A stretch of DNA of 61,237 bases from Nitrospirota bacterium (GTDB taxonomy: Bacteria; Nitrospirota; Nitrospiria; SBBL01; JAADHI01). Below the pieces are notes generated by a model that was not told the DNA's origin, searched no databases, and worked only from the letters and a program-made list of their open reading frames with translations. Shown here in pieces: positions 1 through 61,237 of this stretch. Position 1 is the first letter of the stretch. Each line of letters begins with the position of its first letter. The DNA lies in contig JAJDBV010000075.1 in NCBI GenBank assembly GCA_029261165.1, forward strand, positions 1 through 61,237, read 5' to 3'. The position numbers and the translations under genes were made by a program.

Positions 1-595
1 AGCAGGGTAGAGGAGAAAAGACTTCGCAGATAAATGCAGCGGCCTGGTCTGATATGTTTATACGATAACGCCTTGCCCAAAACAATGTGTCCTGTGAGAG
101 CCCAAGCCCGTTTGCCGTATCCGGAAAGTGAAGACGGCTTATCTCGAAGCGGTCGCGAAATGTCTGGAGATGTTGCTCTTCGATGATCTGGCCAAGGGGT
201 TTTTCGCCCAATTGCATCTCCCGGTAGAGATCTGGTTTCAATCGGGAGATCGGAAATATTGAAACCGCAGACAACAATCTTGTTCCCGGTAGTCCGGGGT
301 GTGTTCTTTTGTTTAAGGAATCCGAGCCTGGTCCGAGGGTCCGACCGTTCCGCAGCCAGATTCGGCGTTCAAAGCCTCTCTCCCCCCTGGAAATTCCTAT
401 CTTTTTTGAAAGGTCATCATGGATCAGAACCTCACCCTGGCGCTCAATCTCCACTTCGATCGACCGTAGCGTCAGTGCTTGTAGGTGTCTGATGACGGTT
501 CCGCTTGATGTAAGGAGTAATCGAAGGGAGGGGGCAATTGTCTGTTCTCGACAGCAAGCCCAGAACGCCTCCAAGTTGAGCCAATCCTGTTTCAT
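1..595 (-). CDS. Chorismate lyase-like protein (UbiC/DUF98 fold), cut by the window edge
   Basis: Reading leftwards from ATG 593-595, 198 codons stay open to the window edge. The translation follows the UbiC pattern. An N-terminal LLLTSSGTVIRHLQ block corresponds to the E. coli LLLEDSMTKRFEQ region. RRIWLRNG corresponds to the strand holding the substrate-binding Arg. LGEKPLGQII corresponds to LGKTPLGRYL, and WARRYRINIS then CEVFSP correspond to WGRRSRLRLS and TELFLP, which contains the catalytic Glu. The family splits chorismate into 4-hydroxybenzoate and pyruvate, the entry to ubiquinone or to 4-hydroxybenzoate-based lipids and pigments. Only the last few residues should be missing. The next gene upstream on this strand is the J-domain protein. 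Which 4-hydroxybenzoate product is made cannot be told here. Confidence 0.75.
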   Translation of the reverse strand, partial: MKQDWLNLEAFWACCREQTIAPSLRLLLTSSGTVIRHLQALTLRSIEVEIERQGEVLIHDDLSKKIGISRGERGFERRIWLRNGRTLGPGSDSLNKRTHPGLPGTRLLSAVSIFPISRLKPDLYREMQLGEKPLGQIIEEQHLQTFRDRFEISRLHFPDTANGLGLSQDTLFWARRYRINISDQAAAFICEVFSPLPC

Positions 596-604
596 GTGGA
601 TTTC

Positions 605-633
605 ATCCTACTTAAATCATATTTTTGTGTCAA
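605..633 (-). promoter_or_regulatory. Candidate sigma-70-type promoter for the chorismate lyase-like gene
   Basis: On the minus strand a perfect -35 TTGACA (628-633) is followed after 17 bases by TAGGAT (605-610) as a -10. Transcription would start around base 598, only a few bases before the ATG at 595. The transcript would therefore be nearly leaderless unless the true promoter lies further up. Confidence 0.4.
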
Positions 634-719
634 GTGTCAGACGGCTTGAGCCAACGATATTCAAAAGGATCTATATGAAAATCATTGTTCCAAAGGGTGC
701 AGGGGTACCCTACCCTTCC

Positions 720-1316
720 TCACTCCGGGGAAGACTCCTTGATCATTTGATATGCCTCAACCACCCGCCGGAGGCTGCTCTCGGAACTTCGGTCCCCTCC
801 GTGGGCATCGGGATGGTATTTCTTGGCGAGGCGGCGAAAGACCGAAGTGACTTTGGACATACTGGCCCCCTCTTCCAATTCCAATGTTCGATAGGCTTCT
901 GTGAGGGAAGAGATTTCACCTTTCGAGGGGGGTGTTCCATTCGTTCCCTGCTGGCTAAAGCGACTGAAAAAATCAGACAAGCGGGCAGAGGCCCGCCGTT
1001 TCCGGCGCGCTCGCCGAAAGAGGCGGGCTTCAAGCTCGTCCAGTAGGTCGGCAAGATAATCAAGGCGTGCTGCCGATTGCCGTAACAAGGCCATGGTATC
1101 GGCTGCATTGATCTGCTCTCCCAGCTTAAAAAAGAGGAGTTCAAAGCGATCAATTTTTTCCTCTATTTTTAAATAGCTTAAAACCTCTGTTTCGTAATAC
1201 CGATCAAAAGCATAGGACAGGCTCTCTTGAAGGGATTTGTTGAGGACGGAAAGATGGGACTGAAGCTTTTTTTTTCGTTCGCTTAGCGTTTTTGAGGAGC
1301 TTGAATCCTGGGACAT
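720..1316 (-). CDS. J-domain protein with N-terminal helical region
   Basis: A 198-residue protein. Residues about 136-198 form a J domain: helix I (SLTEAYRTLELEEG), a basic helix II and the diagnostic HPD tripeptide at 168-170 within KKYHPDAHGG, then a third helix. J domains stimulate ATP hydrolysis by DnaK-type Hsp70 chaperones, and the HPD is the contact point. Residues 1-110 look helical and charged, with an Arg-rich stretch at 100-110, and match no family I recognise. There is no Gly/Phe region or zinc finger, so this is a type III co-chaperone and not DnaJ itself. It lies 58 bases downstream of metH on the same strand and may share its transcript. The client is unknown. Confidence 0.85.
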   Translation of the reverse strand: MSQDSSSSKTLSERKKKLQSHLSVLNKSLQESLSYAFDRYYETEVLSYLKIEEKIDRFELLFFKLGEQINAADTMALLRQSAARLDYLADLLDELEARLFRRARRKRRASARLSDFFSRFSQQGTNGTPPSKGEISSLTEAYRTLELEEGASMSKVTSVFRRLAKKYHPDAHGGDRSSESSLRRVVEAYQMIKESSPE

Positions 1317-1374
1317 TCTCCCCTCTCTGCGACTCGGAATATGTTGTGTTTATATCGTCTCTTTTATCGCGATA

Positions 1375-4300
1375 TTACTGGTCCACGCGAAAATATCTTG
1401 CATCGGGATGGTGAAAAGCCAATGCTGAAACAGTCGCTTCCGGATCCATCATGTTCCCCTCCGTGAGTTCAACCCCGATCTTGGCGGTGACGTCCAAAAG
1501 ACGAAAGAGCTTTTGCTGGTCGGACATGTCGGGACAGGCTGGGTAGCCAAAACTGACACGGATGCCTCTATATTTATTCTTCAGGGTGTCCGCAATGCTC
1601 ATCCCGTCCGGATCACTGATTCCCCAGTCGGACCGGATCTTCTTGTGAAGCCATTCGGCGAAGCCCTCTGCACCCTCTATCGCGATGGATTGGAGAAGGT
1701 GGGAACGGAGGTAGCTGCCCTCCTCCTTCCAGGCCTCAGATAGGCTGCGGACGCCCTGTCCGGTGGACACGACAAAAAGGGCGATGGTGTCGATTTCTGC
1801 GTGGTCGCTGTTCCTGCAGTAATCGGAGAGGCAGAGATGGTCTCCATGTTGTTGACGAAGGAAGGAGAAGGTCTCCAGAGGACGCTCCGGGTCGGTCGGG
1901 TCATAGAGAATTAGATCATTTCCCAAGGACCTGCAGGGGAAAAAGCGATAGATTCCTTTGGCACTAAAGTACCTCTTGGAGAGTATTTCTTCCTTGAGGG
2001 CCTCAACCGTGGCAAAGAGTGTTTCTGCTTTTTCATTTTTTTCCGCCAGGAGACGCTCAATATTTCCCTTGAGCCCCAGATGTTTCCCGTAGAGCATTGC
2101 GGGGTTGATGAAATCGAAGATTTCCCGAAGCGGTCCTTCTGTGATGACATGGGGATCAAAATCAGGCGGCTTCGGTAAAGGATGATTGTGACCCATTGAA
2201 GATGTGAACACCTGTGCGGGAGAAGGTGCCGGACGCTTTTTCATTCCCTCCGCATTTTTACGAATCGCGGCCTGGTCTGTCTTGAGCTTGTCCAGTAATT
2301 CGGGACGTCTTTCTTTGTCAGACAATTGGTTGGCCAGCTTGAGCCCATCCATGGCATCCTTGGCATAAAGAACCGGACCGGTATATTGAGGCGCAATCTT
2401 TGCGCCTGTAAAGCGCGGCGTGAGCGCGGCGCCCCCAACCAGGATGGGGAGTGCAATTCCTGCTGCCTTTAAATCCTGTGCGGTGATGGTCATCTGCTGA
2501 GCCGATTTGACCAGAAGACCGGAGAGGCCAATCATGTCCGGGTTTTCTTTCCGGACCGCATTAATCAGGACATCTGGCGCAACCTTGATCCCGAGATTAA
2601 CGATTTCAAAGCCGTTGTTTCCGAGAATAATCTCGACCAGGTTTTTTCCAATATCGTGAACATCTCCCTTTACCGTGGCCAGGACCATCTTTCCTCTACT
2701 GGCGGCATCGTTCTTATCGATAAAGGGTTCCAGGTGTCGAACCGCAGCTTTCATCGCCTCGGCCGATTGGAGAACCTCAGCAACAATCAGCTCGTTGTTG
2801 TTGAAGAGCCGTCCTACTTCATCCATGCCGGTCATCAAGGGGCCATTGATAATATCCAGCGGTTTGGTGTCCTTCAGTTTGAGATCGATGTCGGCGGTCA
2901 ATCCCTCTTTAGAACCCTCAACAATATATTGCGCGAGGCGTTCATCCAGTGGAAGGTCGACCTTCTTTTTCTTTCCGCTGCCTCCCTTTTTGTCCTTAAA
3001 GTGAGCGGCAAAGCGTGCGACCGGATCATCACCTCTCCAGAAGAGGAGATCTTCAGAGAGCAGACGTTCTTTTTCGGGGATGGAAGGATAACGCTCCAGC
3101 TTTTCGGAGTTGACGATCGCGTAATCCAGGCCAGCCTGAACCGTGTGATAGAGGAAGACTGAATTGAGAACCTCACGGCCCGCGGGCGGAAGGCCGAATG
3201 AGACATTGCTGACACCCAGGACGGTTTTGACCTCTGGCAGTGCTTCCTTGATGGCGCGTATTCCCTGAATGGTTTCTCCGGCAGAGCCGATGTAGTTCTC
3301 GTCGCCGGTGCCCACCGGGAAGACGAGCGGGTCAAAAATGATATCACGAGGCGCGATGTGATATTTCTCAACCAGGAGTTTGTAGGACCTTAACGCAATC
3401 TCAACCTTCCGATCACAGGTGACGCCCATGCCTTGTTCGGGGTCTTCATCAATACAGCCGACAACCACGGCTCCTCCGTACTTTTTAAGGAGAGGAACGA
3501 TCTTCTCGAAGCGCACTTCTCCTTCTTCCAGATTAATCGAATTGATAATACATTTCCCCTGACAGAGCTTCAGGGCGGCCTCGGCCACTTCATCGTCGGT
3601 CGAATCAATCATGATTGGAACACGTATTTTTTTTGTCAGGAAGCCGAGAAATGCATCAATATCGGTCAACTCGTCCCGATCCGGGTTTGCCATACAGACA
3701 TCGAGAACCTGCGCCCCGTTCTTGACCTGTGACCGCCCGATTTCGGCCCCTTCTTCAAATTTTTCCTCGACAATCATCTTCTTGAACTTGCGGCTGCCGA
3801 TGACATTTGCCCGTTCCCCAACGATGATCGGCCGGTTTTCCTCCTCGATCTGGAGAAAGTCGATCCCGGAGACGGCCGTTTTTAATTTGTTTTTGGGAAG
3901 TCGCGGTTTCTGCCCCTTTACCATTTCAGCAATGGCCGTAATATGAGCCGGGGTTGTTCCGCAGCAGCCGCCGATCAGGTTGATCCAGCCCGCTTCCACA
4001 AAACGGAGAAGTTTTGTGGACAGTGATTCAGGGGTTTCTTCGTAAAGACCTTCTTCATCCGGCAAGCCGGCATTCGGATAGATACTGATCAGGGTTGTTG
4101 CCATTTCATCGAGAGAACGAATGTGATCGGTCATAAATTCCGGCCCGGTCGCACAATTCAGCCCAATGGAGAAGAGCGGAAGGTGCTCGAGAGAGGTATA
4201 GAGAGATTCAACCCCCTGGCCGGCCAGCATGGTTCCGGTCTGTTCGATGGTGGCCGAAACCATAATCGGGAGGGGGATGCCTGTTTCTGCTTCAGCCTGG

Positions 4301-4836
4301 AGGAGTCCGATAACAGCGGCCTTGAGATTGAGGGTGTCCTGCGCGGTCTCCAGCAGGAGAAGATCAACACCTCCTTCGATCAGGGCGACAGACTGCAGCC
4401 GGTAGGATGCGGTCAATTCGTCGAAAGTGACCCCGCCGGTGACCGTGATGGCTTTCGTCGTCGGTCCCATCGATCCGGCGACGAAGCGGGGCTTCTCGGG
4501 CGTCGAACATTTTTCAGCCGCCGCCCGGGCCAGTTTGGCTCCGGCCCGATTGATTTCCAGGACCTTTGCCTGCAGATCATATTCGGCGAGTACGATATCC
4601 ATCCCGCCGAAGGTGTTGGTTTCAACAATATCGGCCCCGGCGGAAAAGTAGGTTTCATGGATCGATTGGATCAGGTCCGGTCGGGTGATGTTCAGATTTT
4701 CATTACAGCCCTCGAGTGCGTCTCCTCCGAAATCAGCTGCGGTGGGATTGTTCTCCTGGATCATCGTCCCCATTGCCCCGTCCATAACGAGAATCCGTTC
4801 TTTAAGGAGTGCCTTGATTCGTTCGCTTCGAGTCAT
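1375..4836 (-). CDS. metH: Cobalamin-dependent methionine synthase
   Basis: A 1153-residue, four-module enzyme (E. coli MetH has 1227) that moves a methyl group from 5-methyltetrahydrofolate to homocysteine through methylcobalamin. The homocysteine module is residues 1-300, with zinc ligands at Cys228 (LNCATG), Cys291 and Cys292 (GGCCGTT). The pterin-binding module is about 330-600. A cap and B12 module is about 625-870, with the base-off motif DVHDIGKN in which His727 is the cobalt ligand. The SAM-dependent reactivation module runs from about 905 to the end and contains GYPACPD. All modules look intact. The start ATG lacks a strong ribosome site but gives the family N-terminus. The gene is divergent from mraZ. 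No B12 or SAM riboswitch was recognised upstream. Confidence 0.97.
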   Translation of the reverse strand: MTRSERIKALLKERILVMDGAMGTMIQENNPTAADFGGDALEGCNENLNITRPDLIQSIHETYFSAGADIVETNTFGGMDIVLAEYDLQAKVLEINRAGAKLARAAAEKCSTPEKPRFVAGSMGPTTKAITVTGGVTFDELTASYRLQSVALIEGGVDLLLLETAQDTLNLKAAVIGLLQAEAETGIPLPIMVSATIEQTGTMLAGQGVESLYTSLEHLPLFSIGLNCATGPEFMTDHIRSLDEMATTLISIYPNAGLPDEEGLYEETPESLSTKLLRFVEAGWINLIGGCCGTTPAHITAIAEMVKGQKPRLPKNKLKTAVSGIDFLQIEEENRPIIVGERANVIGSRKFKKMIVEEKFEEGAEIGRSQVKNGAQVLDVCMANPDRDELTDIDAFLGFLTKKIRVPIMIDSTDDEVAEAALKLCQGKCIINSINLEEGEVRFEKIVPLLKKYGGAVVVGCIDEDPEQGMGVTCDRKVEIALRSYKLLVEKYHIAPRDIIFDPLVFPVGTGDENYIGSAGETIQGIRAIKEALPEVKTVLGVSNVSFGLPPAGREVLNSVFLYHTVQAGLDYAIVNSEKLERYPSIPEKERLLSEDLLFWRGDDPVARFAAHFKDKKGGSGKKKKVDLPLDERLAQYIVEGSKEGLTADIDLKLKDTKPLDIINGPLMTGMDEVGRLFNNNELIVAEVLQSAEAMKAAVRHLEPFIDKNDAASRGKMVLATVKGDVHDIGKNLVEIILGNNGFEIVNLGIKVAPDVLINAVRKENPDMIGLSGLLVKSAQQMTITAQDLKAAGIALPILVGGAALTPRFTGAKIAPQYTGPVLYAKDAMDGLKLANQLSDKERRPELLDKLKTDQAAIRKNAEGMKKRPAPSPAQVFTSSMGHNHPLPKPPDFDPHVITEGPLREIFDFINPAMLYGKHLGLKGNIERLLAEKNEKAETLFATVEALKEEILSKRYFSAKGIYRFFPCRSLGNDLILYDPTDPERPLETFSFLRQQHGDHLCLSDYCRNSDHAEIDTIALFVVSTGQGVRSLSEAWKEEGSYLRSHLLQSIAIEGAEGFAEWLHKKIRSDWGISDPDGMSIADTLKNKYRGIRVSFGYPACPDMSDQQKLFRLLDVTAKIGVELTEGNMMDPEATVSALAFHHPDARYFRVDQ

Positions 4837-4860
4837 GTTGTTATCCCAAGAGAAAAACTA

Positions 4861-4889
4861 ATTATAAAATAAAACCATCTTACCAGAAA
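4861..4889 (-). promoter_or_regulatory. Candidate promoter for metH
   Basis: On the minus strand a perfect TATAAT (4861-4866) lies 25 bases upstream of the metH ATG. A poor -35, TTTCTG (4884-4889), sits 17 bases further up. If used, the leader is only about 18 bases, too short for a riboswitch. Confidence 0.45.
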
Positions 4890-5191
4890 GCAAGAGAGGT
4901 CGTCACGCTTCACTTTTGTGCAGTGGGGAGGTCTGCCAAAAAATGGTGAATGGTGAACCCCGATTTCTTATTGCCACTACATATCGGGAAAATGCGGTGA
5001 ATTATTTTGGCCATATTCCCCTTGGGTGAGGTCTAGAGTTGGATTTGCGTTTTTATGTATCATACGGAACTTATTTTAAGGAGAGGAGGAATCAATTCTA
5101 TTTTATTTCACGTGCTTTTCTCAAATGAATTCGTCATACCAAAAATAGAGCAGATCCTTTAGACGAGTTTTTTTATTTTTTTTATTTTTAC
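4890..5191. other. Intergenic spacer between divergent metH and mraZ
   Basis: About 300 bases without a credible ORF or RNA gene. The stretch is AT-rich, especially 5161-5190, which is mostly T and A runs just ahead of the mraZ -35. That could act as an UP-like element, but this is inference. A purine-rich ribosome-site-like word at about 5089-5099 is followed only by a 16-codon frame and is not called. Confidence 0.5.
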
Positions 5192-5219
5192 TTGACATAT
5201 TGGGGGCTTAGGGTATACT
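5192..5219 (+). promoter_or_regulatory. Promoter of the dcw cluster (Pmra)
   Basis: A perfect -35 TTGACA at 5192-5197 and a near-perfect -10 TATACT at 5214-5219 are separated by 16 bases and preceded by a T/A-rich tract. It lies directly upstream of the MraZ operator repeats and mraZ. It is the strongest promoter-like sequence in the window and the likely main promoter for the whole division and cell-wall cluster. Confidence 0.85.
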
Positions 5220-5226
5220 TCGGCAG

Positions 5227-5255
5227 AAAGTGGGAGAAAGTGGGGATCAATGGAG
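5227..5255 (+). promoter_or_regulatory. MraZ operator: three 10-bp-phased repeats
   Basis: TGGGA (5231-5235), TGGGG (5241-5245) and TGGAG (5251-5255) lie exactly 10 bases apart. The first two are each preceded by AAAG, so they also read as AAAGTGG repeats with three-base gaps. Both layouts match published MraZ sites (TGGGN with 5-base spacers in E. coli, AAAGTG-type repeats in mycoplasmas). The block lies between the -10 and the mraZ start, so MraZ bound here should repress its own operon. The third repeat overlaps the ribosome-binding site. Confidence 0.8.
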
Positions 5256-5263
5256 GAGATAGG

Positions 5264-5707
5264 GTGTTTTTGGGGACGTTTCATCATGCCCTCGACTCAA
5301 AGGGGCGTTTAAGTATTCCGGTAAAGTTCAGGGAAATATTGAACACCGAGTCTAATGGGACGATTGTTATAACGACCGACCTCGATCTTTGTCTTGCGGC
5401 CTATCCAACGCACGAGTGGCAGTCATTTATGGAGAAGGCGAAAAAATTGCCGACAATGGATAAAGGCGTCAAGCGTTTCTTCCGGTTTTTATTTTCAAGT
5501 GCTTCCGAGTGTTTCCTGGATAAGCAGGGCCGTGTTCTTATCCCGCCAAACCTTCGCGAATATGCCGGATTGAATGGGAATGCGGTCGTTGTTGGAGGTG
5601 GAAATAAATTTGAAGTCTGGAATCCTGGAAAATGGGAGGAGAGCGAGGCTCTGGTTTCAGAAAATGCATCCCAGATTCAGGACACTCTGGCAGAATTGGG
5701 TATGTAA
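5264..5707 (+). CDS. mraZ: Transcriptional regulator MraZ
   Basis: A 147-residue protein with the two tandem AbrB-like halves of MraZ, each carrying the DxxxR signature: DSKGR (11-15) and DKQGR (86-90). MraZ forms a ring-shaped oligomer that binds the repeats ahead of its own gene and controls the dcw operon. The frame is open upstream to the TTG in the -35 box, which cannot be translated from this promoter. The GTG at 5264 is chosen because it gives the usual N-terminus (MFLGTFHHALD) and follows GGAGGAGA at 5252-5259. It is the first gene of the cluster, 61 bases before rsmH. Confidence 0.95.
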   Translation: MFLGTFHHALDSKGRLSIPVKFREILNTESNGTIVITTDLDLCLAAYPTHEWQSFMEKAKKLPTMDKGVKRFFRFLFSSASECFLDKQGRVLIPPNLREYAGLNGNAVVVGGGNKFEVWNPGKWEESEALVSENASQIQDTLAELGM

Positions 5708-5768
5708 TCGGGGACAAAAAATTCCCGGTTGAAGGTGATATCCATAGAGAGACACCTTAGGGAAGAAG

Positions 5769-6725
5769 ATGTCAATCACAGGCTTGAGCGAAAGTTCGGA
5801 AGAAGCAGAATCGGTTCACCAGCCGGTTCTTGTCAACGCAGTTCTGGGGGCCTTGGCATGCCAGCCGCTTTCCTCAAAGGTCTATCTTGATTGTACGGTC
5901 GGAGCAGGCGGCCATACGGAAGCGATCTTGAATCAAACGGCCCCTCACGGGAGGGTGATCGGTTTGGACCGGGATGATGAGATCCTGGCAATCGCGACGA
6001 AACGATTAAGCGATTTTTCTGATCGACTCGTCATGCGCCAGGGATCTTTTCGCCAGATTGTTCAAACGATAGAGGGTCTTCATCTCTCCGAAGTTGACGG
6101 GATATTGTTCGACTTTGGGGTTTCTTCTTTTCAGCTTGATCAAGCTGAGCGTGGATTTTCATTTCAAAAGCCGGGGCCGCTCGATATGCGGATGGACCGA
6201 GGGCAAAAAGAGACCGCAGCGGACTGGATCAACCGGCTTTCTCAGGCTGAGTTGGCAGATGTGATCTGGCGATATGGCGAGGATCGCTGGTCCAGGCGAA
6301 TCTCGGCCGGAATTGTTCGTTATCGTGGCGAGAAAGGGGAAATTCTCCGGACTGAAGAGCTGGAGGCGATCATCTGGAAAGCGGTTCCTGCCAAATATAG
6401 GCATGGAAGGATTCATCCGGCGACCCGGACTTTTCAGGCCTTACGAATTGTTGTAAATCAAGAGTTGGAACAGATTGAAGCGGGATTGGCTCAGGCCATG
6501 TCACTAATGGCCGTTGGGGGGAGATTGACGGTGATTTCTTTTCATTCTTTGGAGGATCGCTGTGTAAAGCAGACCTTTAAGCGGGCAGCTTCCTCCGGAC
6601 CGCCGGACAGGGAAAAACGGTTTATCAACCTTTTTAAGAAACCAATTGTTGCCGGGCCGGAAGAGATTTCGCAAAATCCGCGCGCGCGAAGCGCGAAACT
6701 GCGGTGCCTGGAGCGGGCAGCATGA
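5769..6725 (+). CDS. rsmH: 16S rRNA (cytosine-1402-N4)-methyltransferase
   Basis: A 318-residue protein of the MraW/RsmH family, which methylates N4 of C1402 in the 16S decoding centre. The SAM-binding loop is CTVGAGGHTEAIL near residue 46. The family blocks FDFGVSSFQLD, GPLDMRMD, HPATRTFQALRI and ISFHSLEDR follow in order. The C-terminus shows the conserved NPRARSAKLR run. Length is typical. It is always next to mraZ in dcw clusters, and here its stop overlaps the ftsL start (ATGA), so the two are probably translationally coupled. Confidence 0.97.
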   Translation: MSITGLSESSEEAESVHQPVLVNAVLGALACQPLSSKVYLDCTVGAGGHTEAILNQTAPHGRVIGLDRDDEILAIATKRLSDFSDRLVMRQGSFRQIVQTIEGLHLSEVDGILFDFGVSSFQLDQAERGFSFQKPGPLDMRMDRGQKETAADWINRLSQAELADVIWRYGEDRWSRRISAGIVRYRGEKGEILRTEELEAIIWKAVPAKYRHGRIHPATRTFQALRIVVNQELEQIEAGLAQAMSLMAVGGRLTVISFHSLEDRCVKQTFKRAASSGPPDREKRFINLFKKPIVAGPEEISQNPRARSAKLRCLERAA

Positions 6726-7066
6726 AAGATCTATTTAGTGAAGAAGGAGCTGAAAAGGTGTCGCGCCTTCTACTCATTGCCTTGGGAGGCGGGATTTTGT
6801 TCTTGGCTTTTCTCTCTCTCTGGCAAAGAAATAAAATGGTTCACATCGGATATGAGATTGAAAGCCTCCAGAAGCAGAAAAAAGAATTGGTCCGAATCCG
6901 GAAAGAGCTGCTTGCTGAGGCGGAGACCCTCAGCGCGGTGGATCGGATTGAACGGATTGCCGTGAAACAGCTCGGCATGAAAGTGCCCCGACCTCAACAG
7001 CGTGTTTATGTCGATCGAGAGCGGATCAAATCAGCCCGTATTGAGGGTGGGCGGTCCATTCGGTAA
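6722..7066 (+). CDS. ftsL: Cell division protein FtsL
   Basis: A 114-residue bitopic protein: a short cytoplasmic N-terminus, one membrane helix at about residues 15-37, then a coiled-coil stretch rich in Lys and Glu and a short conserved end (RIERIAVKQLGM). FtsL forms a periplasmic coiled coil with FtsB and FtsQ and activates FtsW-FtsI. The ATG at 6722 overlaps the rsmH stop and has GGAGCGGG upstream. An earlier frame-compatible GTG at 6704 is less likely. Sequence conservation in this family is low, so the call rests on position, size and topology as well as the C-terminal motif. Confidence 0.9.
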   Translation: MKDLFSEEGAEKVSRLLLIALGGGILFLAFLSLWQRNKMVHIGYEIESLQKQKKELVRIRKELLAEAETLSAVDRIERIAVKQLGMKVPRPQQRVYVDRERIKSARIEGGRSIR

Positions 7067-7133
7067 GCAATACGATGTCAGGTTTTACCGGAAAAGTTCC
7101 GGGATGCAGCCAAATGATTAAGGCGACCCGATT

Positions 7134-8960
7134 ATGTTGAAACGAGCGGTCCATCAGTCAAATCGCAAGCATTTTTTCTTTGTGGCCGCAGTTTTTACTC
7201 TTGGGTTTTTCCTCGTATTCCTTCGTTTGATTGTTGTTCAGGGGGTTCAGCATGATGCGTGGACGAAGCGGGCTGAACGCGCACACGAAAAGAATGTGAA
7301 AATTGAAGCGGAACGTGGGTCAATATATGACCGAAACGGCCAGGCCCTCGCGATGAATGTAGAACTCCTTTCTGTCTATGCCGTCCCAAGGACGATTGCT
7401 CACCCTGTCTCTGTCTCCCGCAAGCTAGCACCGCTCCTTGGAATGAGTCCAAAGACACTTCTTAAAAAGCTGGATAACAAGAGACGTTTTGCTTGGTTAT
7501 TTCGAAAGATTGACCCGGTGAAGGCAGAGGCGATCAGACGTCTGAAAATAAAGGGCATTGGATTTGTGGCGGAAAGTCAACGCGTTTATCCGAAGCGGTT
7601 TCTTTTTGGACATGTACTCGGTTTTGCGGGTTTGGATAACCACGGTTTGGAAGGGGTTGAATTGAAATTTGATGAAACGCTCCGCGGAGAAACCGGTTGG
7701 TTGGTGGTCGAGCGCGATGCATTTGGGAAATCTGTTTTTCCAAAGGGGCTTGACTACATCGTTCCGTCCAGAGGGAAGGATCTTCATTTGACCGTCGACG
7801 AGGTCATCCAGCATATCAGCGAGCGAGAGCTTGACCGTATGGTAGAGAAGACCGGGGCAAAAGGGGGGACTGTGATCGTCATGGATCCCTGGACCGGAGA
7901 GATTTTGTCGATGGTGGTCACGCCTCGGTTTAATCCAAACGCAGTCGGGAAATATCGGCCTTCTGACTGGAGGAACAAGGCAATCACGGATATCTATGAG
8001 CCGGGTTCGACCTTCAAGATTGTCACAGCCTCTGCTGCCATTGAAGAGAATTTAATAGAAGCGGATGAAATGATTGACTGTGAAGGTGGAACCTATGCGG
8101 TGAAGGGAACGGTGATTCATGACCACGAAGCCATTGGGATGGTTCCCTTTCACCAGGTGATTGCAAAATCATCCAATATCTGTACGGTAAAAGTGGCAGA
8201 GATTCTTGGGGAAACACGGCTGGCACACTATATCAAGGCATTTGGTTTCGGGGAGCGCCTGGGGGTTGACCTTGTCGGAGAGTCTCCGGGTTTATTGCGT
8301 GAAAGAGGACGTTGGTCAAGACGTTCTCTGGCCTCGCTATCGATCGGTCAGGAGATTGGCGTGACCCCCTTACAGATGGTTTCGGCTGCGGCGGTCGTTG
8401 CAAACGGCGGCTGGTTGATGACCCCTCATCTCGTCAAATCGATCGGCCGTGATGGGAAAAATAGAAGCACTCCAGCTCGGCTTAAACGAAGGGTGATTTC
8501 TGAGGAGACCGCTAAGGAGATGGTTCAGATCCTCAAGGGAGTTGTTTCCAGGTCGGGGACGGCGCAACTGGCTGAGGTTCCGGGACACAGGGTTGCGGGG
8601 AAGACAGGAACGGCCCAGAAGTTTGACCCGAAGACGGGACGTTATTCCCGTGATAAATATGTAGGTTCATTTGTCGGATTTGTCCCGGCAGACGATCCGG
8701 TTGTCACTATCCTGGTTGTTGTTGACGAACCGGAAGGCGAGGCCTGGGGGGGGACCGTTGCGGCACCGGTATTTTCGGCGATTGGGAAAGAAGTTCTTCA
8801 TTATCTAAAAGTTCATCCTCGCGGAGAAATGGAGGATGAACCCCTTTATGTCAGGGACCAACTTATACCGGTTGCGGATCAGCTTCTTCCTGTCCTCTAT
8901 CAAAAGGGAGCGGATGATGCGCCGGAAGATGGGTTTCACGTGCGGGGTCCGCTTTGGTGA
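7134..8960 (+). CDS. ftsI: Division-specific transpeptidase FtsI (PBP3)
   Basis: A 608-residue class B penicillin-binding protein that cross-links septal peptidoglycan. A membrane anchor lies near residues 14-36. The N-terminal pedestal domain contains the usual ERGSIYDRNG. The transpeptidase domain has all three motifs: SxxK (Ser292, in EPGSTFK), SxN (346-348, SSN) and KTG (Lys490, in GKTGTAQ). The last 40 residues after the fold are an extra tail without PASTA repeats. It lies between ftsL and murE as in most dcw clusters and should act with FtsW encoded downstream. Confidence 0.96.
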   Translation: MLKRAVHQSNRKHFFFVAAVFTLGFFLVFLRLIVVQGVQHDAWTKRAERAHEKNVKIEAERGSIYDRNGQALAMNVELLSVYAVPRTIAHPVSVSRKLAPLLGMSPKTLLKKLDNKRRFAWLFRKIDPVKAEAIRRLKIKGIGFVAESQRVYPKRFLFGHVLGFAGLDNHGLEGVELKFDETLRGETGWLVVERDAFGKSVFPKGLDYIVPSRGKDLHLTVDEVIQHISERELDRMVEKTGAKGGTVIVMDPWTGEILSMVVTPRFNPNAVGKYRPSDWRNKAITDIYEPGSTFKIVTASAAIEENLIEADEMIDCEGGTYAVKGTVIHDHEAIGMVPFHQVIAKSSNICTVKVAEILGETRLAHYIKAFGFGERLGVDLVGESPGLLRERGRWSRRSLASLSIGQEIGVTPLQMVSAAAVVANGGWLMTPHLVKSIGRDGKNRSTPARLKRRVISEETAKEMVQILKGVVSRSGTAQLAEVPGHRVAGKTGTAQKFDPKTGRYSRDKYVGSFVGFVPADDPVVTILVVVDEPEGEAWGGTVAAPVFSAIGKEVLHYLKVHPRGEMEDEPLYVRDQLIPVADQLLPVLYQKGADDAPEDGFHVRGPLW

Positions 8961-10441
8961 AAGTGAGTCGCTGGTTGGAATCATTTCATGTCATGGAGTT
9001 GTCGGGGAAGACGGATATGGAGGTCGGGGAGGTTGTCTCCGACTCGAAGAAGGTGTCGCCCGGCTCGCTTTTCATTGCCTTAAGGGGGACGCGTCAGGAT
9101 GGCCATCGGTTTATTCCGGAAGCGGTGGATCGGGGTGCCGTCGCCGTTGTACTGGAAGAGCCTATTCCGGGGAAATGTAAACGGGAAGATTCTCCTGTTA
9201 CTTATATTCGTGTTGAGGATACCCGCCGTGCCCTCCCGTATTTGGCGTCCACTTTTTTTGAGAATCCGATGGAGCACCTACGTCTGATCGGCATTACCGG
9301 GACGAATGGGAAAACGACGACAGCTTTTCTGGTTCAGTCGCTCTTGGAGAATGCCGGTGTGAAGACCGGGCTCCTCGGGACGGTTGCTTATCACCTGGGA
9401 GGACGTGTTGTTGAAGCCCGACATACAACACCGGGATCATTGGATTTGCAGCGGCTTTTTTCTGAAATGCGGTCATTTGATGTGAGCCATGTGGCGATGG
9501 AGGTTTCGTCTCATGCCTTGGAACAGGGGCGCGTAGAGGGTTGCCGGTTTCATACTGCAGTATTTACGAACCTGACTCAGGACCACCTCGACTACCATGG
9601 AACCATGGAGGCTTATTTTGCATCAAAGCAAAAGTTATTTGATCTGACCGAAGGGACACGGATTATTAATATCGACGACCCCTGGGGATACACTTTGAAA
9701 GAGCGCCTTTCATCCCGGTGTTGGAGCTTTGCAATGCAGGAGAAAGCGGATTTTTATCCGGAGAAGGTCGTTTCCGGAGTGGATGGTATTCAAATGCTTG
9801 TCCAGACGCCTGCCGGAGAGATAGAAATCATATCCCCACTTGTCGGAAAATATAATATTTATAATCTGATTGCAGCGGTGGCCGTGGGTGTTTCCGTCGG
9901 CTTGTCCAAGGAAGTGATTTCCAGCGGTATTGCCGCAATGAAGGGAGTTCCGGGTCGTTTCGAGAAGATTGATTTGGGGCAAGATTTTATGGTCATTGTG
10001 GATTATGCGCACACGCCGGATGCCTTGTCCCGGCTCCTGGAAGCGGTGAGTGCGCTCTCTTCGGGGCGAATCATTACTGTTTTCGGATGCGGGGGGGATC
10101 GGGACCGTGGAAAGCGGGCAAAGATGGGAGAAATTTCGGCTCGCTTGAGCGATAAGACGATTATTACATCTGATAATCCGAGAACCGAGTCCCCGTCCGG
10201 TATTATTCAGGAGATTGAGGTAGGGATTCAAGCTATGCAGGCTGGGTCTGCGGGAGACTATGAAGTTATTTCTGACCGGAAAGAAGCCATTGCGCGGGGG
10301 ATCGGCCTGGCTGAGGAAAGTGATGTGGTGGTGATCGCAGGGAAAGGACATGAAGATTACCAACTGATTGGGTGTGAGCGGCTTTCTTTTGATGATCGAG
10401 AGGTGGCGCGTGACCTCCTGGCGAAACGAATCCGGGGGTGA
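8957..10441 (+). CDS. murE: UDP-MurNAc-L-Ala-D-Glu:meso-diaminopimelate ligase
   Basis: A 494-residue Mur ligase that adds the third residue of the peptidoglycan stem peptide in the cytoplasm. The P-loop is TGTNGKTTTAF, the carbamylated-Lys region and the central Mur ligase fold are intact, and DNPR at 406-409 is the signature for meso-diaminopimelate (lysine enzymes differ here). The start is taken as GTG 8957, which overlaps the ftsI stop (GTGA). TTG 8954 and GTG 8963 are also in frame. Twelve bases or fewer separate it from its neighbours, so it is part of one transcript. Confidence 0.96.
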   Translation: MKVSRWLESFHVMELSGKTDMEVGEVVSDSKKVSPGSLFIALRGTRQDGHRFIPEAVDRGAVAVVLEEPIPGKCKREDSPVTYIRVEDTRRALPYLASTFFENPMEHLRLIGITGTNGKTTTAFLVQSLLENAGVKTGLLGTVAYHLGGRVVEARHTTPGSLDLQRLFSEMRSFDVSHVAMEVSSHALEQGRVEGCRFHTAVFTNLTQDHLDYHGTMEAYFASKQKLFDLTEGTRIINIDDPWGYTLKERLSSRCWSFAMQEKADFYPEKVVSGVDGIQMLVQTPAGEIEIISPLVGKYNIYNLIAAVAVGVSVGLSKEVISSGIAAMKGVPGRFEKIDLGQDFMVIVDYAHTPDALSRLLEAVSALSSGRIITVFGCGGDRDRGKRAKMGEISARLSDKTIITSDNPRTESPSGIIQEIEVGIQAMQAGSAGDYEVISDRKEAIARGIGLAEESDVVVIAGKGHEDYQLIGCERLSFDDREVARDLLAKRIRG

Positions 10442-10450
10442 TGTGAGAAG

Positions 10451-11896
10451 ATGTGGGCGATTGAAGAAATACTTCGAGGGAGTGGGGGGAGAATTCGAGG
10501 GGAGAAGGCCTGTGATCTTTCTGCCCGATTATTGCGTGGGTTTTCAATCAACAGCAGGACGATTCGGCGGGATGAAGTTTTTGTCGCCTTACAGGGGCCG
10601 AACTTCGATGGTCATGCATTCGTTTCTGATGCCCTGGGAAAAGACGGCGCCGGGGCAATTGTTTCTCACTCCGCTTTTCTCCAAAGAAAAGCGGAGTGGC
10701 GTCCTTTCCTGAAGAAACATTTTTTTATCGTCGTGGAAGATCCGCTTCAAGCACTTCAGGTGACCGCACGTTGGCACCGCAATCGGTTTGATGTGCCGCT
10801 TATTGGCGTGACAGGGAGTAACGGCAAGACGACCACGAAAGAGATGATTGCCGATATTTTGTCGCGCCGTGGGCCGATTCTCAAGAATGAAGGGAACCTG
10901 AACAACCATATCGGCCTTCCCCTTTCTCTTTTACGCCTGAACGAGGGGGATCATGCCGCAGTCCTGGAGATGGGCATTAGTCGAAAGGGTGAGATGGAAG
11001 ATCTTTGTGAGATCGCAGAACCGACGGTGGGCTTAATTACGAATATTGGCCCCGCCCATTTAGCTTACCTTGGGAACCTGGAAGGGGTCGCCCAGGAGAA
11101 AGGGAAACTTTTTCAGGTGATTGACCGGTCTGGAGGAACGGTGGTCATCAACCGAGATGATCCTTTTCTTCGGCCCTGGGAGAAGAAGTTGTCGTCGTGC
11201 TGGACTTTTGGTCTTGAATCCTCCGCAGACGTATCGGCAACGGACCTTGAAGGGGGGGGTGGTTGTGTGACTTTTAATCTCCATCTGAATAGAAAAGAAC
11301 GTTGTACTCAGAGGGTACGACTTGCCGCTGTGGGACGGCATCAGGTTGTGAATGCCCTCGCGGCGGCATCGGTTTCCGCTTCCCTCGGTATGGGTTTGAA
11401 TGATATCTGTGAGGGACTCCATGCCTTTCGGACCCCGGAGAATCGGGGAGAAGTGATTAACCTAAAGGGGGTCCATATTCTGTTCGACGCCTACAATGCC
11501 AATCCGGCTTCTGTGAAGGCGGGCCTGGAGATGCTTTCATCTTATCGTCCCGGACCCAGTGTGGGCGGGGAGCATGGTCGGAAGATGGCCGTTCTGGGGG
11601 ACATGCTGGAACTGGGCGATTTAACGGAATCTGCCCATTTTGATGTCGGAAGAGAGGCCGCTCAAACCGGTCTCGATGTCTTGATCGCCGTAGGAGAGTG
11701 GGCGGAGAAGATGGCAGAGGGGGCGCGGCAAGGCGGACTCCCCGACGAATGCATCTCAAGTCATCGGGATCTGGAATCCGTAAAAACGTTTATGGAAAAA
11801 ACGCTTCGTGCGGGAGATAGTCTTTTGATCAAGGGCTCACGGGGGATGAAGATGGAAGGCCTGCTCGCCGCTCTTTTGTTGGAGGGATCTGACTGA
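10451..11896 (+). CDS. murF: UDP-MurNAc-tripeptide:D-Ala-D-Ala ligase
   Basis: A 481-residue ligase that completes the UDP-MurNAc-pentapeptide by adding D-Ala-D-Ala made by Ddl. The N-terminal uridine-binding domain (residues about 1-110) contains the [13 protein letters not shown] block typical of MurF and MurE. The P-loop is [13 protein letters not shown]. Motifs ENRGE and [10 protein letters not shown] are characteristic of MurF. The stop overlaps the mraY start (TGATG), which suggests coupled translation. Confidence 0.96.
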
Positions 11897-12972
11897 TGTT
11901 GTACAACCTGCTTTACCCGCTGCATACGGTCTATTCCTTCTTTAATGTCTTTCGCTATATTACCTTTCGGACAATCTACGCCATTGTGACTGCGCTCGTG
12001 ATCTCTTTTTTGATTGGCCCGTGGGTGACGCGTCTTTTAAAACGGCATCAAATCGGCGAAGAGATCGGCGGCGATGGCCCGGAATCGCACAAGCACAAGT
12101 CCGGCACCCCTACGATGGGAGGGGTCATGATCCTGATTGCCGTGTTGGTTTCCACCGTTCTCTGGGCTGATATGACAAACAGCTATATCTGGCTGGTTAT
12201 TTTTTCGACCATCGGGTTTGGTCTAATTGGATTCTGGGATGATTATCTCAAGTGTGTGGTGAAGAAAAAAAAGGGTCTTCTTCCCCGATATAAATTCGGT
12301 TTCCAGATTATCGTGGCACTCATTGTTGCACTGGGTCTTTATCAATCTGAGGCCTATTCGACGATTCTGTCGGTTCCTTTGTTCAAGGATTTGACTCCCG
12401 ATATTGGAATTTTTTATATCCCTTTTGCCATCCTGGTGATTGTCGGTGCGTCAAACGCAGTCAACCTGACAGACGGCCTGGATGGATTGGCGGTTGGGCC
12501 CGTCATGATGACTGCGATGGCCTATCTCATTGTTGCATATGCCACTGGGCGGACTGATTTTTCAGAATACCTGTTGATCCCGTATATAGAGGGAGCCGGG
12601 GAGCTGGCGGTTTTTTGCGGAGCCATTATCGGCGCGGGACTTGGGTTTCTCTGGTTTAATGCCTATCCCGCAGATATCTTCATGGGGGATGTCGGGTCTC
12701 TCCCACTGGGAGGCGCCCTCGGCACCGTCGCCGTGATATCGAAGCATGAACTGCTCCTGGTGTTGGTGGGCGGAATTTTTGTGATTGAAGCGCTCTCGGT
12801 GATCTTTCAGGTCATCTCGTTTAAATCGCGAGGAAAGCGGGTTTTCCTGATGGCGCCGATACACCATCATTTTGAATTAAAGGGATGGCAGGAACCGAAG
12901 ATTGTGGTGCGTTTCTGGATCTTATCGATCATCCTGGCATTGCTGAGTTTGAGTACGCTTAAATTAAGGTGA
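11896..12972 (+). CDS. mraY: Phospho-N-acetylmuramoyl-pentapeptide transferase
   Basis: A 358-residue integral membrane enzyme with about ten helices. It transfers phospho-MurNAc-pentapeptide to undecaprenyl phosphate, giving lipid I. Conserved polar loops are visible: [18 protein letters not shown] (magnesium-binding Asp pair), [14 protein letters not shown] and the HHHFELKGW block near the C-terminus. Length matches E. coli MraY (360). It lies between murF and murD. Confidence 0.97.
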
Positions 12973-12976
12973 GACA

Positions 12977-14323
12977 TTGAACACAGGTAAGGTGAAAAAA
13001 CGGGTAACCGTCGTCGGAATGGGGAAAAGCGGTCTTGCTGCGGCTTCAGTGCTCTCCGGAAAAGGGGCAGATGTCCTGGTCATCGATGATAGTCGACAGG
13101 AGATCCCCCCTCTTTTCAGGCAGGATTCAAAACTGTGTTCGTCGATTCGATTTCATCTGGGAGATTGGCGAATGGACGATCTCTTCTCGGCAGAACTGGT
13201 CGTCGTAAGTCCCGGTTTCCCGGTGTCCAGGCTTCCGATGAGGAGGCTCCAGGCACTAAAGATTCCAGTGGTCGGGGAACTTGAATTTGCTTCCGGATTG
13301 ATCTCGGCCCCGATGATCGCGATTACCGGGACAAATGGAAAGAGTACGACAACGGCCCTTATCGGTGAGATTTTGAAGGATTGGGGATGGAAGGTTTTCA
13401 TCGGAGGGAACTTTGGCACCCCTCTTTCAGAGGCCGTCGGTTCCGATTGGGATTTCATCGTGGTCGAGGTCAGTTCATTCCAACTGGAGACCGTCAAGTC
13501 TTTTCATCCCCGTATTGCGGCCTTGCTGAACATTACGCCTGATCATTTGGACCGTTACCCGGACATGCTTTCATATCAGGAGGCAAAATGGCGGATTTTT
13601 GAAAATCAATCCGGTGGAGATCATGCTGTGATTAATCTGGATGATCCCTTGCTGTCTCCCCCCTCTCTCAGGGGATCAACGGTTCATTTTAGCCGGAATC
13701 ACCGCCCTCAGCGGGGAGTGTATCTACAGGGAGAGGAGATCATGTCAAACCTTTGGGGGGAGCCGGAGCCGATTATCCGTCTGGGAACCCTCCAGGTCAA
13801 AGGTTCACAATATGTTGATAATGTGATGGCGGCTTCGGTGATGGCGCTTCTTTGCGGGTGTTCAGTTGAAGGTGTTCGTCAGACGCTATGCCGTTTTAGG
13901 GGGCTTCCTCACAGGATGGAGCTTGCAGGCGAAATTTCTGGTGTGACCTATATCGATGATTCTAAGGGGACCAATGTGGGTGCAATGACGCGGTCGCTCG
14001 AGAGTCAGGTTGCTCCGGTTATTTTGATTGCGGGGGGAAGAGATAAGGAGAGTGACTTTACGCCGCTTCAGAACCTTGTTCAGGAGAAGGTCAAGCGGCT
14101 CATCCTGCTGGGAGAGGCCAGGGAGAAATTGGCCTGCTGCTTTGAGCATCATCCTGCCGTCGAATGTGTGGATTCAATGAAAGAGGCGGTTGAGAGGGCT
14201 GCGATTTGTGCAGAACCGGGAGATGTTGTCCTTCTTTCACCGGGTTGTACGAGTTTTGATATGTTCGGAGATTATGCCCACCGGGGTGATGTCTTCAAGC
14301 AGGCCGTGGCGGAGTTGTTTTGA
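12977..14323 (+). CDS. murD: UDP-MurNAc-L-Ala:D-glutamate ligase
   Basis: A 448-residue Mur ligase that adds D-Glu to UDP-MurNAc-L-Ala. An N-terminal Rossmann-like domain (VVGMGKSGLAAA) is followed by the P-loop ITGTNGKSTTT, the NITPDHLDRY motif and the C-terminal DDSKGTNVGA and LLSPGCTSFDMF blocks. The start is taken as TTG 12977 behind AAGGTGAG. GTG 12992 is an in-frame alternative five codons later. The stop overlaps the ftsW ATG (TGATG). Confidence 0.95.
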   Translation: MNTGKVKKRVTVVGMGKSGLAAASVLSGKGADVLVIDDSRQEIPPLFRQDSKLCSSIRFHLGDWRMDDLFSAELVVVSPGFPVSRLPMRRLQALKIPVVGELEFASGLISAPMIAITGTNGKSTTTALIGEILKDWGWKVFIGGNFGTPLSEAVGSDWDFIVVEVSSFQLETVKSFHPRIAALLNITPDHLDRYPDMLSYQEAKWRIFENQSGGDHAVINLDDPLLSPPSLRGSTVHFSRNHRPQRGVYLQGEEIMSNLWGEPEPIIRLGTLQVKGSQYVDNVMAASVMALLCGCSVEGVRQTLCRFRGLPHRMELAGEISGVTYIDDSKGTNVGAMTRSLESQVAPVILIAGGRDKESDFTPLQNLVQEKVKRLILLGEAREKLACCFEHHPAVECVDSMKEAVERAAICAEPGDVVLLSPGCTSFDMFGDYAHRGDVFKQAVAELF

Positions 14324-15537
14324 TGCGATCCAACAAGAGAAAATCAGGACGGTTCTCCCTCTTCTCTGGGGTGAAGAGGACGGGAAGCAGTCGTCCGAAA
14401 AAGCGCGTTGCATTTCGCCAGGGAGATGGGGGGCTTGTTTTAATAATCCTCGTCCTTCTCCTCCTGGGCATCATTATGGTTTACAGCGCGAGTGGAATCC
14501 TGGCGGAAAAACGTTATCAGGATTCCACTCGTTTTTTAAAAAAGCAGTTTGTCTGGATCGGTTTTGGCGCGATCCTGTTCTTTGTATCATCAAAGCTTCC
14601 TCTCAAGTGGCTTCGCGCATGGATTATTCCGATGCTCTGTTGCATTATCACGTTGTTGGGAGCAGTTCTCATATTTGGTGTAGAAATCAACGGCTCGCAG
14701 AGATGGCTTCAAATCGGCAGCCTTGCCTTTCAGTCCTCTGAGGCGGCAAAGCTTTTTATTGTGATCTACCTTGCACACTATATTTCAAAAAAAGGGAAGC
14801 GGATTCGCGATTTTTCTGATGGACTGGCACCTGCTTTGGCCGTGATCGGTGTCGTGGCGGGACTTATCCTCGTTGAACCGGACTTCGGTACAACGGCCAT
14901 GATTGTCATTATTTCTTTTTTACTCCTCTTCCTTGGCGGGGCCTCTCTTTTCCATCTCTTGCCGATCGCGAGTCTGACCGTTCCGTTCTTCATCTACTGG
15001 GTGATGAAGGCCCCTTACCGACTTCAGCGGGTCAAGACCTTTCTGAACCCATGGCAGGATCCCTCTTCAAGCGGTTTTCAGATGATCCAGTCTTATTTGG
15101 CACTGGGGAGCGGCGGCCTGGTTGGGACAGGGCTTGGCGAAGGGCGGCAAAAATTATTTTTTCTTCCGGAGCCCCATACCGATTTTATCTTTGCCGTGAT
15201 CGGTGAAGAACTCGGCATGTTCGGAACCGTGTCGATCCTCTTCCTCTTTGTTCTTCTCTTGTGGAAGGGAACAAAGATCGCGTTGTCGGTGGATGACCCT
15301 TTTACGCGGATGCTGGCAATCGGGACTACTTTAATGATGACCCTGCCGGCTTTGATTAATATGGGCGTCGTGACCGGGCTTCTTCCGACAAAAGGGCTTC
15401 CCTTGCCCTTTGTCAGTTATGGGGGGTCTTCACTCTTGGTCAATAGTACTGCCGCCGGATTCCTTTACAATGTTTCACGTTTTTCGCAGGCGCCCTCAAA
15501 ATCACGATCGCGATACCTTGGGGGGAGGAAAGGATGA
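14323..15537 (+). CDS. ftsW: Septal peptidoglycan glycosyltransferase FtsW (SEDS family)
   Basis: A 404-residue SEDS protein with about ten membrane helices that polymerises lipid II at the septum with FtsI. It has a basic N-terminal tail of about 35 residues, the loop VEINGSQRWL, the VEPDFGTT motif whose Asp is essential in the family, and the C-terminal SYGGSSLL signature. ATG 14323 overlaps the murD stop and is preceded by GGAG at 14311. The last four bases overlap murG (ATGA). Confidence 0.95.
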   Translation: MRSNKRKSGRFSLFSGVKRTGSSRPKKRVAFRQGDGGLVLIILVLLLLGIIMVYSASGILAEKRYQDSTRFLKKQFVWIGFGAILFFVSSKLPLKWLRAWIIPMLCCIITLLGAVLIFGVEINGSQRWLQIGSLAFQSSEAAKLFIVIYLAHYISKKGKRIRDFSDGLAPALAVIGVVAGLILVEPDFGTTAMIVIISFLLLFLGGASLFHLLPIASLTVPFFIYWVMKAPYRLQRVKTFLNPWQDPSSSGFQMIQSYLALGSGGLVGTGLGEGRQKLFFLPEPHTDFIFAVIGEELGMFGTVSILFLFVLLLWKGTKIALSVDDPFTRMLAIGTTLMMTLPALINMGVVTGLLPTKGLPLPFVSYGGSSLLVNSTAAGFLYNVSRFSQAPSKSRSRYLGGRKG

Positions 15538-16634
15538 AGGTGGTTATTGCAGGCGGAGGAACAGGAGGCCATCTTTACCCGGGTATTGCCCTGGCAGAGA
15601 CTTTCAAAAAAATGAAGGAGTCGATGACGATCCTTTTTATCGGGACATCGCATGGAATCGGGCCGAAGGTCATTTCTGAGAAGGGTTTTATGTTCGAGAT
15701 CATCTCGGCAAAAGGTTTTGTCGGAAAAGGGTGGGTCTCCAGGATAAAATCGATCGGACTGATTCCGATTGGGCTCATTCAATCCCTTTTTATCTTGAGG
15801 CGGTTTTCTCCGCAGCTGGTTATCGGCATCGGTGGATATGCTGCCGGTCCGATCCTCCTTGCGGCGATTCTTCTTCGAATAAAACGCGTTATTCTGGAAC
15901 CAAACCGCGTGCCGGGTTTGGCGAACAAACTCATTGCACCCTATGCGGACGTGGCTTTCGTGGCTTTTAATGAACTGCGGGAAACCCTCGGCACAAAGGA
16001 GGTCCGGTGCTTCGGGGTACCGGTACGGCCGGAGATTGTCTGCGCCGAGCCTCCAGGTTCTCGAAAGGCCTCGGTCTCCGGAACAACCCTCTTGGTTCTT
16101 CTCATTTTGGGGGGGAGCCAGGGCGCGCGCTCGATCAATCGTGCCATGGTGGATGCGCTTCCTTTGATGGGAAAGGTGAAAGATAGGCTTTTTATCATTC
16201 ACCAGACCGGAACGCGTGATTGGGAGGAGACCAAGGCGGCCTATGCCAAATCCGGGTTCTCGGCACGTATTACGCCGTTTATTGACGATATGGCGGAGAC
16301 CTATGCGAAAGCCGATCTTGTATTGAGCCGGGCTGGGGCCGGGACCTTATCCGAATTGGCGGCGATCGGAAAACCCTCTCTACTGGTTCCGTTCCCGTTC
16401 GCAGAAGGGCATCAGGAGAGAAATGCGGAGGCCTTCGCGTCTGCCGGCGCTTCTGAAATGATCCTCGATCGGATGTTGAGCGGTCAGCGTCTTGCGGAGC
16501 GGATTCAGTCGCTCTTTTCAAATCCGGAAAAACGAAAGGCAATGGGAGAGGCGGCGGCGCGAAAAGGACACCCTGATTCGGCGGAGGAGATTGTCAGGGA
16601 ATGTTTTTGTTTGGTTGGAGACGCTCAAGTTTAA
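15534..16634 (+). CDS. murG: Lipid II synthase MurG (GlcNAc transferase)
   Basis: A 366-residue GT28 glycosyltransferase on the inner face of the membrane. It adds GlcNAc from UDP-GlcNAc to lipid I. The N-terminal lipid-binding loop is GGGTGGHLYPG (residues about 7-17). LILGGSQGARSIN is the second glycine loop. The C-terminal donor site contains RAGAGTLSELAAIGKPSLLVP. The start overlaps the ftsW stop by four bases. Confidence 0.97.
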   Translation: MKVVIAGGGTGGHLYPGIALAETFKKMKESMTILFIGTSHGIGPKVISEKGFMFEIISAKGFVGKGWVSRIKSIGLIPIGLIQSLFILRRFSPQLVIGIGGYAAGPILLAAILLRIKRVILEPNRVPGLANKLIAPYADVAFVAFNELRETLGTKEVRCFGVPVRPEIVCAEPPGSRKASVSGTTLLVLLILGGSQGARSINRAMVDALPLMGKVKDRLFIIHQTGTRDWEETKAAYAKSGFSARITPFIDDMAETYAKADLVLSRAGAGTLSELAAIGKPSLLVPFPFAEGHQERNAEAFASAGASEMILDRMLSGQRLAERIQSLFSNPEKRKAMGEAAARKGHPDSAEEIVRECFCLVGDAQV

Positions 16635-16641
16635 GGGTGAC

Positions 16642-18021
16642 ATGTTTCAAAAGGTACAGCATATTCATTTTGTCGGTATTGGCGGCGCTGGGATGAACGG
16701 CATTGCAGAAATCCTCTTGAATATGGGGTTTCGGGTCAGTGGATCAGATCAGGCCGCTTCTGATCAGACGCAGCGTCTTTCGTCAATGGGTGGAACCATC
16801 TTTCAAGGTCATCATCGAGAAAACATTATGGGGGCGGAAGTACTTGTTTACTCTTCGGCGATTCTTCCCGACAATCCGGAGATCATGGCGGCAAGAGAAA
16901 GCAAGGTTCCGGTGATTCCACGGGCTGAGATGCTGGCTGAGTTGATGCGGCTCCGGTATGGGATCGCTGTCGCGGGTGCACATGGAAAAACCACGACGAC
17001 GACAATGGTTGCAACGGTGATGGCCGAAGGCGGACTTGATCCGACTGCCGTCATTGGCGGGAAAGTGAACAGCTTCGGCGGCCATGCGAAAAAAGGGAAG
17101 GGAGACTTCCTGGTCGCTGAAGCGGATGAGAGCGATGGCTCCTTTCTGAAGCTCTGTCCGACACTTGCTGTTGTCACGGGACTTGACCATGAGCACCTCA
17201 ATTACTACAAAACATTTGAAGCCATTCAGATGACCTTTCTTGATTTTATCAACAAGGTTCCCTTCTATGGCCTCGCGATCCTTTGCGGGGATGACCCGCA
17301 TCTTCGCGCGCTGCTCCCGCGTGTTGAAAAACGGGTTTTAACCTATGGGACAGAAGAAGGGGTTGATTTGCTTGCGGAGGCCTTGAGCTTTCACGCATGG
17401 AAGACCACATTTCATGTTCGTTTACAGGGCAAACCTTTAGGGGCCTTTTTGCTGCCGGCGCCGGGAATCCATAATGTATTGAACGCACTGGCGGCCATTG
17501 CAGTCGGATTGGAGTTGGAAATGCCGGTGTCGGCGATTCGGAAAGGGATTCAGGCCTATCAAGGTGTTCAGCGGCGTTTTCATTTGCAGGGGGAGAAGGA
17601 CGGGGTCCTGGTGGTTGATGATTATGCGCACCATCCGACGGAAATCCGGGCCACGCTCCTGGCCGCAAAGCAGGGGTGGGATTCCGAAGTTGCCGTGGTA
17701 TTTCAACCGCATCGGTATACCCGGACCCGTGACTGTCTTGAGGCGCTGGCAGAATCGTTTCAGGAAGCTGATTATCTGATTTTGTCCGAGATCTTTCCGG
17801 CCGGAGAAGAACCGATTCCTGGCATTGATGGAGAGCGGCTCTTCCAGGCGATCTTGAATCATCGTCAGGAAAAAACCCGTTTCTTGCAAGATCAATCGGA
17901 CATTGTCGTCTCATTGAAGGAGATTGCAAAGCCGGGGATGATGATTCTGACCTTAGGAGCGGGGGATGTCTGGAAGGTGGGAGAAGCGTTTCTTGAAGGG
18001 GCGGGAGTTGATCATCGATAA
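16642..18021 (+). CDS. murC: UDP-MurNAc:L-alanine ligase
   Basis: A 459-residue ligase that attaches the first stem-peptide residue. The N-terminus has HFVGIGGAGMNGIAE and the P-loop is GAHGKTTTTT. DDYAHHPTEI and FQPHRYTRT are the usual C-terminal motifs. The frame is open 50 codons upstream into murG. ATG 16642 is chosen because it gives the family N-terminus and has AAGGGTGA directly upstream. MurC is not fused to MurB or Ddl here. Confidence 0.96.
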   Translation: MFQKVQHIHFVGIGGAGMNGIAEILLNMGFRVSGSDQAASDQTQRLSSMGGTIFQGHHRENIMGAEVLVYSSAILPDNPEIMAARESKVPVIPRAEMLAELMRLRYGIAVAGAHGKTTTTTMVATVMAEGGLDPTAVIGGKVNSFGGHAKKGKGDFLVAEADESDGSFLKLCPTLAVVTGLDHEHLNYYKTFEAIQMTFLDFINKVPFYGLAILCGDDPHLRALLPRVEKRVLTYGTEEGVDLLAEALSFHAWKTTFHVRLQGKPLGAFLLPAPGIHNVLNALAAIAVGLELEMPVSAIRKGIQAYQGVQRRFHLQGEKDGVLVVDDYAHHPTEIRATLLAAKQGWDSEVAVVFQPHRYTRTRDCLEALAESFQEADYLILSEIFPAGEEPIPGIDGERLFQAILNHRQEKTRFLQDQSDIVVSLKEIAKPGMMILTLGAGDVWKVGEAFLEGAGVDHR

Positions 18022-18052
18022 GGAAGTATTATCAGGGGCGAGCTTTACGAAG

Positions 18053-18991
18053 ATGACTTTGGATAGAAAAAAAAGCGATGTCCTCCAAGAAGCCTTGTCT
18101 GAGTATTCGGGAGAACTCCGTTGGAATGAAGAGATTGCTCCCTATACGTCTTTAAAGGTCGGCGGGCCGGCGGAGGTCATGGCCTTTCCGAAGACCGTCT
18201 TTGAAGTGGCCTTTCTTATGGATTGTATTTCAAGACATCATCTTCCTTGGTTTGTTCTGGGAGGGGGGAGCAATCTTCTTGTAAGAGACGGCGGGATTGA
18301 GGGGGTTGTCCTTCATTTGAAGCACCTTCATCAGATAGAAAGAGAAGGCTCCGGTCTTCTCCTTGCGGAGGCGGGGGTCTCTTTTCCAAAACTTTCAACT
18401 TATGCGAAAGAAAATGCCTTGTCCGGATTGGAGTTTGCCGTCGGCATTCCTGGAATGGTCGGCGGCGCAGTGATCATGAACGCTGGGATTCCTGGTGAAG
18501 AAACTGAGGCGGTATTAAAAGCGCTCACTTTTGTTGACGAGGCTGGAGAGATACACACTTATCTCAGAGAGCACCTTCAGTTCGGCTATCGTTCCTCCCA
18601 TTTTCCAAAAGGGGTTGTGGTCTCCGCCGCTTTTCAACTTGTATCGGCTCCGGTTGATCAAATTGACGAGAAAATGAAGCGCTTGCTGAAGCGTCGGAGA
18701 GAGACGCAGCCGCTTTCTTTTCCGAGCGTCGGTTCCGTCTTTAAAAATCCAAATCAAGGAGCTGCTGGAAGAATTATTGAAACCTGTGGTCTGAAAGGAT
18801 CGCGCCTCGGAGGTGCTCAGATTTCAGAACGGCACGGAAATTTTATTATCAATCGCGGTTCTGCAACGGCGGAAGATGTCCTGGGCTTGATTCGTATGGC
18901 CCAAGTGCGGGTTCAAGAAACGCATGGGATTGTTCTGGAGCCAGAGGTAAGGGTTGTCGGCATCTCTCCTGTATCTCAAGAGGCGTCGTAA
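18053..18991 (+). CDS. murB: UDP-N-acetylenolpyruvoylglucosamine reductase
   Basis: A 312-residue FAD enzyme that reduces enolpyruvyl-UDP-GlcNAc to UDP-MurNAc. Motifs: TSLKVGGPAE, VLGGGSNLLV, GLEFAVGIPGMVGGAVIMNAG, FKNPNQGAAGRIIE and the C-terminal GSRLGGAQISERHGNFIIN. The compact length and sequence fit the type II group. The start is uncertain. ATG 18053, which has no good ribosome site, gives a normal N-terminus 31 bases after murC. An upstream TTG near 18008 that overlaps murC is also possible. Confidence 0.94.
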   Translation: MTLDRKKSDVLQEALSEYSGELRWNEEIAPYTSLKVGGPAEVMAFPKTVFEVAFLMDCISRHHLPWFVLGGGSNLLVRDGGIEGVVLHLKHLHQIEREGSGLLLAEAGVSFPKLSTYAKENALSGLEFAVGIPGMVGGAVIMNAGIPGEETEAVLKALTFVDEAGEIHTYLREHLQFGYRSSHFPKGVVVSAAFQLVSAPVDQIDEKMKRLLKRRRETQPLSFPSVGSVFKNPNQGAAGRIIETCGLKGSRLGGAQISERHGNFIINRGSATAEDVLGLIRMAQVRVQETHGIVLEPEVRVVGISPVSQEAS

Positions 18992-19023
18992 GTGTCGGGA
19001 TTATTCGGGAAACGGGGTGTGGT

Positions 19024-19974
19024 GTGGTTTTAAAGGCGTTTGTTGGAAAGAAAATAGGGGTCTTAATGGGTGGCATGTCCGTAGAGCGGGAGGTTTCGAT
19101 AAAGAGTGGAGAAGCGATATCGTCTTCACTGGACCGTCTTGGATACCAACAGAAGTCGATTGATGTTGACACGGATATCGCGCTTACCCTGCGGCGCGAA
19201 GAGATTGAAGTGGCTTTTATTGCACTGCACGGGCGTTACGGAGAGGATGGGACGATTCAAGGACTGCTGGATGTGATGCAGATCCCCTATACCGGCTCGG
19301 GTGTGCTGGCCAGCGCGATGGGGATGGATAAGGTCACCTCTCATCAGATCTTTCTTGCTCAGGGTCTTTCTGTACCCCCCTATCTTGTGTTGAGTGAGGC
19401 GGAGCATTCCTCATTTGAACCGGACTGTCTGCCTTTCAGTTTTCCTGTTGTCGTAAAACCGGCCTCAGAAGGCTCAAGCGTCGGTGTGACGATTGTCCCG
19501 GAGCCTAAAGGTCTGGAAGCAGCACTGAAGGAAGCGTTTCGTCATGGTTCCCGGATATTGATCGAGAAGTTTATCTCAGGGAAAGAAGTTCATGTCGGTA
19601 TCCTTGAAGGCCGTGCGCTGGGTGCGATTGAGATTCGTCCGAAGACAAAATTCTATGATTATACTGCGAAATATGTCGCGGGGATGTCGGAGCACCTCTA
19701 CCCCGCGCCCCTTCCTTCTCATCTTTATGAAAAGGTGATGGAATGGGGGGTGCGGGCTCACAGGGCATTGGGGTGCAAGGGTTACAGCCGGGTCGATTTC
19801 TTGATTGACGATGAAAAAAAACTTTATCTACTAGAGCTGAACACGCTTCCCGGGATGACAGAAACGAGTCTGATGCCGGAGATGGCGCGGGGAGTTGGTA
19901 TTGATTTCGATACCCTCGTGGAAAAGATCCTGGCAACAGCATCAGCTGGGAATGTGGATACAGGATCTGTATAG
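19024..19974 (+). CDS. ddl: D-alanine-D-alanine ligase
   Basis: A 316-residue ATP-grasp enzyme that makes the D-Ala-D-Ala dipeptide used by MurF. The N-terminus shows the diagnostic GGMSVEREVSIKSG. HGRYGEDG, the ATP-grasp segment PVVVKPASEGSSVGV and the metal-binding LLELNTLPGMTETSLMP near the C-terminus are all present. The start is taken as GTG 19024. The gene lies between murB and ftsQ, the standard dcw position. Confidence 0.96.
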   Translation: MVLKAFVGKKIGVLMGGMSVEREVSIKSGEAISSSLDRLGYQQKSIDVDTDIALTLRREEIEVAFIALHGRYGEDGTIQGLLDVMQIPYTGSGVLASAMGMDKVTSHQIFLAQGLSVPPYLVLSEAEHSSFEPDCLPFSFPVVVKPASEGSSVGVTIVPEPKGLEAALKEAFRHGSRILIEKFISGKEVHVGILEGRALGAIEIRPKTKFYDYTAKYVAGMSEHLYPAPLPSHLYEKVMEWGVRAHRALGCKGYSRVDFLIDDEKKLYLLELNTLPGMTETSLMPEMARGVGIDFDTLVEKILATASAGNVDTGSV

Positions 19975-20002
19975 GGTTTACATGATTTGAGTCAGGGCAG
20001 GT

Positions 20003-20887
20003 ATGGGATACGCAATCTCAAGAACAAAAAAAAGAAGAGTTGTTCGGCGGCGGCGGGAAAATAGAAGGAAGATCTTCCTGAAGAAGCTTGTCGTAATCGG
20101 AGAATCGGTCTGTTTGTCGTTCCTTCTCGGTCTGGGTTTCTTTGTCTTCTATGTTGGGGTGAGGCAGGGGATGCGGTCTCCTGTTTTTAACGTGAAGGAG
20201 ATACGATGGTCCGGATTACACCATTTGAAGGGATCGGGAATAACAAAGGGCCTGGAGTCACTTACCGGAAAGAATCTTTTTCAGTTAGACCTTGGCGGAG
20301 TTCGGAAGAAACTGTTGTCCGATCCCTGGGTGAAGTCGGTGTCGGTGAGGAAGGTGTTCCCGGACCATCTCTCCATTATGATTGTGGAGCGAAGGCCTGC
20401 CCTGGTCGAATATGCAGGTGTCGATTTTTCGGGCGCCGCCGGTTCATCCGGAAAGACGGCCTTACTGGATGAGGAAGGTGTGGTTCTCGCGGAAGGAGGG
20501 GTCTATTCGGAGGAATTTCCCCGGGTCATTCGTTTTAATCGGGAACGGTTTCCGAATGCCGCAGTCCTTGCCCGAATCCTGGCGAGCCGTACAGACGTTC
20601 TGATGGACCTATCAAACCCGGAGGACCTCTTGATTCACTTTACGGGAGAGGATCATGGGGAGCCAAAGGGCGTTCTTCATCTTGGGAAGAGGGATTATCA
20701 GGCAAGGTGGTTGCGGTATCTGGAGATAGAAAATGACCTTCGGAATCGAGGGCTTTCTTCCTGGGAGGTTGATCTTCGGTTTTCGGATAAGGCGATTGTG
20801 AAGGGCGGTTTCTCACCGAAGAATATAAGCACAGGGAGACCGTCGGTGTTGCCCCTGAGGGGTAGAGGAAAAAGACGAGCGACCTGA
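20003..20887 (+). CDS. ftsQ: Cell division protein FtsQ/DivIB
   Basis: A 294-residue bitopic protein. A very basic cytoplasmic tail (residues 1-32) is followed by a membrane helix at about 33-55. A POTRA domain begins at FNVKEIRWSGLHHLKG, and the second part includes DPWVKSVSVRKVFPDHLSI and VERRPALV, typical of FtsQ. It anchors the FtsQLB complex that gates septal synthesis. The C-terminal tail after about 270 is basic and probably disordered. GGCAGGT precedes ATG 20003. Confidence 0.93.
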   Translation: MGYAISRTKKRRVVRRRRENRRKIFLKKLVVIGESVCLSFLLGLGFFVFYVGVRQGMRSPVFNVKEIRWSGLHHLKGSGITKGLESLTGKNLFQLDLGGVRKKLLSDPWVKSVSVRKVFPDHLSIMIVERRPALVEYAGVDFSGAAGSSGKTALLDEEGVVLAEGGVYSEEFPRVIRFNRERFPNAAVLARILASRTDVLMDLSNPEDLLIHFTGEDHGEPKGVLHLGKRDYQARWLRYLEIENDLRNRGLSSWEVDLRFSDKAIVKGGFSPKNISTGRPSVLPLRGRGKRRAT

Positions 20888-20958
20888 TTTATTGGTCAAC
20901 GAGATATGCCCACCTGATCCATGTGGAAATGAAGAGGGTGATCATCATTATTAAAAGT

Positions 20959-20963
20959 GGAGG
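20959..20963 (+). promoter_or_regulatory. Ribosome-binding site that fixes the ftsA start
   Basis: GGAGG lies five bases before TTG 20969. It also lies inside the upstream GTG-initiated extension of the same frame, which argues that TTG 20969 and not GTG 20957 is the real start. Confidence 0.75.
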
Positions 20964-20968
20964 ACCCC

Positions 20969-22201
20969 TTGGCAAAACAAGATAATATTCTGGTTGGTCT
21001 GGATGTTGGAACGACAAAAATCTGTGCCATTGTCGGTGAGATTGTAGATGATAAACGGGTCGATATTATCGGAATAGGGACTCATCCCTCTAAAGGACTC
21101 AGAAAAGGGATGGTGGTCAACATCGAAAGTACAGTTGAATCGATCAAGCGTGCGGTCGAAGATGCCGAGCTGATGGCCGGGGTTGAGATCCACTCGGTTT
21201 ATACCGGCATTGCCGGAGGACACATCAAGGGGTTTAACAGCCGTGGGGTTATTGCCGTTAAGGACCAGGAGGTGAGTCGTGCCGATATCGACCGTGTCCT
21301 GGATGCGGCCAAGGCGGTCGCAATCCCGCTGGACAGAGAGATCCTTCACGTTTTGCCACAGGAATTTATCGTCGACAATCAGGATGGGATTAAAGACCCA
21401 CTCGGGATGTCGGGCGTTCGTCTCGAGGTGGAAGTCCATATTATTACGGGGGCGGTTACCTCTGCGCAGAACATTGTGAAGAGCATTAACCGGGCCGGTC
21501 TGGAGATGGTGGACATGATTCTTCAGCCGCTCGCCTCAAGTGAGGCGGTCCTGTCGCCGGAAGAGAGGGAACTGGGGGTGGCGGTCGTTGATATCGGTGG
21601 CGGGACAACCGATATCGCTGTCTTTGTAGAGGGGAGCATTCGTCACACCGCAGTCCTTGCAATTGGCGGGAGCCATTTTACCAATGATATTGCGATCGGC
21701 CTCCGAACCCCGCCCGCCGATGCGGAGAAAATCAAGATCAAGTATGGATGTGCTTCTGCTGAAATGGTCAAGAACAGTGAGACGATCGAAGTCCCAAGCG
21801 TTGGGGGGAGACCGCCCCGTATTCTTTCCCGTCAGCTCCTCTCAGAGATTATTGAGCCACGGGCGGAGGAGGTTTTTACGCTGGTGGCCAGAGAGATCGA
21901 AAAGATGGGGTATGAAGATCGCATTGCCTCTGGCATTGTGATTACGGGGGGGACATCCTGCTTTAACGGTATGGTGGAAGTGGCTGAGCGTATTCTCGGC
22001 CTCCCTGTCAGAAAGGGAGTTCCCGTTGGTGTCGGGGGCTTGATTGATGTTGTGAGCAGTCCGGGGTATGCCACCGGGGTTGGACTTAATCTGTATGCTT
22101 TTAGAAATCAGGACAAGGAAGAACATCGAAGAGTGGGGAAAGGAAAGTTTTGGTCGCGTATTGGGAGCAAGATGAAACAGTGGGGGCATGAATTTTTCTA
22201 G
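20969..22201 (+). CDS. ftsA: Cell division protein FtsA
   Basis: A 410-residue actin-like ATPase that tethers FtsZ to the membrane. The N-terminus MAKQDNILVGLDVGTTKI is the family pattern. A second phosphate loop, VVDIGGGTTDIAVF, and ITGGTSCFNGM are the other actin-fold loops. The C-terminus ends in a Lys/Trp/Phe-rich amphipathic tail, the usual membrane-targeting helix. The TTG start is chosen over GTG 20957 because of the GGAGG at 20959-20963 and the better N-terminus. An 81-base spacer follows ftsQ. Confidence 0.95.
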   Translation: MAKQDNILVGLDVGTTKICAIVGEIVDDKRVDIIGIGTHPSKGLRKGMVVNIESTVESIKRAVEDAELMAGVEIHSVYTGIAGGHIKGFNSRGVIAVKDQEVSRADIDRVLDAAKAVAIPLDREILHVLPQEFIVDNQDGIKDPLGMSGVRLEVEVHIITGAVTSAQNIVKSINRAGLEMVDMILQPLASSEAVLSPEERELGVAVVDIGGGTTDIAVFVEGSIRHTAVLAIGGSHFTNDIAIGLRTPPADAEKIKIKYGCASAEMVKNSETIEVPSVGGRPPRILSRQLLSEIIEPRAEEVFTLVAREIEKMGYEDRIASGIVITGGTSCFNGMVEVAERILGLPVRKGVPVGVGGLIDVVSSPGYATGVGLNLYAFRNQDKEEHRRVGKGKFWSRIGSKMKQWGHEFF

Positions 22202-22260
22202 TTTCATGAAATATTTAATCATGAGAATCGGGATCAGGTTCTCTATGAGAGGGGGAGATG

Positions 22261-23403
22261 ATGTTTCTTTTTGATGAAGAAGAGCAAAATGGGCTGTCTG
22301 CACGGATTAAGGTTATCGGTGTTGGAGGGGGCGGATGTAACGCTGTGAATAATATGATTCATTCCGGGGTGAACGGCGTGGATTTTATCTCAGCCAATAC
22401 GGATGTTCAAGCGCTTGATATATCGCGGGCCATGCAGAAAATTCAGCTTGGAGCCAAACTCACGCGAGGCCTGGGTGCGGGGGCTCGGCCTCAGATCGGA
22501 AGGGAGTCTGCTTTTGAAGCGGTTGACCTGATCAGGGAAATCTTGTCCGGAGCCGACATGGTTTTTGTGACAGCCGGGATGGGGGGTGGAACCGGAACGG
22601 GTGCCGCACCGGTCATTGCCAATATTGCGAAAGAGATGGGCTTGCTGACCGTTGGTGTTGTGACCAAGCCTTTTCAATTTGAGGGACCGAAGCGGACAAA
22701 ACAGGCGGATGAAGGACTCCTGGAGTTGAAGAAGAGTTGCCATACGGTTATTGTGATTCCAAATCAGCGTCTCTTACACGTGGTTGAAAAAGGGACTTCC
22801 TTAAAGGCGTCCTTCGTCGTTGTAGACGATATTCTACGTCAGGCGGTCCAGGGGATCTCCGACCTTATTACCACACCCGGACTGGTCAATGTCGATTTTG
22901 CGGATGTCCGAACCGTGATGTCGCATACCGGGCGGTCGGTCATGGGCATGGGCGTTGCGAAGGGAGAAAATCGCGCGGTTGAAGCGGCACAACAGGCGAT
23001 TTCCAGTCCATTGCTGGAGGACAGCTCAATAGAGGGGGCGCAGGGGGTTCTCATTAATGTGACCGGTGGTTTGGATCTTTCCCTACATGAACTGACGGAA
23101 GCATCTTCGATTATTCAGGGGGAGGTTGATTCTGATGCGAATATCATCTTCGGGTCTGTGATTCGCGAGGAGATGAAGGAAGAGGTCAAGGTTACTGTCA
23201 TAGCAACGGGATTTGATGACGAAGGTGATCTTGAGGAGGTCGGAAGCCGGAAAAATCGGTCAGAAAAGAAAAGCGAGCCAAGTCCTTTTGAGAAAGGGGG
23301 ATATTTGCGAAAGGTTTTCCGGGAAGAAAACGGTAGAGAGTGTGCAAAGGCTGGGGATGATGAATGGGATATTCCAACTTTTCTAAGGAAACAGGCCGAC
23401 TGA
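22261..23403 (+). CDS. ftsZ: Cell division GTPase FtsZ
   Basis: A 380-residue tubulin homologue that forms the Z ring. It contains [16 protein letters not shown], the GTP-binding signature GGGTGTG at 108-114 and the T7 loop region [12 protein letters not shown] variable linker is followed by the conserved C-terminal peptide ([11 protein letters not shown]), which binds FtsA. Two ATGs are adjacent. The second (22261) has better spacing from GGGGGAG and gives the usual MFxF start. The stop overlaps pgeF (TGATG). Confidence 0.97.
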
Positions 23404-24176
23404 TGCTTCTGAAAGAAAGAGTCCAGAGGTATCGATGGGTTCAAAATAACGGGAAGGGGTATATTCAATTACCATTGTTCGATGGATCATCGCACTTCCA
23501 CTTTTTTGGAACCCGGCTGCTTGCTGAACATTCTAAAACAGAGGCCGAACTTTCTCAAAGTATTACCACGCTCGGGAGGGCTGAGTCACTGGCGAGGTGT
23601 AATCAGGTTCACGGAGATCACATCTGTCAGGTTGACTCTTCCGGGAATAGGTCATCTGAATCAATCCCGACTGGAGATGGTTTGACGACGAGTAAAAGCC
23701 GTCTCTTGATTTCGGTATCGACCGCCGACTGCGTTCCCGTCCTGTTGTTTGACCCGGTTCGGAAGGCCGTCTCGGCAGTCCATGCGGGTTGGCGCGGGTC
23801 CCATCTTAATATCTCTGCGAAGGCGGTGGGCGCGATGCAATCTCATTATGGTTCAAAGCCAAAGGATATTCTTGCCGGGATTGGTCCATCGATTGGCCCT
23901 TGTTGTTTCGAGGTGGGGCGGGATGTTTGGGAAAAGCTGGAGCGTGAATATCTTTTTGGAAAGCAGGTTGTTGTTCACGGCAAGGAAGAAAAAGCCTGGG
24001 TCGATCTGGTGCAGTTGAACAGGCTGCAACTTATTGAGGCCGGTCTGCGTCCTGAAAAGATTCATGACACCGGTCTGTGCACCGCCTGTACTCCAAAGCT
24101 ATTCTACTCCTTCCGAAGGGATGGAAGAAAGATCGGAAACATGACGAGCGGGCTTATGTTGAGATCGGAGTCGTAA
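23403..24176 (+). CDS. pgeF: Multi-copper-oxidase-fold protein PgeF/YfiH (DUF152)
   Basis: A 257-residue member of the YfiH/PgeF family. Members have been described as purine nucleoside phosphorylases with laccase-like folds and, in E. coli, as peptidoglycan-precursor editing enzymes. Conserved blocks: NQVHGD, GDGLTT, STADCVPVLL, AVHAGWRG, IGPSIGPCCFEVG and CTACTPKLFYSFRRDG. The His and Cys metal ligands lie in these segments. The ATG overlaps the ftsZ stop. Placement directly after ftsZ is common and fits a cell-wall quality-control role, but the real substrate here is not known. Confidence 0.9.
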   Translation: MLLKERVQRYRWVQNNGKGYIQLPLFDGSSHFHFFGTRLLAEHSKTEAELSQSITTLGRAESLARCNQVHGDHICQVDSSGNRSSESIPTGDGLTTSKSRLLISVSTADCVPVLLFDPVRKAVSAVHAGWRGSHLNISAKAVGAMQSHYGSKPKDILAGIGPSIGPCCFEVGRDVWEKLEREYLFGKQVVVHGKEEKAWVDLVQLNRLQLIEAGLRPEKIHDTGLCTACTPKLFYSFRRDGRKIGNMTSGLMLRSES

Positions 24177-24183
24177 CGGAGCG

Positions 24184-24861
24184 ATGACAGAGATTTCCCA
24201 TTCTCTCGGGAGAATTCAGACGGCCGTTCACCGGGCGGCAAAGCGTTCCGGCCGGCATCCTGATGAGATCACACTGGTTGCGGCTTCTAAGCGTGTTCCT
24301 CTGGAGAGGATCGAAGAGGCAGCGATAAGCGGGATCAGAGTCTTTGGTGAAAACCGTGTTCAGGAGGCGACTTCCAAGTTTATGGGAAGTGGACTCATGG
24401 AAAAGATCGATTCGGTGCATCTGATTGGCCCGCTTCAAACGAACAAGGTGAAACGGGCAGTCGGATTTTTTGACCTGATCCACTCCATTGATTCGGTGCA
24501 TCTGGCTGAGAAGGTTGCACAAGAAGCGAAAAAGCGTTCCTTAACGCAAGCTATTTTGGTCCAGGTCAATATCGGCGGTGAAGAAAGTAAGCACGGGGTT
24601 TCGGTCAAAGAGACCGCTCAGTTGATAGAAACGGTACGTCGTCAAAAGCACCTTTCTCTCCTGGGTTTGATGACGATTCCACCCTATTTTACCGACCCGG
24701 AGCGGACGCGGCCCTATTTTTCAGCGCTTCGTGATCTGGGCATACCCTTGGGTTTAAGACATTTTTCCATGGGAATGTCGGCTGATTTTGAGGTGGCGAT
24801 TGAAGAGGGGGCGACTTGGGTAAGAATCGGGACTGCTCTTTTTGGGCAAAGGAAGGATTAG
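24184..24861 (+). CDS. PLP homeostasis protein (YggS/YlmE/PROSC family)
   Basis: A 225-residue protein with a single alanine-racemase-like barrel that binds pyridoxal phosphate on Lys36 (LVAASK). FGENRVQEA, HLIGPLQTNK, SIDSV, GLMTIPP, SMGMSADFEVAI and VRIGTALFG are family blocks. It has no racemase activity in characterised members and acts in PLP and amino-acid homeostasis. It sits seven bases after pgeF, inside the division cluster, as ylmE does in Gram-positive bacteria. Confidence 0.94.
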   Translation: MTEISHSLGRIQTAVHRAAKRSGRHPDEITLVAASKRVPLERIEEAAISGIRVFGENRVQEATSKFMGSGLMEKIDSVHLIGPLQTNKVKRAVGFFDLIHSIDSVHLAEKVAQEAKKRSLTQAILVQVNIGGEESKHGVSVKETAQLIETVRRQKHLSLLGLMTIPPYFTDPERTRPYFSALRDLGIPLGLRHFSMGMSADFEVAIEEGATWVRIGTALFGQRKD

Positions 24862-24865
24862 ATCA

Positions 24866-25693
24866 ATGAAGAAGAAATCACCGAAAAAATCGCTTCGTCT
24901 TACTTTTCTCGGTTCAGGAAATATGGCAGAGGCGATCATTAAGGGTGTCCTAGATGCAGGGTTGTTTAAACCCGCAGCGCTTATTGCTTCCGATATTTCT
25001 GATCAGCGCTTGAAGACGATTACTGAAAAATATAGTGTACGGACGACCCGCTCCAATAGGGAAGCGGTTCGTGATGGTGATATCATTATGCTAGGGATCA
25101 AGCCTTTTGCTGTTGATCCCGTATTGGCGGAGATCCGATCGGAGCTGGGGAAGAAGGTTTTGATCTCCGTTGTGGCGGGCGTTCCCTTGTCGAGGCTGGC
25201 ATCCGGTTTGGAGAGAGAGGCGAAGGTGATTCGGGCGATGCCGAATGCGCCTGCGCTGGTTCAGTCCGGGGCGACGGTTCTCTCTCCCGGAAAAGGGGTC
25301 GGAGACAAATCTCTTGGATTGGTATTGCGTATATTTGAATCAATCGGAAAGGTCTGGGTTTTGGAAGAGCGGCATCTCGACGCGGTGACCGGTCTTTCCG
25401 GGAGCGGACCGGCATTTGTTTTTCTGATGATTGAGGCGCTGGCGGATGGGGGGGTCAAGAGCGGCCTCCCGAGAGAAATTTCACTTTCCCTGGCGGTACA
25501 AACGGTTTGGGGCGCGGCGCAGTTGGCCCTTCAAACCGGTGAACATCCGGCACGTTTGAAGGATTTTGTCGCTTCGCCCGGGGGTACGACGATAGAAGGT
25601 CTTCAGAAGCTGGAAGAAGCAAAGGTCCGCGCGGCCTTTTTTGCTGCGGTTGAGGCGGCAACGAAGCGGTCTAAGGAATTAGGGGAAAGTTAA
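24866..25693 (+). CDS. proC: Pyrroline-5-carboxylate reductase
   Basis: A 275-residue NAD(P)H-dependent enzyme for the last step of proline synthesis. The Rossmann loop is FLGSGNMAEAI and the binding block is AMPNAPALVQSG. The C-terminal dimer domain holds SGSGPAFVFLMIEALADGGV and the signature near SPGGTTIEGL. ATG 24866 follows GGAAGGAT. It lies between yggS and yggT, where sepF sits in many Gram-positive clusters. Confidence 0.95.
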   Translation: MKKKSPKKSLRLTFLGSGNMAEAIIKGVLDAGLFKPAALIASDISDQRLKTITEKYSVRTTRSNREAVRDGDIIMLGIKPFAVDPVLAEIRSELGKKVLISVVAGVPLSRLASGLEREAKVIRAMPNAPALVQSGATVLSPGKGVGDKSLGLVLRIFESIGKVWVLEERHLDAVTGLSGSGPAFVFLMIEALADGGVKSGLPREISLSLAVQTVWGAAQLALQTGEHPARLKDFVASPGGTTIEGLQKLEEAKVRAAFFAAVEAATKRSKELGES

Positions 25694-25710
25694 AAGAGAG
25701 GAGTGGTTGG

Positions 25711-26010
25711 ATGTTTATAGCGGGGAATTTCATCTCGGCGTTGGCTCAGATTTTAGACATGATTCTCCAGTTTTATATGTGGATCATCATTGCCAGGGCC
25801 CTTCTTTCATGGGTGAATCCGGATCCGTATAATGCGATTGTTCAATTTTTGTACAAAGTAACGGAGCCGGTACTCTATCCGATTCGACGTGCCACAGGAT
25901 CATTCAGCGGCGGACTCGATCTTTCCCCGATGATTGTTATCCTGGCCATTATGTTTTTGAAGAGTTTCGTCGTCGCCTCTCTCTATGGTCTGGCGATGCG
26001 TCTCCGGTAG
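25711..26010 (+). CDS. YggT-family membrane protein
   Basis: A 99-residue protein with two hydrophobic segments (about residues 8-30 and 68-92). The YGGT signature ALLSWVNPDPYNAIVQFLYKVTEPVL and PIRR fall between them. Members (YlmG/YggT) are linked to division and membrane protein distribution, but the molecular role is unclear. GAGAGGAGTGG precedes the ATG. Its place next to yggS, proC and divIVA supports a division-related role. Confidence 0.9.
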   Translation: MFIAGNFISALAQILDMILQFYMWIIIARALLSWVNPDPYNAIVQFLYKVTEPVLYPIRRATGSFSGGLDLSPMIVILAIMFLKSFVVASLYGLAMRLR

Positions 26011-26084
26011 AAGACTTCCAAAAATAAAGAGAAAAGGTTGGTGGAGTTAAATAGGTCAATTATATGTAGAAGGAGAGCACGGGG

Positions 26085-26591
26085 ATGAAGATTACACCAC
26101 TCGAAATTCGTCAAATGACATTTCAAAAATCATTTAGGGGATACCCCCCTTTTGAGGTCGATGCCTTTTTGGAAAGTTTGGCAGATGAAGTCGAGGAGAT
26201 TTTACATGAAAATGTTGCCCTCAAAGAACAGATGGAGGAGCAGGGTCAAAAGATATCGGAGTTAAAGAAGACAGAGGGAGCACTGACTGATACCTTGTTG
26301 ACAGCTCAAAAGGCGATTGAAGGGATCCGCGGCACGGCCCAAAAGGAGGGAGAACTCATTGTCCGACAGGCGGAGATCCATGCAGAAGAGATTACGGGAG
26401 AAGCCTTGAAGCATGTGACCCACCTCCAGGGAGAGTTGATCAATCTCCGACGGCAAAAGGGACTCTTAATCGAAAATGTTCGGTCTCTTATTCACAGCCT
26501 GGAGAGGACCTTGTCCTGGGAGAACGAAAAAGAAGAAGAGACTGCAAGAGAAAGAGAAGAGAAAGAAAACATGATGAGTGATCCGCCTTAA
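26085..26591 (+). CDS. divIVA: DivIVA-domain cell division or polarity protein
   Basis: A 168-residue protein. Residues 1-50 match the DivIVA membrane-binding domain (ITPLEIRQMTFQKSFRGY then VDAFLESL), with exposed Phe and Arg for negative-curvature sensing. A long coiled coil follows, ending in a charged Glu/Arg tail. DivIVA scaffolds mark poles and septa. GAAGGAGAGCACGGGG precedes the ATG. The TAA stop sits exactly on the left end of an inserted repeat element, so the original C-terminus may have been slightly different. It is the last gene of the cluster. Confidence 0.92.
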   Translation: MKITPLEIRQMTFQKSFRGYPPFEVDAFLESLADEVEEILHENVALKEQMEEQGQKISELKKTEGALTDTLLTAQKAIEGIRGTAQKEGELIVRQAEIHAEEITGEALKHVTHLQGELINLRRQKGLLIENVRSLIHSLERTLSWENEKEEETAREREEKENMMSDPP

Positions 26592-26768
26592 GGAGCCACT
26601 GATTAAGTCTGGATTGAATTTTTCATGAGATAAAATGTTTCGATTCAAGGCGCATATTGCAGAGGATGGTTCTCGCGAAGCCATAGCCTGCTATTTTCAA
26701 GATTTGTAACGCAGAAGCAGGACATTTTAGCCTTGAAAAAGCAATACATGACTTATTCAGAGGTTCCT
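26591..26768 (+). mobile_element. MITE-like element with imperfect terminal inverted repeats
   Basis: A 178-base element without coding capacity. The left end AGGAGCCACTGATTAAGTC and the right end read in reverse, AGGAACCTCTGAATAAGTC, match at 16 of 19 positions. Weaker pairing continues inward for some 30 more bases (TTTTTCA, TAAAATGT, TTCAAGGC on each arm). A TA dinucleotide flanks both ends (26589-26590 and 26769-26770), as expected for a TA-targeting transposase. It begins inside the divIVA stop codon. No transposase is in the window, so it would have been mobilised in trans. Confidence 0.7.
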
Positions 26769-26814
26769 TAGGTGTTATGATAGCGAACCTTCTAATTCAA
26801 ATGTGGAGGGAAAA

Positions 26815-27135
26815 ATGAGCTACTATGTCTATGTTACGCAGACGTCACGGTATTATTCTGCCGAGGTTCCGGCGCTTCCCGGTTGCCGGACCATTGGAAG
26901 ATCTGAAGCCGAGGTGATTGAGAATATCCGTGATGTCGTCCGCGGTTATTACCAGAGTATGAGAAAACGCAACAGGACTGTTCCGAAGGTAAAGGTGATC
27001 AAGGTTTCAAGCCAGAATTCAGAGGCTTCTCTCCAGCGAAAAAGGGATGCGCAAAACAATATTCAGGCGCGTTCTTTGCGGATGAAGGCGTCGACGGAAT
27101 GGGTTCAACCCGTGGAAGGAATCATACCGCATTGA
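26815..27135 (+). CDS. HicB-like (UPF0150) protein without a HicA partner
   Basis: A 106-residue protein. Residues 1-50 follow the HicB/UPF0150 pattern: short beta strands (YYVYVTQ, YYSAEVPALPGCRTIG), then helix SEAEVIENIRDVVRGYYQSM. In classic pairs HicB neutralises the mRNA interferase HicA and carries a DNA-binding C-terminus. Here the C-terminus is basic and of unknown fold, and no HicA-sized gene is adjacent. ATG 26815 follows GGAGGG. The 3' end overlaps the next gene by 37 bases. It may be a solitary family member and not an antitoxin. Confidence 0.7.
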   Translation: MSYYVYVTQTSRYYSAEVPALPGCRTIGRSEAEVIENIRDVVRGYYQSMRKRNRTVPKVKVIKVSSQNSEASLQRKRDAQNNIQARSLRMKASTEWVQPVEGIIPH

Positions 27136-28448
27136 ATAGACGTCACTCTGTGGTCTCACCTCTCCTCCCTGGGAAGAATTTTCGTCGTCGGTCAAGCGGA
27201 GGACATGAAGAGAAGAAATGGGTCTGGATGACGGTCCTCGTTATGCTGGGGGTTTCTCTAGTACTCTTTCTGGAAACCTGGGTGATGGGGGAACTCAATG
27301 TTGATCCTCTTGAAGCGACGCCTCTGGTTCTGGAAGGAGAATCGATTCATTTCAAATATTTTCGGCCCGAGCTCACCCAGCCTGAAGAGGGGCGATATGC
27401 AACACGTTTTGAAAATGGGGTGACTGCTGTCTACACGATCGATCCCGTGATTCAAGAGGCTGGTGAAAAATTCTTAAAAAAATACCGGGTTCCCTATGGG
27501 GCATTCGTGGCCATGGACCCAAGGACTGGAAAAGTCTTGGCCTTGGCGGAACATTCTTCCAGAGATCCCCAGGCGAAGGATCTTGCTTTACGGTCGACCT
27601 ATCCGGCCGCTTCTCTCTTTAAGTTGGTGACCGCTGCCGCGGCGATCGAAGAAAAAAAAGCGCTTCCGGAGACTCAGATTGCCTACAGGCGGGATGTGAA
27701 TAGTCTCCGTCCTAAATATTGGAAGGATAATCCAAAGAGAGACCGCTTAAAGAGCAGTCTCGGAAGTGCTTTGGCGAAATCAAATAACGTGGTATTTGCA
27801 AAGGTGGCCCTTCGATGGCTGAATGTCCCGATGTTGATGGACTATGGAGAGCGTTTCCGGTTCAATCGCCCGATCCCTTTCGAAAAGCCCTTACAGGTGA
27901 GCCCCATGATCATTGAAGCGAGCGAGATGGGCCTGGCCCGGGCAGCGGCCGGTTTCGGAAAAGTTGGCATTTCCCCCCTTCATGCGGCTTTGATTGGAGC
28001 CGCCATTTCTAATGATGGTGTGATGATGTCACCCTGCATGATCGATCATGTGCTGGGCCCGGAGGGCGAAAAAATTTATGAATGCACCCCAAAGGCCTTG
28101 CCGGATTCGATTTCTCCTGAAACTGCGGCCCACCTTCAGAAAATGATGGTGAAAACGGTGAAGAGCGGAACGGTCCGGAAGACCTTTCGCCGTCGCCGAC
28201 TGGACCGGAACCTCCGGGGCATTTCAATCGGAGGAAAGACCGGATCACTGCGGGGCAAGAACCCCAAGGGACGTTACAGCTGGTTTATTGGTATGGCCCC
28301 CATGGAAAATCCTGAAATCGCCTTCGCGGCGATGGTTGTCAATGATCCGATATGGCACATCCAAGCCCCTGAATTGGCGAAGGCCGGTTTAAGCGCCTAC
28401 TTCAAATCAAAACGGCTTCGCCGCAGGGAAGTCACGGCTAAGAAATAG
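27099..28448 (+). CDS. Penicillin-binding transpeptidase, short class B-like form
   Basis: A 449-residue protein. A basic tail is followed by one membrane helix at about 42-60, a short linker and a transpeptidase domain from about residue 105. All three motifs are present: SLFK (Ser172), SNN (228-230) and KTG (380-382). The fold resembles FtsI/PBP2, but the N-terminal dimerisation/pedestal domain is missing. ATG 27099 overlaps the HicB-like gene. A GTG at 27150 is an alternative start. It lies downstream of the division cluster, separated from it by the MITE-like element. A D,D-transpeptidase role is likely; septal or other use is unknown. Confidence 0.85.
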   Translation: MGSTRGRNHTALNRRHSVVSPLLPGKNFRRRSSGGHEEKKWVWMTVLVMLGVSLVLFLETWVMGELNVDPLEATPLVLEGESIHFKYFRPELTQPEEGRYATRFENGVTAVYTIDPVIQEAGEKFLKKYRVPYGAFVAMDPRTGKVLALAEHSSRDPQAKDLALRSTYPAASLFKLVTAAAAIEEKKALPETQIAYRRDVNSLRPKYWKDNPKRDRLKSSLGSALAKSNNVVFAKVALRWLNVPMLMDYGERFRFNRPIPFEKPLQVSPMIIEASEMGLARAAAGFGKVGISPLHAALIGAAISNDGVMMSPCMIDHVLGPEGEKIYECTPKALPDSISPETAAHLQKMMVKTVKSGTVRKTFRRRRLDRNLRGISIGGKTGSLRGKNPKGRYSWFIGMAPMENPEIAFAAMVVNDPIWHIQAPELAKAGLSAYFKSKRLRRREVTAKK

Positions 28449-28523
28449 CGCGGTAGAAAAAGATCCCCCCCCCTTGCTTCCCTTTTATCTGATTTTTTTT
28501 CTGAGAATTTATGACAGCCAATG

Positions 28524-31500
28524 TTATGGCGTTTGCGGGTTTACGGTGATGGCACTCGGCTGATGGAGACCTGTATTGTTTCCGCCGATGGTCCGAATCT
28601 CTACATTACCGTCCCGTTGACTGGCGTCCGTAAAGATATAAACCGCATTTGCAACTTGGTCGGTCACGTACATGATGTCATTGGATGCATCAAGGAAGAG
28701 GGCGCTCGGTCCAATGAGCATATTGTGACCAAGCTGGATCGTCAGGCAGGGTACATTTTTTGGCGGGGTACTGTTCTGACAATCAATCAGGCGCTCCTGA
28801 CGGTTCATGAACTTGGTGATGGGGTTGCCCAGAGCGTCTAAGTCATCCGGGTCGAGGAAGGAGATTTTGCTGCCGATGAATGTCGTTCCTGTCCCCGTTA
28901 TGATCCTTGATTGGGCTGTTGGAGGGCTTACGTTTGTCGCGGCAACGGTTCCGGGGAGGAAGGGAACAGAAAATGTCTCGGAAAATACCGCTTCCTGGAA
29001 GGCGTAGGACATCCCTGCTTCCGTCGTCCCCGTGTAATCTGCTTCTAAGGTCATCTGGGTGTCCGAGTCAATTGAGAGGACCTCAGCCATATTTGAAGGG
29101 AAAATCACACGGTCCGGAGCAACGTTTCCGTTTAATAAGGATACACTCTCAAAGACAAGAATCTCTTGTTCCAAACGGTTCAAGACATACAAAAAGTCCC
29201 GTGAAGCGTCCAGGGCGACATCAACGGGTCGACTGATCCTGCTGGCAACACCGCTCAGGGTGGCTTTTAATGTCCCATCGCTGTTAAAAATCAGGACAGA
29301 ATCGCCTCCGGTATTCGCCGCGTAGATTGTCCCCGTCGGTCCGACCGTCAGGCCGTGAGGCCTATCCATAGTCGTCATCGCGAGATTATCGGTCATTGGC
29401 TGCAAGGGGTTGGGGGGGGCACCCGTTCCTTGAAGAAGACCGGCATCGAAAACCAGAATATTGCATGTACTCGTCGGCATGCACGCGCTGTGAAAGGCGC
29501 GTGGTCTTTCCAGGTCCGCTGGATCATCAAGAAGTGTCGGCGCGGTCCACCGGAAAACGAGGCTCAGGTTTAAATCATCCTTGATCTTTGCGACGGTTAC
29601 AGTTTCAACGATAGATCCTTTTTTTATCGTGATGATGTCGCCTGGATTCAGTTCATTTAAAAAGGAGGTTCCCGTTCCGTTCACGACGGTGGAATCATTA
29701 ATGACAGATAGGGTGCCTGTTAAGGCTTCTGTACTCCCGCTGTTGGCAACATAGAGGCGATTTGTTGTTTTATCAATGAAGAGTCCCGAGGGGTTGTTGA
29801 GGAGAAGCGGAGAGAGATTCGCCTGGACGAAATTGGTGGACGCTGCGTTCCCGTCGAGGGTACTCGCGCCAGCGATTATCGTGATGGCGTCATCACCCCC
29901 AACCGTACTCGTTCGGTCTCCCTGGTCTGCAACGTAGAGGATGTCTCCTTGTGTATCTATTGTAATCGCACTGGGAGTAATTATTGCCGTGTCTCCGCCG
30001 GAGAAGATGTGGCTCGGCGCGACCTTTTGCTCAAGGCCGAAAATAAGAAGCGACCCTCTCGGACATTCGATAGAGATGGTGCCGTCAGGAAGTGGGTCAC
30101 AGGTCGTGTCTTTTGCGGTACCAATGGGCTGGCCGTTGAAGGGCAGCCCGATCGGTTGGCCGACAAAGAGCGTCTCTGTATTGCCCCGTCCAGTAAAAAG
30201 AAGGGCGCCGGTGTTTCTGGAGTTTGAAAAGTCAAGCTGCGTATTGGTTCCAGTAATATTCCTCTCGGGAGTGACAAGTCCATTCAGTGTGCTGGCGGAA
30301 TGAAATGTAAAGATGGCATCTTGAGCGGCATTGATTAAAAAAAGTCGATCTGTTTCTGTATCTACAAAGGGGGAGATTGGTGATGAAAACGCCGGGGTCG
30401 AGAGGATCCGGTCCGGGCTGACATTTCCACTCTTTGCGCTGGCGAAGTCAAAGGCGAGGACGTTATTGCTGCCGGGGTTGGTGACATATAGTGTGTCGCG
30501 TGTTGTATCGATAAAGAGTCCTGATGGTTGACTGATCTCCGTGCTGGTGATGATCGTCGGGGCCGCAGGAAGATTGTTGAGATTGTAAACGATAATACTG
30601 TCGTTCCCCTTGTCAGCGATATAAACAAGTCCTCTTCCCGCGTCAACCGCCATTGATGAGGGGTTGCTGCCCGCTGTGAATCCTACGGTCAGGATGTTGG
30701 AAGGTGGCGGAAGGGCAATCGTCGTCCCTGTTGGACCGGTTATTGATGTGGTCGGAAATCCTGTAATACCGGAAAGTGGATAAATCAAGACCTGGTTCTT
30801 TGTCCCCGTACTTAGAATGATGAGCTGGTTGTTATCTATAAAAAACCCTCGAGGTGCAGTGATATTGATAGCATCTTGAAGGCTCCAGCTCGGCGCGGTA
30901 TTAGAAAAATTCTTTCCGCCCGTTACGATGCTTCCTGAAGTTCCCGTGTTTGTTATCCCGGTATATGGAGTAAGCAGATCAAGGGAAGTCTCGGAGTTGA
31001 TCTGTGCAACGGTTCCCAGCACATTTCCGACAGAAATGATATTCCCAGGTTTGAGTTCCTGCGCGAAGAAGGTTAAGGTTCCGTCAATCGACGTTGATCC
31101 ACCCGTGACGGATAAAGTTCCCGATAACTGGACGGGGACATTCCCGATGATCTGGTCAAACACCGTGATTTGTTGGTTTGCTGTACGATTCCCAGCGTTA
31201 AAATTGGCAATAAAGAGGCGGTCAAGGACATCATCATAAAAAAAGCTGGAGGGCTGCTCCAGGAAGGTTTGCTCCAGGGAGGGATTCGTTCCAGTAATTC
31301 TATGTCCGGAATTTACCCTGATAGGATTAATATTCCCATCGAGAGAAAAGGTCATGAAGTTATTCGCCGTCGGGTTGGTGAGATACATTGCATGCCGAAC
31401 CGGATCAATGGCAATGCCGACGGGATTTGTCAGGCTGGTGGCATCCGGGGTGATGTCCCCTCCGAACCTCCGGTGGGGAGGGATGTTTCTGCAAATATGA

Positions 31501-32789
31501 ATTGTGGTGGTGCAGCGTTTATTTCCTGACGAATCCCTGATATCCAGATCGAAGACAAGGACAGCGGTGCTATCGATATTGGCGTTTGTGCCGAGGTTGA
31601 TATTGTTCGTGTTGTTGTTATTCACGATGTACATCAGGTCATTTGTCACGTCAACATCGATACCCACGGGCAAACTCAGTTGGGAGTTATTGCATTGCGG
31701 CGGAAAAGGAAGGCCGGGAGTGGGATTGGGAAGCGGAGAACACTCTGGAGGCAAGGCCATATTGCCGGAGATCCAGACACGGTCGGGGACCACAGCCCCA
31801 GTCAGTTTATCGGTGAAAACTCTGTCGTAGATCAATATGCCCGGCAGATTAAATCCGGTATTGACCACATAGAGCCGGTCATTTGTTTCGTCGATGAAGA
31901 TAGCGAATGGAATATCGAGGATGGATTCAAGATCATTCGCAGTAGGACTTGGATCACTATGAGGGGCGATTACGCGATTTGGAATTTTGTTGCAAACGCT
32001 GGCGTTAAGCGGAGGGGCATGGTTTACCGAGAAACAAATTCCCGGAGGTCCGCCAACTGTGCTTGCGTTATCATAGATTAGGATGGAGTCATCTCCCACA
32101 TTGGAGATATAGAGGACATTCCGGGTTGAGTCGACGGCAATGCCGCGAGGAAAAAAGATCTGCGTCTCAATTCCTTTAAGAACGCCGCAAGGGGCAATGT
32201 TTCCATCGAGGGGATTTGTGGGCGGTGCTATATTGGGACAGTTCACCTGAAATCTGAGGACTGCACTCCCGTCTCTATTTGAAACATAAAGTTGGTCTCT
32301 TGTGCGATCAAAAGCCACGTCGTAGGGGTGGTCCAGCATTGTGTTGGAGCCGGTAATGATTCGGTTTGGCGCAGGGGAACCGGTTTCCGGCCTCAGGGTG
32401 CTGGCATTCTCGTAGATGAGGATTGCATTGCCGTTCGCATCGGCGACATAGAGCGTGTCGTTTGCCTTGTCCAGAAAAATCCCGGTGGGTTCGGTGATCG
32501 TCTGGGGAAAGCGTCGGCTGGGAGAGATATTTCCTTCAGGAATGAGGGGGAGGACGTTCCCTTGTGCATTTGGGGAGGGGTCGAAGGCGACAACGGTCCC
32601 ATCACCTGCATTGGCGATAAACACGGTGGCCTTGTCCCCATCAGGTCCATTTGCGGCCGTGATGTCTGGTCGGGGCGGGGCAGAGATATCGCTGCAGCCG
32701 AGGAGTCCAAGGGCCAGCAAGGCGATAAAAAGGGAGGTGGCCCAAGACGAACGCGCGAACTTTAATTGCTGCAACCTATAATGAGCCAT
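28524..32789 (-). CDS. Giant NHL/YVTN-like beta-propeller lipoprotein
   Basis: A 1421-residue predicted lipoprotein. The signal peptide ends in the lipobox LLGC with lipidated Cys32. The rest is dozens of blades of the type D-x-LYVxN-x-N-x-I-x-F with an Asp or Asn box, recurring ASTLxG and a return phrase built on IxGxNTxL. They resemble NHL/SMP-30 propeller repeats and would form several propellers. Three different modules (about 556-620, 1025-1085 and 1233-1325) interrupt them, with GTGTxF and SDTxMTL-type strands. No enzyme motif is seen. It is convergent with the PBP gene and has its own promoter. It is probably surface or periplasmic, role unknown. Confidence 0.85.
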   Translation of the reverse strand: MAHYRLQQLKFARSSWATSLFIALLALGLLGCSDISAPPRPDITAANGPDGDKATVFIANAGDGTVVAFDPSPNAQGNVLPLIPEGNISPSRRFPQTITEPTGIFLDKANDTLYVADANGNAILIYENASTLRPETGSPAPNRIITGSNTMLDHPYDVAFDRTRDQLYVSNRDGSAVLRFQVNCPNIAPPTNPLDGNIAPCGVLKGIETQIFFPRGIAVDSTRNVLYISNVGDDSILIYDNASTVGGPPGICFSVNHAPPLNASVCNKIPNRVIAPHSDPSPTANDLESILDIPFAIFIDETNDRLYVVNTGFNLPGILIYDRVFTDKLTGAVVPDRVWISGNMALPPECSPLPNPTPGLPFPPQCNNSQLSLPVGIDVDVTNDLMYIVNNNNTNNINLGTNANIDSTAVLVFDLDIRDSSGNKRCTTTIHICRNIPPHRRFGGDITPDATSLTNPVGIAIDPVRHAMYLTNPTANNFMTFSLDGNINPIRVNSGHRITGTNPSLEQTFLEQPSSFFYDDVLDRLFIANFNAGNRTANQQITVFDQIIGNVPVQLSGTLSVTGGSTSIDGTLTFFAQELKPGNIISVGNVLGTVAQINSETSLDLLTPYTGITNTGTSGSIVTGGKNFSNTAPSWSLQDAINITAPRGFFIDNNQLIILSTGTKNQVLIYPLSGITGFPTTSITGPTGTTIALPPPSNILTVGFTAGSNPSSMAVDAGRGLVYIADKGNDSIIVYNLNNLPAAPTIITSTEISQPSGLFIDTTRDTLYVTNPGSNNVLAFDFASAKSGNVSPDRILSTPAFSSPISPFVDTETDRLFLINAAQDAIFTFHSASTLNGLVTPERNITGTNTQLDFSNSRNTGALLFTGRGNTETLFVGQPIGLPFNGQPIGTAKDTTCDPLPDGTISIECPRGSLLIFGLEQKVAPSHIFSGGDTAIITPSAITIDTQGDILYVADQGDRTSTVGGDDAITIIAGASTLDGNAASTNFVQANLSPLLLNNPSGLFIDKTTNRLYVANSGSTEALTGTLSVINDSTVVNGTGTSFLNELNPGDIITIKKGSIVETVTVAKIKDDLNLSLVFRWTAPTLLDDPADLERPRAFHSACMPTSTCNILVFDAGLLQGTGAPPNPLQPMTDNLAMTTMDRPHGLTVGPTGTIYAANTGGDSVLIFNSDGTLKATLSGVASRISRPVDVALDASRDFLYVLNRLEQEILVFESVSLLNGNVAPDRVIFPSNMAEVLSIDSDTQMTLEADYTGTTEAGMSYAFQEAVFSETFSVPFLPGTVAATNVSPPTAQSRIITGTGTTFIGSKISFLDPDDLDALGNPITKFMNRQERLIDCQNSTPPKNVPCLTIQLGHNMLIGPSALFLDASNDIMYVTDQVANAVYIFTDASQRDGNVEIRTIGGNNTGLHQPSAITVNPQTP

Positions 32790-32795
32790 CGGAGC

Positions 32796-32824
32796 ATTAT
32801 TTTGTAAAAAAGCCTTTCTGTCAA
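32796..32824 (-). promoter_or_regulatory. Strong promoter for the giant lipoprotein gene
   Basis: On the minus strand TTGACA (32819-32824), a 17-base spacer and AATAAT (32796-32801). The predicted transcription start falls at or next to the A of the ATG at 32789, and no ribosome site precedes that ATG, which suggests a leaderless mRNA. Confidence 0.7.
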
Positions 32825-32859
32825 GTTAAAAGATGATAGCCTGTTTATCCGACACAGCC

Positions 32860-33468
32860 CTAGACCGCTAGTTTTTTGTATTGACTGATGAGTCGTGAAG
32901 ATCCGGCACCGCAGCTGATGATGGATCGCATGGCATCTTCAACAGGCACATCGACGGGGTGGACGTATTCACCTTTCAGGTGGTAGATATTCCCCGAAGT
33001 CGGGTTGGGCCCCGTGGGAACAAAGATGGTATAGCTGCCATCCGTGTGGGTGTCGGTGATGAATGCCGATACCAGTGTTTCATTGCCGAAGATTTGAACA
33101 AGGGCCACAGAGGAAAAGGGAGATTGTTTCTTTCCAATAAACTGGATGACGGTTTCCTTCACCAGGGTATAGCCGGGCGCTTTTTTTAGAAGACGTTCTT
33201 CAAGAATTTCGTAAAGCCATGTGCCAAGTGTGGTTTGGACAAAGAATCCAACCAAAAAACAGCCCGCCAGGATGACGATGAGGACCAGGATGTCGGCGAG
33301 GATTTTTTGGACCTCGGATTGTGCCATGACGAGGCTGGTCAAAGGGTGAATGATATCCGTCACGAAGCCGAAGATTGACTTAAAGACAAACAGCAAAATG
33401 GCGACGGGAAGGATGACGACCATGCCACCGATGAGTGATGTCTTTAAAAAAGCCTTTATTCTGTCCAA
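32860..33468 (-). CDS. DUF502 family membrane protein (copy 1)
   Basis: A 202-residue protein with two membrane helices (about 13-38 and 58-80), then a soluble domain with VFGNET-like and IFVPTGPNPTSGN motifs and VEDAMRSIISCG near the end, the DUF502 pattern. The family has no firmly known function in bacteria. A TTG start is preceded by AGGGG. A second, only distantly similar copy lies at 50761-51468. It is 77 bases downstream of the acyl-CoA synthetase gene on the same strand. Confidence 0.88.
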   Translation of the reverse strand: MDRIKAFLKTSLIGGMVVILPVAILLFVFKSIFGFVTDIIHPLTSLVMAQSEVQKILADILVLIVILAGCFLVGFFVQTTLGTWLYEILEERLLKKAPGYTLVKETVIQFIGKKQSPFSSVALVQIFGNETLVSAFITDTHTDGSYTIFVPTGPNPTSGNIYHLKGEYVHPVDVPVEDAMRSIISCGAGSSRLISQYKKLAV

Positions 33469-33545
33469 GATGACCCCTGTCGTTTAGCCCATTTCTACAT
33501 GATCGGTGTATTTTTCGCAAGCACTTGGTCGATGCCGGCCTTGTC

Positions 33546-35492
33546 TCATCGCGGCTTTGAAGAGGGCCGTGGTCTTACAGGTATTTCTTCAAGTGCGGCA
33601 GGATTTTCTATTGAGGCGAGGTCTCCGAGAGGTTTTCCGAGATATTTTGCCCTGATGAGTCGCCGAACGATCTTTGCCGACCTTGTTTTTGGGAGCTGAG
33701 AGACAAAGTTAATCGCGTTTGGACGAAAGGTTTTTCCCATGACCCTGACAATTTCCGACTTGAGGCCAATTGTATCGGGTGGATAATCCGGTTTGAGGAT
33801 GACAAAGCAGATGATGGCGGTGCCTTTCAGCGCGTCGGGCACACCGATGGCGGCTGCTTCGGAAACGCTGGGGTGTGAAATGAGGACCGATTCGATTTCG
33901 GCCGGTCCAACGCGTCGGCCCGCGACATTCATGGTATCGTCTGAGCGTCCGTGCAGGAACCAGTAGCCGTCCTGATCGACCCGTGCCCAATCGCCATGAA
34001 ACCAGGTGTTCGGCCAGCGGGACCAGTAGGTGGAGAGATACCGTTCCCGGTCTTTCCAGAAACCGCGTGTCATTGAGGGCGCGGGCTGTTTGCAGACGAG
34101 GTGTCCGGTTTTCCCCCGGACCGGATTACCCGCATCGTCGAAAACATCGATATCCATCCCAAGTCCCGGTCCGCGCAAGGTAGAGGGTTTGAGGGCTGTG
34201 ATTGGCAGGGGGGCGAGAAAACAACCGATGATCTCTGTCCCTCCAGAGATGTTGATGATCGGGAGTTGCTTGTTTCCGATCTTTTCAAAGAACCAGAGAT
34301 AGCTTTCGTCGTCCCAGGGCTCTCCAGTCGATCCTAAAATACGAAGAGAGGAAAGGTCGTGCCGGGTGACCGGCTTATCGTCCGCCCGCATCAAGACCCG
34401 GATGGCGGTTGGGGAGATCCCGAGATGGGTGATCTGATGCCGGTCGATCATCTCCCAAAGCCGATCGGGTTTCGGGTGGTTCGGCGCCCCCTCATAGAGG
34501 AAGGCCGTTCCGCCTTGCATGTGGACCCCGATCAGCATCCAGGGTCCCATCATCCAGCCGATATCCGTCAGCCAAAAGAATCGGTCAGAGGGTTTGACAT
34601 CGAAGTGATAGGCCAGTTCCTTTCCTATCTGGGAGATGCATCCCCCGTGCGAATGAACGCATCCCTTGGGGGGACCGGTTGTTCCAGAGGTATAGAGGAT
34701 GAGGGCCGGGGTCTCGGCATCGACAGGGAGGGTTACTCCTTTCTTAGTGGGCCCTTGGTCAATAAAATCACGATACCAGGAATCTCGGCTCGTGTTCCAT
34801 GCGATCTTGTTCCCAAGGCGCGGGAGAACAACAACACGCCGTAAGGAGGGGATGTGGTCTGCCGCCTCATCTGCCGATCGTTTGATCTCGATGATTTTCC
34901 CGCGGCGAAGTGTACCGTCTGCCGTGAAGAGAATTTTTGCCTCGGCATGGCGCAGCCGTGCGGCAAGCGGACCGGCTGCAAAACCGGAAAAAATAGGAAT
35001 GCAAATGGCTCCGATCTTGAGTGAGGCGTAAAAGACGGCTACCATTTCGATCGTCATCGGCATATAGATCCCGACGGTATCCCCTTTCATGATCCCCTCT
35101 TTTTGAAGGGCATCGGCCAGACGACAGACCTCCTGGTTCAGTTCCAGATAGGTCGCCGTCCGAATATCCTGATCTTCTCCTTCCCAGATGAGGGCGGTTT
35201 CGTTAGACCGGGAGGGAATATGCCGATCAAGACAGTTCGTGACAATATTTGTTCGGCCCCCGATAAACCACTTTGTCCATGGCTTGCCATCGGAGGAGTC
35301 AAGAACGTCCTCATAGGGCGTGTCCCATTGGATATCCAGATCTACCATTACGGCATTCCAGAAGCGACTGATATCGGAGATAGACCAAGTGATGAGTTCC
35401 GCGTAGGAGTCAATCTGATGGCGCTGCATGAGGCGATAAATATTGGATTTTTTGATCAGTGTTTTGGAGGGGGACCAAACAACATTACCCAT
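33546..35492 (-). CDS. AMP-forming acyl-CoA synthetase (acetyl-CoA synthetase-like)
   Basis: A 648-residue member of the ANL superfamily that activates a carboxylic acid as an acyl-AMP and then an acyl-CoA. An Acs-type N-terminal segment (residues about 60-105) precedes the P-loop-like TSGTTGPPKGCVH. WLTDIGWMMGPW, STGEPWD, ISGGTEI and the hinge region GRSDDTMNVAGRRVGPAEIE are present. The catalytic Lys607 is kept, but the usual Gly before it is Ala (RSAKIVRR). The start is taken as ATG 35492. The frame opens 15 codons earlier at a TTG. The substrate is not clear; acetate or another short acid is possible. Confidence 0.88.
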   Translation of the reverse strand: MGNVVWSPSKTLIKKSNIYRLMQRHQIDSYAELITWSISDISRFWNAVMVDLDIQWDTPYEDVLDSSDGKPWTKWFIGGRTNIVTNCLDRHIPSRSNETALIWEGEDQDIRTATYLELNQEVCRLADALQKEGIMKGDTVGIYMPMTIEMVAVFYASLKIGAICIPIFSGFAAGPLAARLRHAEAKILFTADGTLRRGKIIEIKRSADEAADHIPSLRRVVVLPRLGNKIAWNTSRDSWYRDFIDQGPTKKGVTLPVDAETPALILYTSGTTGPPKGCVHSHGGCISQIGKELAYHFDVKPSDRFFWLTDIGWMMGPWMLIGVHMQGGTAFLYEGAPNHPKPDRLWEMIDRHQITHLGISPTAIRVLMRADDKPVTRHDLSSLRILGSTGEPWDDESYLWFFEKIGNKQLPIINISGGTEIIGCFLAPLPITALKPSTLRGPGLGMDIDVFDDAGNPVRGKTGHLVCKQPAPSMTRGFWKDRERYLSTYWSRWPNTWFHGDWARVDQDGYWFLHGRSDDTMNVAGRRVGPAEIESVLISHPSVSEAAAIGVPDALKGTAIICFVILKPDYPPDTIGLKSEIVRVMGKTFRPNAINFVSQLPKTRSAKIVRRLIRAKYLGKPLGDLASIENPAALEEIPVRPRPSSKPR

Positions 35493-35559
35493 ACAGAAAG
35501 TGTAACATCTGGCCGATTCAGCAGCAAGCACCGGCAATGAAAGCGTTACCTATCCGATC

Positions 35560-35850
35560 CTATTTTTGTCTTCTGGTCGTTCGGCGGGGTTTGTCTTTAT
35601 GGTCATGGATGACCTTTGATTCGATCTCTCGGATTGTTCCGCGAGGGAGGAATTGCCAGATACGTTCGTGTAGGTAGAAGAATAAGAGCTTAGCAAAGAC
35701 CTCAATGGCGCCGATTTCCAAAGCGATCGAGGTGTCTCCCGTGATGACGTAGGCGATGATGATCGTCGTTCCGGTGGCAACGACCCGCCAACTGAGTCCT
35801 TTCAAGATGCTTCGTAAATGTGTTTCGCGTGATTCTCTTCGTTCTTTCAT
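35560..35850 (-). CDS. DUF2061 membrane protein
   Basis: A 96-residue protein with the DUF2061 pattern: LKGLSWRVVATGTT, a first membrane helix (IIIAYVITG), then ALEIGAIEVFAKLLFFYLHERIW as the second. The C-terminal 30 residues are basic. The function of the family is unknown; members often accompany sulfate or other anion metabolism genes, but no such neighbour is here. It lies 67 bases upstream of the acyl-CoA synthetase gene in the same direction. Confidence 0.85.
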   Translation of the reverse strand: MKERRESRETHLRSILKGLSWRVVATGTTIIIAYVITGDTSIALEIGAIEVFAKLLFFYLHERIWQFLPRGTIREIESKVIHDHKDKPRRTTRRQK

Positions 35851-36106
35851 CTTATCCAGTGTTAAATTACAATACCAAAAAAATGTGAATGTCCTTCCTA
35901 CGTTTTTATGAGACCTTTTCAGGATACAAGAATCAACAGGTTTTCACTTTCACGTCTGCGGGATTATCCTGACTGAGGAAGGATATTAGACTACAGCGCT
36001 TGGGTCAACTAAAAAGAAAATAATGACAGACAAGTGATCGAACTGAGAGACACCTCCAGGATTCGATATTGGATTTTGGGGTAGGAGAAGAAACTTGAAC
36101 GAAAGA

Positions 36107-37156
36107 TTATTTTCCAGGGTGATCCGAGCTACCAGGGTCGAGGTCTTTGATCTCTTCGGGTTTGAAGACCCCTTTGTCTGTGATAATCGCAGTGATATAA
36201 CTGGCGGGCGTGACGTCGAAGGCGGGGTTGGCGATTGTTGCTTCGGGGGCGGTGATTTCTTTTCCTCGAATATGTGTGACCTCGGAAGCATGACGTTCTT
36301 CAATCGGAATTTCCTCGCCGGAAGGCATCTTGAAATCAATGGTTGACATCGGGGCGGCGACATAAAAAGGGATCCGATGTTCCCTGGCGAGGATGGCGAC
36401 ACTGTAGGTGCCGATCTTGTTGGCGATGTCTCCATTCGCCGCGATGCGATCAGACCCGACGACGCAATACTGTATTTTCCCCTGTTTCATGAAGAAACCG
36501 GCCATGCTATCTGTTATGAGTGTGACCGGGATCTTTTCCTGAACCAATTCCCATACGGTCAGCCTTGCCCCCTGGAGGACCGGTCGGGTTTCATCGGCAT
36601 AAACCCTAATCTGCTTGTTTTCCTCCCACGCGCTCCGGATGACGCCGAGGGCTGTGCCATAACCCCCTGTTGCGAGCGCTCCGGCATTGCAATGCGTTAA
36701 TATCCCGGAGTCAGGTAGAATCAATGCCGCGCCAAATTTTCCGATGGCCCGGTTCATTGCGATATCTTCGCTCAAAATCCGATCCGCTTCGCGTAACAAG
36801 GTTTGCTTTAAAGAGGGAATCGAGAGTTCGCGATGGGTGATCGCCGTTTGTTTCATGCGATCGATGGCCCAGAAGAGGTTGACGGCTGTTGGCCGGGAGC
36901 CGGCTAGGAGATCACAGCTTGGCATGAGTTCTTGATAAAAATTATCGAAAGAGATCGCCTTGATTTTTTGTGCGGCAAGGGCGATACCATACGCCGCCGT
37001 AATTCCGATGGCGGGCGCGCCCCGTACCCACAACTCTTTGATGCCTTGTGCAACGGTCTCGACATCCCGGCAATCGACGTAAAGCACTTCTTTGGGAAGC
37101 CTTGTCTGATCGATGAGACGTACTGCACCGTCTTTCCATTCGACTGTCTTGAACAT
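36107..37156 (-). CDS. mtnA: Methylthioribose-1-phosphate isomerase
   Basis: A 349-residue enzyme of the methionine salvage pathway that converts 5-methylthioribose-1-phosphate to the ribulose form. The catalytic pair is visible: Cys156 (THCNAGALATGGYGTALG) and Asp236 (VGSDRIAANGDIANKIGT), close to Cys160 and Asp240 of the B. subtilis enzyme. The N-terminus FKTVEWKDGAVRLIDQ and VRGAPAIG are typical. ATG 37156 is preferred over the TTG 12 codons upstream. No other salvage gene is adjacent. The pathway links to the methionine supply from metH. Confidence 0.95.
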   Translation of the reverse strand: MFKTVEWKDGAVRLIDQTRLPKEVLYVDCRDVETVAQGIKELWVRGAPAIGITAAYGIALAAQKIKAISFDNFYQELMPSCDLLAGSRPTAVNLFWAIDRMKQTAITHRELSIPSLKQTLLREADRILSEDIAMNRAIGKFGAALILPDSGILTHCNAGALATGGYGTALGVIRSAWEENKQIRVYADETRPVLQGARLTVWELVQEKIPVTLITDSMAGFFMKQGKIQYCVVGSDRIAANGDIANKIGTYSVAILAREHRIPFYVAAPMSTIDFKMPSGEEIPIEERHASEVTHIRGKEITAPEATIANPAFDVTPASYITAIITDKGVFKPEEIKDLDPGSSDHPGK

Positions 37157-37265
37157 GAGGTGAATTTTACGGTGAGGGGCGCTCCCTGTCAATGACTAAC
37201 GACAAGGTCAAACGGATAAACTCAATCAGGAAACTAGAAAGACGCCCGTTCACGAGGTGATAGGT

Positions 37266-37436
37266 TTAAAAGATGGCTTGTTTCAGAGCAGCCCCGCCCG
37301 TAGCCACGACGTTCACCGCTTCTTTCAGAAGACCCTGAGGGATCTGAATCATTTCAAAATGACTCATGAGCGCGAGAACGATAACAAGTGAAAAGGCATA
37401 ACCCAATGTTCGAAGGATCAAGGGATAGTACTCCAC
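37266..37436 (-). CDS. Candidate 56-residue single-helix membrane protein
   Basis: An open frame of 56 codons starting at GTG 37434-37436. The product starts VEYYPLILRTLGYAFSL, continues through a hydrophobic helix (about residues 5-24) and an amphipathic middle, and ends in GGAALKQAIF. Codon use looks like that of the neighbouring genes, and the product has the shape of a real small membrane protein. No clear ribosome site is seen, and no family was recognised. It lies between era and mtnA on their strand. It could also be a chance frame. Confidence 0.45.
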   Translation of the reverse strand: MEYYPLILRTLGYAFSLVIVLALMSHFEMIQIPQGLLKEAVNVVATGGAALKQAIF

Positions 37437-37530
37437 CAAATAAGCATCGTAAGAATATCACAGATAAAAGAGATTTTAAACTAAAATTGTAACGATTCTG
37501 CCTGCCACTATTTTGGTTTCGCGAGATCCG

Positions 37531-37606
37531 TCCTTCAGGATAAGGCGTGAGGAACGGAGAACCACAGCAAGGGTGCCATGGAGGAAAAGAGAGACATGCT
37601 AGTTAT
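37531..37606 (+). repeat. Dispersed intergenic repeat, diverged copy A
   Basis: Words CTTCAGGATAAGGCGTGAGGA, ACCACAGCAA, GCCATGGAG, AAAAGAGAG and TGCTAG recur in the same order and nearly the same spacing in copy B on the other strand (42458-42565). Copy A is shorter: it lacks one internal unit of the longer copy. It sits just downstream of era. Confidence 0.6.
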
Positions 37607-37646
37607 TTTTATTTGAAGAACCCTGCTGAGCAAGGTCTGCGACCTT

Positions 37647-38552
37647 TTAATATCCCATATGGGTCAGGAACGAATCATTTTTTCGCCATCCTTTTTTCAC
37701 CTTTACCCAGAGCTCCAGGTATATTTTAGCCCCGAGTAGATCCTCGAGTTCTTTTCGTGCGGCCTTCCCGATCTCTTTCAGCATCGTTCCCTTTCGTCCG
37801 ATCAGGATTCCCTTTTGAGATTCTCGTTCAACAAAAAGGGTGGCATGAATCAAGGAAAGATTCCGCTCTGTATCCTCTTTAAAATCTTCTATTTGAACGG
37901 CGATTGTGTAAGGGATCTCATCCCGCGTCATTTGGATGGCTTTTTCCCGAATGAATTCGGAGGCGAGAAAGCGGACGGGCTGATCGGTCACGACATCTTC
38001 AGGGAAAAAAGGTTCGCCGACCGGCAGAGCAGCCCGTGCGGTCTCCAGAAACTGATCGACGTTTTCCCCGGTGAGGGCGGAAAGAGGAATGATTGTGGAG
38101 AAGGTTTGCTCACCACTGACCTGTTCGAGAAGCGGAATGAGGTCTGTTTTACTGACCAGATCAATCTTATTGATGATCAGGATCTTGGGGGTTTTTATTT
38201 TTTTTAAATGTTCCAGAATGAGCAGGTCTTTTTCCTGGATCACCTTGTCCTTGTTCCCGAACGCTGGAGCCGCTTCAATCAGCATCAGGATAAGGTCGAC
38301 TTCAGAGAGAGAAGAATACGCGGTCCGGACCATCCTTTGATTCAGTTTCGTTTTCGGATGATGAATCCCGGGCGTGTCGAAAAAAACCATCTGGGCATCT
38401 GGGAGGTGCCGGATCCCAAGGATACGATTTCGGGTTGTCTGAGGCTTATCCGTAACGATCGCAATCTTTTGTCCCAGGAGGCGATTGAGAAGTGTCGATT
38501 TTCCGACATTCGGACGGCCAATAATTGCGATAAAACCGGATCGGTAGGACAA
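37647..38552 (-). CDS. era: GTPase Era
   Basis: A 301-residue GTPase essential for 16S rRNA processing and 30S assembly. G motifs: GRPNVGKST (G1), DTPGIHHPK (G3) and NKIDL (G4). The C-terminal KH domain contains GRKGTMLKEIGKAARKELE and ends WVKVKKGWRKN, the RNA-binding signature. A TTG start gives the usual N-terminus (SYRSGFIAIIGRPN). It is the last well-known gene of the run ftsB to era on this strand. Confidence 0.96.
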   Translation of the reverse strand: MSYRSGFIAIIGRPNVGKSTLLNRLLGQKIAIVTDKPQTTRNRILGIRHLPDAQMVFFDTPGIHHPKTKLNQRMVRTAYSSLSEVDLILMLIEAAPAFGNKDKVIQEKDLLILEHLKKIKTPKILIINKIDLVSKTDLIPLLEQVSGEQTFSTIIPLSALTGENVDQFLETARAALPVGEPFFPEDVVTDQPVRFLASEFIREKAIQMTRDEIPYTIAVQIEDFKEDTERNLSLIHATLFVERESQKGILIGRKGTMLKEIGKAARKELEDLLGAKIYLELWVKVKKGWRKNDSFLTHMGY

Positions 38553-38591
38553 GGTCAGTATTCCTTATTTCAGGATGTCAGGGATAAGGAT

Positions 38592-38921
38592 TTAAGATTT
38601 ATCTTCGGGGAAAAATTCATAGACCAACTCCCCTTCTTTGACGAGGCCGAGGCGGTTGCGGGCGAGGCGTTCAATGTAAAACGGGTCATTCTTCAATCCA
38701 TCGATTCGTTGGGAGAGTTGATCGTTTTCTTTTTTTAGAGAACGAATGTCCTCCTGGACGGCAGCGTGATTTTTCTGCATCTTGACGGCCTTAAAGAATC
38801 CCATTCCGCCAAAAAAGAAAGAGAGAAAGAGATAGCTGTTCATTAACAGGAGAACACCAAAAATGAGCCGTCGTTTCTTTTTCAGGACGGCCTTGACTTT
38901 TTTTCGGCTCTTATTCTGCAT
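38592..38921 (-). CDS. ftsB: Cell division protein FtsB/DivIC
   Basis: A 109-residue bitopic protein: a basic N-terminus, a membrane helix at about 19-41, a coiled coil (about 46-78) and the conserved DPFYIERLARNRLGLVKEGE that identifies FtsB/DivIC. It forms the periplasmic FtsQLB complex with FtsQ and FtsL, which are encoded 18-32 kb away in this window. Linkage to eno, with one gene between them, is the arrangement seen in proteobacteria. Confidence 0.92.
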   Translation of the reverse strand: MQNKSRKKVKAVLKKKRRLIFGVLLLMNSYLFLSFFFGGMGFFKAVKMQKNHAAVQEDIRSLKKENDQLSQRIDGLKNDPFYIERLARNRLGLVKEGELVYEFFPEDKS

Positions 38922-38944
38922 AGCATAGATTCACTCAATAGCTG

Positions 38945-40968
<2,024 letters not shown>

Positions 40969-40982
40969 TCAAATCTCTCCTG

Positions 40983-42440
40983 TTACGATGCGAGAAGTCT
41001 CTTTCTCAGCAAGGCGTTGACCTTGCCGGGATTCGCTTTCCCGCCGAACTGCTTCATGACCTGACCGACAAAAAACCCAATCAGTTTTTCTTTGCCTGCG
41101 CGGTATCCTTCCGCCTCTTTCGGATGGGCCGCAATGATTTCCTGTATGGCCTGGTCGAGTTCGGATTCATCACTGACCTGAGTGAGCCCCTTTTCCCTGA
41201 CCAGTTTCTCCGGATCGGCTCCCGTGCGGTAAATTTCCACAAAGAGGGTCTTCGCGATTTTTCCACTGATGGTCCCGGATTCAATCAGTTTTAGCAGAGA
41301 AGCCAATTGTTCGGGACGAATGACCGCCGCGTCGATCTCCTTGTTCTCATCATTCAGTTCTCTGCGAAGATCTCCCATAACCCAGTTGCTGACAATCTTT
41401 GGTTTCGGGTAGAGTGAAACCGTTTTTTCGTAGAAGTCGGCCAGGGCCTGAGACGCCGTCAGGATGACGGCATCATAGACCGGAAGAGAATAATCGTTCA
41501 CAAAACGTTCCCGCTTCGCGTCGGGCAATTCCGGAAGTTCCAGCGTCACTTTGTTGACCCACTCCCGGCTGACGGTGAGCGGAACAAGGTCCGGTTCCGG
41601 AAAATAACGGTAGTCATGTGCTTCTTCCTTGCTTCGCATCGGGAGGGTCACATTATTTTTGGTATCCCACAGGCGTGTTTCCTGGACGATCCGGCCGCCT
41701 TCCTCCAGAACCTTTTCCTGGCGCGCGACTTCATAGTTGATGGCTTTGTGAATAAATCGAAAAGAGTTCATATTTTTGATCTCGGTCCGGGTGCCGAACT
41801 CGGACCGGCCGACGGGCCGGAGTGAGACATTCGCGTCGCAGCGGAAGTTGCCTTTCTCCATGTCGGCATCGGATACTCCCGTATACATCAGAATGGCGCG
41901 GAGGCTCTTTAAATAGGCAATGGCTTCTTCCGGGCTTCGCATGTCCGGTTCGCTTACAATTTCAAGAAGAGGAACGCCTGCGCGGTTCAGATCGACCCGG
42001 CTTCCCACGCTAAAGCCTTCATGGATATTTTTTCCCGCGTCCTCTTCCATGTGTATACGGGTCAAACCAATTTTCTTTCTCTCAGAATCGGAAGATTGAC
42101 CATTTTTTGCATTTGTGAAGATTTCAATAGCGCCATGCTCGGCAAGCGGGAGTTCAAACATTGAGATCTGATATCCCTTGGGCAGATCAGGATAAAAATA
42201 ATTTTTTCTCGCGAAACGGGAATAAGGCGCGATCTTGCAATGGGTTGCCAGCCCGATTCGAATTCCCAATTCGACGACCCTTTGGTTTAAAACCGGAAGC
42301 ACCCCCGGTAATCCAAGGCAGACCGGGCAGACCTGGCTGTTGGGCTCCTGCCCGAAACGGGTACTGCATCCGCAAAATATTTTCGACTCCGTCAAGGTCT
42401 GCGCGTGAACTTCAAGACCGATGATTGTCTCGTATTTCAT
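40983..42440 (-). CDS. gatB: Aspartyl/glutamyl-tRNA amidotransferase subunit B
   Basis: A 485-residue subunit that activates the misacylated tRNA carboxylate in the GatCAB complex. The N-terminus is IIGLEVHAQ, followed by a zinc-type Cys cluster (CGCSTRF then CPVCLGLPG), [23 protein letters not shown] and [17 protein letters not shown]. The C-terminal YqeY-like helical tail ends [17 protein letters not shown]. It is separated from gatA by a GGCT-fold gene and preceded by a dispersed repeat. Confidence 0.97.
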
Positions 42441-42457
42441 CTTATCCTCGTGTGACT

Positions 42458-42565
42458 ATCCAGCACACCTCTCTTTTACTCCATGGCTGCGTTGCTGTGG
42501 TGCTCGAATCCTCACGTAGAAAACGACGTTGCGGTTCTGTGCTCCTCGCGCCTTACCCTGAAGAA
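42458..42565 (-). repeat. Dispersed intergenic repeat, longer copy B
   Basis: Read on the minus strand, two related units follow each other: CTTCAGGGTAAGGCGCGAGG with a GAGCACAGAACCGCAACG word, then ACGTGAGGATTCGAGC with CACCACAGCAACG, followed by GCCATGGAG, TAAAAGAGAG and GTGCTGGATAG. The second unit and the flanking words match copy A at 37531-37606. It lies immediately upstream of gatB. Confidence 0.6.
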
Positions 42566-42625
42566 AAATCTAGGCATGCTGAACAGTCACATCTCCCTCG
42601 CTCTTTCTATCGGTGCGAAAAATCC

Positions 42626-43063
42626 TTAATCATGGGTCTTTAGTGTCTTTAAAAAGGAGATATACTCCTCCGGGAGTTGATGCTGTTCTGCTCCCAGGAT
42701 CATTTTTCCGACATAGGCCTTCGATGGGAGGAAGGGTCCCTGACGGATGGCAACATAGGTCATTGCCGGCAGTTGCTGTTCCCCGGCTTCCACCATGATG
42801 TCCTGCCGGACATAGGAGTTTGGATAGTCGGCAAATCGATCCATTTTTTTTAGGTCATCCAGGGTCACCTCGAAAAGGACGCCGTAGACCGACATCTTCT
42901 GGTCGGGGAGAATATCGGCGGTGGCGCTGTTCCATGCGCGTGACCAGCGGGTGAAGACCATAGAATAGTTGTGAAGCCGTCCTGTTCCGATCAGCTTGCT
43001 TCCAGGGCACCGGGCCGTCATTTGATCCACATCCATGTTAGACCCGTAGGCGAAGTAGATCAT
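42626..43063 (-). CDS. Gamma-glutamylcyclotransferase-fold protein
   Basis: A 145-residue protein with the GGCT/AIG2 start IYFAYGSNMD, where the loop binds the gamma-glutamyl part, and GVLFEVTLDDLKKMDRF. Members release 5-oxoproline from gamma-glutamyl compounds or gamma-glutamyl amines. In the family the segment reads LDxxEGxPxxYxR and the Glu is catalytic. Here it reads MDRFADYPNSYVR, with Ala78 in the Glu position. It may therefore be inactive or use another residue. It lies three bases after gatA and ahead of gatB, on the same strand. Confidence 0.85.
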   Translation of the reverse strand: MIYFAYGSNMDVDQMTARCPGSKLIGTGRLHNYSMVFTRWSRAWNSATADILPDQKMSVYGVLFEVTLDDLKKMDRFADYPNSYVRQDIMVEAGEQQLPAMTYVAIRQGPFLPSKAYVGKMILGAEQHQLPEEYISFLKTLKTHD

Positions 43064-43066
43064 GTG

Positions 43067-44533
43067 TTATTTTCCAATTTTTGGCCTCCGTTTATGGAAA
43101 TCATGTTGCTGCTCATAGGCATAGGCAAATTGAAGGATTTCTGCTTCACTAAAGGGCTTTCCGATGATCTGAAGTCCGATCGGAAGGCCTCCGCTCGTAA
43201 AGCCGCATGGAAGAGAGATTGCGGGGATTCCTGCGAGATTGACCGAGATCGTAAAGATATCAGAGAGATACATCTGGAGGGGGTCCGCTGTCTTCTCCCC
43301 GAACCGAAACGCCGGGGTCGGTGCTGTCGGCGTCAGAATCGCGTCAACCGATTTGAATGCTTCATCAAAATCATTTTTGATTAAAGTCCGAACCTGTTGT
43401 GCTTTTTTGTAATAGGCATCGTAGTAACCTGAGGAAAGGGCATGCGTTCCGATCATGATCCGGCGTTTGACCTCCGGTCCGAATCCCTCACGGCGGGTTT
43501 TTGTATAAAGTTCCAGGAGGTTTGCGGGATCCTCGGAGCGATGCCCGTATCGGACACCGTCATATCGACTCAGGTTGGAACTTGCCTCTGCTGTTGCAAG
43601 GATGTAATAGGTGGCGACGGCATAACCGGTATGCGGCAATGAGATCTCTTGAATTTTTGCCCCAAGCCGTCGGTATTCATCAATGGCCTTCTCGATAGCG
43701 GCGTTAACTTCGGAGTCGATGCCTTCAATAAAGTATTCTTTGGGGATGCCGAGACGCATCCCTCTCACCCCTTCATTCAGTTGTCCGCTCAGATCTGGCA
43801 TGGGGACGTCGGCTGAAGTGGAGTCTCGGGGATCATGACCTCCAATCACCTGAAACAGGGTGGCCGCATCGGTGACATCATGCGTTAAAGGACCGATCTG
43901 ATCCAGGGAAGAGGCAAAGGCGATGAGTCCGTAACGCGAAACACGGCCATAAGTCGGTTTCAGTCCAACGACACCGCAACAGGCAGCGGGCTGCCGGATA
44001 GATCCACCCGTATCTGATCCGATGGCAAGGACGGCTTCATCGGCGGCAACCGCTGCAGCCGATCCGCCGCTTGAACCGCCGGGAATACAGGAAAGATCCC
44101 AGGGGTTTTTTGTGGCTTCATAGGCGGAATTTTCGGTAGAAGAGCCCATGGCAAATTCGTCTAAATTTGTTTTTCCGAGGAAGACGGCCCCTGCTTTTCT
44201 CAACTTTGAGACGACGGTCGCGTCGTAAGGAGGAACGAAGTTTTCCAGAATTTTTGAAGAACAGGTTGTGCGGATACCCTCCATACAGAGGTTGTCCTTA
44301 AGGCCGATTGGAATGCCCGTGAGCGGTCCGATGGAATCTCCCTTGGCAATCGCCTGATCGGCGAGGTCGGCCTGTGTCAGGGCCTCTTCTTTCGTGAGGG
44401 TGTTATAGGCATTCAGGTCGTTTTCGAGAGAATCTATTCTATGGTAGAAGGACGCAACCAGTTCCCGGGATGAAACTTTTTTCTCCTTTAAGGCCTTATG
44501 AATTTCGTGGGCCGTCTGATGAATCAAGGTCAA
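43067..44533 (-). CDS. gatA: Aspartyl/glutamyl-tRNA amidotransferase subunit A
   Basis: A 488-residue amidase-signature subunit that liberates ammonia from glutamine for GatB. The Ser-cisSer-Lys triad is intact: Lys79 (IGLKD), Ser154 (GGSSGGS) and Ser178 (GSDTGGSIR), the same numbers as in the staphylococcal enzyme. The TTG start overlaps the panD stop (TTGA), so the two are coupled. With gatC and gatB nearby, the organism probably makes Gln-tRNA, Asn-tRNA or both by transamidation. Confidence 0.97.
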
Positions 44534-44895
44534 AAGCCGCTCCTCACCAGGGCGATGTGATTTTCCGAATCAACTTTGACGACCAAGGGCAGGTGGCCTC
44601 TGGCTTCTTCCTCCTCATAGTGCGCATAGGTGAAGATGATCACCTGGTCTCCGACGACCCCTTTCCGGGCGGTCGGACCATTCAGGCAGATGGTTCCTGA
44701 GCCTTTTTCTCCGGGAAGAATATAGGTCACAAACCGTTCTCCGTTGTTCAAATTAGAGACCATGACCTGTTCGTAAGGAAACATTCCCGCCGCGTCGATC
44801 AATTCCTGATCGATTGTAATGCTTCCCTCGTAGTGCAGTTCAGATTCTGTGATTGTTGCACGATGGATTTTTGATTTTAACATTTGTCGTAACAT
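44530..44895 (-). CDS. panD: Aspartate 1-decarboxylase (pyruvoyl enzyme precursor)
   Basis: A 121-residue proenzyme that makes beta-alanine for pantothenate and coenzyme A. It self-cleaves between Gly24 and Ser25 (HYEGSITID), leaving a pyruvoyl cofactor. Other family blocks are [32 protein letters not shown] and [10 protein letters not shown]. Length is typical. Placement between gatC and gatA, overlapping gatA, is unusual, with no other pantothenate gene in the window. Confidence 0.96.
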
Positions 44896-44928
44896 GAATT
44901 TCCTCTAAATAGGTTCGTACTTTCTGTC

Positions 44929-45216
44929 TTATTCAATGATATCCGGCACCTGGAAGAGGGTGCCCTCCCTTTGTGGCGCATTTTCCAGAACCTTGTCTGT
45001 CGGGAGAGAAGGTTGAACCTTGTCTTCACGAAAGACATTGGAAAGGGAAAGCATGTGCGATGTCGGTTCTACCTGGCTTGTGTCCAGTTCGTTCAACTGT
45101 TCAATGTAGGAGAAAATCCGGCTTAATTGTTCAGCATACTGTTCCGTTTCCTCCGGCGTCAAGGCCAGTCTTGCCAGCTTGGCGACATAGGCCACCTCAT
45201 CTTTATTCATTTCCAT
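44929..45216 (-). CDS. gatC: Aspartyl/glutamyl-tRNA amidotransferase subunit C
   Basis: A 95-residue stabilising subunit of GatCAB that wraps around GatA. The pattern VAYVAKLARLALTPEETEQYAEQLSRI followed by YIEQLNELDTSQVEPTSH is diagnostic. Two in-frame ATGs lie two codons apart at the start. It is first in the gatC, panD, gatA, GGCT, gatB series and follows pcrA by 40 bases. Confidence 0.95.
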   Translation of the reverse strand: MEMNKDEVAYVAKLARLALTPEETEQYAEQLSRIFSYIEQLNELDTSQVEPTSHMLSLSNVFREDKVQPSLPTDKVLENAPQREGTLFQVPDIIE

Positions 45217-45256
45217 GCGTGCAACTCCGTCTTCTCAACCCCCATTTATACCTAAT

Positions 45257-47518
45257 CTAAACATATTTTTCCAGCTTGGCAAATTTCATTGCCAGTTTTT
45301 TTGTGCCGACCCCCAAAAAAGTGACCGTGATTTTTGCTTCTTCTCCTTCACCCTCACACCGCTGAACTTTCCCGGTACCAAAAATATGGTGGCGGACCTT
45401 CGTCCCGACCGGATATTCTCCTGCCTCGCTCTCTTGAAGATCTGTATAGAACGGGCCGGATGTGTCTGAAAAATGACGTCCTTCTCTTTTTTCTTTCCGG
45501 GGCGCGCCTCCGATGATGGTGACAGATTCCTTCGGAAGTTCTTTGATGAAGCGGGAAGGACCATTCCAATGTGTCTGGCCGTAGAGACGGCGGCTGACGG
45601 CGCTGAGAAGATAAAGTCTTTCCTTGGCACGTGTCATCCCGACATAACAGAGCCTCCGTTCCTCTTCCATCTGGCTGTGATCGGTGAGCGCGCGTGAATG
45701 TGGAAACAGTCCTTCCTCCATCCCGGTCAGAAAGACCACTGGAAACTCAAGTCCTTTTGCTGAATGGAGGGTCATTAAGGTGACGCCGCCTTCGCTTGTA
45801 TCCTGATTGTCTCCATTGGAAACCAGGGCGGCCTGATCCAAAAAGGCCTTCAAAGCTGTAAGGCATCCTTGGTTTTGATCAGTGTCCCTTAGGGTGTCTT
45901 CCGAAGGGTTGTTCCCGTTGTCGGGATCTGAATCAAAAGGATCGACTGTGTCCGCATGAAATTGATCGGCCGCGGTGATGAATTCAAGGATGTTTTCAAT
46001 CCGGCCTTCTGCTTCGTTTCCAAATTCCCGTCTGAGATATTCGAGGTATGAAATTTCTTCAACGAGTACTCGAAGCAACTGGGCGAGAGATTCCGTCTCT
46101 GAGGCGGCACGCAGGGTACTGAGGATTCTTGTGAAATTGATCAAGCCGGTTTTTGCAGAGCGGGATATCCCGGTTTCTTCCGGGGATTCCGCCGCTTCAA
46201 GAAGAGAAATCCGTTCGGACTCGGCAAAGCGGTTTAGTTTTTCCAGGGAGACCGCGCCGATCCCCCGCTGCGGAAGATTAATGACGCGCCGGACACTCAG
46301 GGCATCATCCGGTGAGACGACCAGGCGGAGGTAGGCGATCAGATCTTTAATTTCTTTTCGTTCATAAAAGCGAAGACCGCCATAGATAAAGTAGGGGATG
46401 CCCGCGCGGCGAAAGGCCTCCTCAATGACCCGGGATTGCGCGTTGGTCCGGTAGAGGATGCAGAAATGAGAGAGCGGCCTGTCTTCTTTCGCCTGCAATT
46501 CCTCAACGGTTTTTCGAATCGAGACGGCTTCTTCTGTCTCGTCCTGTACCTGTTTCCAAAGAATCGGCTCGCCCTGGCCATTTTCTGTCCAGAGTGATTT
46601 CTCCTTCCTCCGGCTGTTTTTTTCAATGACGGCGGATGCCGCCGACAAAATGGTGCCGGTGGATCTGTAGTTCTGGCTGAGGATCACCACTTTGGCGTCC
46701 GGATAATCCCGTTCAAAGCTGAGGATGTTTTCGATGTCGGCCCCCCGGAAGGCATAGATGGATTGATCGTCATCACCGACGACACAAAGGTTTCTCCGAG
46801 GCGTGCTCAGGAGTTGAATCAAGCGATACTGGGATTGATTGATATCCTGATATTCATCAACCATGATGTAATGAATACGGTCCCGATAGAGGCGCAAGAC
46901 CTCGGGGACCTCATCAAGGAGGCGGATCGTCAGGCCGATCAGATCGTCAAAGTCGAGTCCCTGCAATATACCGAGTCGTTCCTGATAGAGAGGGTAGACC
47001 TTTCTGACGGCTGCATCCAGCCCGTATTGAGCGGCTTCGGCTTCAAACTGGTCGGGGGTGATCAACTGATGCTTCAGAGCGCTGATCCTGGCATTGATTG
47101 TCCGGGGCGGATAGAGGTCTTCGTTGATCGTTAAAGAGGCCATGCACGATTTGACCAGAGCCAATTGATCCGCGGCGTCGTAAACCACGAAGTCATTTTT
47201 ATATCCAAGGTGCTGAATATGTCTCCGGAGAATCCGCAGGCCGGCAGAGTGAAAGGTTGAGACGATGAGTCCCCGGCTCTTTTCAGGAGAGATGAGGTGT
47301 CCAATGCGTTCTCTCATTTCCTCTGCCGCTTTGTTGGTAAAGGTGACGGCCATGATCCGGTAGGGAGGGACGCCGAGCGATTCGATTAAATGTGCAATCC
47401 GATGAACAATCACACGCGTTTTCCCGCTTCCCGCACCCGCCAGGATGAGGAGAGGCCCTTCGGTTTGTTCTGCCGCTTCGCGCTGTTGGGGGTTCAGTCC
47501 GTTTAGAAGTTCAGTCAT
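45257..47518 (-). CDS. pcrA: ATP-dependent DNA helicase PcrA/UvrD
   Basis: A 753-residue superfamily 1A helicase that moves 3' to 5' on single-stranded DNA in excision repair and replication-fork clearance. Motifs: Q-motif LNPQQREAAE, Walker A AGAGSGKT, TFTNKAAEEMRERI (Ia), VDEYQDINQSQ (II), VVGDDDQSIYAFRGA (III), LSQNYRST (IV), TLHSAKGLEFPVVFL (V) and YVGMTRAKERLYLL (VI). The C-terminal 50 residues form the Tudor-like RNA-polymerase-binding domain (VRHHIFGTGKVQ). It lies between glmS and gatC. Confidence 0.95.
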   Translation of the reverse strand: MTELLNGLNPQQREAAEQTEGPLLILAGAGSGKTRVIVHRIAHLIESLGVPPYRIMAVTFTNKAAEEMRERIGHLISPEKSRGLIVSTFHSAGLRILRRHIQHLGYKNDFVVYDAADQLALVKSCMASLTINEDLYPPRTINARISALKHQLITPDQFEAEAAQYGLDAAVRKVYPLYQERLGILQGLDFDDLIGLTIRLLDEVPEVLRLYRDRIHYIMVDEYQDINQSQYRLIQLLSTPRRNLCVVGDDDQSIYAFRGADIENILSFERDYPDAKVVILSQNYRSTGTILSAASAVIEKNSRRKEKSLWTENGQGEPILWKQVQDETEEAVSIRKTVEELQAKEDRPLSHFCILYRTNAQSRVIEEAFRRAGIPYFIYGGLRFYERKEIKDLIAYLRLVVSPDDALSVRRVINLPQRGIGAVSLEKLNRFAESERISLLEAAESPEETGISRSAKTGLINFTRILSTLRAASETESLAQLLRVLVEEISYLEYLRREFGNEAEGRIENILEFITAADQFHADTVDPFDSDPDNGNNPSEDTLRDTDQNQGCLTALKAFLDQAALVSNGDNQDTSEGGVTLMTLHSAKGLEFPVVFLTGMEEGLFPHSRALTDHSQMEEERRLCYVGMTRAKERLYLLSAVSRRLYGQTHWNGPSRFIKELPKESVTIIGGAPRKEKREGRHFSDTSGPFYTDLQESEAGEYPVGTKVRHHIFGTGKVQRCEGEGEEAKITVTFLGVGTKKLAMKFAKLEKYV

Positions 47519-47542
47519 GATATCAATCTTATCCGCAGGTAT

Positions 47543-49372
47543 TTACTCTACAGTAACACTTTTCGCCAGATTGCGAGGCTGATCCACATCGCTGCCTAAC
47601 TGAACGGCAATATGGTAAGCCAGAAGCTGAAGCGGTATGGTGGACAGGATGGGGGAGAGACAGGGTAGCGTTTTCGGGACAGGAATGACCTCGTCGGCAA
47701 CCTCTGCCAGGTCGTGATCCTCTTCTTCGACCAGGGCGATGATGATCCCGCCGCGCGACTTCACCTCCATGATATTGGAGACGGTCTTTTCATAAACGGC
47801 ATCTTTTGGGGCCATAATGACCACAGGCATCTCCTCATCAATGAGGGCGATGGGTCCATGTTTCATCTCTCCCGCCGGATATCCTTCGGCATGTATATAG
47901 GAAACCTCTTTCAATTTCAGGGCACCTTCCAACGCGACCGGATAAAGAAGGCTCCGACCGAGAAAGAGGAAATCCCGATGGCGAAAATATCGATTGGCGA
48001 TTTCCTTGATTTTATTTTCTCCCTCTAGGAGGGACTCGACCTGCTTGGGAAGAAGGATCAAGTGATGAAGTAATTGTTTTCCCTCTTCTTCTGAGAGCAC
48101 CCCTCTTCTTCTCCCGAGATTGATCGAAAGGAGGGTCAGGGCCGTCAGTTGTGTTGTAAAGGCCTTGGTCGATGCAACGGAGATCTCCGGTCCGGCGTGT
48201 GTGTAGAGGACAGAATCGGTCTCCCGACTGATGCTGCTCCCAACCACATTGCAGATCGAGAGCGTGGGTGCTTTTTTGTTCCGGGCCTCCTTCATCGCGG
48301 CGAGGGTGTCGGCGGTTTCACCGGATTGCGAAATCCCGATCACCCAATCGTCCGGAGAAAGATGTGGATCCCGATAGCGAAACTCCGAGGCGATATCGAC
48401 TTCTACCGGGAGTTTAGCGATGCCCTCAAAGAGGAACTTGCCCACTAGGGCGGCGTGCCAGGAGGTCCCGCAGCCGATAAAAACCGCTCTTCGGCAATTC
48501 AGGCCGTTTCCGTGGTCCCAATCCTGATCGCCTAAAATTGCATTCCCGCTTTCCTCGTCCACGCGGCCTCGGAGGGTGTCGGTGATCGCGCGCGGTTGTT
48601 CATGAATCTCTTTCTGCATGAAATGCCGGTAGCCCCCTTTTTCGGCCATGACCGGATCCCAGGAAATCTGCTGAGAAGGCTTCACGATCTTTTTTCCTTT
48701 GAGGTCATGAATCTCAATGCCATCCGGGGACAGGAGCGCGATCTCTCCGTCTTCCATAAAGATGATCTCGCGGGTATGCGACAAAAAGGCAGGGATATCT
48801 GATGCGACAAAAGACTCACTTTCTCCCACGCCGAGAACAAGCGGACAACCTGAACGGACGGCAATCAATCGATCCGGCTCTTCCTCTGAAAGGAGACAGA
48901 TGGCGAAACTGCCGCGTATCTGTTCAACGCAGCGCTGCAAGGCTTCTTCGATGCTGAGGCCTTCCCGGCAGAGCTGGTCGATGAGACGTGTAATAACCTC
49001 TGTGTCTGTATCCGAAACAAAGGTGTGCCCTTTTGCCTGGAGGTCTTTCTTGAGTGATATATGATTTTCGATAATCCCATTATGGACGACGGAAAAAGGA
49101 CCGGCTGAATGCGGGTGGGCATTTTCCTCTGTAGGTCTTCCGTGGGTGGCCCAGCGCGTATGGCCGATTCCCGCGGAGCCTTTGGGCGCTTGGGCGGGAA
49201 GGATGGCTTCCAGGGCGGACAACCTTCCTGGGGCTCGCCTGACCTCCAGATTGCCGTCTGAAAAGTAGGCAACCCCGGCGGAATCGTATCCGCGATATTC
49301 GAGTTTCTTAAGACCGTCAATCAAAAGGGAAAGCACGTTCCTGTTGCCGATATATCCGATAATGCCGCACAT
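47543..49372 (-). CDS. glmS: Glutamine:fructose-6-phosphate aminotransferase
   Basis: A 609-residue enzyme that makes glucosamine-6-phosphate, the first committed step to UDP-GlcNAc. The N-terminal class II amidase starts with Cys2 as nucleophile (MCGIIGYIG) and has GHTRWATHG. Two SIS sugar-isomerase domains follow (CGTSWHAAL, ISQSGETADT, EGALKLKEVSYIHAEGYPAGE) and the C-terminus ends DQPRNLAKSVTVE. No glmS ribozyme is possible in the 12-base gap before it. It lies next to glmU, the following pathway step. Confidence 0.97.
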   Translation of the reverse strand: MCGIIGYIGNRNVLSLLIDGLKKLEYRGYDSAGVAYFSDGNLEVRRAPGRLSALEAILPAQAPKGSAGIGHTRWATHGRPTEENAHPHSAGPFSVVHNGIIENHISLKKDLQAKGHTFVSDTDTEVITRLIDQLCREGLSIEEALQRCVEQIRGSFAICLLSEEEPDRLIAVRSGCPLVLGVGESESFVASDIPAFLSHTREIIFMEDGEIALLSPDGIEIHDLKGKKIVKPSQQISWDPVMAEKGGYRHFMQKEIHEQPRAITDTLRGRVDEESGNAILGDQDWDHGNGLNCRRAVFIGCGTSWHAALVGKFLFEGIAKLPVEVDIASEFRYRDPHLSPDDWVIGISQSGETADTLAAMKEARNKKAPTLSICNVVGSSISRETDSVLYTHAGPEISVASTKAFTTQLTALTLLSINLGRRRGVLSEEEGKQLLHHLILLPKQVESLLEGENKIKEIANRYFRHRDFLFLGRSLLYPVALEGALKLKEVSYIHAEGYPAGEMKHGPIALIDEEMPVVIMAPKDAVYEKTVSNIMEVKSRGGIIIALVEEEDHDLAEVADEVIPVPKTLPCLSPILSTIPLQLLAYHIAVQLGSDVDQPRNLAKSVTVE

Positions 49373-49384
49373 AAATGATATTCC

Positions 49385-50764
49385 TTAGCGCTTCGCGCGC
49401 AACTTGTTCTTTTTGACCCAGCCTTCTTTATTTTCTTGCCTGGTTCGGGAGATGGCCAGGGTGTCGGGCGGGACATCTTCTGTGATGGTTGCTCCGGCTG
49501 CGATTAAAGACCTTGCGCCAATACGAACCGGTGCCACCAGTTGGGTGTCGCTTCCGATGAAGACCTTATCTTCGATGATTGTTTTTTCCTTCTTCCGGCC
49601 GTCATAGTTGCACGTAATCGTTCCTGCGCCGATATTGACTCCCTTGCCGACCTCCGTATTCCCGATATAACTCAGATGATTCGCTTTTGATCCTTTGCCC
49701 AGCGTACTTTTTTTGATCTCAACAAAATTCCCCACCTTGGCCCCTTTCCGGATCAGTGTTCCGGGTCGAAGATGGGCGAATGGACCGATGATGCCGCCCG
49801 ATTCGATTTTGGCTTCTTCAATGATGCAGTGGTCTTTAATGACGACCCCTTTCCCAAGGCGGCTGTCTTTGATTCGGGAGGAGTAGATCACAGATCCCTC
49901 ACCAATTTCGGTCTTTCCTTCCAGAGTGACCCCTGGATAAAGAATGGAGTCCCGCCCGATTTTGACGGCGGCATCGATCCGGGTTTGGTTTGGATCGACC
50001 AAGGTGACCCCCTTGCCCATCCAATGATTATTGATCCGCTTTCGGAGAATTCCTTCAGCCGCGGCCAGATCGGCACGGCTGTTGATTCCAATGACTTCTT
50101 CAGGGTTGGCTTCGAAACCAAGGAGTCGTTTTCCCTCTCGGGCTGCGATGTGGATGACATCGGTCAGATAGTATTCTTTCTGGCGGTTGTTAGGACGCAC
50201 CTTTTCGAGAGCCTTAAAGAGAAATGACTTTTCAATGAGATAGACGCCTGTGTTGATTTCCCGGATTGTCCGTTCCGCCGGGGTTGCGTCCTTTTCTTCG
50301 ACGATCCGCTTGAGGGTGCCGTCTCGATTTCTGACGACGCGCCCATAACCGTGAGGTTTTGCCAGGCTTGTCGTCAGAAGGGTGAGGACGGCTTTCTCCC
50401 GTCGGTGAAGTGTCCATAGGCGACGTATGGTTTCATCCTGAAGAAGAGGCGTATCTCCATTTAATATCAGCAGGGTGCCGTTGAAGCCTTTCAAAGCTTT
50501 TTTCGCCTGAAGGACGGCATGGCCTGTGCCCAGCGGCGGATCTTGCAGGATGGTCGTTACCGGACTTTCGGAGAGGGCCTCTGTCACCGCTTCCGCCTGA
50601 TGACCGACGATGACGAGGATCCTCTCGATATTGGCACGTTTGACGAGTTCGACGGGATAGAATAACATGGGTTTTCCTGCCAAGCCATGGAGGACTTTGG
50701 CCCGTTTCGATTTCATTCGTTTCCCTTGGCCGGCTGCCAGAATAATTGCCCCTTTTTTTTTCAA
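49385..50764 (-). CDS. glmU: Bifunctional GlcNAc-1-P uridyltransferase/GlcN-1-P acetyltransferase
   Basis: A 459-residue enzyme that acetylates glucosamine-1-phosphate and then couples it to UTP, giving UDP-GlcNAc. The N-terminal nucleotidyltransferase has ILAAGQGKRMKSKRAKVLHGLAGKPM and NGDTPLL. The C-terminal half (from about 260) is a left-handed beta-helix of hexapeptide repeats with NHLSYIGN, NIGAGTITCNYDG and FIGSDTQLVAPVRIG. The start is TTG 50764 after GGAGGG, overlapping the DUF502 stop. The start codon is followed by nine A residues in a row. Confidence 0.96.
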   Translation of the reverse strand: MKKKGAIILAAGQGKRMKSKRAKVLHGLAGKPMLFYPVELVKRANIERILVIVGHQAEAVTEALSESPVTTILQDPPLGTGHAVLQAKKALKGFNGTLLILNGDTPLLQDETIRRLWTLHRREKAVLTLLTTSLAKPHGYGRVVRNRDGTLKRIVEEKDATPAERTIREINTGVYLIEKSFLFKALEKVRPNNRQKEYYLTDVIHIAAREGKRLLGFEANPEEVIGINSRADLAAAEGILRKRINNHWMGKGVTLVDPNQTRIDAAVKIGRDSILYPGVTLEGKTEIGEGSVIYSSRIKDSRLGKGVVIKDHCIIEEAKIESGGIIGPFAHLRPGTLIRKGAKVGNFVEIKKSTLGKGSKANHLSYIGNTEVGKGVNIGAGTITCNYDGRKKEKTIIEDKVFIGSDTQLVAPVRIGARSLIAAGATITEDVPPDTLAISRTRQENKEGWVKKNKLRAKR

Positions 50765-51468
50765 CGTGATCCCTCCTCCGTCATGACCGACGACGCCTCA
50801 TCCACCTTCAGTATCGGCATGTAGAGACCGACAGAGAAGATCATTTTCATTGCGTCTTCGACACTGATGGCCAGGGGAATTAACTCCGACTCCGGGAGGA
50901 GGAGGATATAACCTGAGATAGGATTCGGCACGGTCGGGACAAAAATACTCAATACCTTCTCTGACGAAATGCGATGGATCTCTCCCTTTATTTCCGCCGT
51001 GACGAACGCGATTGTATAGCACCCCTTTCTTGGATATTCTACGAGTACGACACGATTGAAATTGGTCATTTCCCGACTCTGGAAAGAAAGGGTGTTGACA
51101 ATCGATTTTACAAGAGAATAGACATTACTGACCAAGGGGAGCTGGTGGAGCAACCTTTCCCATAGTTGAAGGATCTTCTTTCCAAAAATATTGGTTGTGA
51201 AGATTCCGATGGTGACGATGAGGAGCAATAGAATGAGTATTCCAAACCCCGGGACATAGAAGAGCTCTTGGGTTTTCATGAAATCACCCAGGACCCCGTC
51301 CATCGCAAGGAAGAGGGCCTTTAGGATGAGATAGGTGCCCCATATCGGGACAACGACCAAAAGACCAGTAATGAAGTATCGCCGGAGCAGATTGAAAAGT
51401 GTATTTTTCTTTGGCGATTTTGGCTTATTACCAAGGGGAGGAGGAGAAATTCCCGTTATCTTTGCCAT
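50761..51468 (-). CDS. DUF502 family membrane protein (copy 2)
   Basis: A 235-residue protein. A Pro/Lys-rich cytoplasmic tail (1-22) is followed by a membrane helix near 29-53, a second near 72-92, and a soluble domain with LPLVSNVYSLVKSIVNTL, SIFVPTVPNPISGYILLLP and VEDAMKMIFSVGL, the DUF502 signature. It shares with copy 1 the VPTxPNPxSG and VEDAM blocks. It heads the DUF502, glmU, glmS, pcrA run, so a link to the cell envelope is plausible but unproven. The ATG has GAGAAG upstream. Confidence 0.9.
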   Translation of the reverse strand: MAKITGISPPPLGNKPKSPKKNTLFNLLRRYFITGLLVVVPIWGTYLILKALFLAMDGVLGDFMKTQELFYVPGFGILILLLLIVTIGIFTTNIFGKKILQLWERLLHQLPLVSNVYSLVKSIVNTLSFQSREMTNFNRVVLVEYPRKGCYTIAFVTAEIKGEIHRISSEKVLSIFVPTVPNPISGYILLLPESELIPLAISVEDAMKMIFSVGLYMPILKVDEASSVMTEEGSR

Positions 51469-51500
51469 GTCATTCTTCTCTTAATCCAATTAAACGGTTA

Positions 51501-51530
51501 ATGATACTGTCTTTCCCCTACTGGTTTCAA
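51501..51530 (-). promoter_or_regulatory. Promoter for the DUF502-glmU-glmS run
   Basis: On the minus strand TTGAAA (51525-51530), an 18-base spacer and TATCAT (51501-51506). The start of transcription would be about 26 bases before the DUF502 ATG, leaving room for the GAGAAG ribosome site. Confidence 0.6.
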
Positions 51531-51616
51531 GATTTTTTTCATTTTCAAAGATTCGGAGAGTTTCCAAATGTGTTCCGACGCGTCTCCTTCAATTCGAGAC
51601 CTTTTCTATTATTTTT

Positions 51617-51645
51617 TTGAACTGACTGCAATAATATGGCATAAT
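51617..51645 (+). promoter_or_regulatory. Promoter for inorganic pyrophosphatase
   Basis: TTGAAC (51617-51622), exactly 17 bases, then CATAAT (51640-51645). Transcription from about 51652 would give a leader of some 125 bases containing the inverted repeat at 51711-51743. Confidence 0.6.
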
Positions 51646-51710
51646 CAATCCCGATACGGCTTATTTATCCTGGAATGCCGAACCGTTACGGCGTTATAAG
51701 TCTGATTTTT

Positions 51711-51743
51711 TCATCCGGAAATTAAATTCTGTCTGCCGGATGA
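51711..51743 (+). repeat. Inverted repeat in the pyrophosphatase leader
   Basis: TCATCCGG (51711-51718) and CCGGATGA (51736-51743) are perfect complements around a 17-base AT-rich loop, about 35 bases ahead of the start codon. It could be an RNA hairpin or a protein-binding site. No U-run follows, so it is not a terminator. Confidence 0.5.
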
Positions 51744-51777
51744 TTCATTGACAGACAAAAGAGACCGGGAGATTTTA

Positions 51778-52392
51778 ATGAACGTTCCACCACCATTTTT
51801 TCGCTGGCGTCCTCACCCCTGGCATGGGTTGGGAGTCGGGCCTGAACCGCCACAAATAGTACATGCCTACATCGAGATGACCCCATTTGATTTGGTGAAG
51901 TACGAAATCGATAAAAAGACCGGTTACCTTCGGGTAGATCGCCCCCAGCGCTCATCATCGCACCCTCCTGCATTGTATGGGTTTGTCCCAGGAACTTTTT
52001 GCGGCGAGCGGGTCGGGGCGCTTATGGAAGGTTCAAGTCAGGGGGATGGCGATCCCCTGGATATCTGCGTCTTCAGTGAGAGGCCTATTACGAGGTCGGA
52101 AGTGATTCTCAACGCGCGTGTGATCGGCGGTCTGCCGATGCTCGATGGGGGTGAAGCGGACGATAAGATTATCGCGGTCCTGGGAAATGATAATCTTTGG
52201 AAAGCGATCGAAGACATTGAAGCATTCCCGGAGATACTGATAGAGCGATTAAGGCATTACTTTACAACCTATAAGCTCATTCCGGGTGAAGAAAGCAAAG
52301 TGTCAATCGGCCCTGCCTACGGGAGGAAACATGCCGAAGTGGTTATCCAGGCATCCATTCAGGACTACGAGGAAGAATTCGGAGGCAATTAG
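51778..52392 (+). CDS. ppa: Inorganic pyrophosphatase (soluble, family I)
   Basis: A 204-residue enzyme that hydrolyses pyrophosphate and pulls biosynthetic reactions forward. Family I markers: [15 protein letters not shown] (substrate Lys and Arg), [11 protein letters not shown] and the metal-binding [11 protein letters not shown] with Asp90, Asp92 and Asp95, then the later KIIAVLGND and FTTYK blocks. The frame opens at a TTG ten codons upstream. ATG 51778 is chosen because CGGGAGA lies five bases before it. It is followed by a small unknown gene after ten bases. Confidence 0.92.
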
Positions 52393-52402
52393 CAAGAGCA
52401 AA

Positions 52403-52705
52403 ATGAAGTGGTACAAGGTTTCACTCACAGTGAATCAGATAGGCAACAATCAAGGAGATAAACTCATTGATGAATTCCGGGAAATCTACAGGGAAGAAGA
52501 CGAGCCGGAGGACATGGCCCTTTTCTCTGGAAACGATGTCATTGAAGGCCGGACTTATTATTTTTCTCCGGGTGCGGTGAGGTACGCCTTGATTATTTTG
52601 TCGTTTTATTCCGGATCAAAATGTGATTCGCCCCCATTTGAAGAAGTGACGCTTGAGCTGGGCGCCCGCGACGCAAAAGACCGTCTTCTTTCAAGAAAGA
52701 CTTGA
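52403..52705 (+). CDS. Small hypothetical protein
   Basis: A 100-residue soluble protein that I do not recognise. It begins MKWYKVSLTVNQIGNNQ, has an acidic helix (DEFREIYREEDEPEDM) and continues GNDVIEGRTYYFSPGAVRYAL and a C-terminal strand-helix end. ATG 52403 is preferred over an upstream start overlapping the pyrophosphatase, because the protein-like part begins there. It lies ten bases after ppa and is probably co-transcribed with it. There is no signal peptide or membrane segment. Confidence 0.6.
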   Translation: MKWYKVSLTVNQIGNNQGDKLIDEFREIYREEDEPEDMALFSGNDVIEGRTYYFSPGAVRYALIILSFYSGSKCDSPPFEEVTLELGARDAKDRLLSRKT

Positions 52706-52788
52706 AGGGCTTAACCGATCCCCCCCCCCAGGCCCTCCGCGGACGGCATCGAATTTCCACCCACCACCACCATCGTTGACAGGACGAA

Positions 52789-52878
52789 CAGGTTGTTGAA
52801 AACTCAGAAGTCGTCATTCCCGAATGTTTCATCGGGAATGACGACTTAACGTACAATGAGATACTTTTCAACAGCCTG
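52789..52878 (+). repeat. Nested palindromic repeat (90 bases), MITE-like
   Basis: Outer arms CAGGTTGTTGAAAA (52789-52802) and TTTTCAACAGCCTG (52865-52878) are complementary at 13 of 14 positions. Nested inside is a perfect 13-base stem, GTCGTCATTCCCG (52810-52822) with CGGGAATGACGAC (52833-52845), around a ten-base loop. The CAGGCTGTTGAAAA-type end is common among short mobile or REP-like elements in environmental bacteria (from memory). There is no coding capacity. Confidence 0.7.
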
Positions 52879-53266
52879 CTAAGACGCTTTTCGCTTCCAG
52901 CCAGGTTAAACCACCAAGAGATTCGATTGAAGAACTCCGCCCTGGAAGGACGAGGATTTCGCTCGTTGCGTGTGTTCAAGGTCGAAGCCACACTTAGTTT
53001 TGATCTCTAAAATACCCCCTCAAAAGAGGGGATTGACAAAAACGCGTTAATCCTACTAAACTCTCATTAATATAGATTTTATCTTGAGAATATCGTACTA
53101 TTTTCATACGATTATAGAGTTTTTTAGGTGAAATGATTTCTTGAAACTTTTAGATATTGTGAAAAATATCTTATGTCCGTATCATGAAAGTTGTATTGGA
53201 ATTATAAGGTTTAAAATAAAAATTGTAACGGAATTTGACTTGATTTTGAAAATAACAGGAGGACGT
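52879..53266. other. Non-coding and AT-rich spacer before the propeller gene
   Basis: About 390 bases. The first part (to 53010) has an open frame of some 44 codons ending RVFKVEATLSFDL and a stop, possibly the tail of a decayed gene; no family was recognised. A short hairpin CCCCTC-AAAA-GAGGGG (53016-53031) without a T-run and a TTGACA word (53033-53038) follow. From 53040 to 53250 the sequence is strikingly AT-rich compared with both neighbours. No RNA gene was seen. Confidence 0.5.
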
Positions 53267-55396
53267 ATGAAACTGAAAAAAGAGTTGGGTTTTTGGGGGG
53301 TACTCCTCGGTATTATTCTAATTTTTGCCTCAAATACATCGGCGGTACTTGGTGCGGACTGGAGTGAGGTGAATCCCTCTCCAACAGTAGAAGATCTGGA
53401 AGGAGTGACTTTTGGAGATGAACGTATCGTCGCTGTAGGAGATAATGGAACGATTTTGACGAGTCTGGACGGGGTGATCTGGGATTCCTCTGACGCCGCA
53501 ACGAATAAAGAGCTGAGGGGCGTGGCCTGGAGTGGTAGTCAATTCGCCGCCGTGGGAAATAAAGGAACGATTGTGACACGTCTTTCCAGTGAGGTCGCCT
53601 GGACACCGCGCAACTCGAATACCAGCCATAAGCTGAGAGGAGTGACCTCCTGGGGCGACGGCCATTTTGTCGCGGTAGGGAATTTTGGAACGATAGTGAC
53701 AAGTACAACCGGTGAGACTTGGATTGTGGTCAACGCGATTCCGACAGGTGAAGACCTCAATGGAGTGACTGCTGGAAATGATCATATCGTCGCAGTGGGA
53801 GATAATGGAACAATTTTGACGAGTTCGGACGGTGCGGACTGGAATTCTCCAGACTCCGATACCCATCGAGACCTGGAAGACGTGGCCTGGAGTGGCATGC
53901 ATTTTGTTGCCGTGGGGAATGAAGGAACGATTGTGACGAGTCCGTCTGGTGAGGTCTGGACATCGCAAGGTTCTGTGACCAATCAAAGGTTTAAAGCGGT
54001 GACTTGGGGCGGCACGCAGTTTGTCGCTGTGGGGGACGAAGGGGCAATTTTTACGAGCCCGGATGGTCTGGTCTGGACATCGCAAGATTCTGGAACGAAT
54101 AAAGATTTGGAAGGAGTGACCTGGGATGGGACACAGTTTGTCGCCGTGGGGGGAGCTGGAACGATTTTGACGCGCCTGGTTCGTGGCCCTGATATTGTGG
54201 TTATCGACGCTGTTGATCCGGTGAGTGACCTGCAGATCCTTTTTGGGAAGGTCACTATAGATTTTACATCGGACAAGGCCATTACGATTGCCAATACTGG
54301 TAATGCCGACCTGGTCATCGGCACGATCGCTTTGGACGACCCGCTTGAGGCTCCATTCAGCATCATAGATGACAACGCTTGCTCGGGGAGGACGCTTATT
54401 CCAGCGGAGATCTGTACACTGACGGTGAAATTTGCACCGACTGATACGGGTGTTTTCACTGACAGCTTTGGCATCCCATCGAATGATGCGGATGAGGATC
54501 CTGTCATCGTCAATGTAAGTGGGGAGGGTGTGGGGGATGTGGTGTCCGACATCACGGTCACCGACTCCGTCGGCTTGATCGATGATCTCACGATTCTATT
54601 TGGGGATATTACTGTGGGGAATCAAGAGGACCAGACCCTCACGATTTCTAATGACGGCAGTGACGATCTTGCCATCGGAGCGATCGCTTTGGTTGGGCCA
54701 TTCAGTATCGTGGATGACCTTTGCTCCAATCATACCCTTGCACCTGGAGAAACCTGTACACTGACGGTGCGTTTTGAACCGGATGATCCGGGTCCTTTCA
54801 ACGGTACTTTCGATATCCCATCGAATGATCCGGATGAAGAAACTGTGACCATCAGCGTTAGTGGAACCGGTCTTCCTGAGGGGGTGGGGGGGAACAATCC
54901 GCCGTCCGCACCGCTACTCCTCTTCCCCGCCAACGGGCAGACCCACTTGGGGAGTACCGTTACTTTACGTTGGTTGCCGAGTCTTGATCCTGATGGAGAC
55001 ACGATTACCTATACTGTTTCCATCTGTGAAAACCCTGATTTTACCGGCGTGGATTGTGGCCCGACCGTGGTAGCCTTTCTTGGGAAACCTGCCGTCTTTT
55101 TTGCCACCCTAGGAAGTTCTGGCGCCGGGCTGTTATTGTTCGGATTTGTCTTTGTCGGTGGTGTGCAAGGCAGAAAGAGGGTCGCATTGCTGATTGCCAT
55201 GATCATTACAACAGGGATGCTCTTGACCGCATGCAGCAGTGGAAGCGGAGGTGGTGGCGCGGGCGCCCCGGCCGGAGTGACGCATACCGTTTCCAATCTG
55301 AACCCAGGGACAACCTTCCACTGGAAGGTCACCGCGGATGATGGAAATGGGGGGACGACTGACAGCGCAACTGGGAGTTTCACCACAGCACCCTAA
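53267..55396 (+). CDS. Secreted propeller/ASH/FN3 protein with an internal membrane hairpin and lipobox
   Basis: A 709-residue protein. The signal peptide spans about 1-29. Seven repeats (43-304) of the form LxGVTWxGxxFVAVGxxGTIxTSxDGxxW suggest a seven-bladed YCF48-like propeller. Two ASH-type (choice-of-anchor D) beta domains follow, about 306-425 and 426-540. A fibronectin-III-like domain starts at about 543 but is broken at residue 602 by a cassette: hydrophobic helix (609-633), GRKR loop, second hydrophobic helix, LTAC with Cys656, then a Ser/Gly linker. The domain resumes with VTHTVSNLNPGTTFHWKV. ATG 53267 follows GGAGG and is chosen over the longer AT-rich extension. Function is unknown, probably a surface protein. 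Confidence 0.85.
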   Translation: MKLKKELGFWGVLLGIILIFASNTSAVLGADWSEVNPSPTVEDLEGVTFGDERIVAVGDNGTILTSLDGVIWDSSDAATNKELRGVAWSGSQFAAVGNKGTIVTRLSSEVAWTPRNSNTSHKLRGVTSWGDGHFVAVGNFGTIVTSTTGETWIVVNAIPTGEDLNGVTAGNDHIVAVGDNGTILTSSDGADWNSPDSDTHRDLEDVAWSGMHFVAVGNEGTIVTSPSGEVWTSQGSVTNQRFKAVTWGGTQFVAVGDEGAIFTSPDGLVWTSQDSGTNKDLEGVTWDGTQFVAVGGAGTILTRLVRGPDIVVIDAVDPVSDLQILFGKVTIDFTSDKAITIANTGNADLVIGTIALDDPLEAPFSIIDDNACSGRTLIPAEICTLTVKFAPTDTGVFTDSFGIPSNDADEDPVIVNVSGEGVGDVVSDITVTDSVGLIDDLTILFGDITVGNQEDQTLTISNDGSDDLAIGAIALVGPFSIVDDLCSNHTLAPGETCTLTVRFEPDDPGPFNGTFDIPSNDPDEETVTISVSGTGLPEGVGGNNPPSAPLLLFPANGQTHLGSTVTLRWLPSLDPDGDTITYTVSICENPDFTGVDCGPTVVAFLGKPAVFFATLGSSGAGLLLFGFVFVGGVQGRKRVALLIAMIITTGMLLTACSSGSGGGGAGAPAGVTHTVSNLNPGTTFHWKVTADDGNGGTTDSATGSFTTAP

Positions 55397-55435
55397 GGAT
55401 CTTTCCTCGGGATTTTGAACGTGCTCCGTAAGTCC

Positions 55436-55466
55436 AAACCCCCGCCCCTCTGGGGCGGGGGTTTTT
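55436..55466 (+). terminator. Rho-independent terminator after the propeller gene
   Basis: A perfect 13-base-pair stem AAACCCCCGCCCC/GGGGCGGGGGTTT with a three-base loop, ending in five T residues. It lies 40 bases after the propeller gene and between convergent genes, so it may also slow transcription from the amidohydrolase side. Confidence 0.95.
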
Positions 55467-55494
55467 CCGTTCGCAAATAGTCGATTCTTATTTT

Positions 55495-56340
55495 TTAGAT
55501 GCCGAGAAGCCGTTGTGCATTTGTCAGGAGGATTTTCTCCCGGACGTGGGGTTTGAATCCGGCTTTTTCAAAGTCTGCGATCCAGCGTTCAGGGGTGAGG
55601 AAGGGGTAGTCCGAGCCGAAAAGGACCCGGTCCTGTAGAAGGGTGTTTGCATATTGAATCAGGGAGGGTGGAAAATATTTTGGAGACCATCCTGAGAGGT
55701 CGATGTAGACATTCGTCTTGTGAACGGCGATGGCGAGCATTTCTTCCTGCCAGGGCCATGAGGGGTGTGCGCCTATAATGGTCAGGTCGGGGAAGTCGGC
55801 GGCAATATCATCGATTCCTGGAATCGGCCGGGCGTATTTAAGCTTCAGTCTGTTCCCCCCGGGGACCCCTGCACCGACGCCTGTTGTTCCTGTGTGGAGC
55901 AGGAGCGGGATTTTTAAGGAAGCACAGCATTCCCATAGGGGATAAAATCGTCGGTCGTTTGGATGAAATGCCTGCGCGATAGGGTGGCATTTGAGTCCCC
56001 GGAGTTCGAGGTCCTTTACCGCCCGTTCCAGTTCCCGTACGGCCATCTTTCCTTTCCAGGGGTCGACGCTCGCAAAGCCGATAAAGACATCAGGGTACTT
56101 TTTAACCATCCCGGCGACGTAGTCATTGCTTACCGCCGGGAGGCCGGTGTTCGTCTCCGCATCCCACGCCAGAAGGACTGCCATCATATCAATCCGGCGG
56201 TAGTATGCAACCATTTCATCCATGTTGACGAGGGCATCGTGCTTATGAAAATAATCAAGCGCGTCGGAAAGATATTTACCTCCAGAATCGACCAAGTACT
56301 CCTTCGTTCCGGGGTGAACATGCATGTCAATGGCCTGCAT
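55495..56340 (-). CDS. Amidohydrolase (amidohydrolase_2, ACMSD-like)
   Basis: A 281-residue metal-dependent hydrolase or decarboxylase of the amidohydrolase_2 group. The metal and catalytic residues are in place: His7 and His9 (DMHVHPG), His149 (LLLHTG), His192 (IGAHPSWPW) and Asp244 (LFGSDYPF). The latter two blocks are typical of ACMSD/hydroxybenzoate-decarboxylase relatives. The substrate cannot be told. It lies two bases downstream of a lipoprotein gene on the same strand, and a terminator separates it from the convergent propeller gene. Confidence 0.88.
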   Translation of the reverse strand: MQAIDMHVHPGTKEYLVDSGGKYLSDALDYFHKHDALVNMDEMVAYYRRIDMMAVLLAWDAETNTGLPAVSNDYVAGMVKKYPDVFIGFASVDPWKGKMAVRELERAVKDLELRGLKCHPIAQAFHPNDRRFYPLWECCASLKIPLLLHTGTTGVGAGVPGGNRLKLKYARPIPGIDDIAADFPDLTIIGAHPSWPWQEEMLAIAVHKTNVYIDLSGWSPKYFPPSLIQYANTLLQDRVLFGSDYPFLTPERWIADFEKAGFKPHVREKILLTNAQRLLGI

Positions 56341-56342
56341 TC

Positions 56343-56792
56343 TTAAGTCCCTCCAGTTTCAGATTGGATCTTTTCATCAAGGGCATATAGAAATGTTCGG
56401 ATATTCCGGGCATTCTGTCCGAAATCCCACTTTCCGACACGGGATTGTGAGAAGGCATGCACAGCCGTACCTCCCGAAGGCGTCCTGGCGATTTCAATCC
56501 GGACATCATCCACAAAATGAAAGAGCCGTGACTTCCGCTCTGCCCGGATCTGTCCTGAGGAGGGGTCTTGCTGAACCTCTTTCCATCGGGGTAGGGTGAC
56601 GATCAGGTCACGCACAGCATCAAAAACGGTTTCTGTGGGGAGTGCATAAGTCCGGGGCCGGAGGGAGGGATCAGTATTGGTCTGCTGGGTTTCGGCTTGA
56701 TTTTGTGTGATCGTGTCCATATGGCGGCACCCAGAAATGAGCAAGACAAGTATGATCGGGGAGAGAGCCATAAAACGGGATTGAAATTTCAT
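56343..56792 (-). CDS. DUF1499-like lipoprotein
   Basis: A 149-residue protein with a signal peptide and the lipobox LISGC (lipidated Cys22). After a Gln/Thr-rich linker it follows the DUF1499 pattern: VFDAVRDLIVTLPRWK, IRAERKSRLFHFVDDVRIEI and FSQSRVGKWDFGQNARNIRTFL near the C-terminus. The family function is unknown. GGAGGTGCC precedes the ATG. It is upstream of and nearly touching the amidohydrolase gene, and divergent from tmk. Confidence 0.8.
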   Translation of the reverse strand: MKFQSRFMALSPIILVLLISGCRHMDTITQNQAETQQTNTDPSLRPRTYALPTETVFDAVRDLIVTLPRWKEVQQDPSSGQIRAERKSRLFHFVDDVRIEIARTPSGGTAVHAFSQSRVGKWDFGQNARNIRTFLYALDEKIQSETGGT

Positions 56793-56859
56793 GGCACCTC
56801 CTCTATGATGGACCCACTGCGGTGGGAAATGTTATTGATCACTTACATAAGTGGATTGA

Positions 56860-57507
56860 TTGAAGGGTCATTTTATCACATTTGAAGGAGGGGAAGGGAG
56901 CGGAAAAACAACGCAACTTGCCCGCTTGGGTCACGATTTGTTGGGGCGGGGCTATTCTGTTGTTCAGACCCGGGAACCGGGTGGAACGAAGATCGGTGAC
57001 GCCATTCGGCAACTCATCCTTCATCCCCCCAGTGTTGATGACGATATTGATCCAATGGCTGAACTCTTCCTTTATCTTGCAAGCCGTGCCCAGCATATTA
57101 GAGAAATTATCCTGCCGGCCCTTCAAGCGGGGAAGATCGTCCTCTGCGATCGCTTTACTGATGCAACGATTATATATCAAGGAAAGGCCCGGGGGCTTTC
57201 CGAGAAAGTGGTGGCCCAGATGGCCCGCTATGCCGCGCAAACGGGAAATCAGAAGGGCGTCCTCCTGAAGCCTGATCTGACGCTTCTTTTGGATCTTGAG
57301 GTCAAGGTCGGAATCGCGCGCCTCAAGGGGAGAAAAGAGATCAATCGCATAGACAAGGAGACCTTTCAATTTCACGAATCGGTACGCCAAGGGTATTTGA
57401 GTCTGGCGAAGCGGAACCCAAGGCGCATACATGTGATTAATACAAATACGAGATTGCAAGCCGTGTCTGAAGAGATTCGGGAGGTCGTTGATGCCCTTCT
57501 TTCGTGA
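56860..57507 (+). CDS. tmk: Thymidylate kinase
   Basis: A 215-residue enzyme that phosphorylates dTMP to dTDP. The P-loop is GGEGSGKTT (about residues 10-18). The DR(Y/F) segment is CDRFTDATIIYQG and REPGGTKIGDAIR is the substrate block. The lid region near DLEVKVGIARLKGR is Arg/Lys-rich. No ATG fits; the start is TTG 56860 with only a weak ribosome site. Its end overlaps holB by 17 bases, as in the widespread tmk-holB pair. Confidence 0.95.
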   Translation: MKGHFITFEGGEGSGKTTQLARLGHDLLGRGYSVVQTREPGGTKIGDAIRQLILHPPSVDDDIDPMAELFLYLASRAQHIREIILPALQAGKIVLCDRFTDATIIYQGKARGLSEKVVAQMARYAAQTGNQKGVLLKPDLTLLLDLEVKVGIARLKGRKEINRIDKETFQFHESVRQGYLSLAKRNPRRIHVINTNTRLQAVSEEIREVVDALLS

Positions 57508-58579
57508 TATTATCGGCCAGGATCAGGGCGTGAGAATTCTACGCGCATTTCTTGAACGAGAACAATATCCATCTGCACTTTTATTTTCGGGGGGAGCGGG
57601 GATTGGTAAAAGGACGACGGCCCATGCCTTTGCCGAGGCCCTTTTTTGTCGTGCATTCCATGATGCCAATGGAAAGGCAAAGAACGCTATCGAGAAACCT
57701 CGAGAGAATCCGATTGAACCCTGCGGAGCATGTCTTTCCTGCCGGAAGATGATTGACCATAACCATCCCGATTTTTCCATCGTCGAACCGGATGGAAATA
57801 CAATTAAGGTGGACCAGATTCGTGCGATGGAAGAAAAGATTATTTTTAAACCATTAGAGGGTCCTCGAAAGATAATCCTGATCGACCCGGCGGATAAGAT
57901 GAATATAGCCGCGGCCAACAGCCTGCTCAAAACATTGGAAGAACCCCCATCACATGCCATGATTATTCTTATCGCGTCTCGACCGGCTTCGCTTCCGGAG
58001 ACAATTCTTTCACGTTGTCAAAAAGTCTATTTTTATCCCCTATCTCAAGCGCGACTTCAGTCGATACTCATGGAAAAAAAGGGATGGACCTCTGAAGAGG
58101 CGTTGCTGCTTGCCACGCTGTCCGATGGAAGGCTGGGAGAAGCACTTTCGATGGAGGTGGAATCTGCTAAGGCGTTGGAAAAAGAACGCTACACACTGGT
58201 CTCGGAAGAGACCTTGAATCATCATGAGACTCTTTTTGAGGTTGCCACCCAATTTTCTCACGACAAGGACGCCCTCGAGAAGGCTCTTTCTTATCTTATG
58301 GGATGGTTTCGGGATGTGCTTGTGTTTCATTCGCTTCGACATCCCGGAGAGAATTGTGCTTCCCAATTTGTTTTCTCGTGGCGATATCAAGAATTGAGCC
58401 AATGGGCGGGAAGGATGAGCCCTGAAGCGGTTTGGACATTTTTAGAGGATGTTCACAAGATACAAATGGCGCAAAATCGGAATATTAATAAGACGCTTTC
58501 CCTGGAGACCCTCTTGTTGCAGTTAAGAGAGAAGGTCATCGCAAGGCCGGTGATGGTAAGGAGTCTGTCTGAGAAATAG
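57491..58579 (+). CDS. holB: DNA polymerase III subunit delta prime
   Basis: A 362-residue AAA+ clamp-loader subunit. It has GGAGIGKRTTA (34-44) as a Walker-A-like loop and four zinc-binding Cys (53, 78, 81 and 84, in PCGACLSC). KIILIDPADKMNIAAANSLLKTLEEPPSHAMIIL and SRCQKVYFYPL are the core delta-prime blocks. ATG 57491 is preferred over TTG 57488. The C-terminal collar domain is about 215-355. It works with the tau/gamma and delta subunits, which are not in this window. Confidence 0.92.
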   Translation: MPFFRDIIGQDQGVRILRAFLEREQYPSALLFSGGAGIGKRTTAHAFAEALFCRAFHDANGKAKNAIEKPRENPIEPCGACLSCRKMIDHNHPDFSIVEPDGNTIKVDQIRAMEEKIIFKPLEGPRKIILIDPADKMNIAAANSLLKTLEEPPSHAMIILIASRPASLPETILSRCQKVYFYPLSQARLQSILMEKKGWTSEEALLLATLSDGRLGEALSMEVESAKALEKERYTLVSEETLNHHETLFEVATQFSHDKDALEKALSYLMGWFRDVLVFHSLRHPGENCASQFVFSWRYQELSQWAGRMSPEAVWTFLEDVHKIQMAQNRNINKTLSLETLLLQLREKVIARPVMVRSLSEK

Positions 58580-58732
58580 GATCGTCGCGAGGTGCTTGGA
58601 AAATAGAGACCAGTTTGCTGATGATTTGAGGCGAATAGCCCGGCTATTTAACGAAAACCAACTGGAAAATGGGCCTATTTGCCATCACCGGAGTAGATCA
58701 CTCATTTTTCCGACAGACTCCAAAGGTAGAGG

Positions 58733-60679
58733 ATGGAAAAAAAGAACACATTTTATATTACGACACCGATCTATTACGTCAATGATGCACCCCACATCGG
58801 CCATGCCTATACGACGATTGCGGCCGATGTGTTGGCCCGTTATCATCGCTTGAAGGGAGACGATGTTTTCTTCCTGACGGGGACGGACGAGCACGGACAG
58901 AAAGTGTCACAAGCTGCCGAGGCCCGGCGCGTTTCTCCTCAAGCACATGCAGATGAATTGGTCGGCCGGTATCAAAGTTTGTGGAAAGGGCTGGGTATAT
59001 CCAACGACGATTTCATTCGAACCACAGAAGAACGCCATCGGCAGGTGGTCCAGTCTGCGCTGCAACAACTCTGGGACAAGGGTGAGATCTATGAGGATAG
59101 CTATCAGGGATGGTATTGCATGCCTGATGAACGATTCTGGACGGAGAAAGATCTTGTGGATGGGAAGTGCCCCGATTGTGGGCGGAATGTTGAACCGCTT
59201 TCAGAGCGAAATTACTTTTTCAGGATGGGGAAATACCAGACACAGCTTCAGGAGCATATTCGTGAAAACCATGCATTTATCCGACCGGAAACAAGGCGAA
59301 ATGAAGTGCTGGGCTTCCTTGAAAAGCCCTTGGGGGATCTTTGCATTTCCCGTCCAAAACGGCGTCTTTCCTGGGGGATTCCACTCCCATTTGATCCTGA
59401 ATATGTGACTTACGTCTGGTTTGATGCCCTGGTGAATTATATTTCGACACCGGGATTTTTGAGAGATCCGGCCGCTTTTCAACGTTGGTGGCCGGCGGAT
59501 CTGCATCTCGTTGGAAAAGATATCCTGACAACGCATTCAGTTTATTGGTCCACGATGTTGATGGGGCTTGGGATTCCCTTGCCGAGAGGACTTTTTGCCC
59601 ATGGATGGTGGACCGTGAACTCTGAAAAGATGTCGAAGAGCCTCGGTAATGTGGTTAAGCCTGCTGAAATGATTGCGTCCTTCGGCGTGGACCCCTTCCG
59701 CTATTTTCTCCTTCGTGAAGTTCCCTTCGGGCAGGATGGAGATTTTTCGAAGGACGCGTTGATCAATCGCATCAATAGCGACCTGGCCAATGATCTTGGA
59801 AATCTCCTTTCCCGTACACTGACGATGGTGGAGCGGTATAGCGAAGGACGGATACCCGCACCTCCTACCGAAGACGAGACCGAGGATGACTTGGTATTGA
59901 AAAAAAAGGTGGAGGTTTTGCCGAAAGAGATGGAAGAGGCCATTGGAAATCTCGAATTTCAGAAGGGACTTACTGCGATATGGCAGCTTGTGCGTCAGGC
60001 CAATCGTTATATCGAAAATGCGGCGCCGTGGATATTAGCGAAAGACCCAAAGCAGAAAAAGCGATTAAATGCGGTTCTTTATAATACCGCTGAGTCGGTC
60101 CGGATTGTTTCTCTCTTTGTCGCTCCCTTTATGCCGAAGACGGCGATTGAGATGCTGCGCCAGTTGGGATTTACAGATCCAGAGAAAGAGCCCGATCTTG
60201 AGGAGTCAGTCCGTTGGGGGAGACTCCCTTCTGGTCAAGCGATTGCCAAAGGACAGTCGCTTTTTCCCCGGATCAAGCTGAAAGAGGCAAATCAGACGAA
60301 TGCTGACCAGAAGACACCTTCTTCTAAAAAGAAAAAGAAGTTATCACCACCACAGGATATGATCACTTACGATGAATTCAGCAAACTCGATCTCCGTGTG
60401 GGTTTTATTCAATCTGCTGAAAAGGTGCCTGACGCAAAGAAACTCCTCAAGCTCCAGGTCGATATCGGAACGGAAATACGACAGGTTGTGGCCGGGATTG
60501 CAACCAAGTATACCCCGGATGGGTTGTTGGGAAAACGGGTTATTCTGGTGGCCAATTTGAAACCTGCCAAGATCAGGGGGGTGGTGTCGGAGGGGATGCT
60601 GCTGGCGGCCGGGGAGAAAGATGTCCTCGAAGTCGCGACCTTCCTGGATAAAATCCCACCGGGAACGAAAGTCAGATAG
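58733..60679 (+). CDS. metG: Methionyl-tRNA synthetase
   Basis: A 648-residue class I synthetase with HIGH (21-24, in APHIGHAYTT) and KMSKS (299-303). The zinc-knuckle region reads YCMPDERF then KCPDCGR, so one of the four usual Cys positions is Asp. The anticodon-binding helical domain is about 355-505. A Lys-rich linker leads to a C-terminal EMAPII/Trbp111-like tRNA-binding domain (about 545-648) that promotes dimerisation. GTAGAGG precedes the ATG. It follows holB after a 153-base gap and precedes tatD. Confidence 0.96.
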   Translation: MEKKNTFYITTPIYYVNDAPHIGHAYTTIAADVLARYHRLKGDDVFFLTGTDEHGQKVSQAAEARRVSPQAHADELVGRYQSLWKGLGISNDDFIRTTEERHRQVVQSALQQLWDKGEIYEDSYQGWYCMPDERFWTEKDLVDGKCPDCGRNVEPLSERNYFFRMGKYQTQLQEHIRENHAFIRPETRRNEVLGFLEKPLGDLCISRPKRRLSWGIPLPFDPEYVTYVWFDALVNYISTPGFLRDPAAFQRWWPADLHLVGKDILTTHSVYWSTMLMGLGIPLPRGLFAHGWWTVNSEKMSKSLGNVVKPAEMIASFGVDPFRYFLLREVPFGQDGDFSKDALINRINSDLANDLGNLLSRTLTMVERYSEGRIPAPPTEDETEDDLVLKKKVEVLPKEMEEAIGNLEFQKGLTAIWQLVRQANRYIENAAPWILAKDPKQKKRLNAVLYNTAESVRIVSLFVAPFMPKTAIEMLRQLGFTDPEKEPDLEESVRWGRLPSGQAIAKGQSLFPRIKLKEANQTNADQKTPSSKKKKKLSPPQDMITYDEFSKLDLRVGFIQSAEKVPDAKKLLKLQVDIGTEIRQVVAGIATKYTPDGLLGKRVILVANLKPAKIRGVVSEGMLLAAGEKDVLEVATFLDKIPPGTKVR

Positions 60680-60742
60680 GATAACGCAGTTTTCCTAAGC
60701 CCTTAGACTTCAAGATGATGGATTCTTTGAGGAACACGATTA

Positions 60743-61237
60743 GTGAATAATCTGTTTATTGATACGCACACCCACATCTCTGATCCCGAATTCGACAAGG
60801 ACCGGGAAGAGGTCATTCAGCGTGCATTGGCCGCGGGAGTTTATAGGATGATCCTGATCGGAACCAGTTTACCCTCAAGTCAAAGGGCGGTTGCCCTGGC
60901 CAAAAAATATCCTTTTCTCTGGGCGGCGGTCGGGCTTCACCCGCATGAAGCAAAAGATCTGGACGATGATCTTCTGAATGCATTTGACCAACTGGCTGAT
61001 CATCACAAAGTGGTAGCCATCGGAGAGACCGGGCTCGATTATTTCTACAACCATTCCCCAACGGAGGTCCAAAAAGCCGCGTTTGTTGAGCAGATTCGCC
61101 TAGCAAAGAAAAAGGAGCTTCCCCTGGTGGTCCATACGCGTGACGCCTGGAAAGACACTTTTGATCTTTTAAAAAATGAAAATGTTCGGGAGCATGCTGA
61201 ATCTACTGGGGCCGTCTTTCATTGTTTTACGGGAGAT
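60743..61237 (+). CDS. tatD: TatD-family metal-dependent DNase/hydrolase, 3' end outside the window
   Basis: From GTG 60743 the frame stays open for 165 codons to the window edge. It shows the TatD blocks: FIDTHTHISDPEFDKDR (metal-binding His pair), AAVGLHPHEAK, AIGETGLDYFYNHSP (Glu ligand), FVEQIRLAKKKELPLVVHTRDAW and VFHCFTGD. About 95 residues are missing. GAGGA lies nine bases upstream. The family comprises DNases and related TIM-barrel hydrolases. Linkage after metG is standard in many bacteria. Confidence 0.93.
   Translation, partial: MNNLFIDTHTHISDPEFDKDREEVIQRALAAGVYRMILIGTSLPSSQRAVALAKKYPFLWAAVGLHPHEAKDLDDDLLNAFDQLADHHKVVAIGETGLDYFYNHSPTEVQKAAFVEQIRLAKKKELPLVVHTRDAWKDTFDLLKNENVREHAESTGAVFHCFTGD

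Follow-up and report, generated by a model that had tools for sequence, protein, structure and literature searches.

The analysed window comprised 61,237 nt of a Nitrospirota bacterium (contig JAJDBV010000075.1, assembly GCA_029261165.1). On its forward strand, window:53267-55393 encodes an exported protein of 709 amino acids that starts with the ATG at 53267. The features of this protein are listed in Table 1. The propeller-like passenger gave a weak match to DUF6242. The C-terminal FN3 domain of the protein is split by an insert at about residues 603–670, in which two hydrophobic segments, the first of them a helix, flank a GRKR loop and are followed by the lipobox LTAC and a linker. The window also contains a reading frame of 1433 amino acids, whose large product has an ordinary lipoprotein-like signal at its N-terminus (MAHYRLQQLKFARSSWATSLFIALLALGLLGC) with which the internal lipobox can naturally be compared.

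Table 1. Parts of the 709-residue protein, with position in the window, strand and basis of assignment
N-terminal Sec signal peptide MKLKKELGFWGVLLGIILIFASNTSAVLGA, which would export the passenger	53267..53356	+	sequence reading, hydrophobic peak; predicted cleavage site
Beta-propeller-like passenger	53357..54190	+	sequence reading; 7 repeats of ~41 aa each, FVAVG..GTI.TS
Two choice-of-anchor D / ASPM-SPD-2-Hydin Ig-like domains, outer limits approximate	54196..54875	+	Pfam PF22544 and NCBIfam NF012200, two stretches each
Split FN3, N-terminal half, residues 543–603	54893..55075	+	profiles A1/A2, Pfam fn3 on joined halves, AlphaFold2
Hairpin helix 1, residues about 610–632	55094..55162	+	hydropathy and conservation in 64 homologues
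Basic loop VQGRKR, residues 633–638, predicted cytoplasmic	55163..55180	+	K/R-rich and acid-poor among 64 homologues
Helix 2, residues 639–655, lipoprotein-signal-like h-region ending in LTA	55181..55231	+	uncharged run before Cys in 64/64
Cys656, codon TGC, predicted lipidated residue and LspA cleavage site	55232-55234	+	Cys invariant
Ser/Gly linker after Cys, residues 657–670	55235..55276	+	sequence reading; counts of the +2 residue
Split FN3, C-terminal half, residues 671–709, to the protein end	55277..55393	+	Pfam fn3/Pur_ac_phosph_N, AlphaFold2

Interruption of the FN3 domain

The C-terminal domain was compared with the Pfam fn3 model (cut-off 25). With the insert included, the score was 25.7 bits and the best match was the C-half, which alone scored 17.8 bits. 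When the two halves were joined without the insert, fn3 (PF00041) scored 33.6 bits (E 4.5e-8) in a single match spanning the join. The proposal of the initial annotation that a hairpin with an internal lipobox lies inside an FN3 domain was confirmed. Of the insert limits given there (603–667), the start was correct and the end was moved to about 670. Homologous FN3 domains free of the insert occur in related genomes, for example at loci L066 and L065.

The structure was predicted by AlphaFold2 with 64 homologues. Both halves were modelled as one FN3 fold with a pLDDT of 94–98 (about 95), consistent with the earlier suggestion that the halves could pair. In the N-half, the pLDDT was 94–98 over the first 50 residues and 80 over the next ten, beside the insert. 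The hairpin itself was of low confidence, and the chain was modelled uncut. In a Foldseek comparison of the model with the PDB, nearly all matches were FN3 domains, with a target-normalised TM of up to 0.71.

Recurrence and conservation of the hairpin

The window and 36 loci were scanned in all six frames for an internal hairpin with a lipobox, and only members of this FN3-hairpin family matched. Eight cassettes were combined into a profile, which detected full-length copies in about 30 of the 296 genomes sampled, and no genome had more than eight; this profile sampling covered Nitrospirota genomes, and a second sample from the phylum contained further carriers. An all-species scan by exact short peptides gave two relatives, both named Nitrospira or Nitrospirae. 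Plasmid copies of the module were searched for and none was found. In total, 64 full-length FN3-type copies were fetched and aligned, corresponding to 54 effective sequences at 60% identity.

The Cys was present in 64/64 copies. Because the Cys is invariant and the scan matched that family only, the layout is not due to chance. The residue at -1 was S, A or G in 63/64 copies (S48/A12/G3), the residue at -3 was mostly L/F/V/A/I, and the residue at +2 was Gly in 52/64 and Asp in 2/64. The hairpin loop had at least three K/R in 62/64 homologues and no D/E in 60/64, in agreement with the positive-inside loop of the initial annotation. The protein ended 50–73 residues past the Cys in all 64 copies. 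Helix 1 carried the family signature [YF]-A-G...G-x-G-L-L-x-F-G, with [YF]612 at 80%, A613 at 83%, G614 at 70% and G626 at 87% in the 64 homologues. Conservation this unusual points to helices that pack tightly or to a further protease that recognises helix 1.

A Sec-type signal was present in most homologous ORFs with an intact start. The passengers varied and included M6 peptidase, GDSL lipase, LamG-type lectin, right-handed beta-helix, SBBP and DUF3466 proteins. Recurrence on unrelated passengers indicates that the module is a portable C-terminal device and not a quirk of one protein. The initial annotation had proposed a search for the cassette within FN3 domains of unrelated proteins and had taken its absence from any other protein as evidence against the reading; 64 copies were found.

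Module genes were found in tandem, four at L094:3992-15809 and three at L091:660-9334, and in pairs at L119:3998-8689, L078:2263-4862 and L079:3998-12886. Those of L078 and L119 apparently lie among polysaccharide-synthesis genes. The arrays suggest local duplication of anchored surface proteins. Two further copies, L107:2715-3513 and L121:2875-3497, are broken over two overlapping reading frames, owing to a frameshift or an assembly error.

The internal signal was compared with 23 N-terminal lipoprotein-like signals from the same loci. The uncharged run ahead of the Cys was 13–20 residues (median 17) in the 64 internal copies and 13–21 residues (median 16) in the N-terminal signals, which bears out the reading of the second helix as a lipoprotein signal. 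The mature chain of the N-terminal group often starts with Cys-Gly-Gly, as the internal copies do. The internal signal thus shares with an ordinary Lgt/LspA signal a basic n-region, an h-region, the motif [LVIFA]-x-[SAG]-C and a Gly-rich mature start. It has the lipobox of a lipoprotein, with an invariant Cys and a small residue at -1, but lies mid-protein (Cys 656/709) instead of at the precursor N-terminus, where it follows an exported domain and is joined to the helix ahead of it. Two members, L006:4408-6375 and L114:1448-4486, carry a lipoprotein-like signal at the N-terminus in addition to the internal lipobox. These proteins might be lipidated twice; a second anchor is not strictly needed there, which counts against the anchoring reading proposed below.

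The hairpin could also be a plain two-helix membrane anchor, in which the chain stays uncut, the FN3 domain folds over the intact hairpin and the Cys has another role or none. A hairpin alone is enough to anchor a protein, and in the AlphaFold2 model the FN3 domain forms with the hairpin looping out of it. We consider this rather unlikely, since it leaves unexplained the invariant Cys with its small -1 residue, the fixed spacing of 13–20 residues between loop and Cys and the Gly-rich sequence that follows. All of these traits are common to N-terminal lipoprotein-like signals.

An internal translation start, from which the C-terminal piece would be made as a small lipoprotein in its own right, was also considered. 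In the window, the loop codons AGAAAGAGGG look like a ribosome site just ahead of a TTG, but this purine-rich stretch is explained by Lys/Arg codons. Among the 64 homologues, no Met is conserved within the loop or directly behind it, and the product would usually be without a basic n-region. An internal start is very improbable.

Relation to known anchoring and sorting systems

According to the initial annotation, no sorting signal with this layout had been described. This did not hold, because NCBIfam NF058595 (invert_tail, 'lipo-invert putative C-terminal anchoring domain') already describes a related domain. NF058595 and the FN3-type module have in common a helix, a basic loop, a second helix, a lipobox Cys and a short C-terminal tail, and both occur on exported proteins. 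The window protein matched NF058595 with 22 bits (E 1.6e-4), below the cut-off of 37. The model matched 61/64 FN3-type copies at E ≤ 0.01, mostly below the cut-off, and a few sibling copies passed it with 37.2–42.8 bits. At a loose threshold, weak matches were found in all control genomes and none at E ≤ 1e-6; such weak matches would be expected of a lipoprotein-signal-like profile.

While the FN3-type module mostly falls below the cut-off, members of NF058595 with at least 42 bits are mainly Ig-like-wrapped and come from genomes of another taxonomic family of the same class. The strongest members (55–69 bits) were located in one such family. Ig-type copies consist of an N-half ending in ...TTLTITTNGG, the hairpin, the Cys and then TPAGTSTVSVTATSGS...LTLTVTR, and the Cys was invariant in 9/9. 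The hairpin profiles of the FN3 and Ig types were related according to hhalign (probability 94.3, E 1e-7). The AlphaFold2 model of the Ig-type form was poor (pLDDT 55), and the split of the Ig-like domain rests there on sequence reading. In both forms, the sequence places the hairpin within a beta-sandwich that is completed by strands downstream of the Cys, with strong backing from AlphaFold2 for the FN3 form and weak backing for the Ig form; this may be a shared trait, although the NCBIfam model itself does not state it. At the Ig-type loci (L128-L134, L136 and L137), several copies are on proteins with HAF-like propeller repeats. A literature search found no published account of the lipo-invert domain or of an internal lipobox.

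Other systems were also compared. By its name, the NCBIfam model midcut-by-XrtH (NF033207) presumably denotes a sorting or cleavage site inside a chain. Its match to the 709-residue protein was at chance level and lay elsewhere in the chain (11 bits, cut-off 45), and the hairpin shares no sequence with it. Helix 1 was rejected as a known C-terminal sorting signal, as no NCBIfam model matched it at cut-off. GAIN and SEA domains are self-cleaved, and their two chains are kept together by a split beta-rich domain. Unlike these self-cutting domains, the FN3 module would be cut by LspA in the membrane, so the analogy is functional only.

MYXO-CTERM is likewise a C-terminal tag on exported proteins, with an invariant Cys thought to be lipidated, a helix and a basic cluster (PMC11980579). 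Its Cys lies ahead of a single helix, the topology is inverted relative to lipoproteins, and cleavage is performed by the CPBP protease myxosortase (PMC11980579). In the hairpin module, by contrast, the Cys follows the second helix, which would restore normal lipoprotein topology. The MYXO-CTERM profile TIGR03901 (cut-off 20 bits) gave no match in the window protein and at most 10.7 bits in the relatives.

Proposed lipid anchoring through the split domain

We slightly favour the interpretation that the hairpin and the FN3 domain that it divides form a portable module for C-terminal membrane anchoring, with Lgt and LspA acting on an internal lipobox. The N-terminal signal peptide would export the passenger and the first FN3 half. 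Helix 1 would then stop transfer in the out-to-in direction, leaving the basic loop in the cytoplasm, and helix 2 would return from in to out, oriented like any ordinary lipoprotein signal, its basic n-region inside and its lipobox outside. Since the N-terminal domain is exported, this order of crossings would offer the lipobox to Lgt/LspA as in a normal lipoprotein; the second helix would thus give a C-terminal signal the orientation that these generic enzymes need. The general Lgt would lipidate Cys656 and LspA would cut before it. The last FN3 strands would become a lipidated tail completing the domain begun by the N-terminal chain, and if this pairing persists after the cut, a non-covalent link near its C-terminus would connect the passenger to a lipid anchor. 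Exported proteins of many Nitrospirota are probably cut mid-chain in this way and held to the membrane by lipid through two domain halves.

An anchoring function agrees with the label that NCBIfam gave independently to the hairpin, a putative anchoring domain. The genome itself encodes one Lgt, one LspA, LolA and LolC/E. A dedicated duplicate LspA was considered and rejected: this genome and the listed carriers have one copy each, and second copies occurred mostly in other genomes.

An LspA cut alone would leave both helices on the N-terminal chain, and the lipid would therefore be partly redundant as an anchor. With both helices in place, the passenger could neither reach the outer membrane nor be shed, unless the hairpin is removed. 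Anchoring therefore fits better than shedding, the other function suggested in the initial annotation, unless helix 1 is also cut.

Dual processing would remove this redundancy. Helix 1 and the basic loop would then form a tripartite sorting signal, made up of signature, helix and basic cluster and cut near [YF]-A-G by a putative intramembrane protease, in addition to the Lgt/LspA cut at the Cys. The hairpin would be discarded and the passenger, attached to the lipidated tail through FN3 pairing alone, could be carried with that tail to the outer membrane by Lol. Dual processing as a whole is unlikely. It is consistent with the conservation of helix 1 beyond the need of mere stop-transfer, with the Lol components of the genome and with the predominance of Gly at +2; with Asp in so few copies there is no general Lol-avoidance residue. 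However, helix 1 scored below the cut-off of every sorting-signal model, its conserved Gly could serve helix-helix packing, and no obvious partner protease was seen beside clustered copies when the neighbours were read by eye.

A wider proposal is a phylum-wide route to two-chain lipoproteins, which we regard as tentative. It would start from the mid-chain Lgt/LspA cut, probably with a second cut near helix 1 by a putative intramembrane protease. The passenger would then stay attached through beta-sandwich complementation alone, bound to a lipidated C-terminal fragment that takes it to its membrane.

If lipid anchoring through the split FN3 domain is correct, lipoprotein maturation would not be limited to N-termini. 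With its single helix in inverted topology, MYXO-CTERM depends on a dedicated protease (PMC11980579), whereas here general enzymes would provide a C-terminal lipid anchor. The second helix would let the universal Lgt/LspA work on a C-terminal site, and the split domain would hold the cut product together, which would add a sorting principle. The module would also offer a naturally split FN3 domain, and the predicted location of dozens of exported Nitrospirota enzymes and lectins would change.
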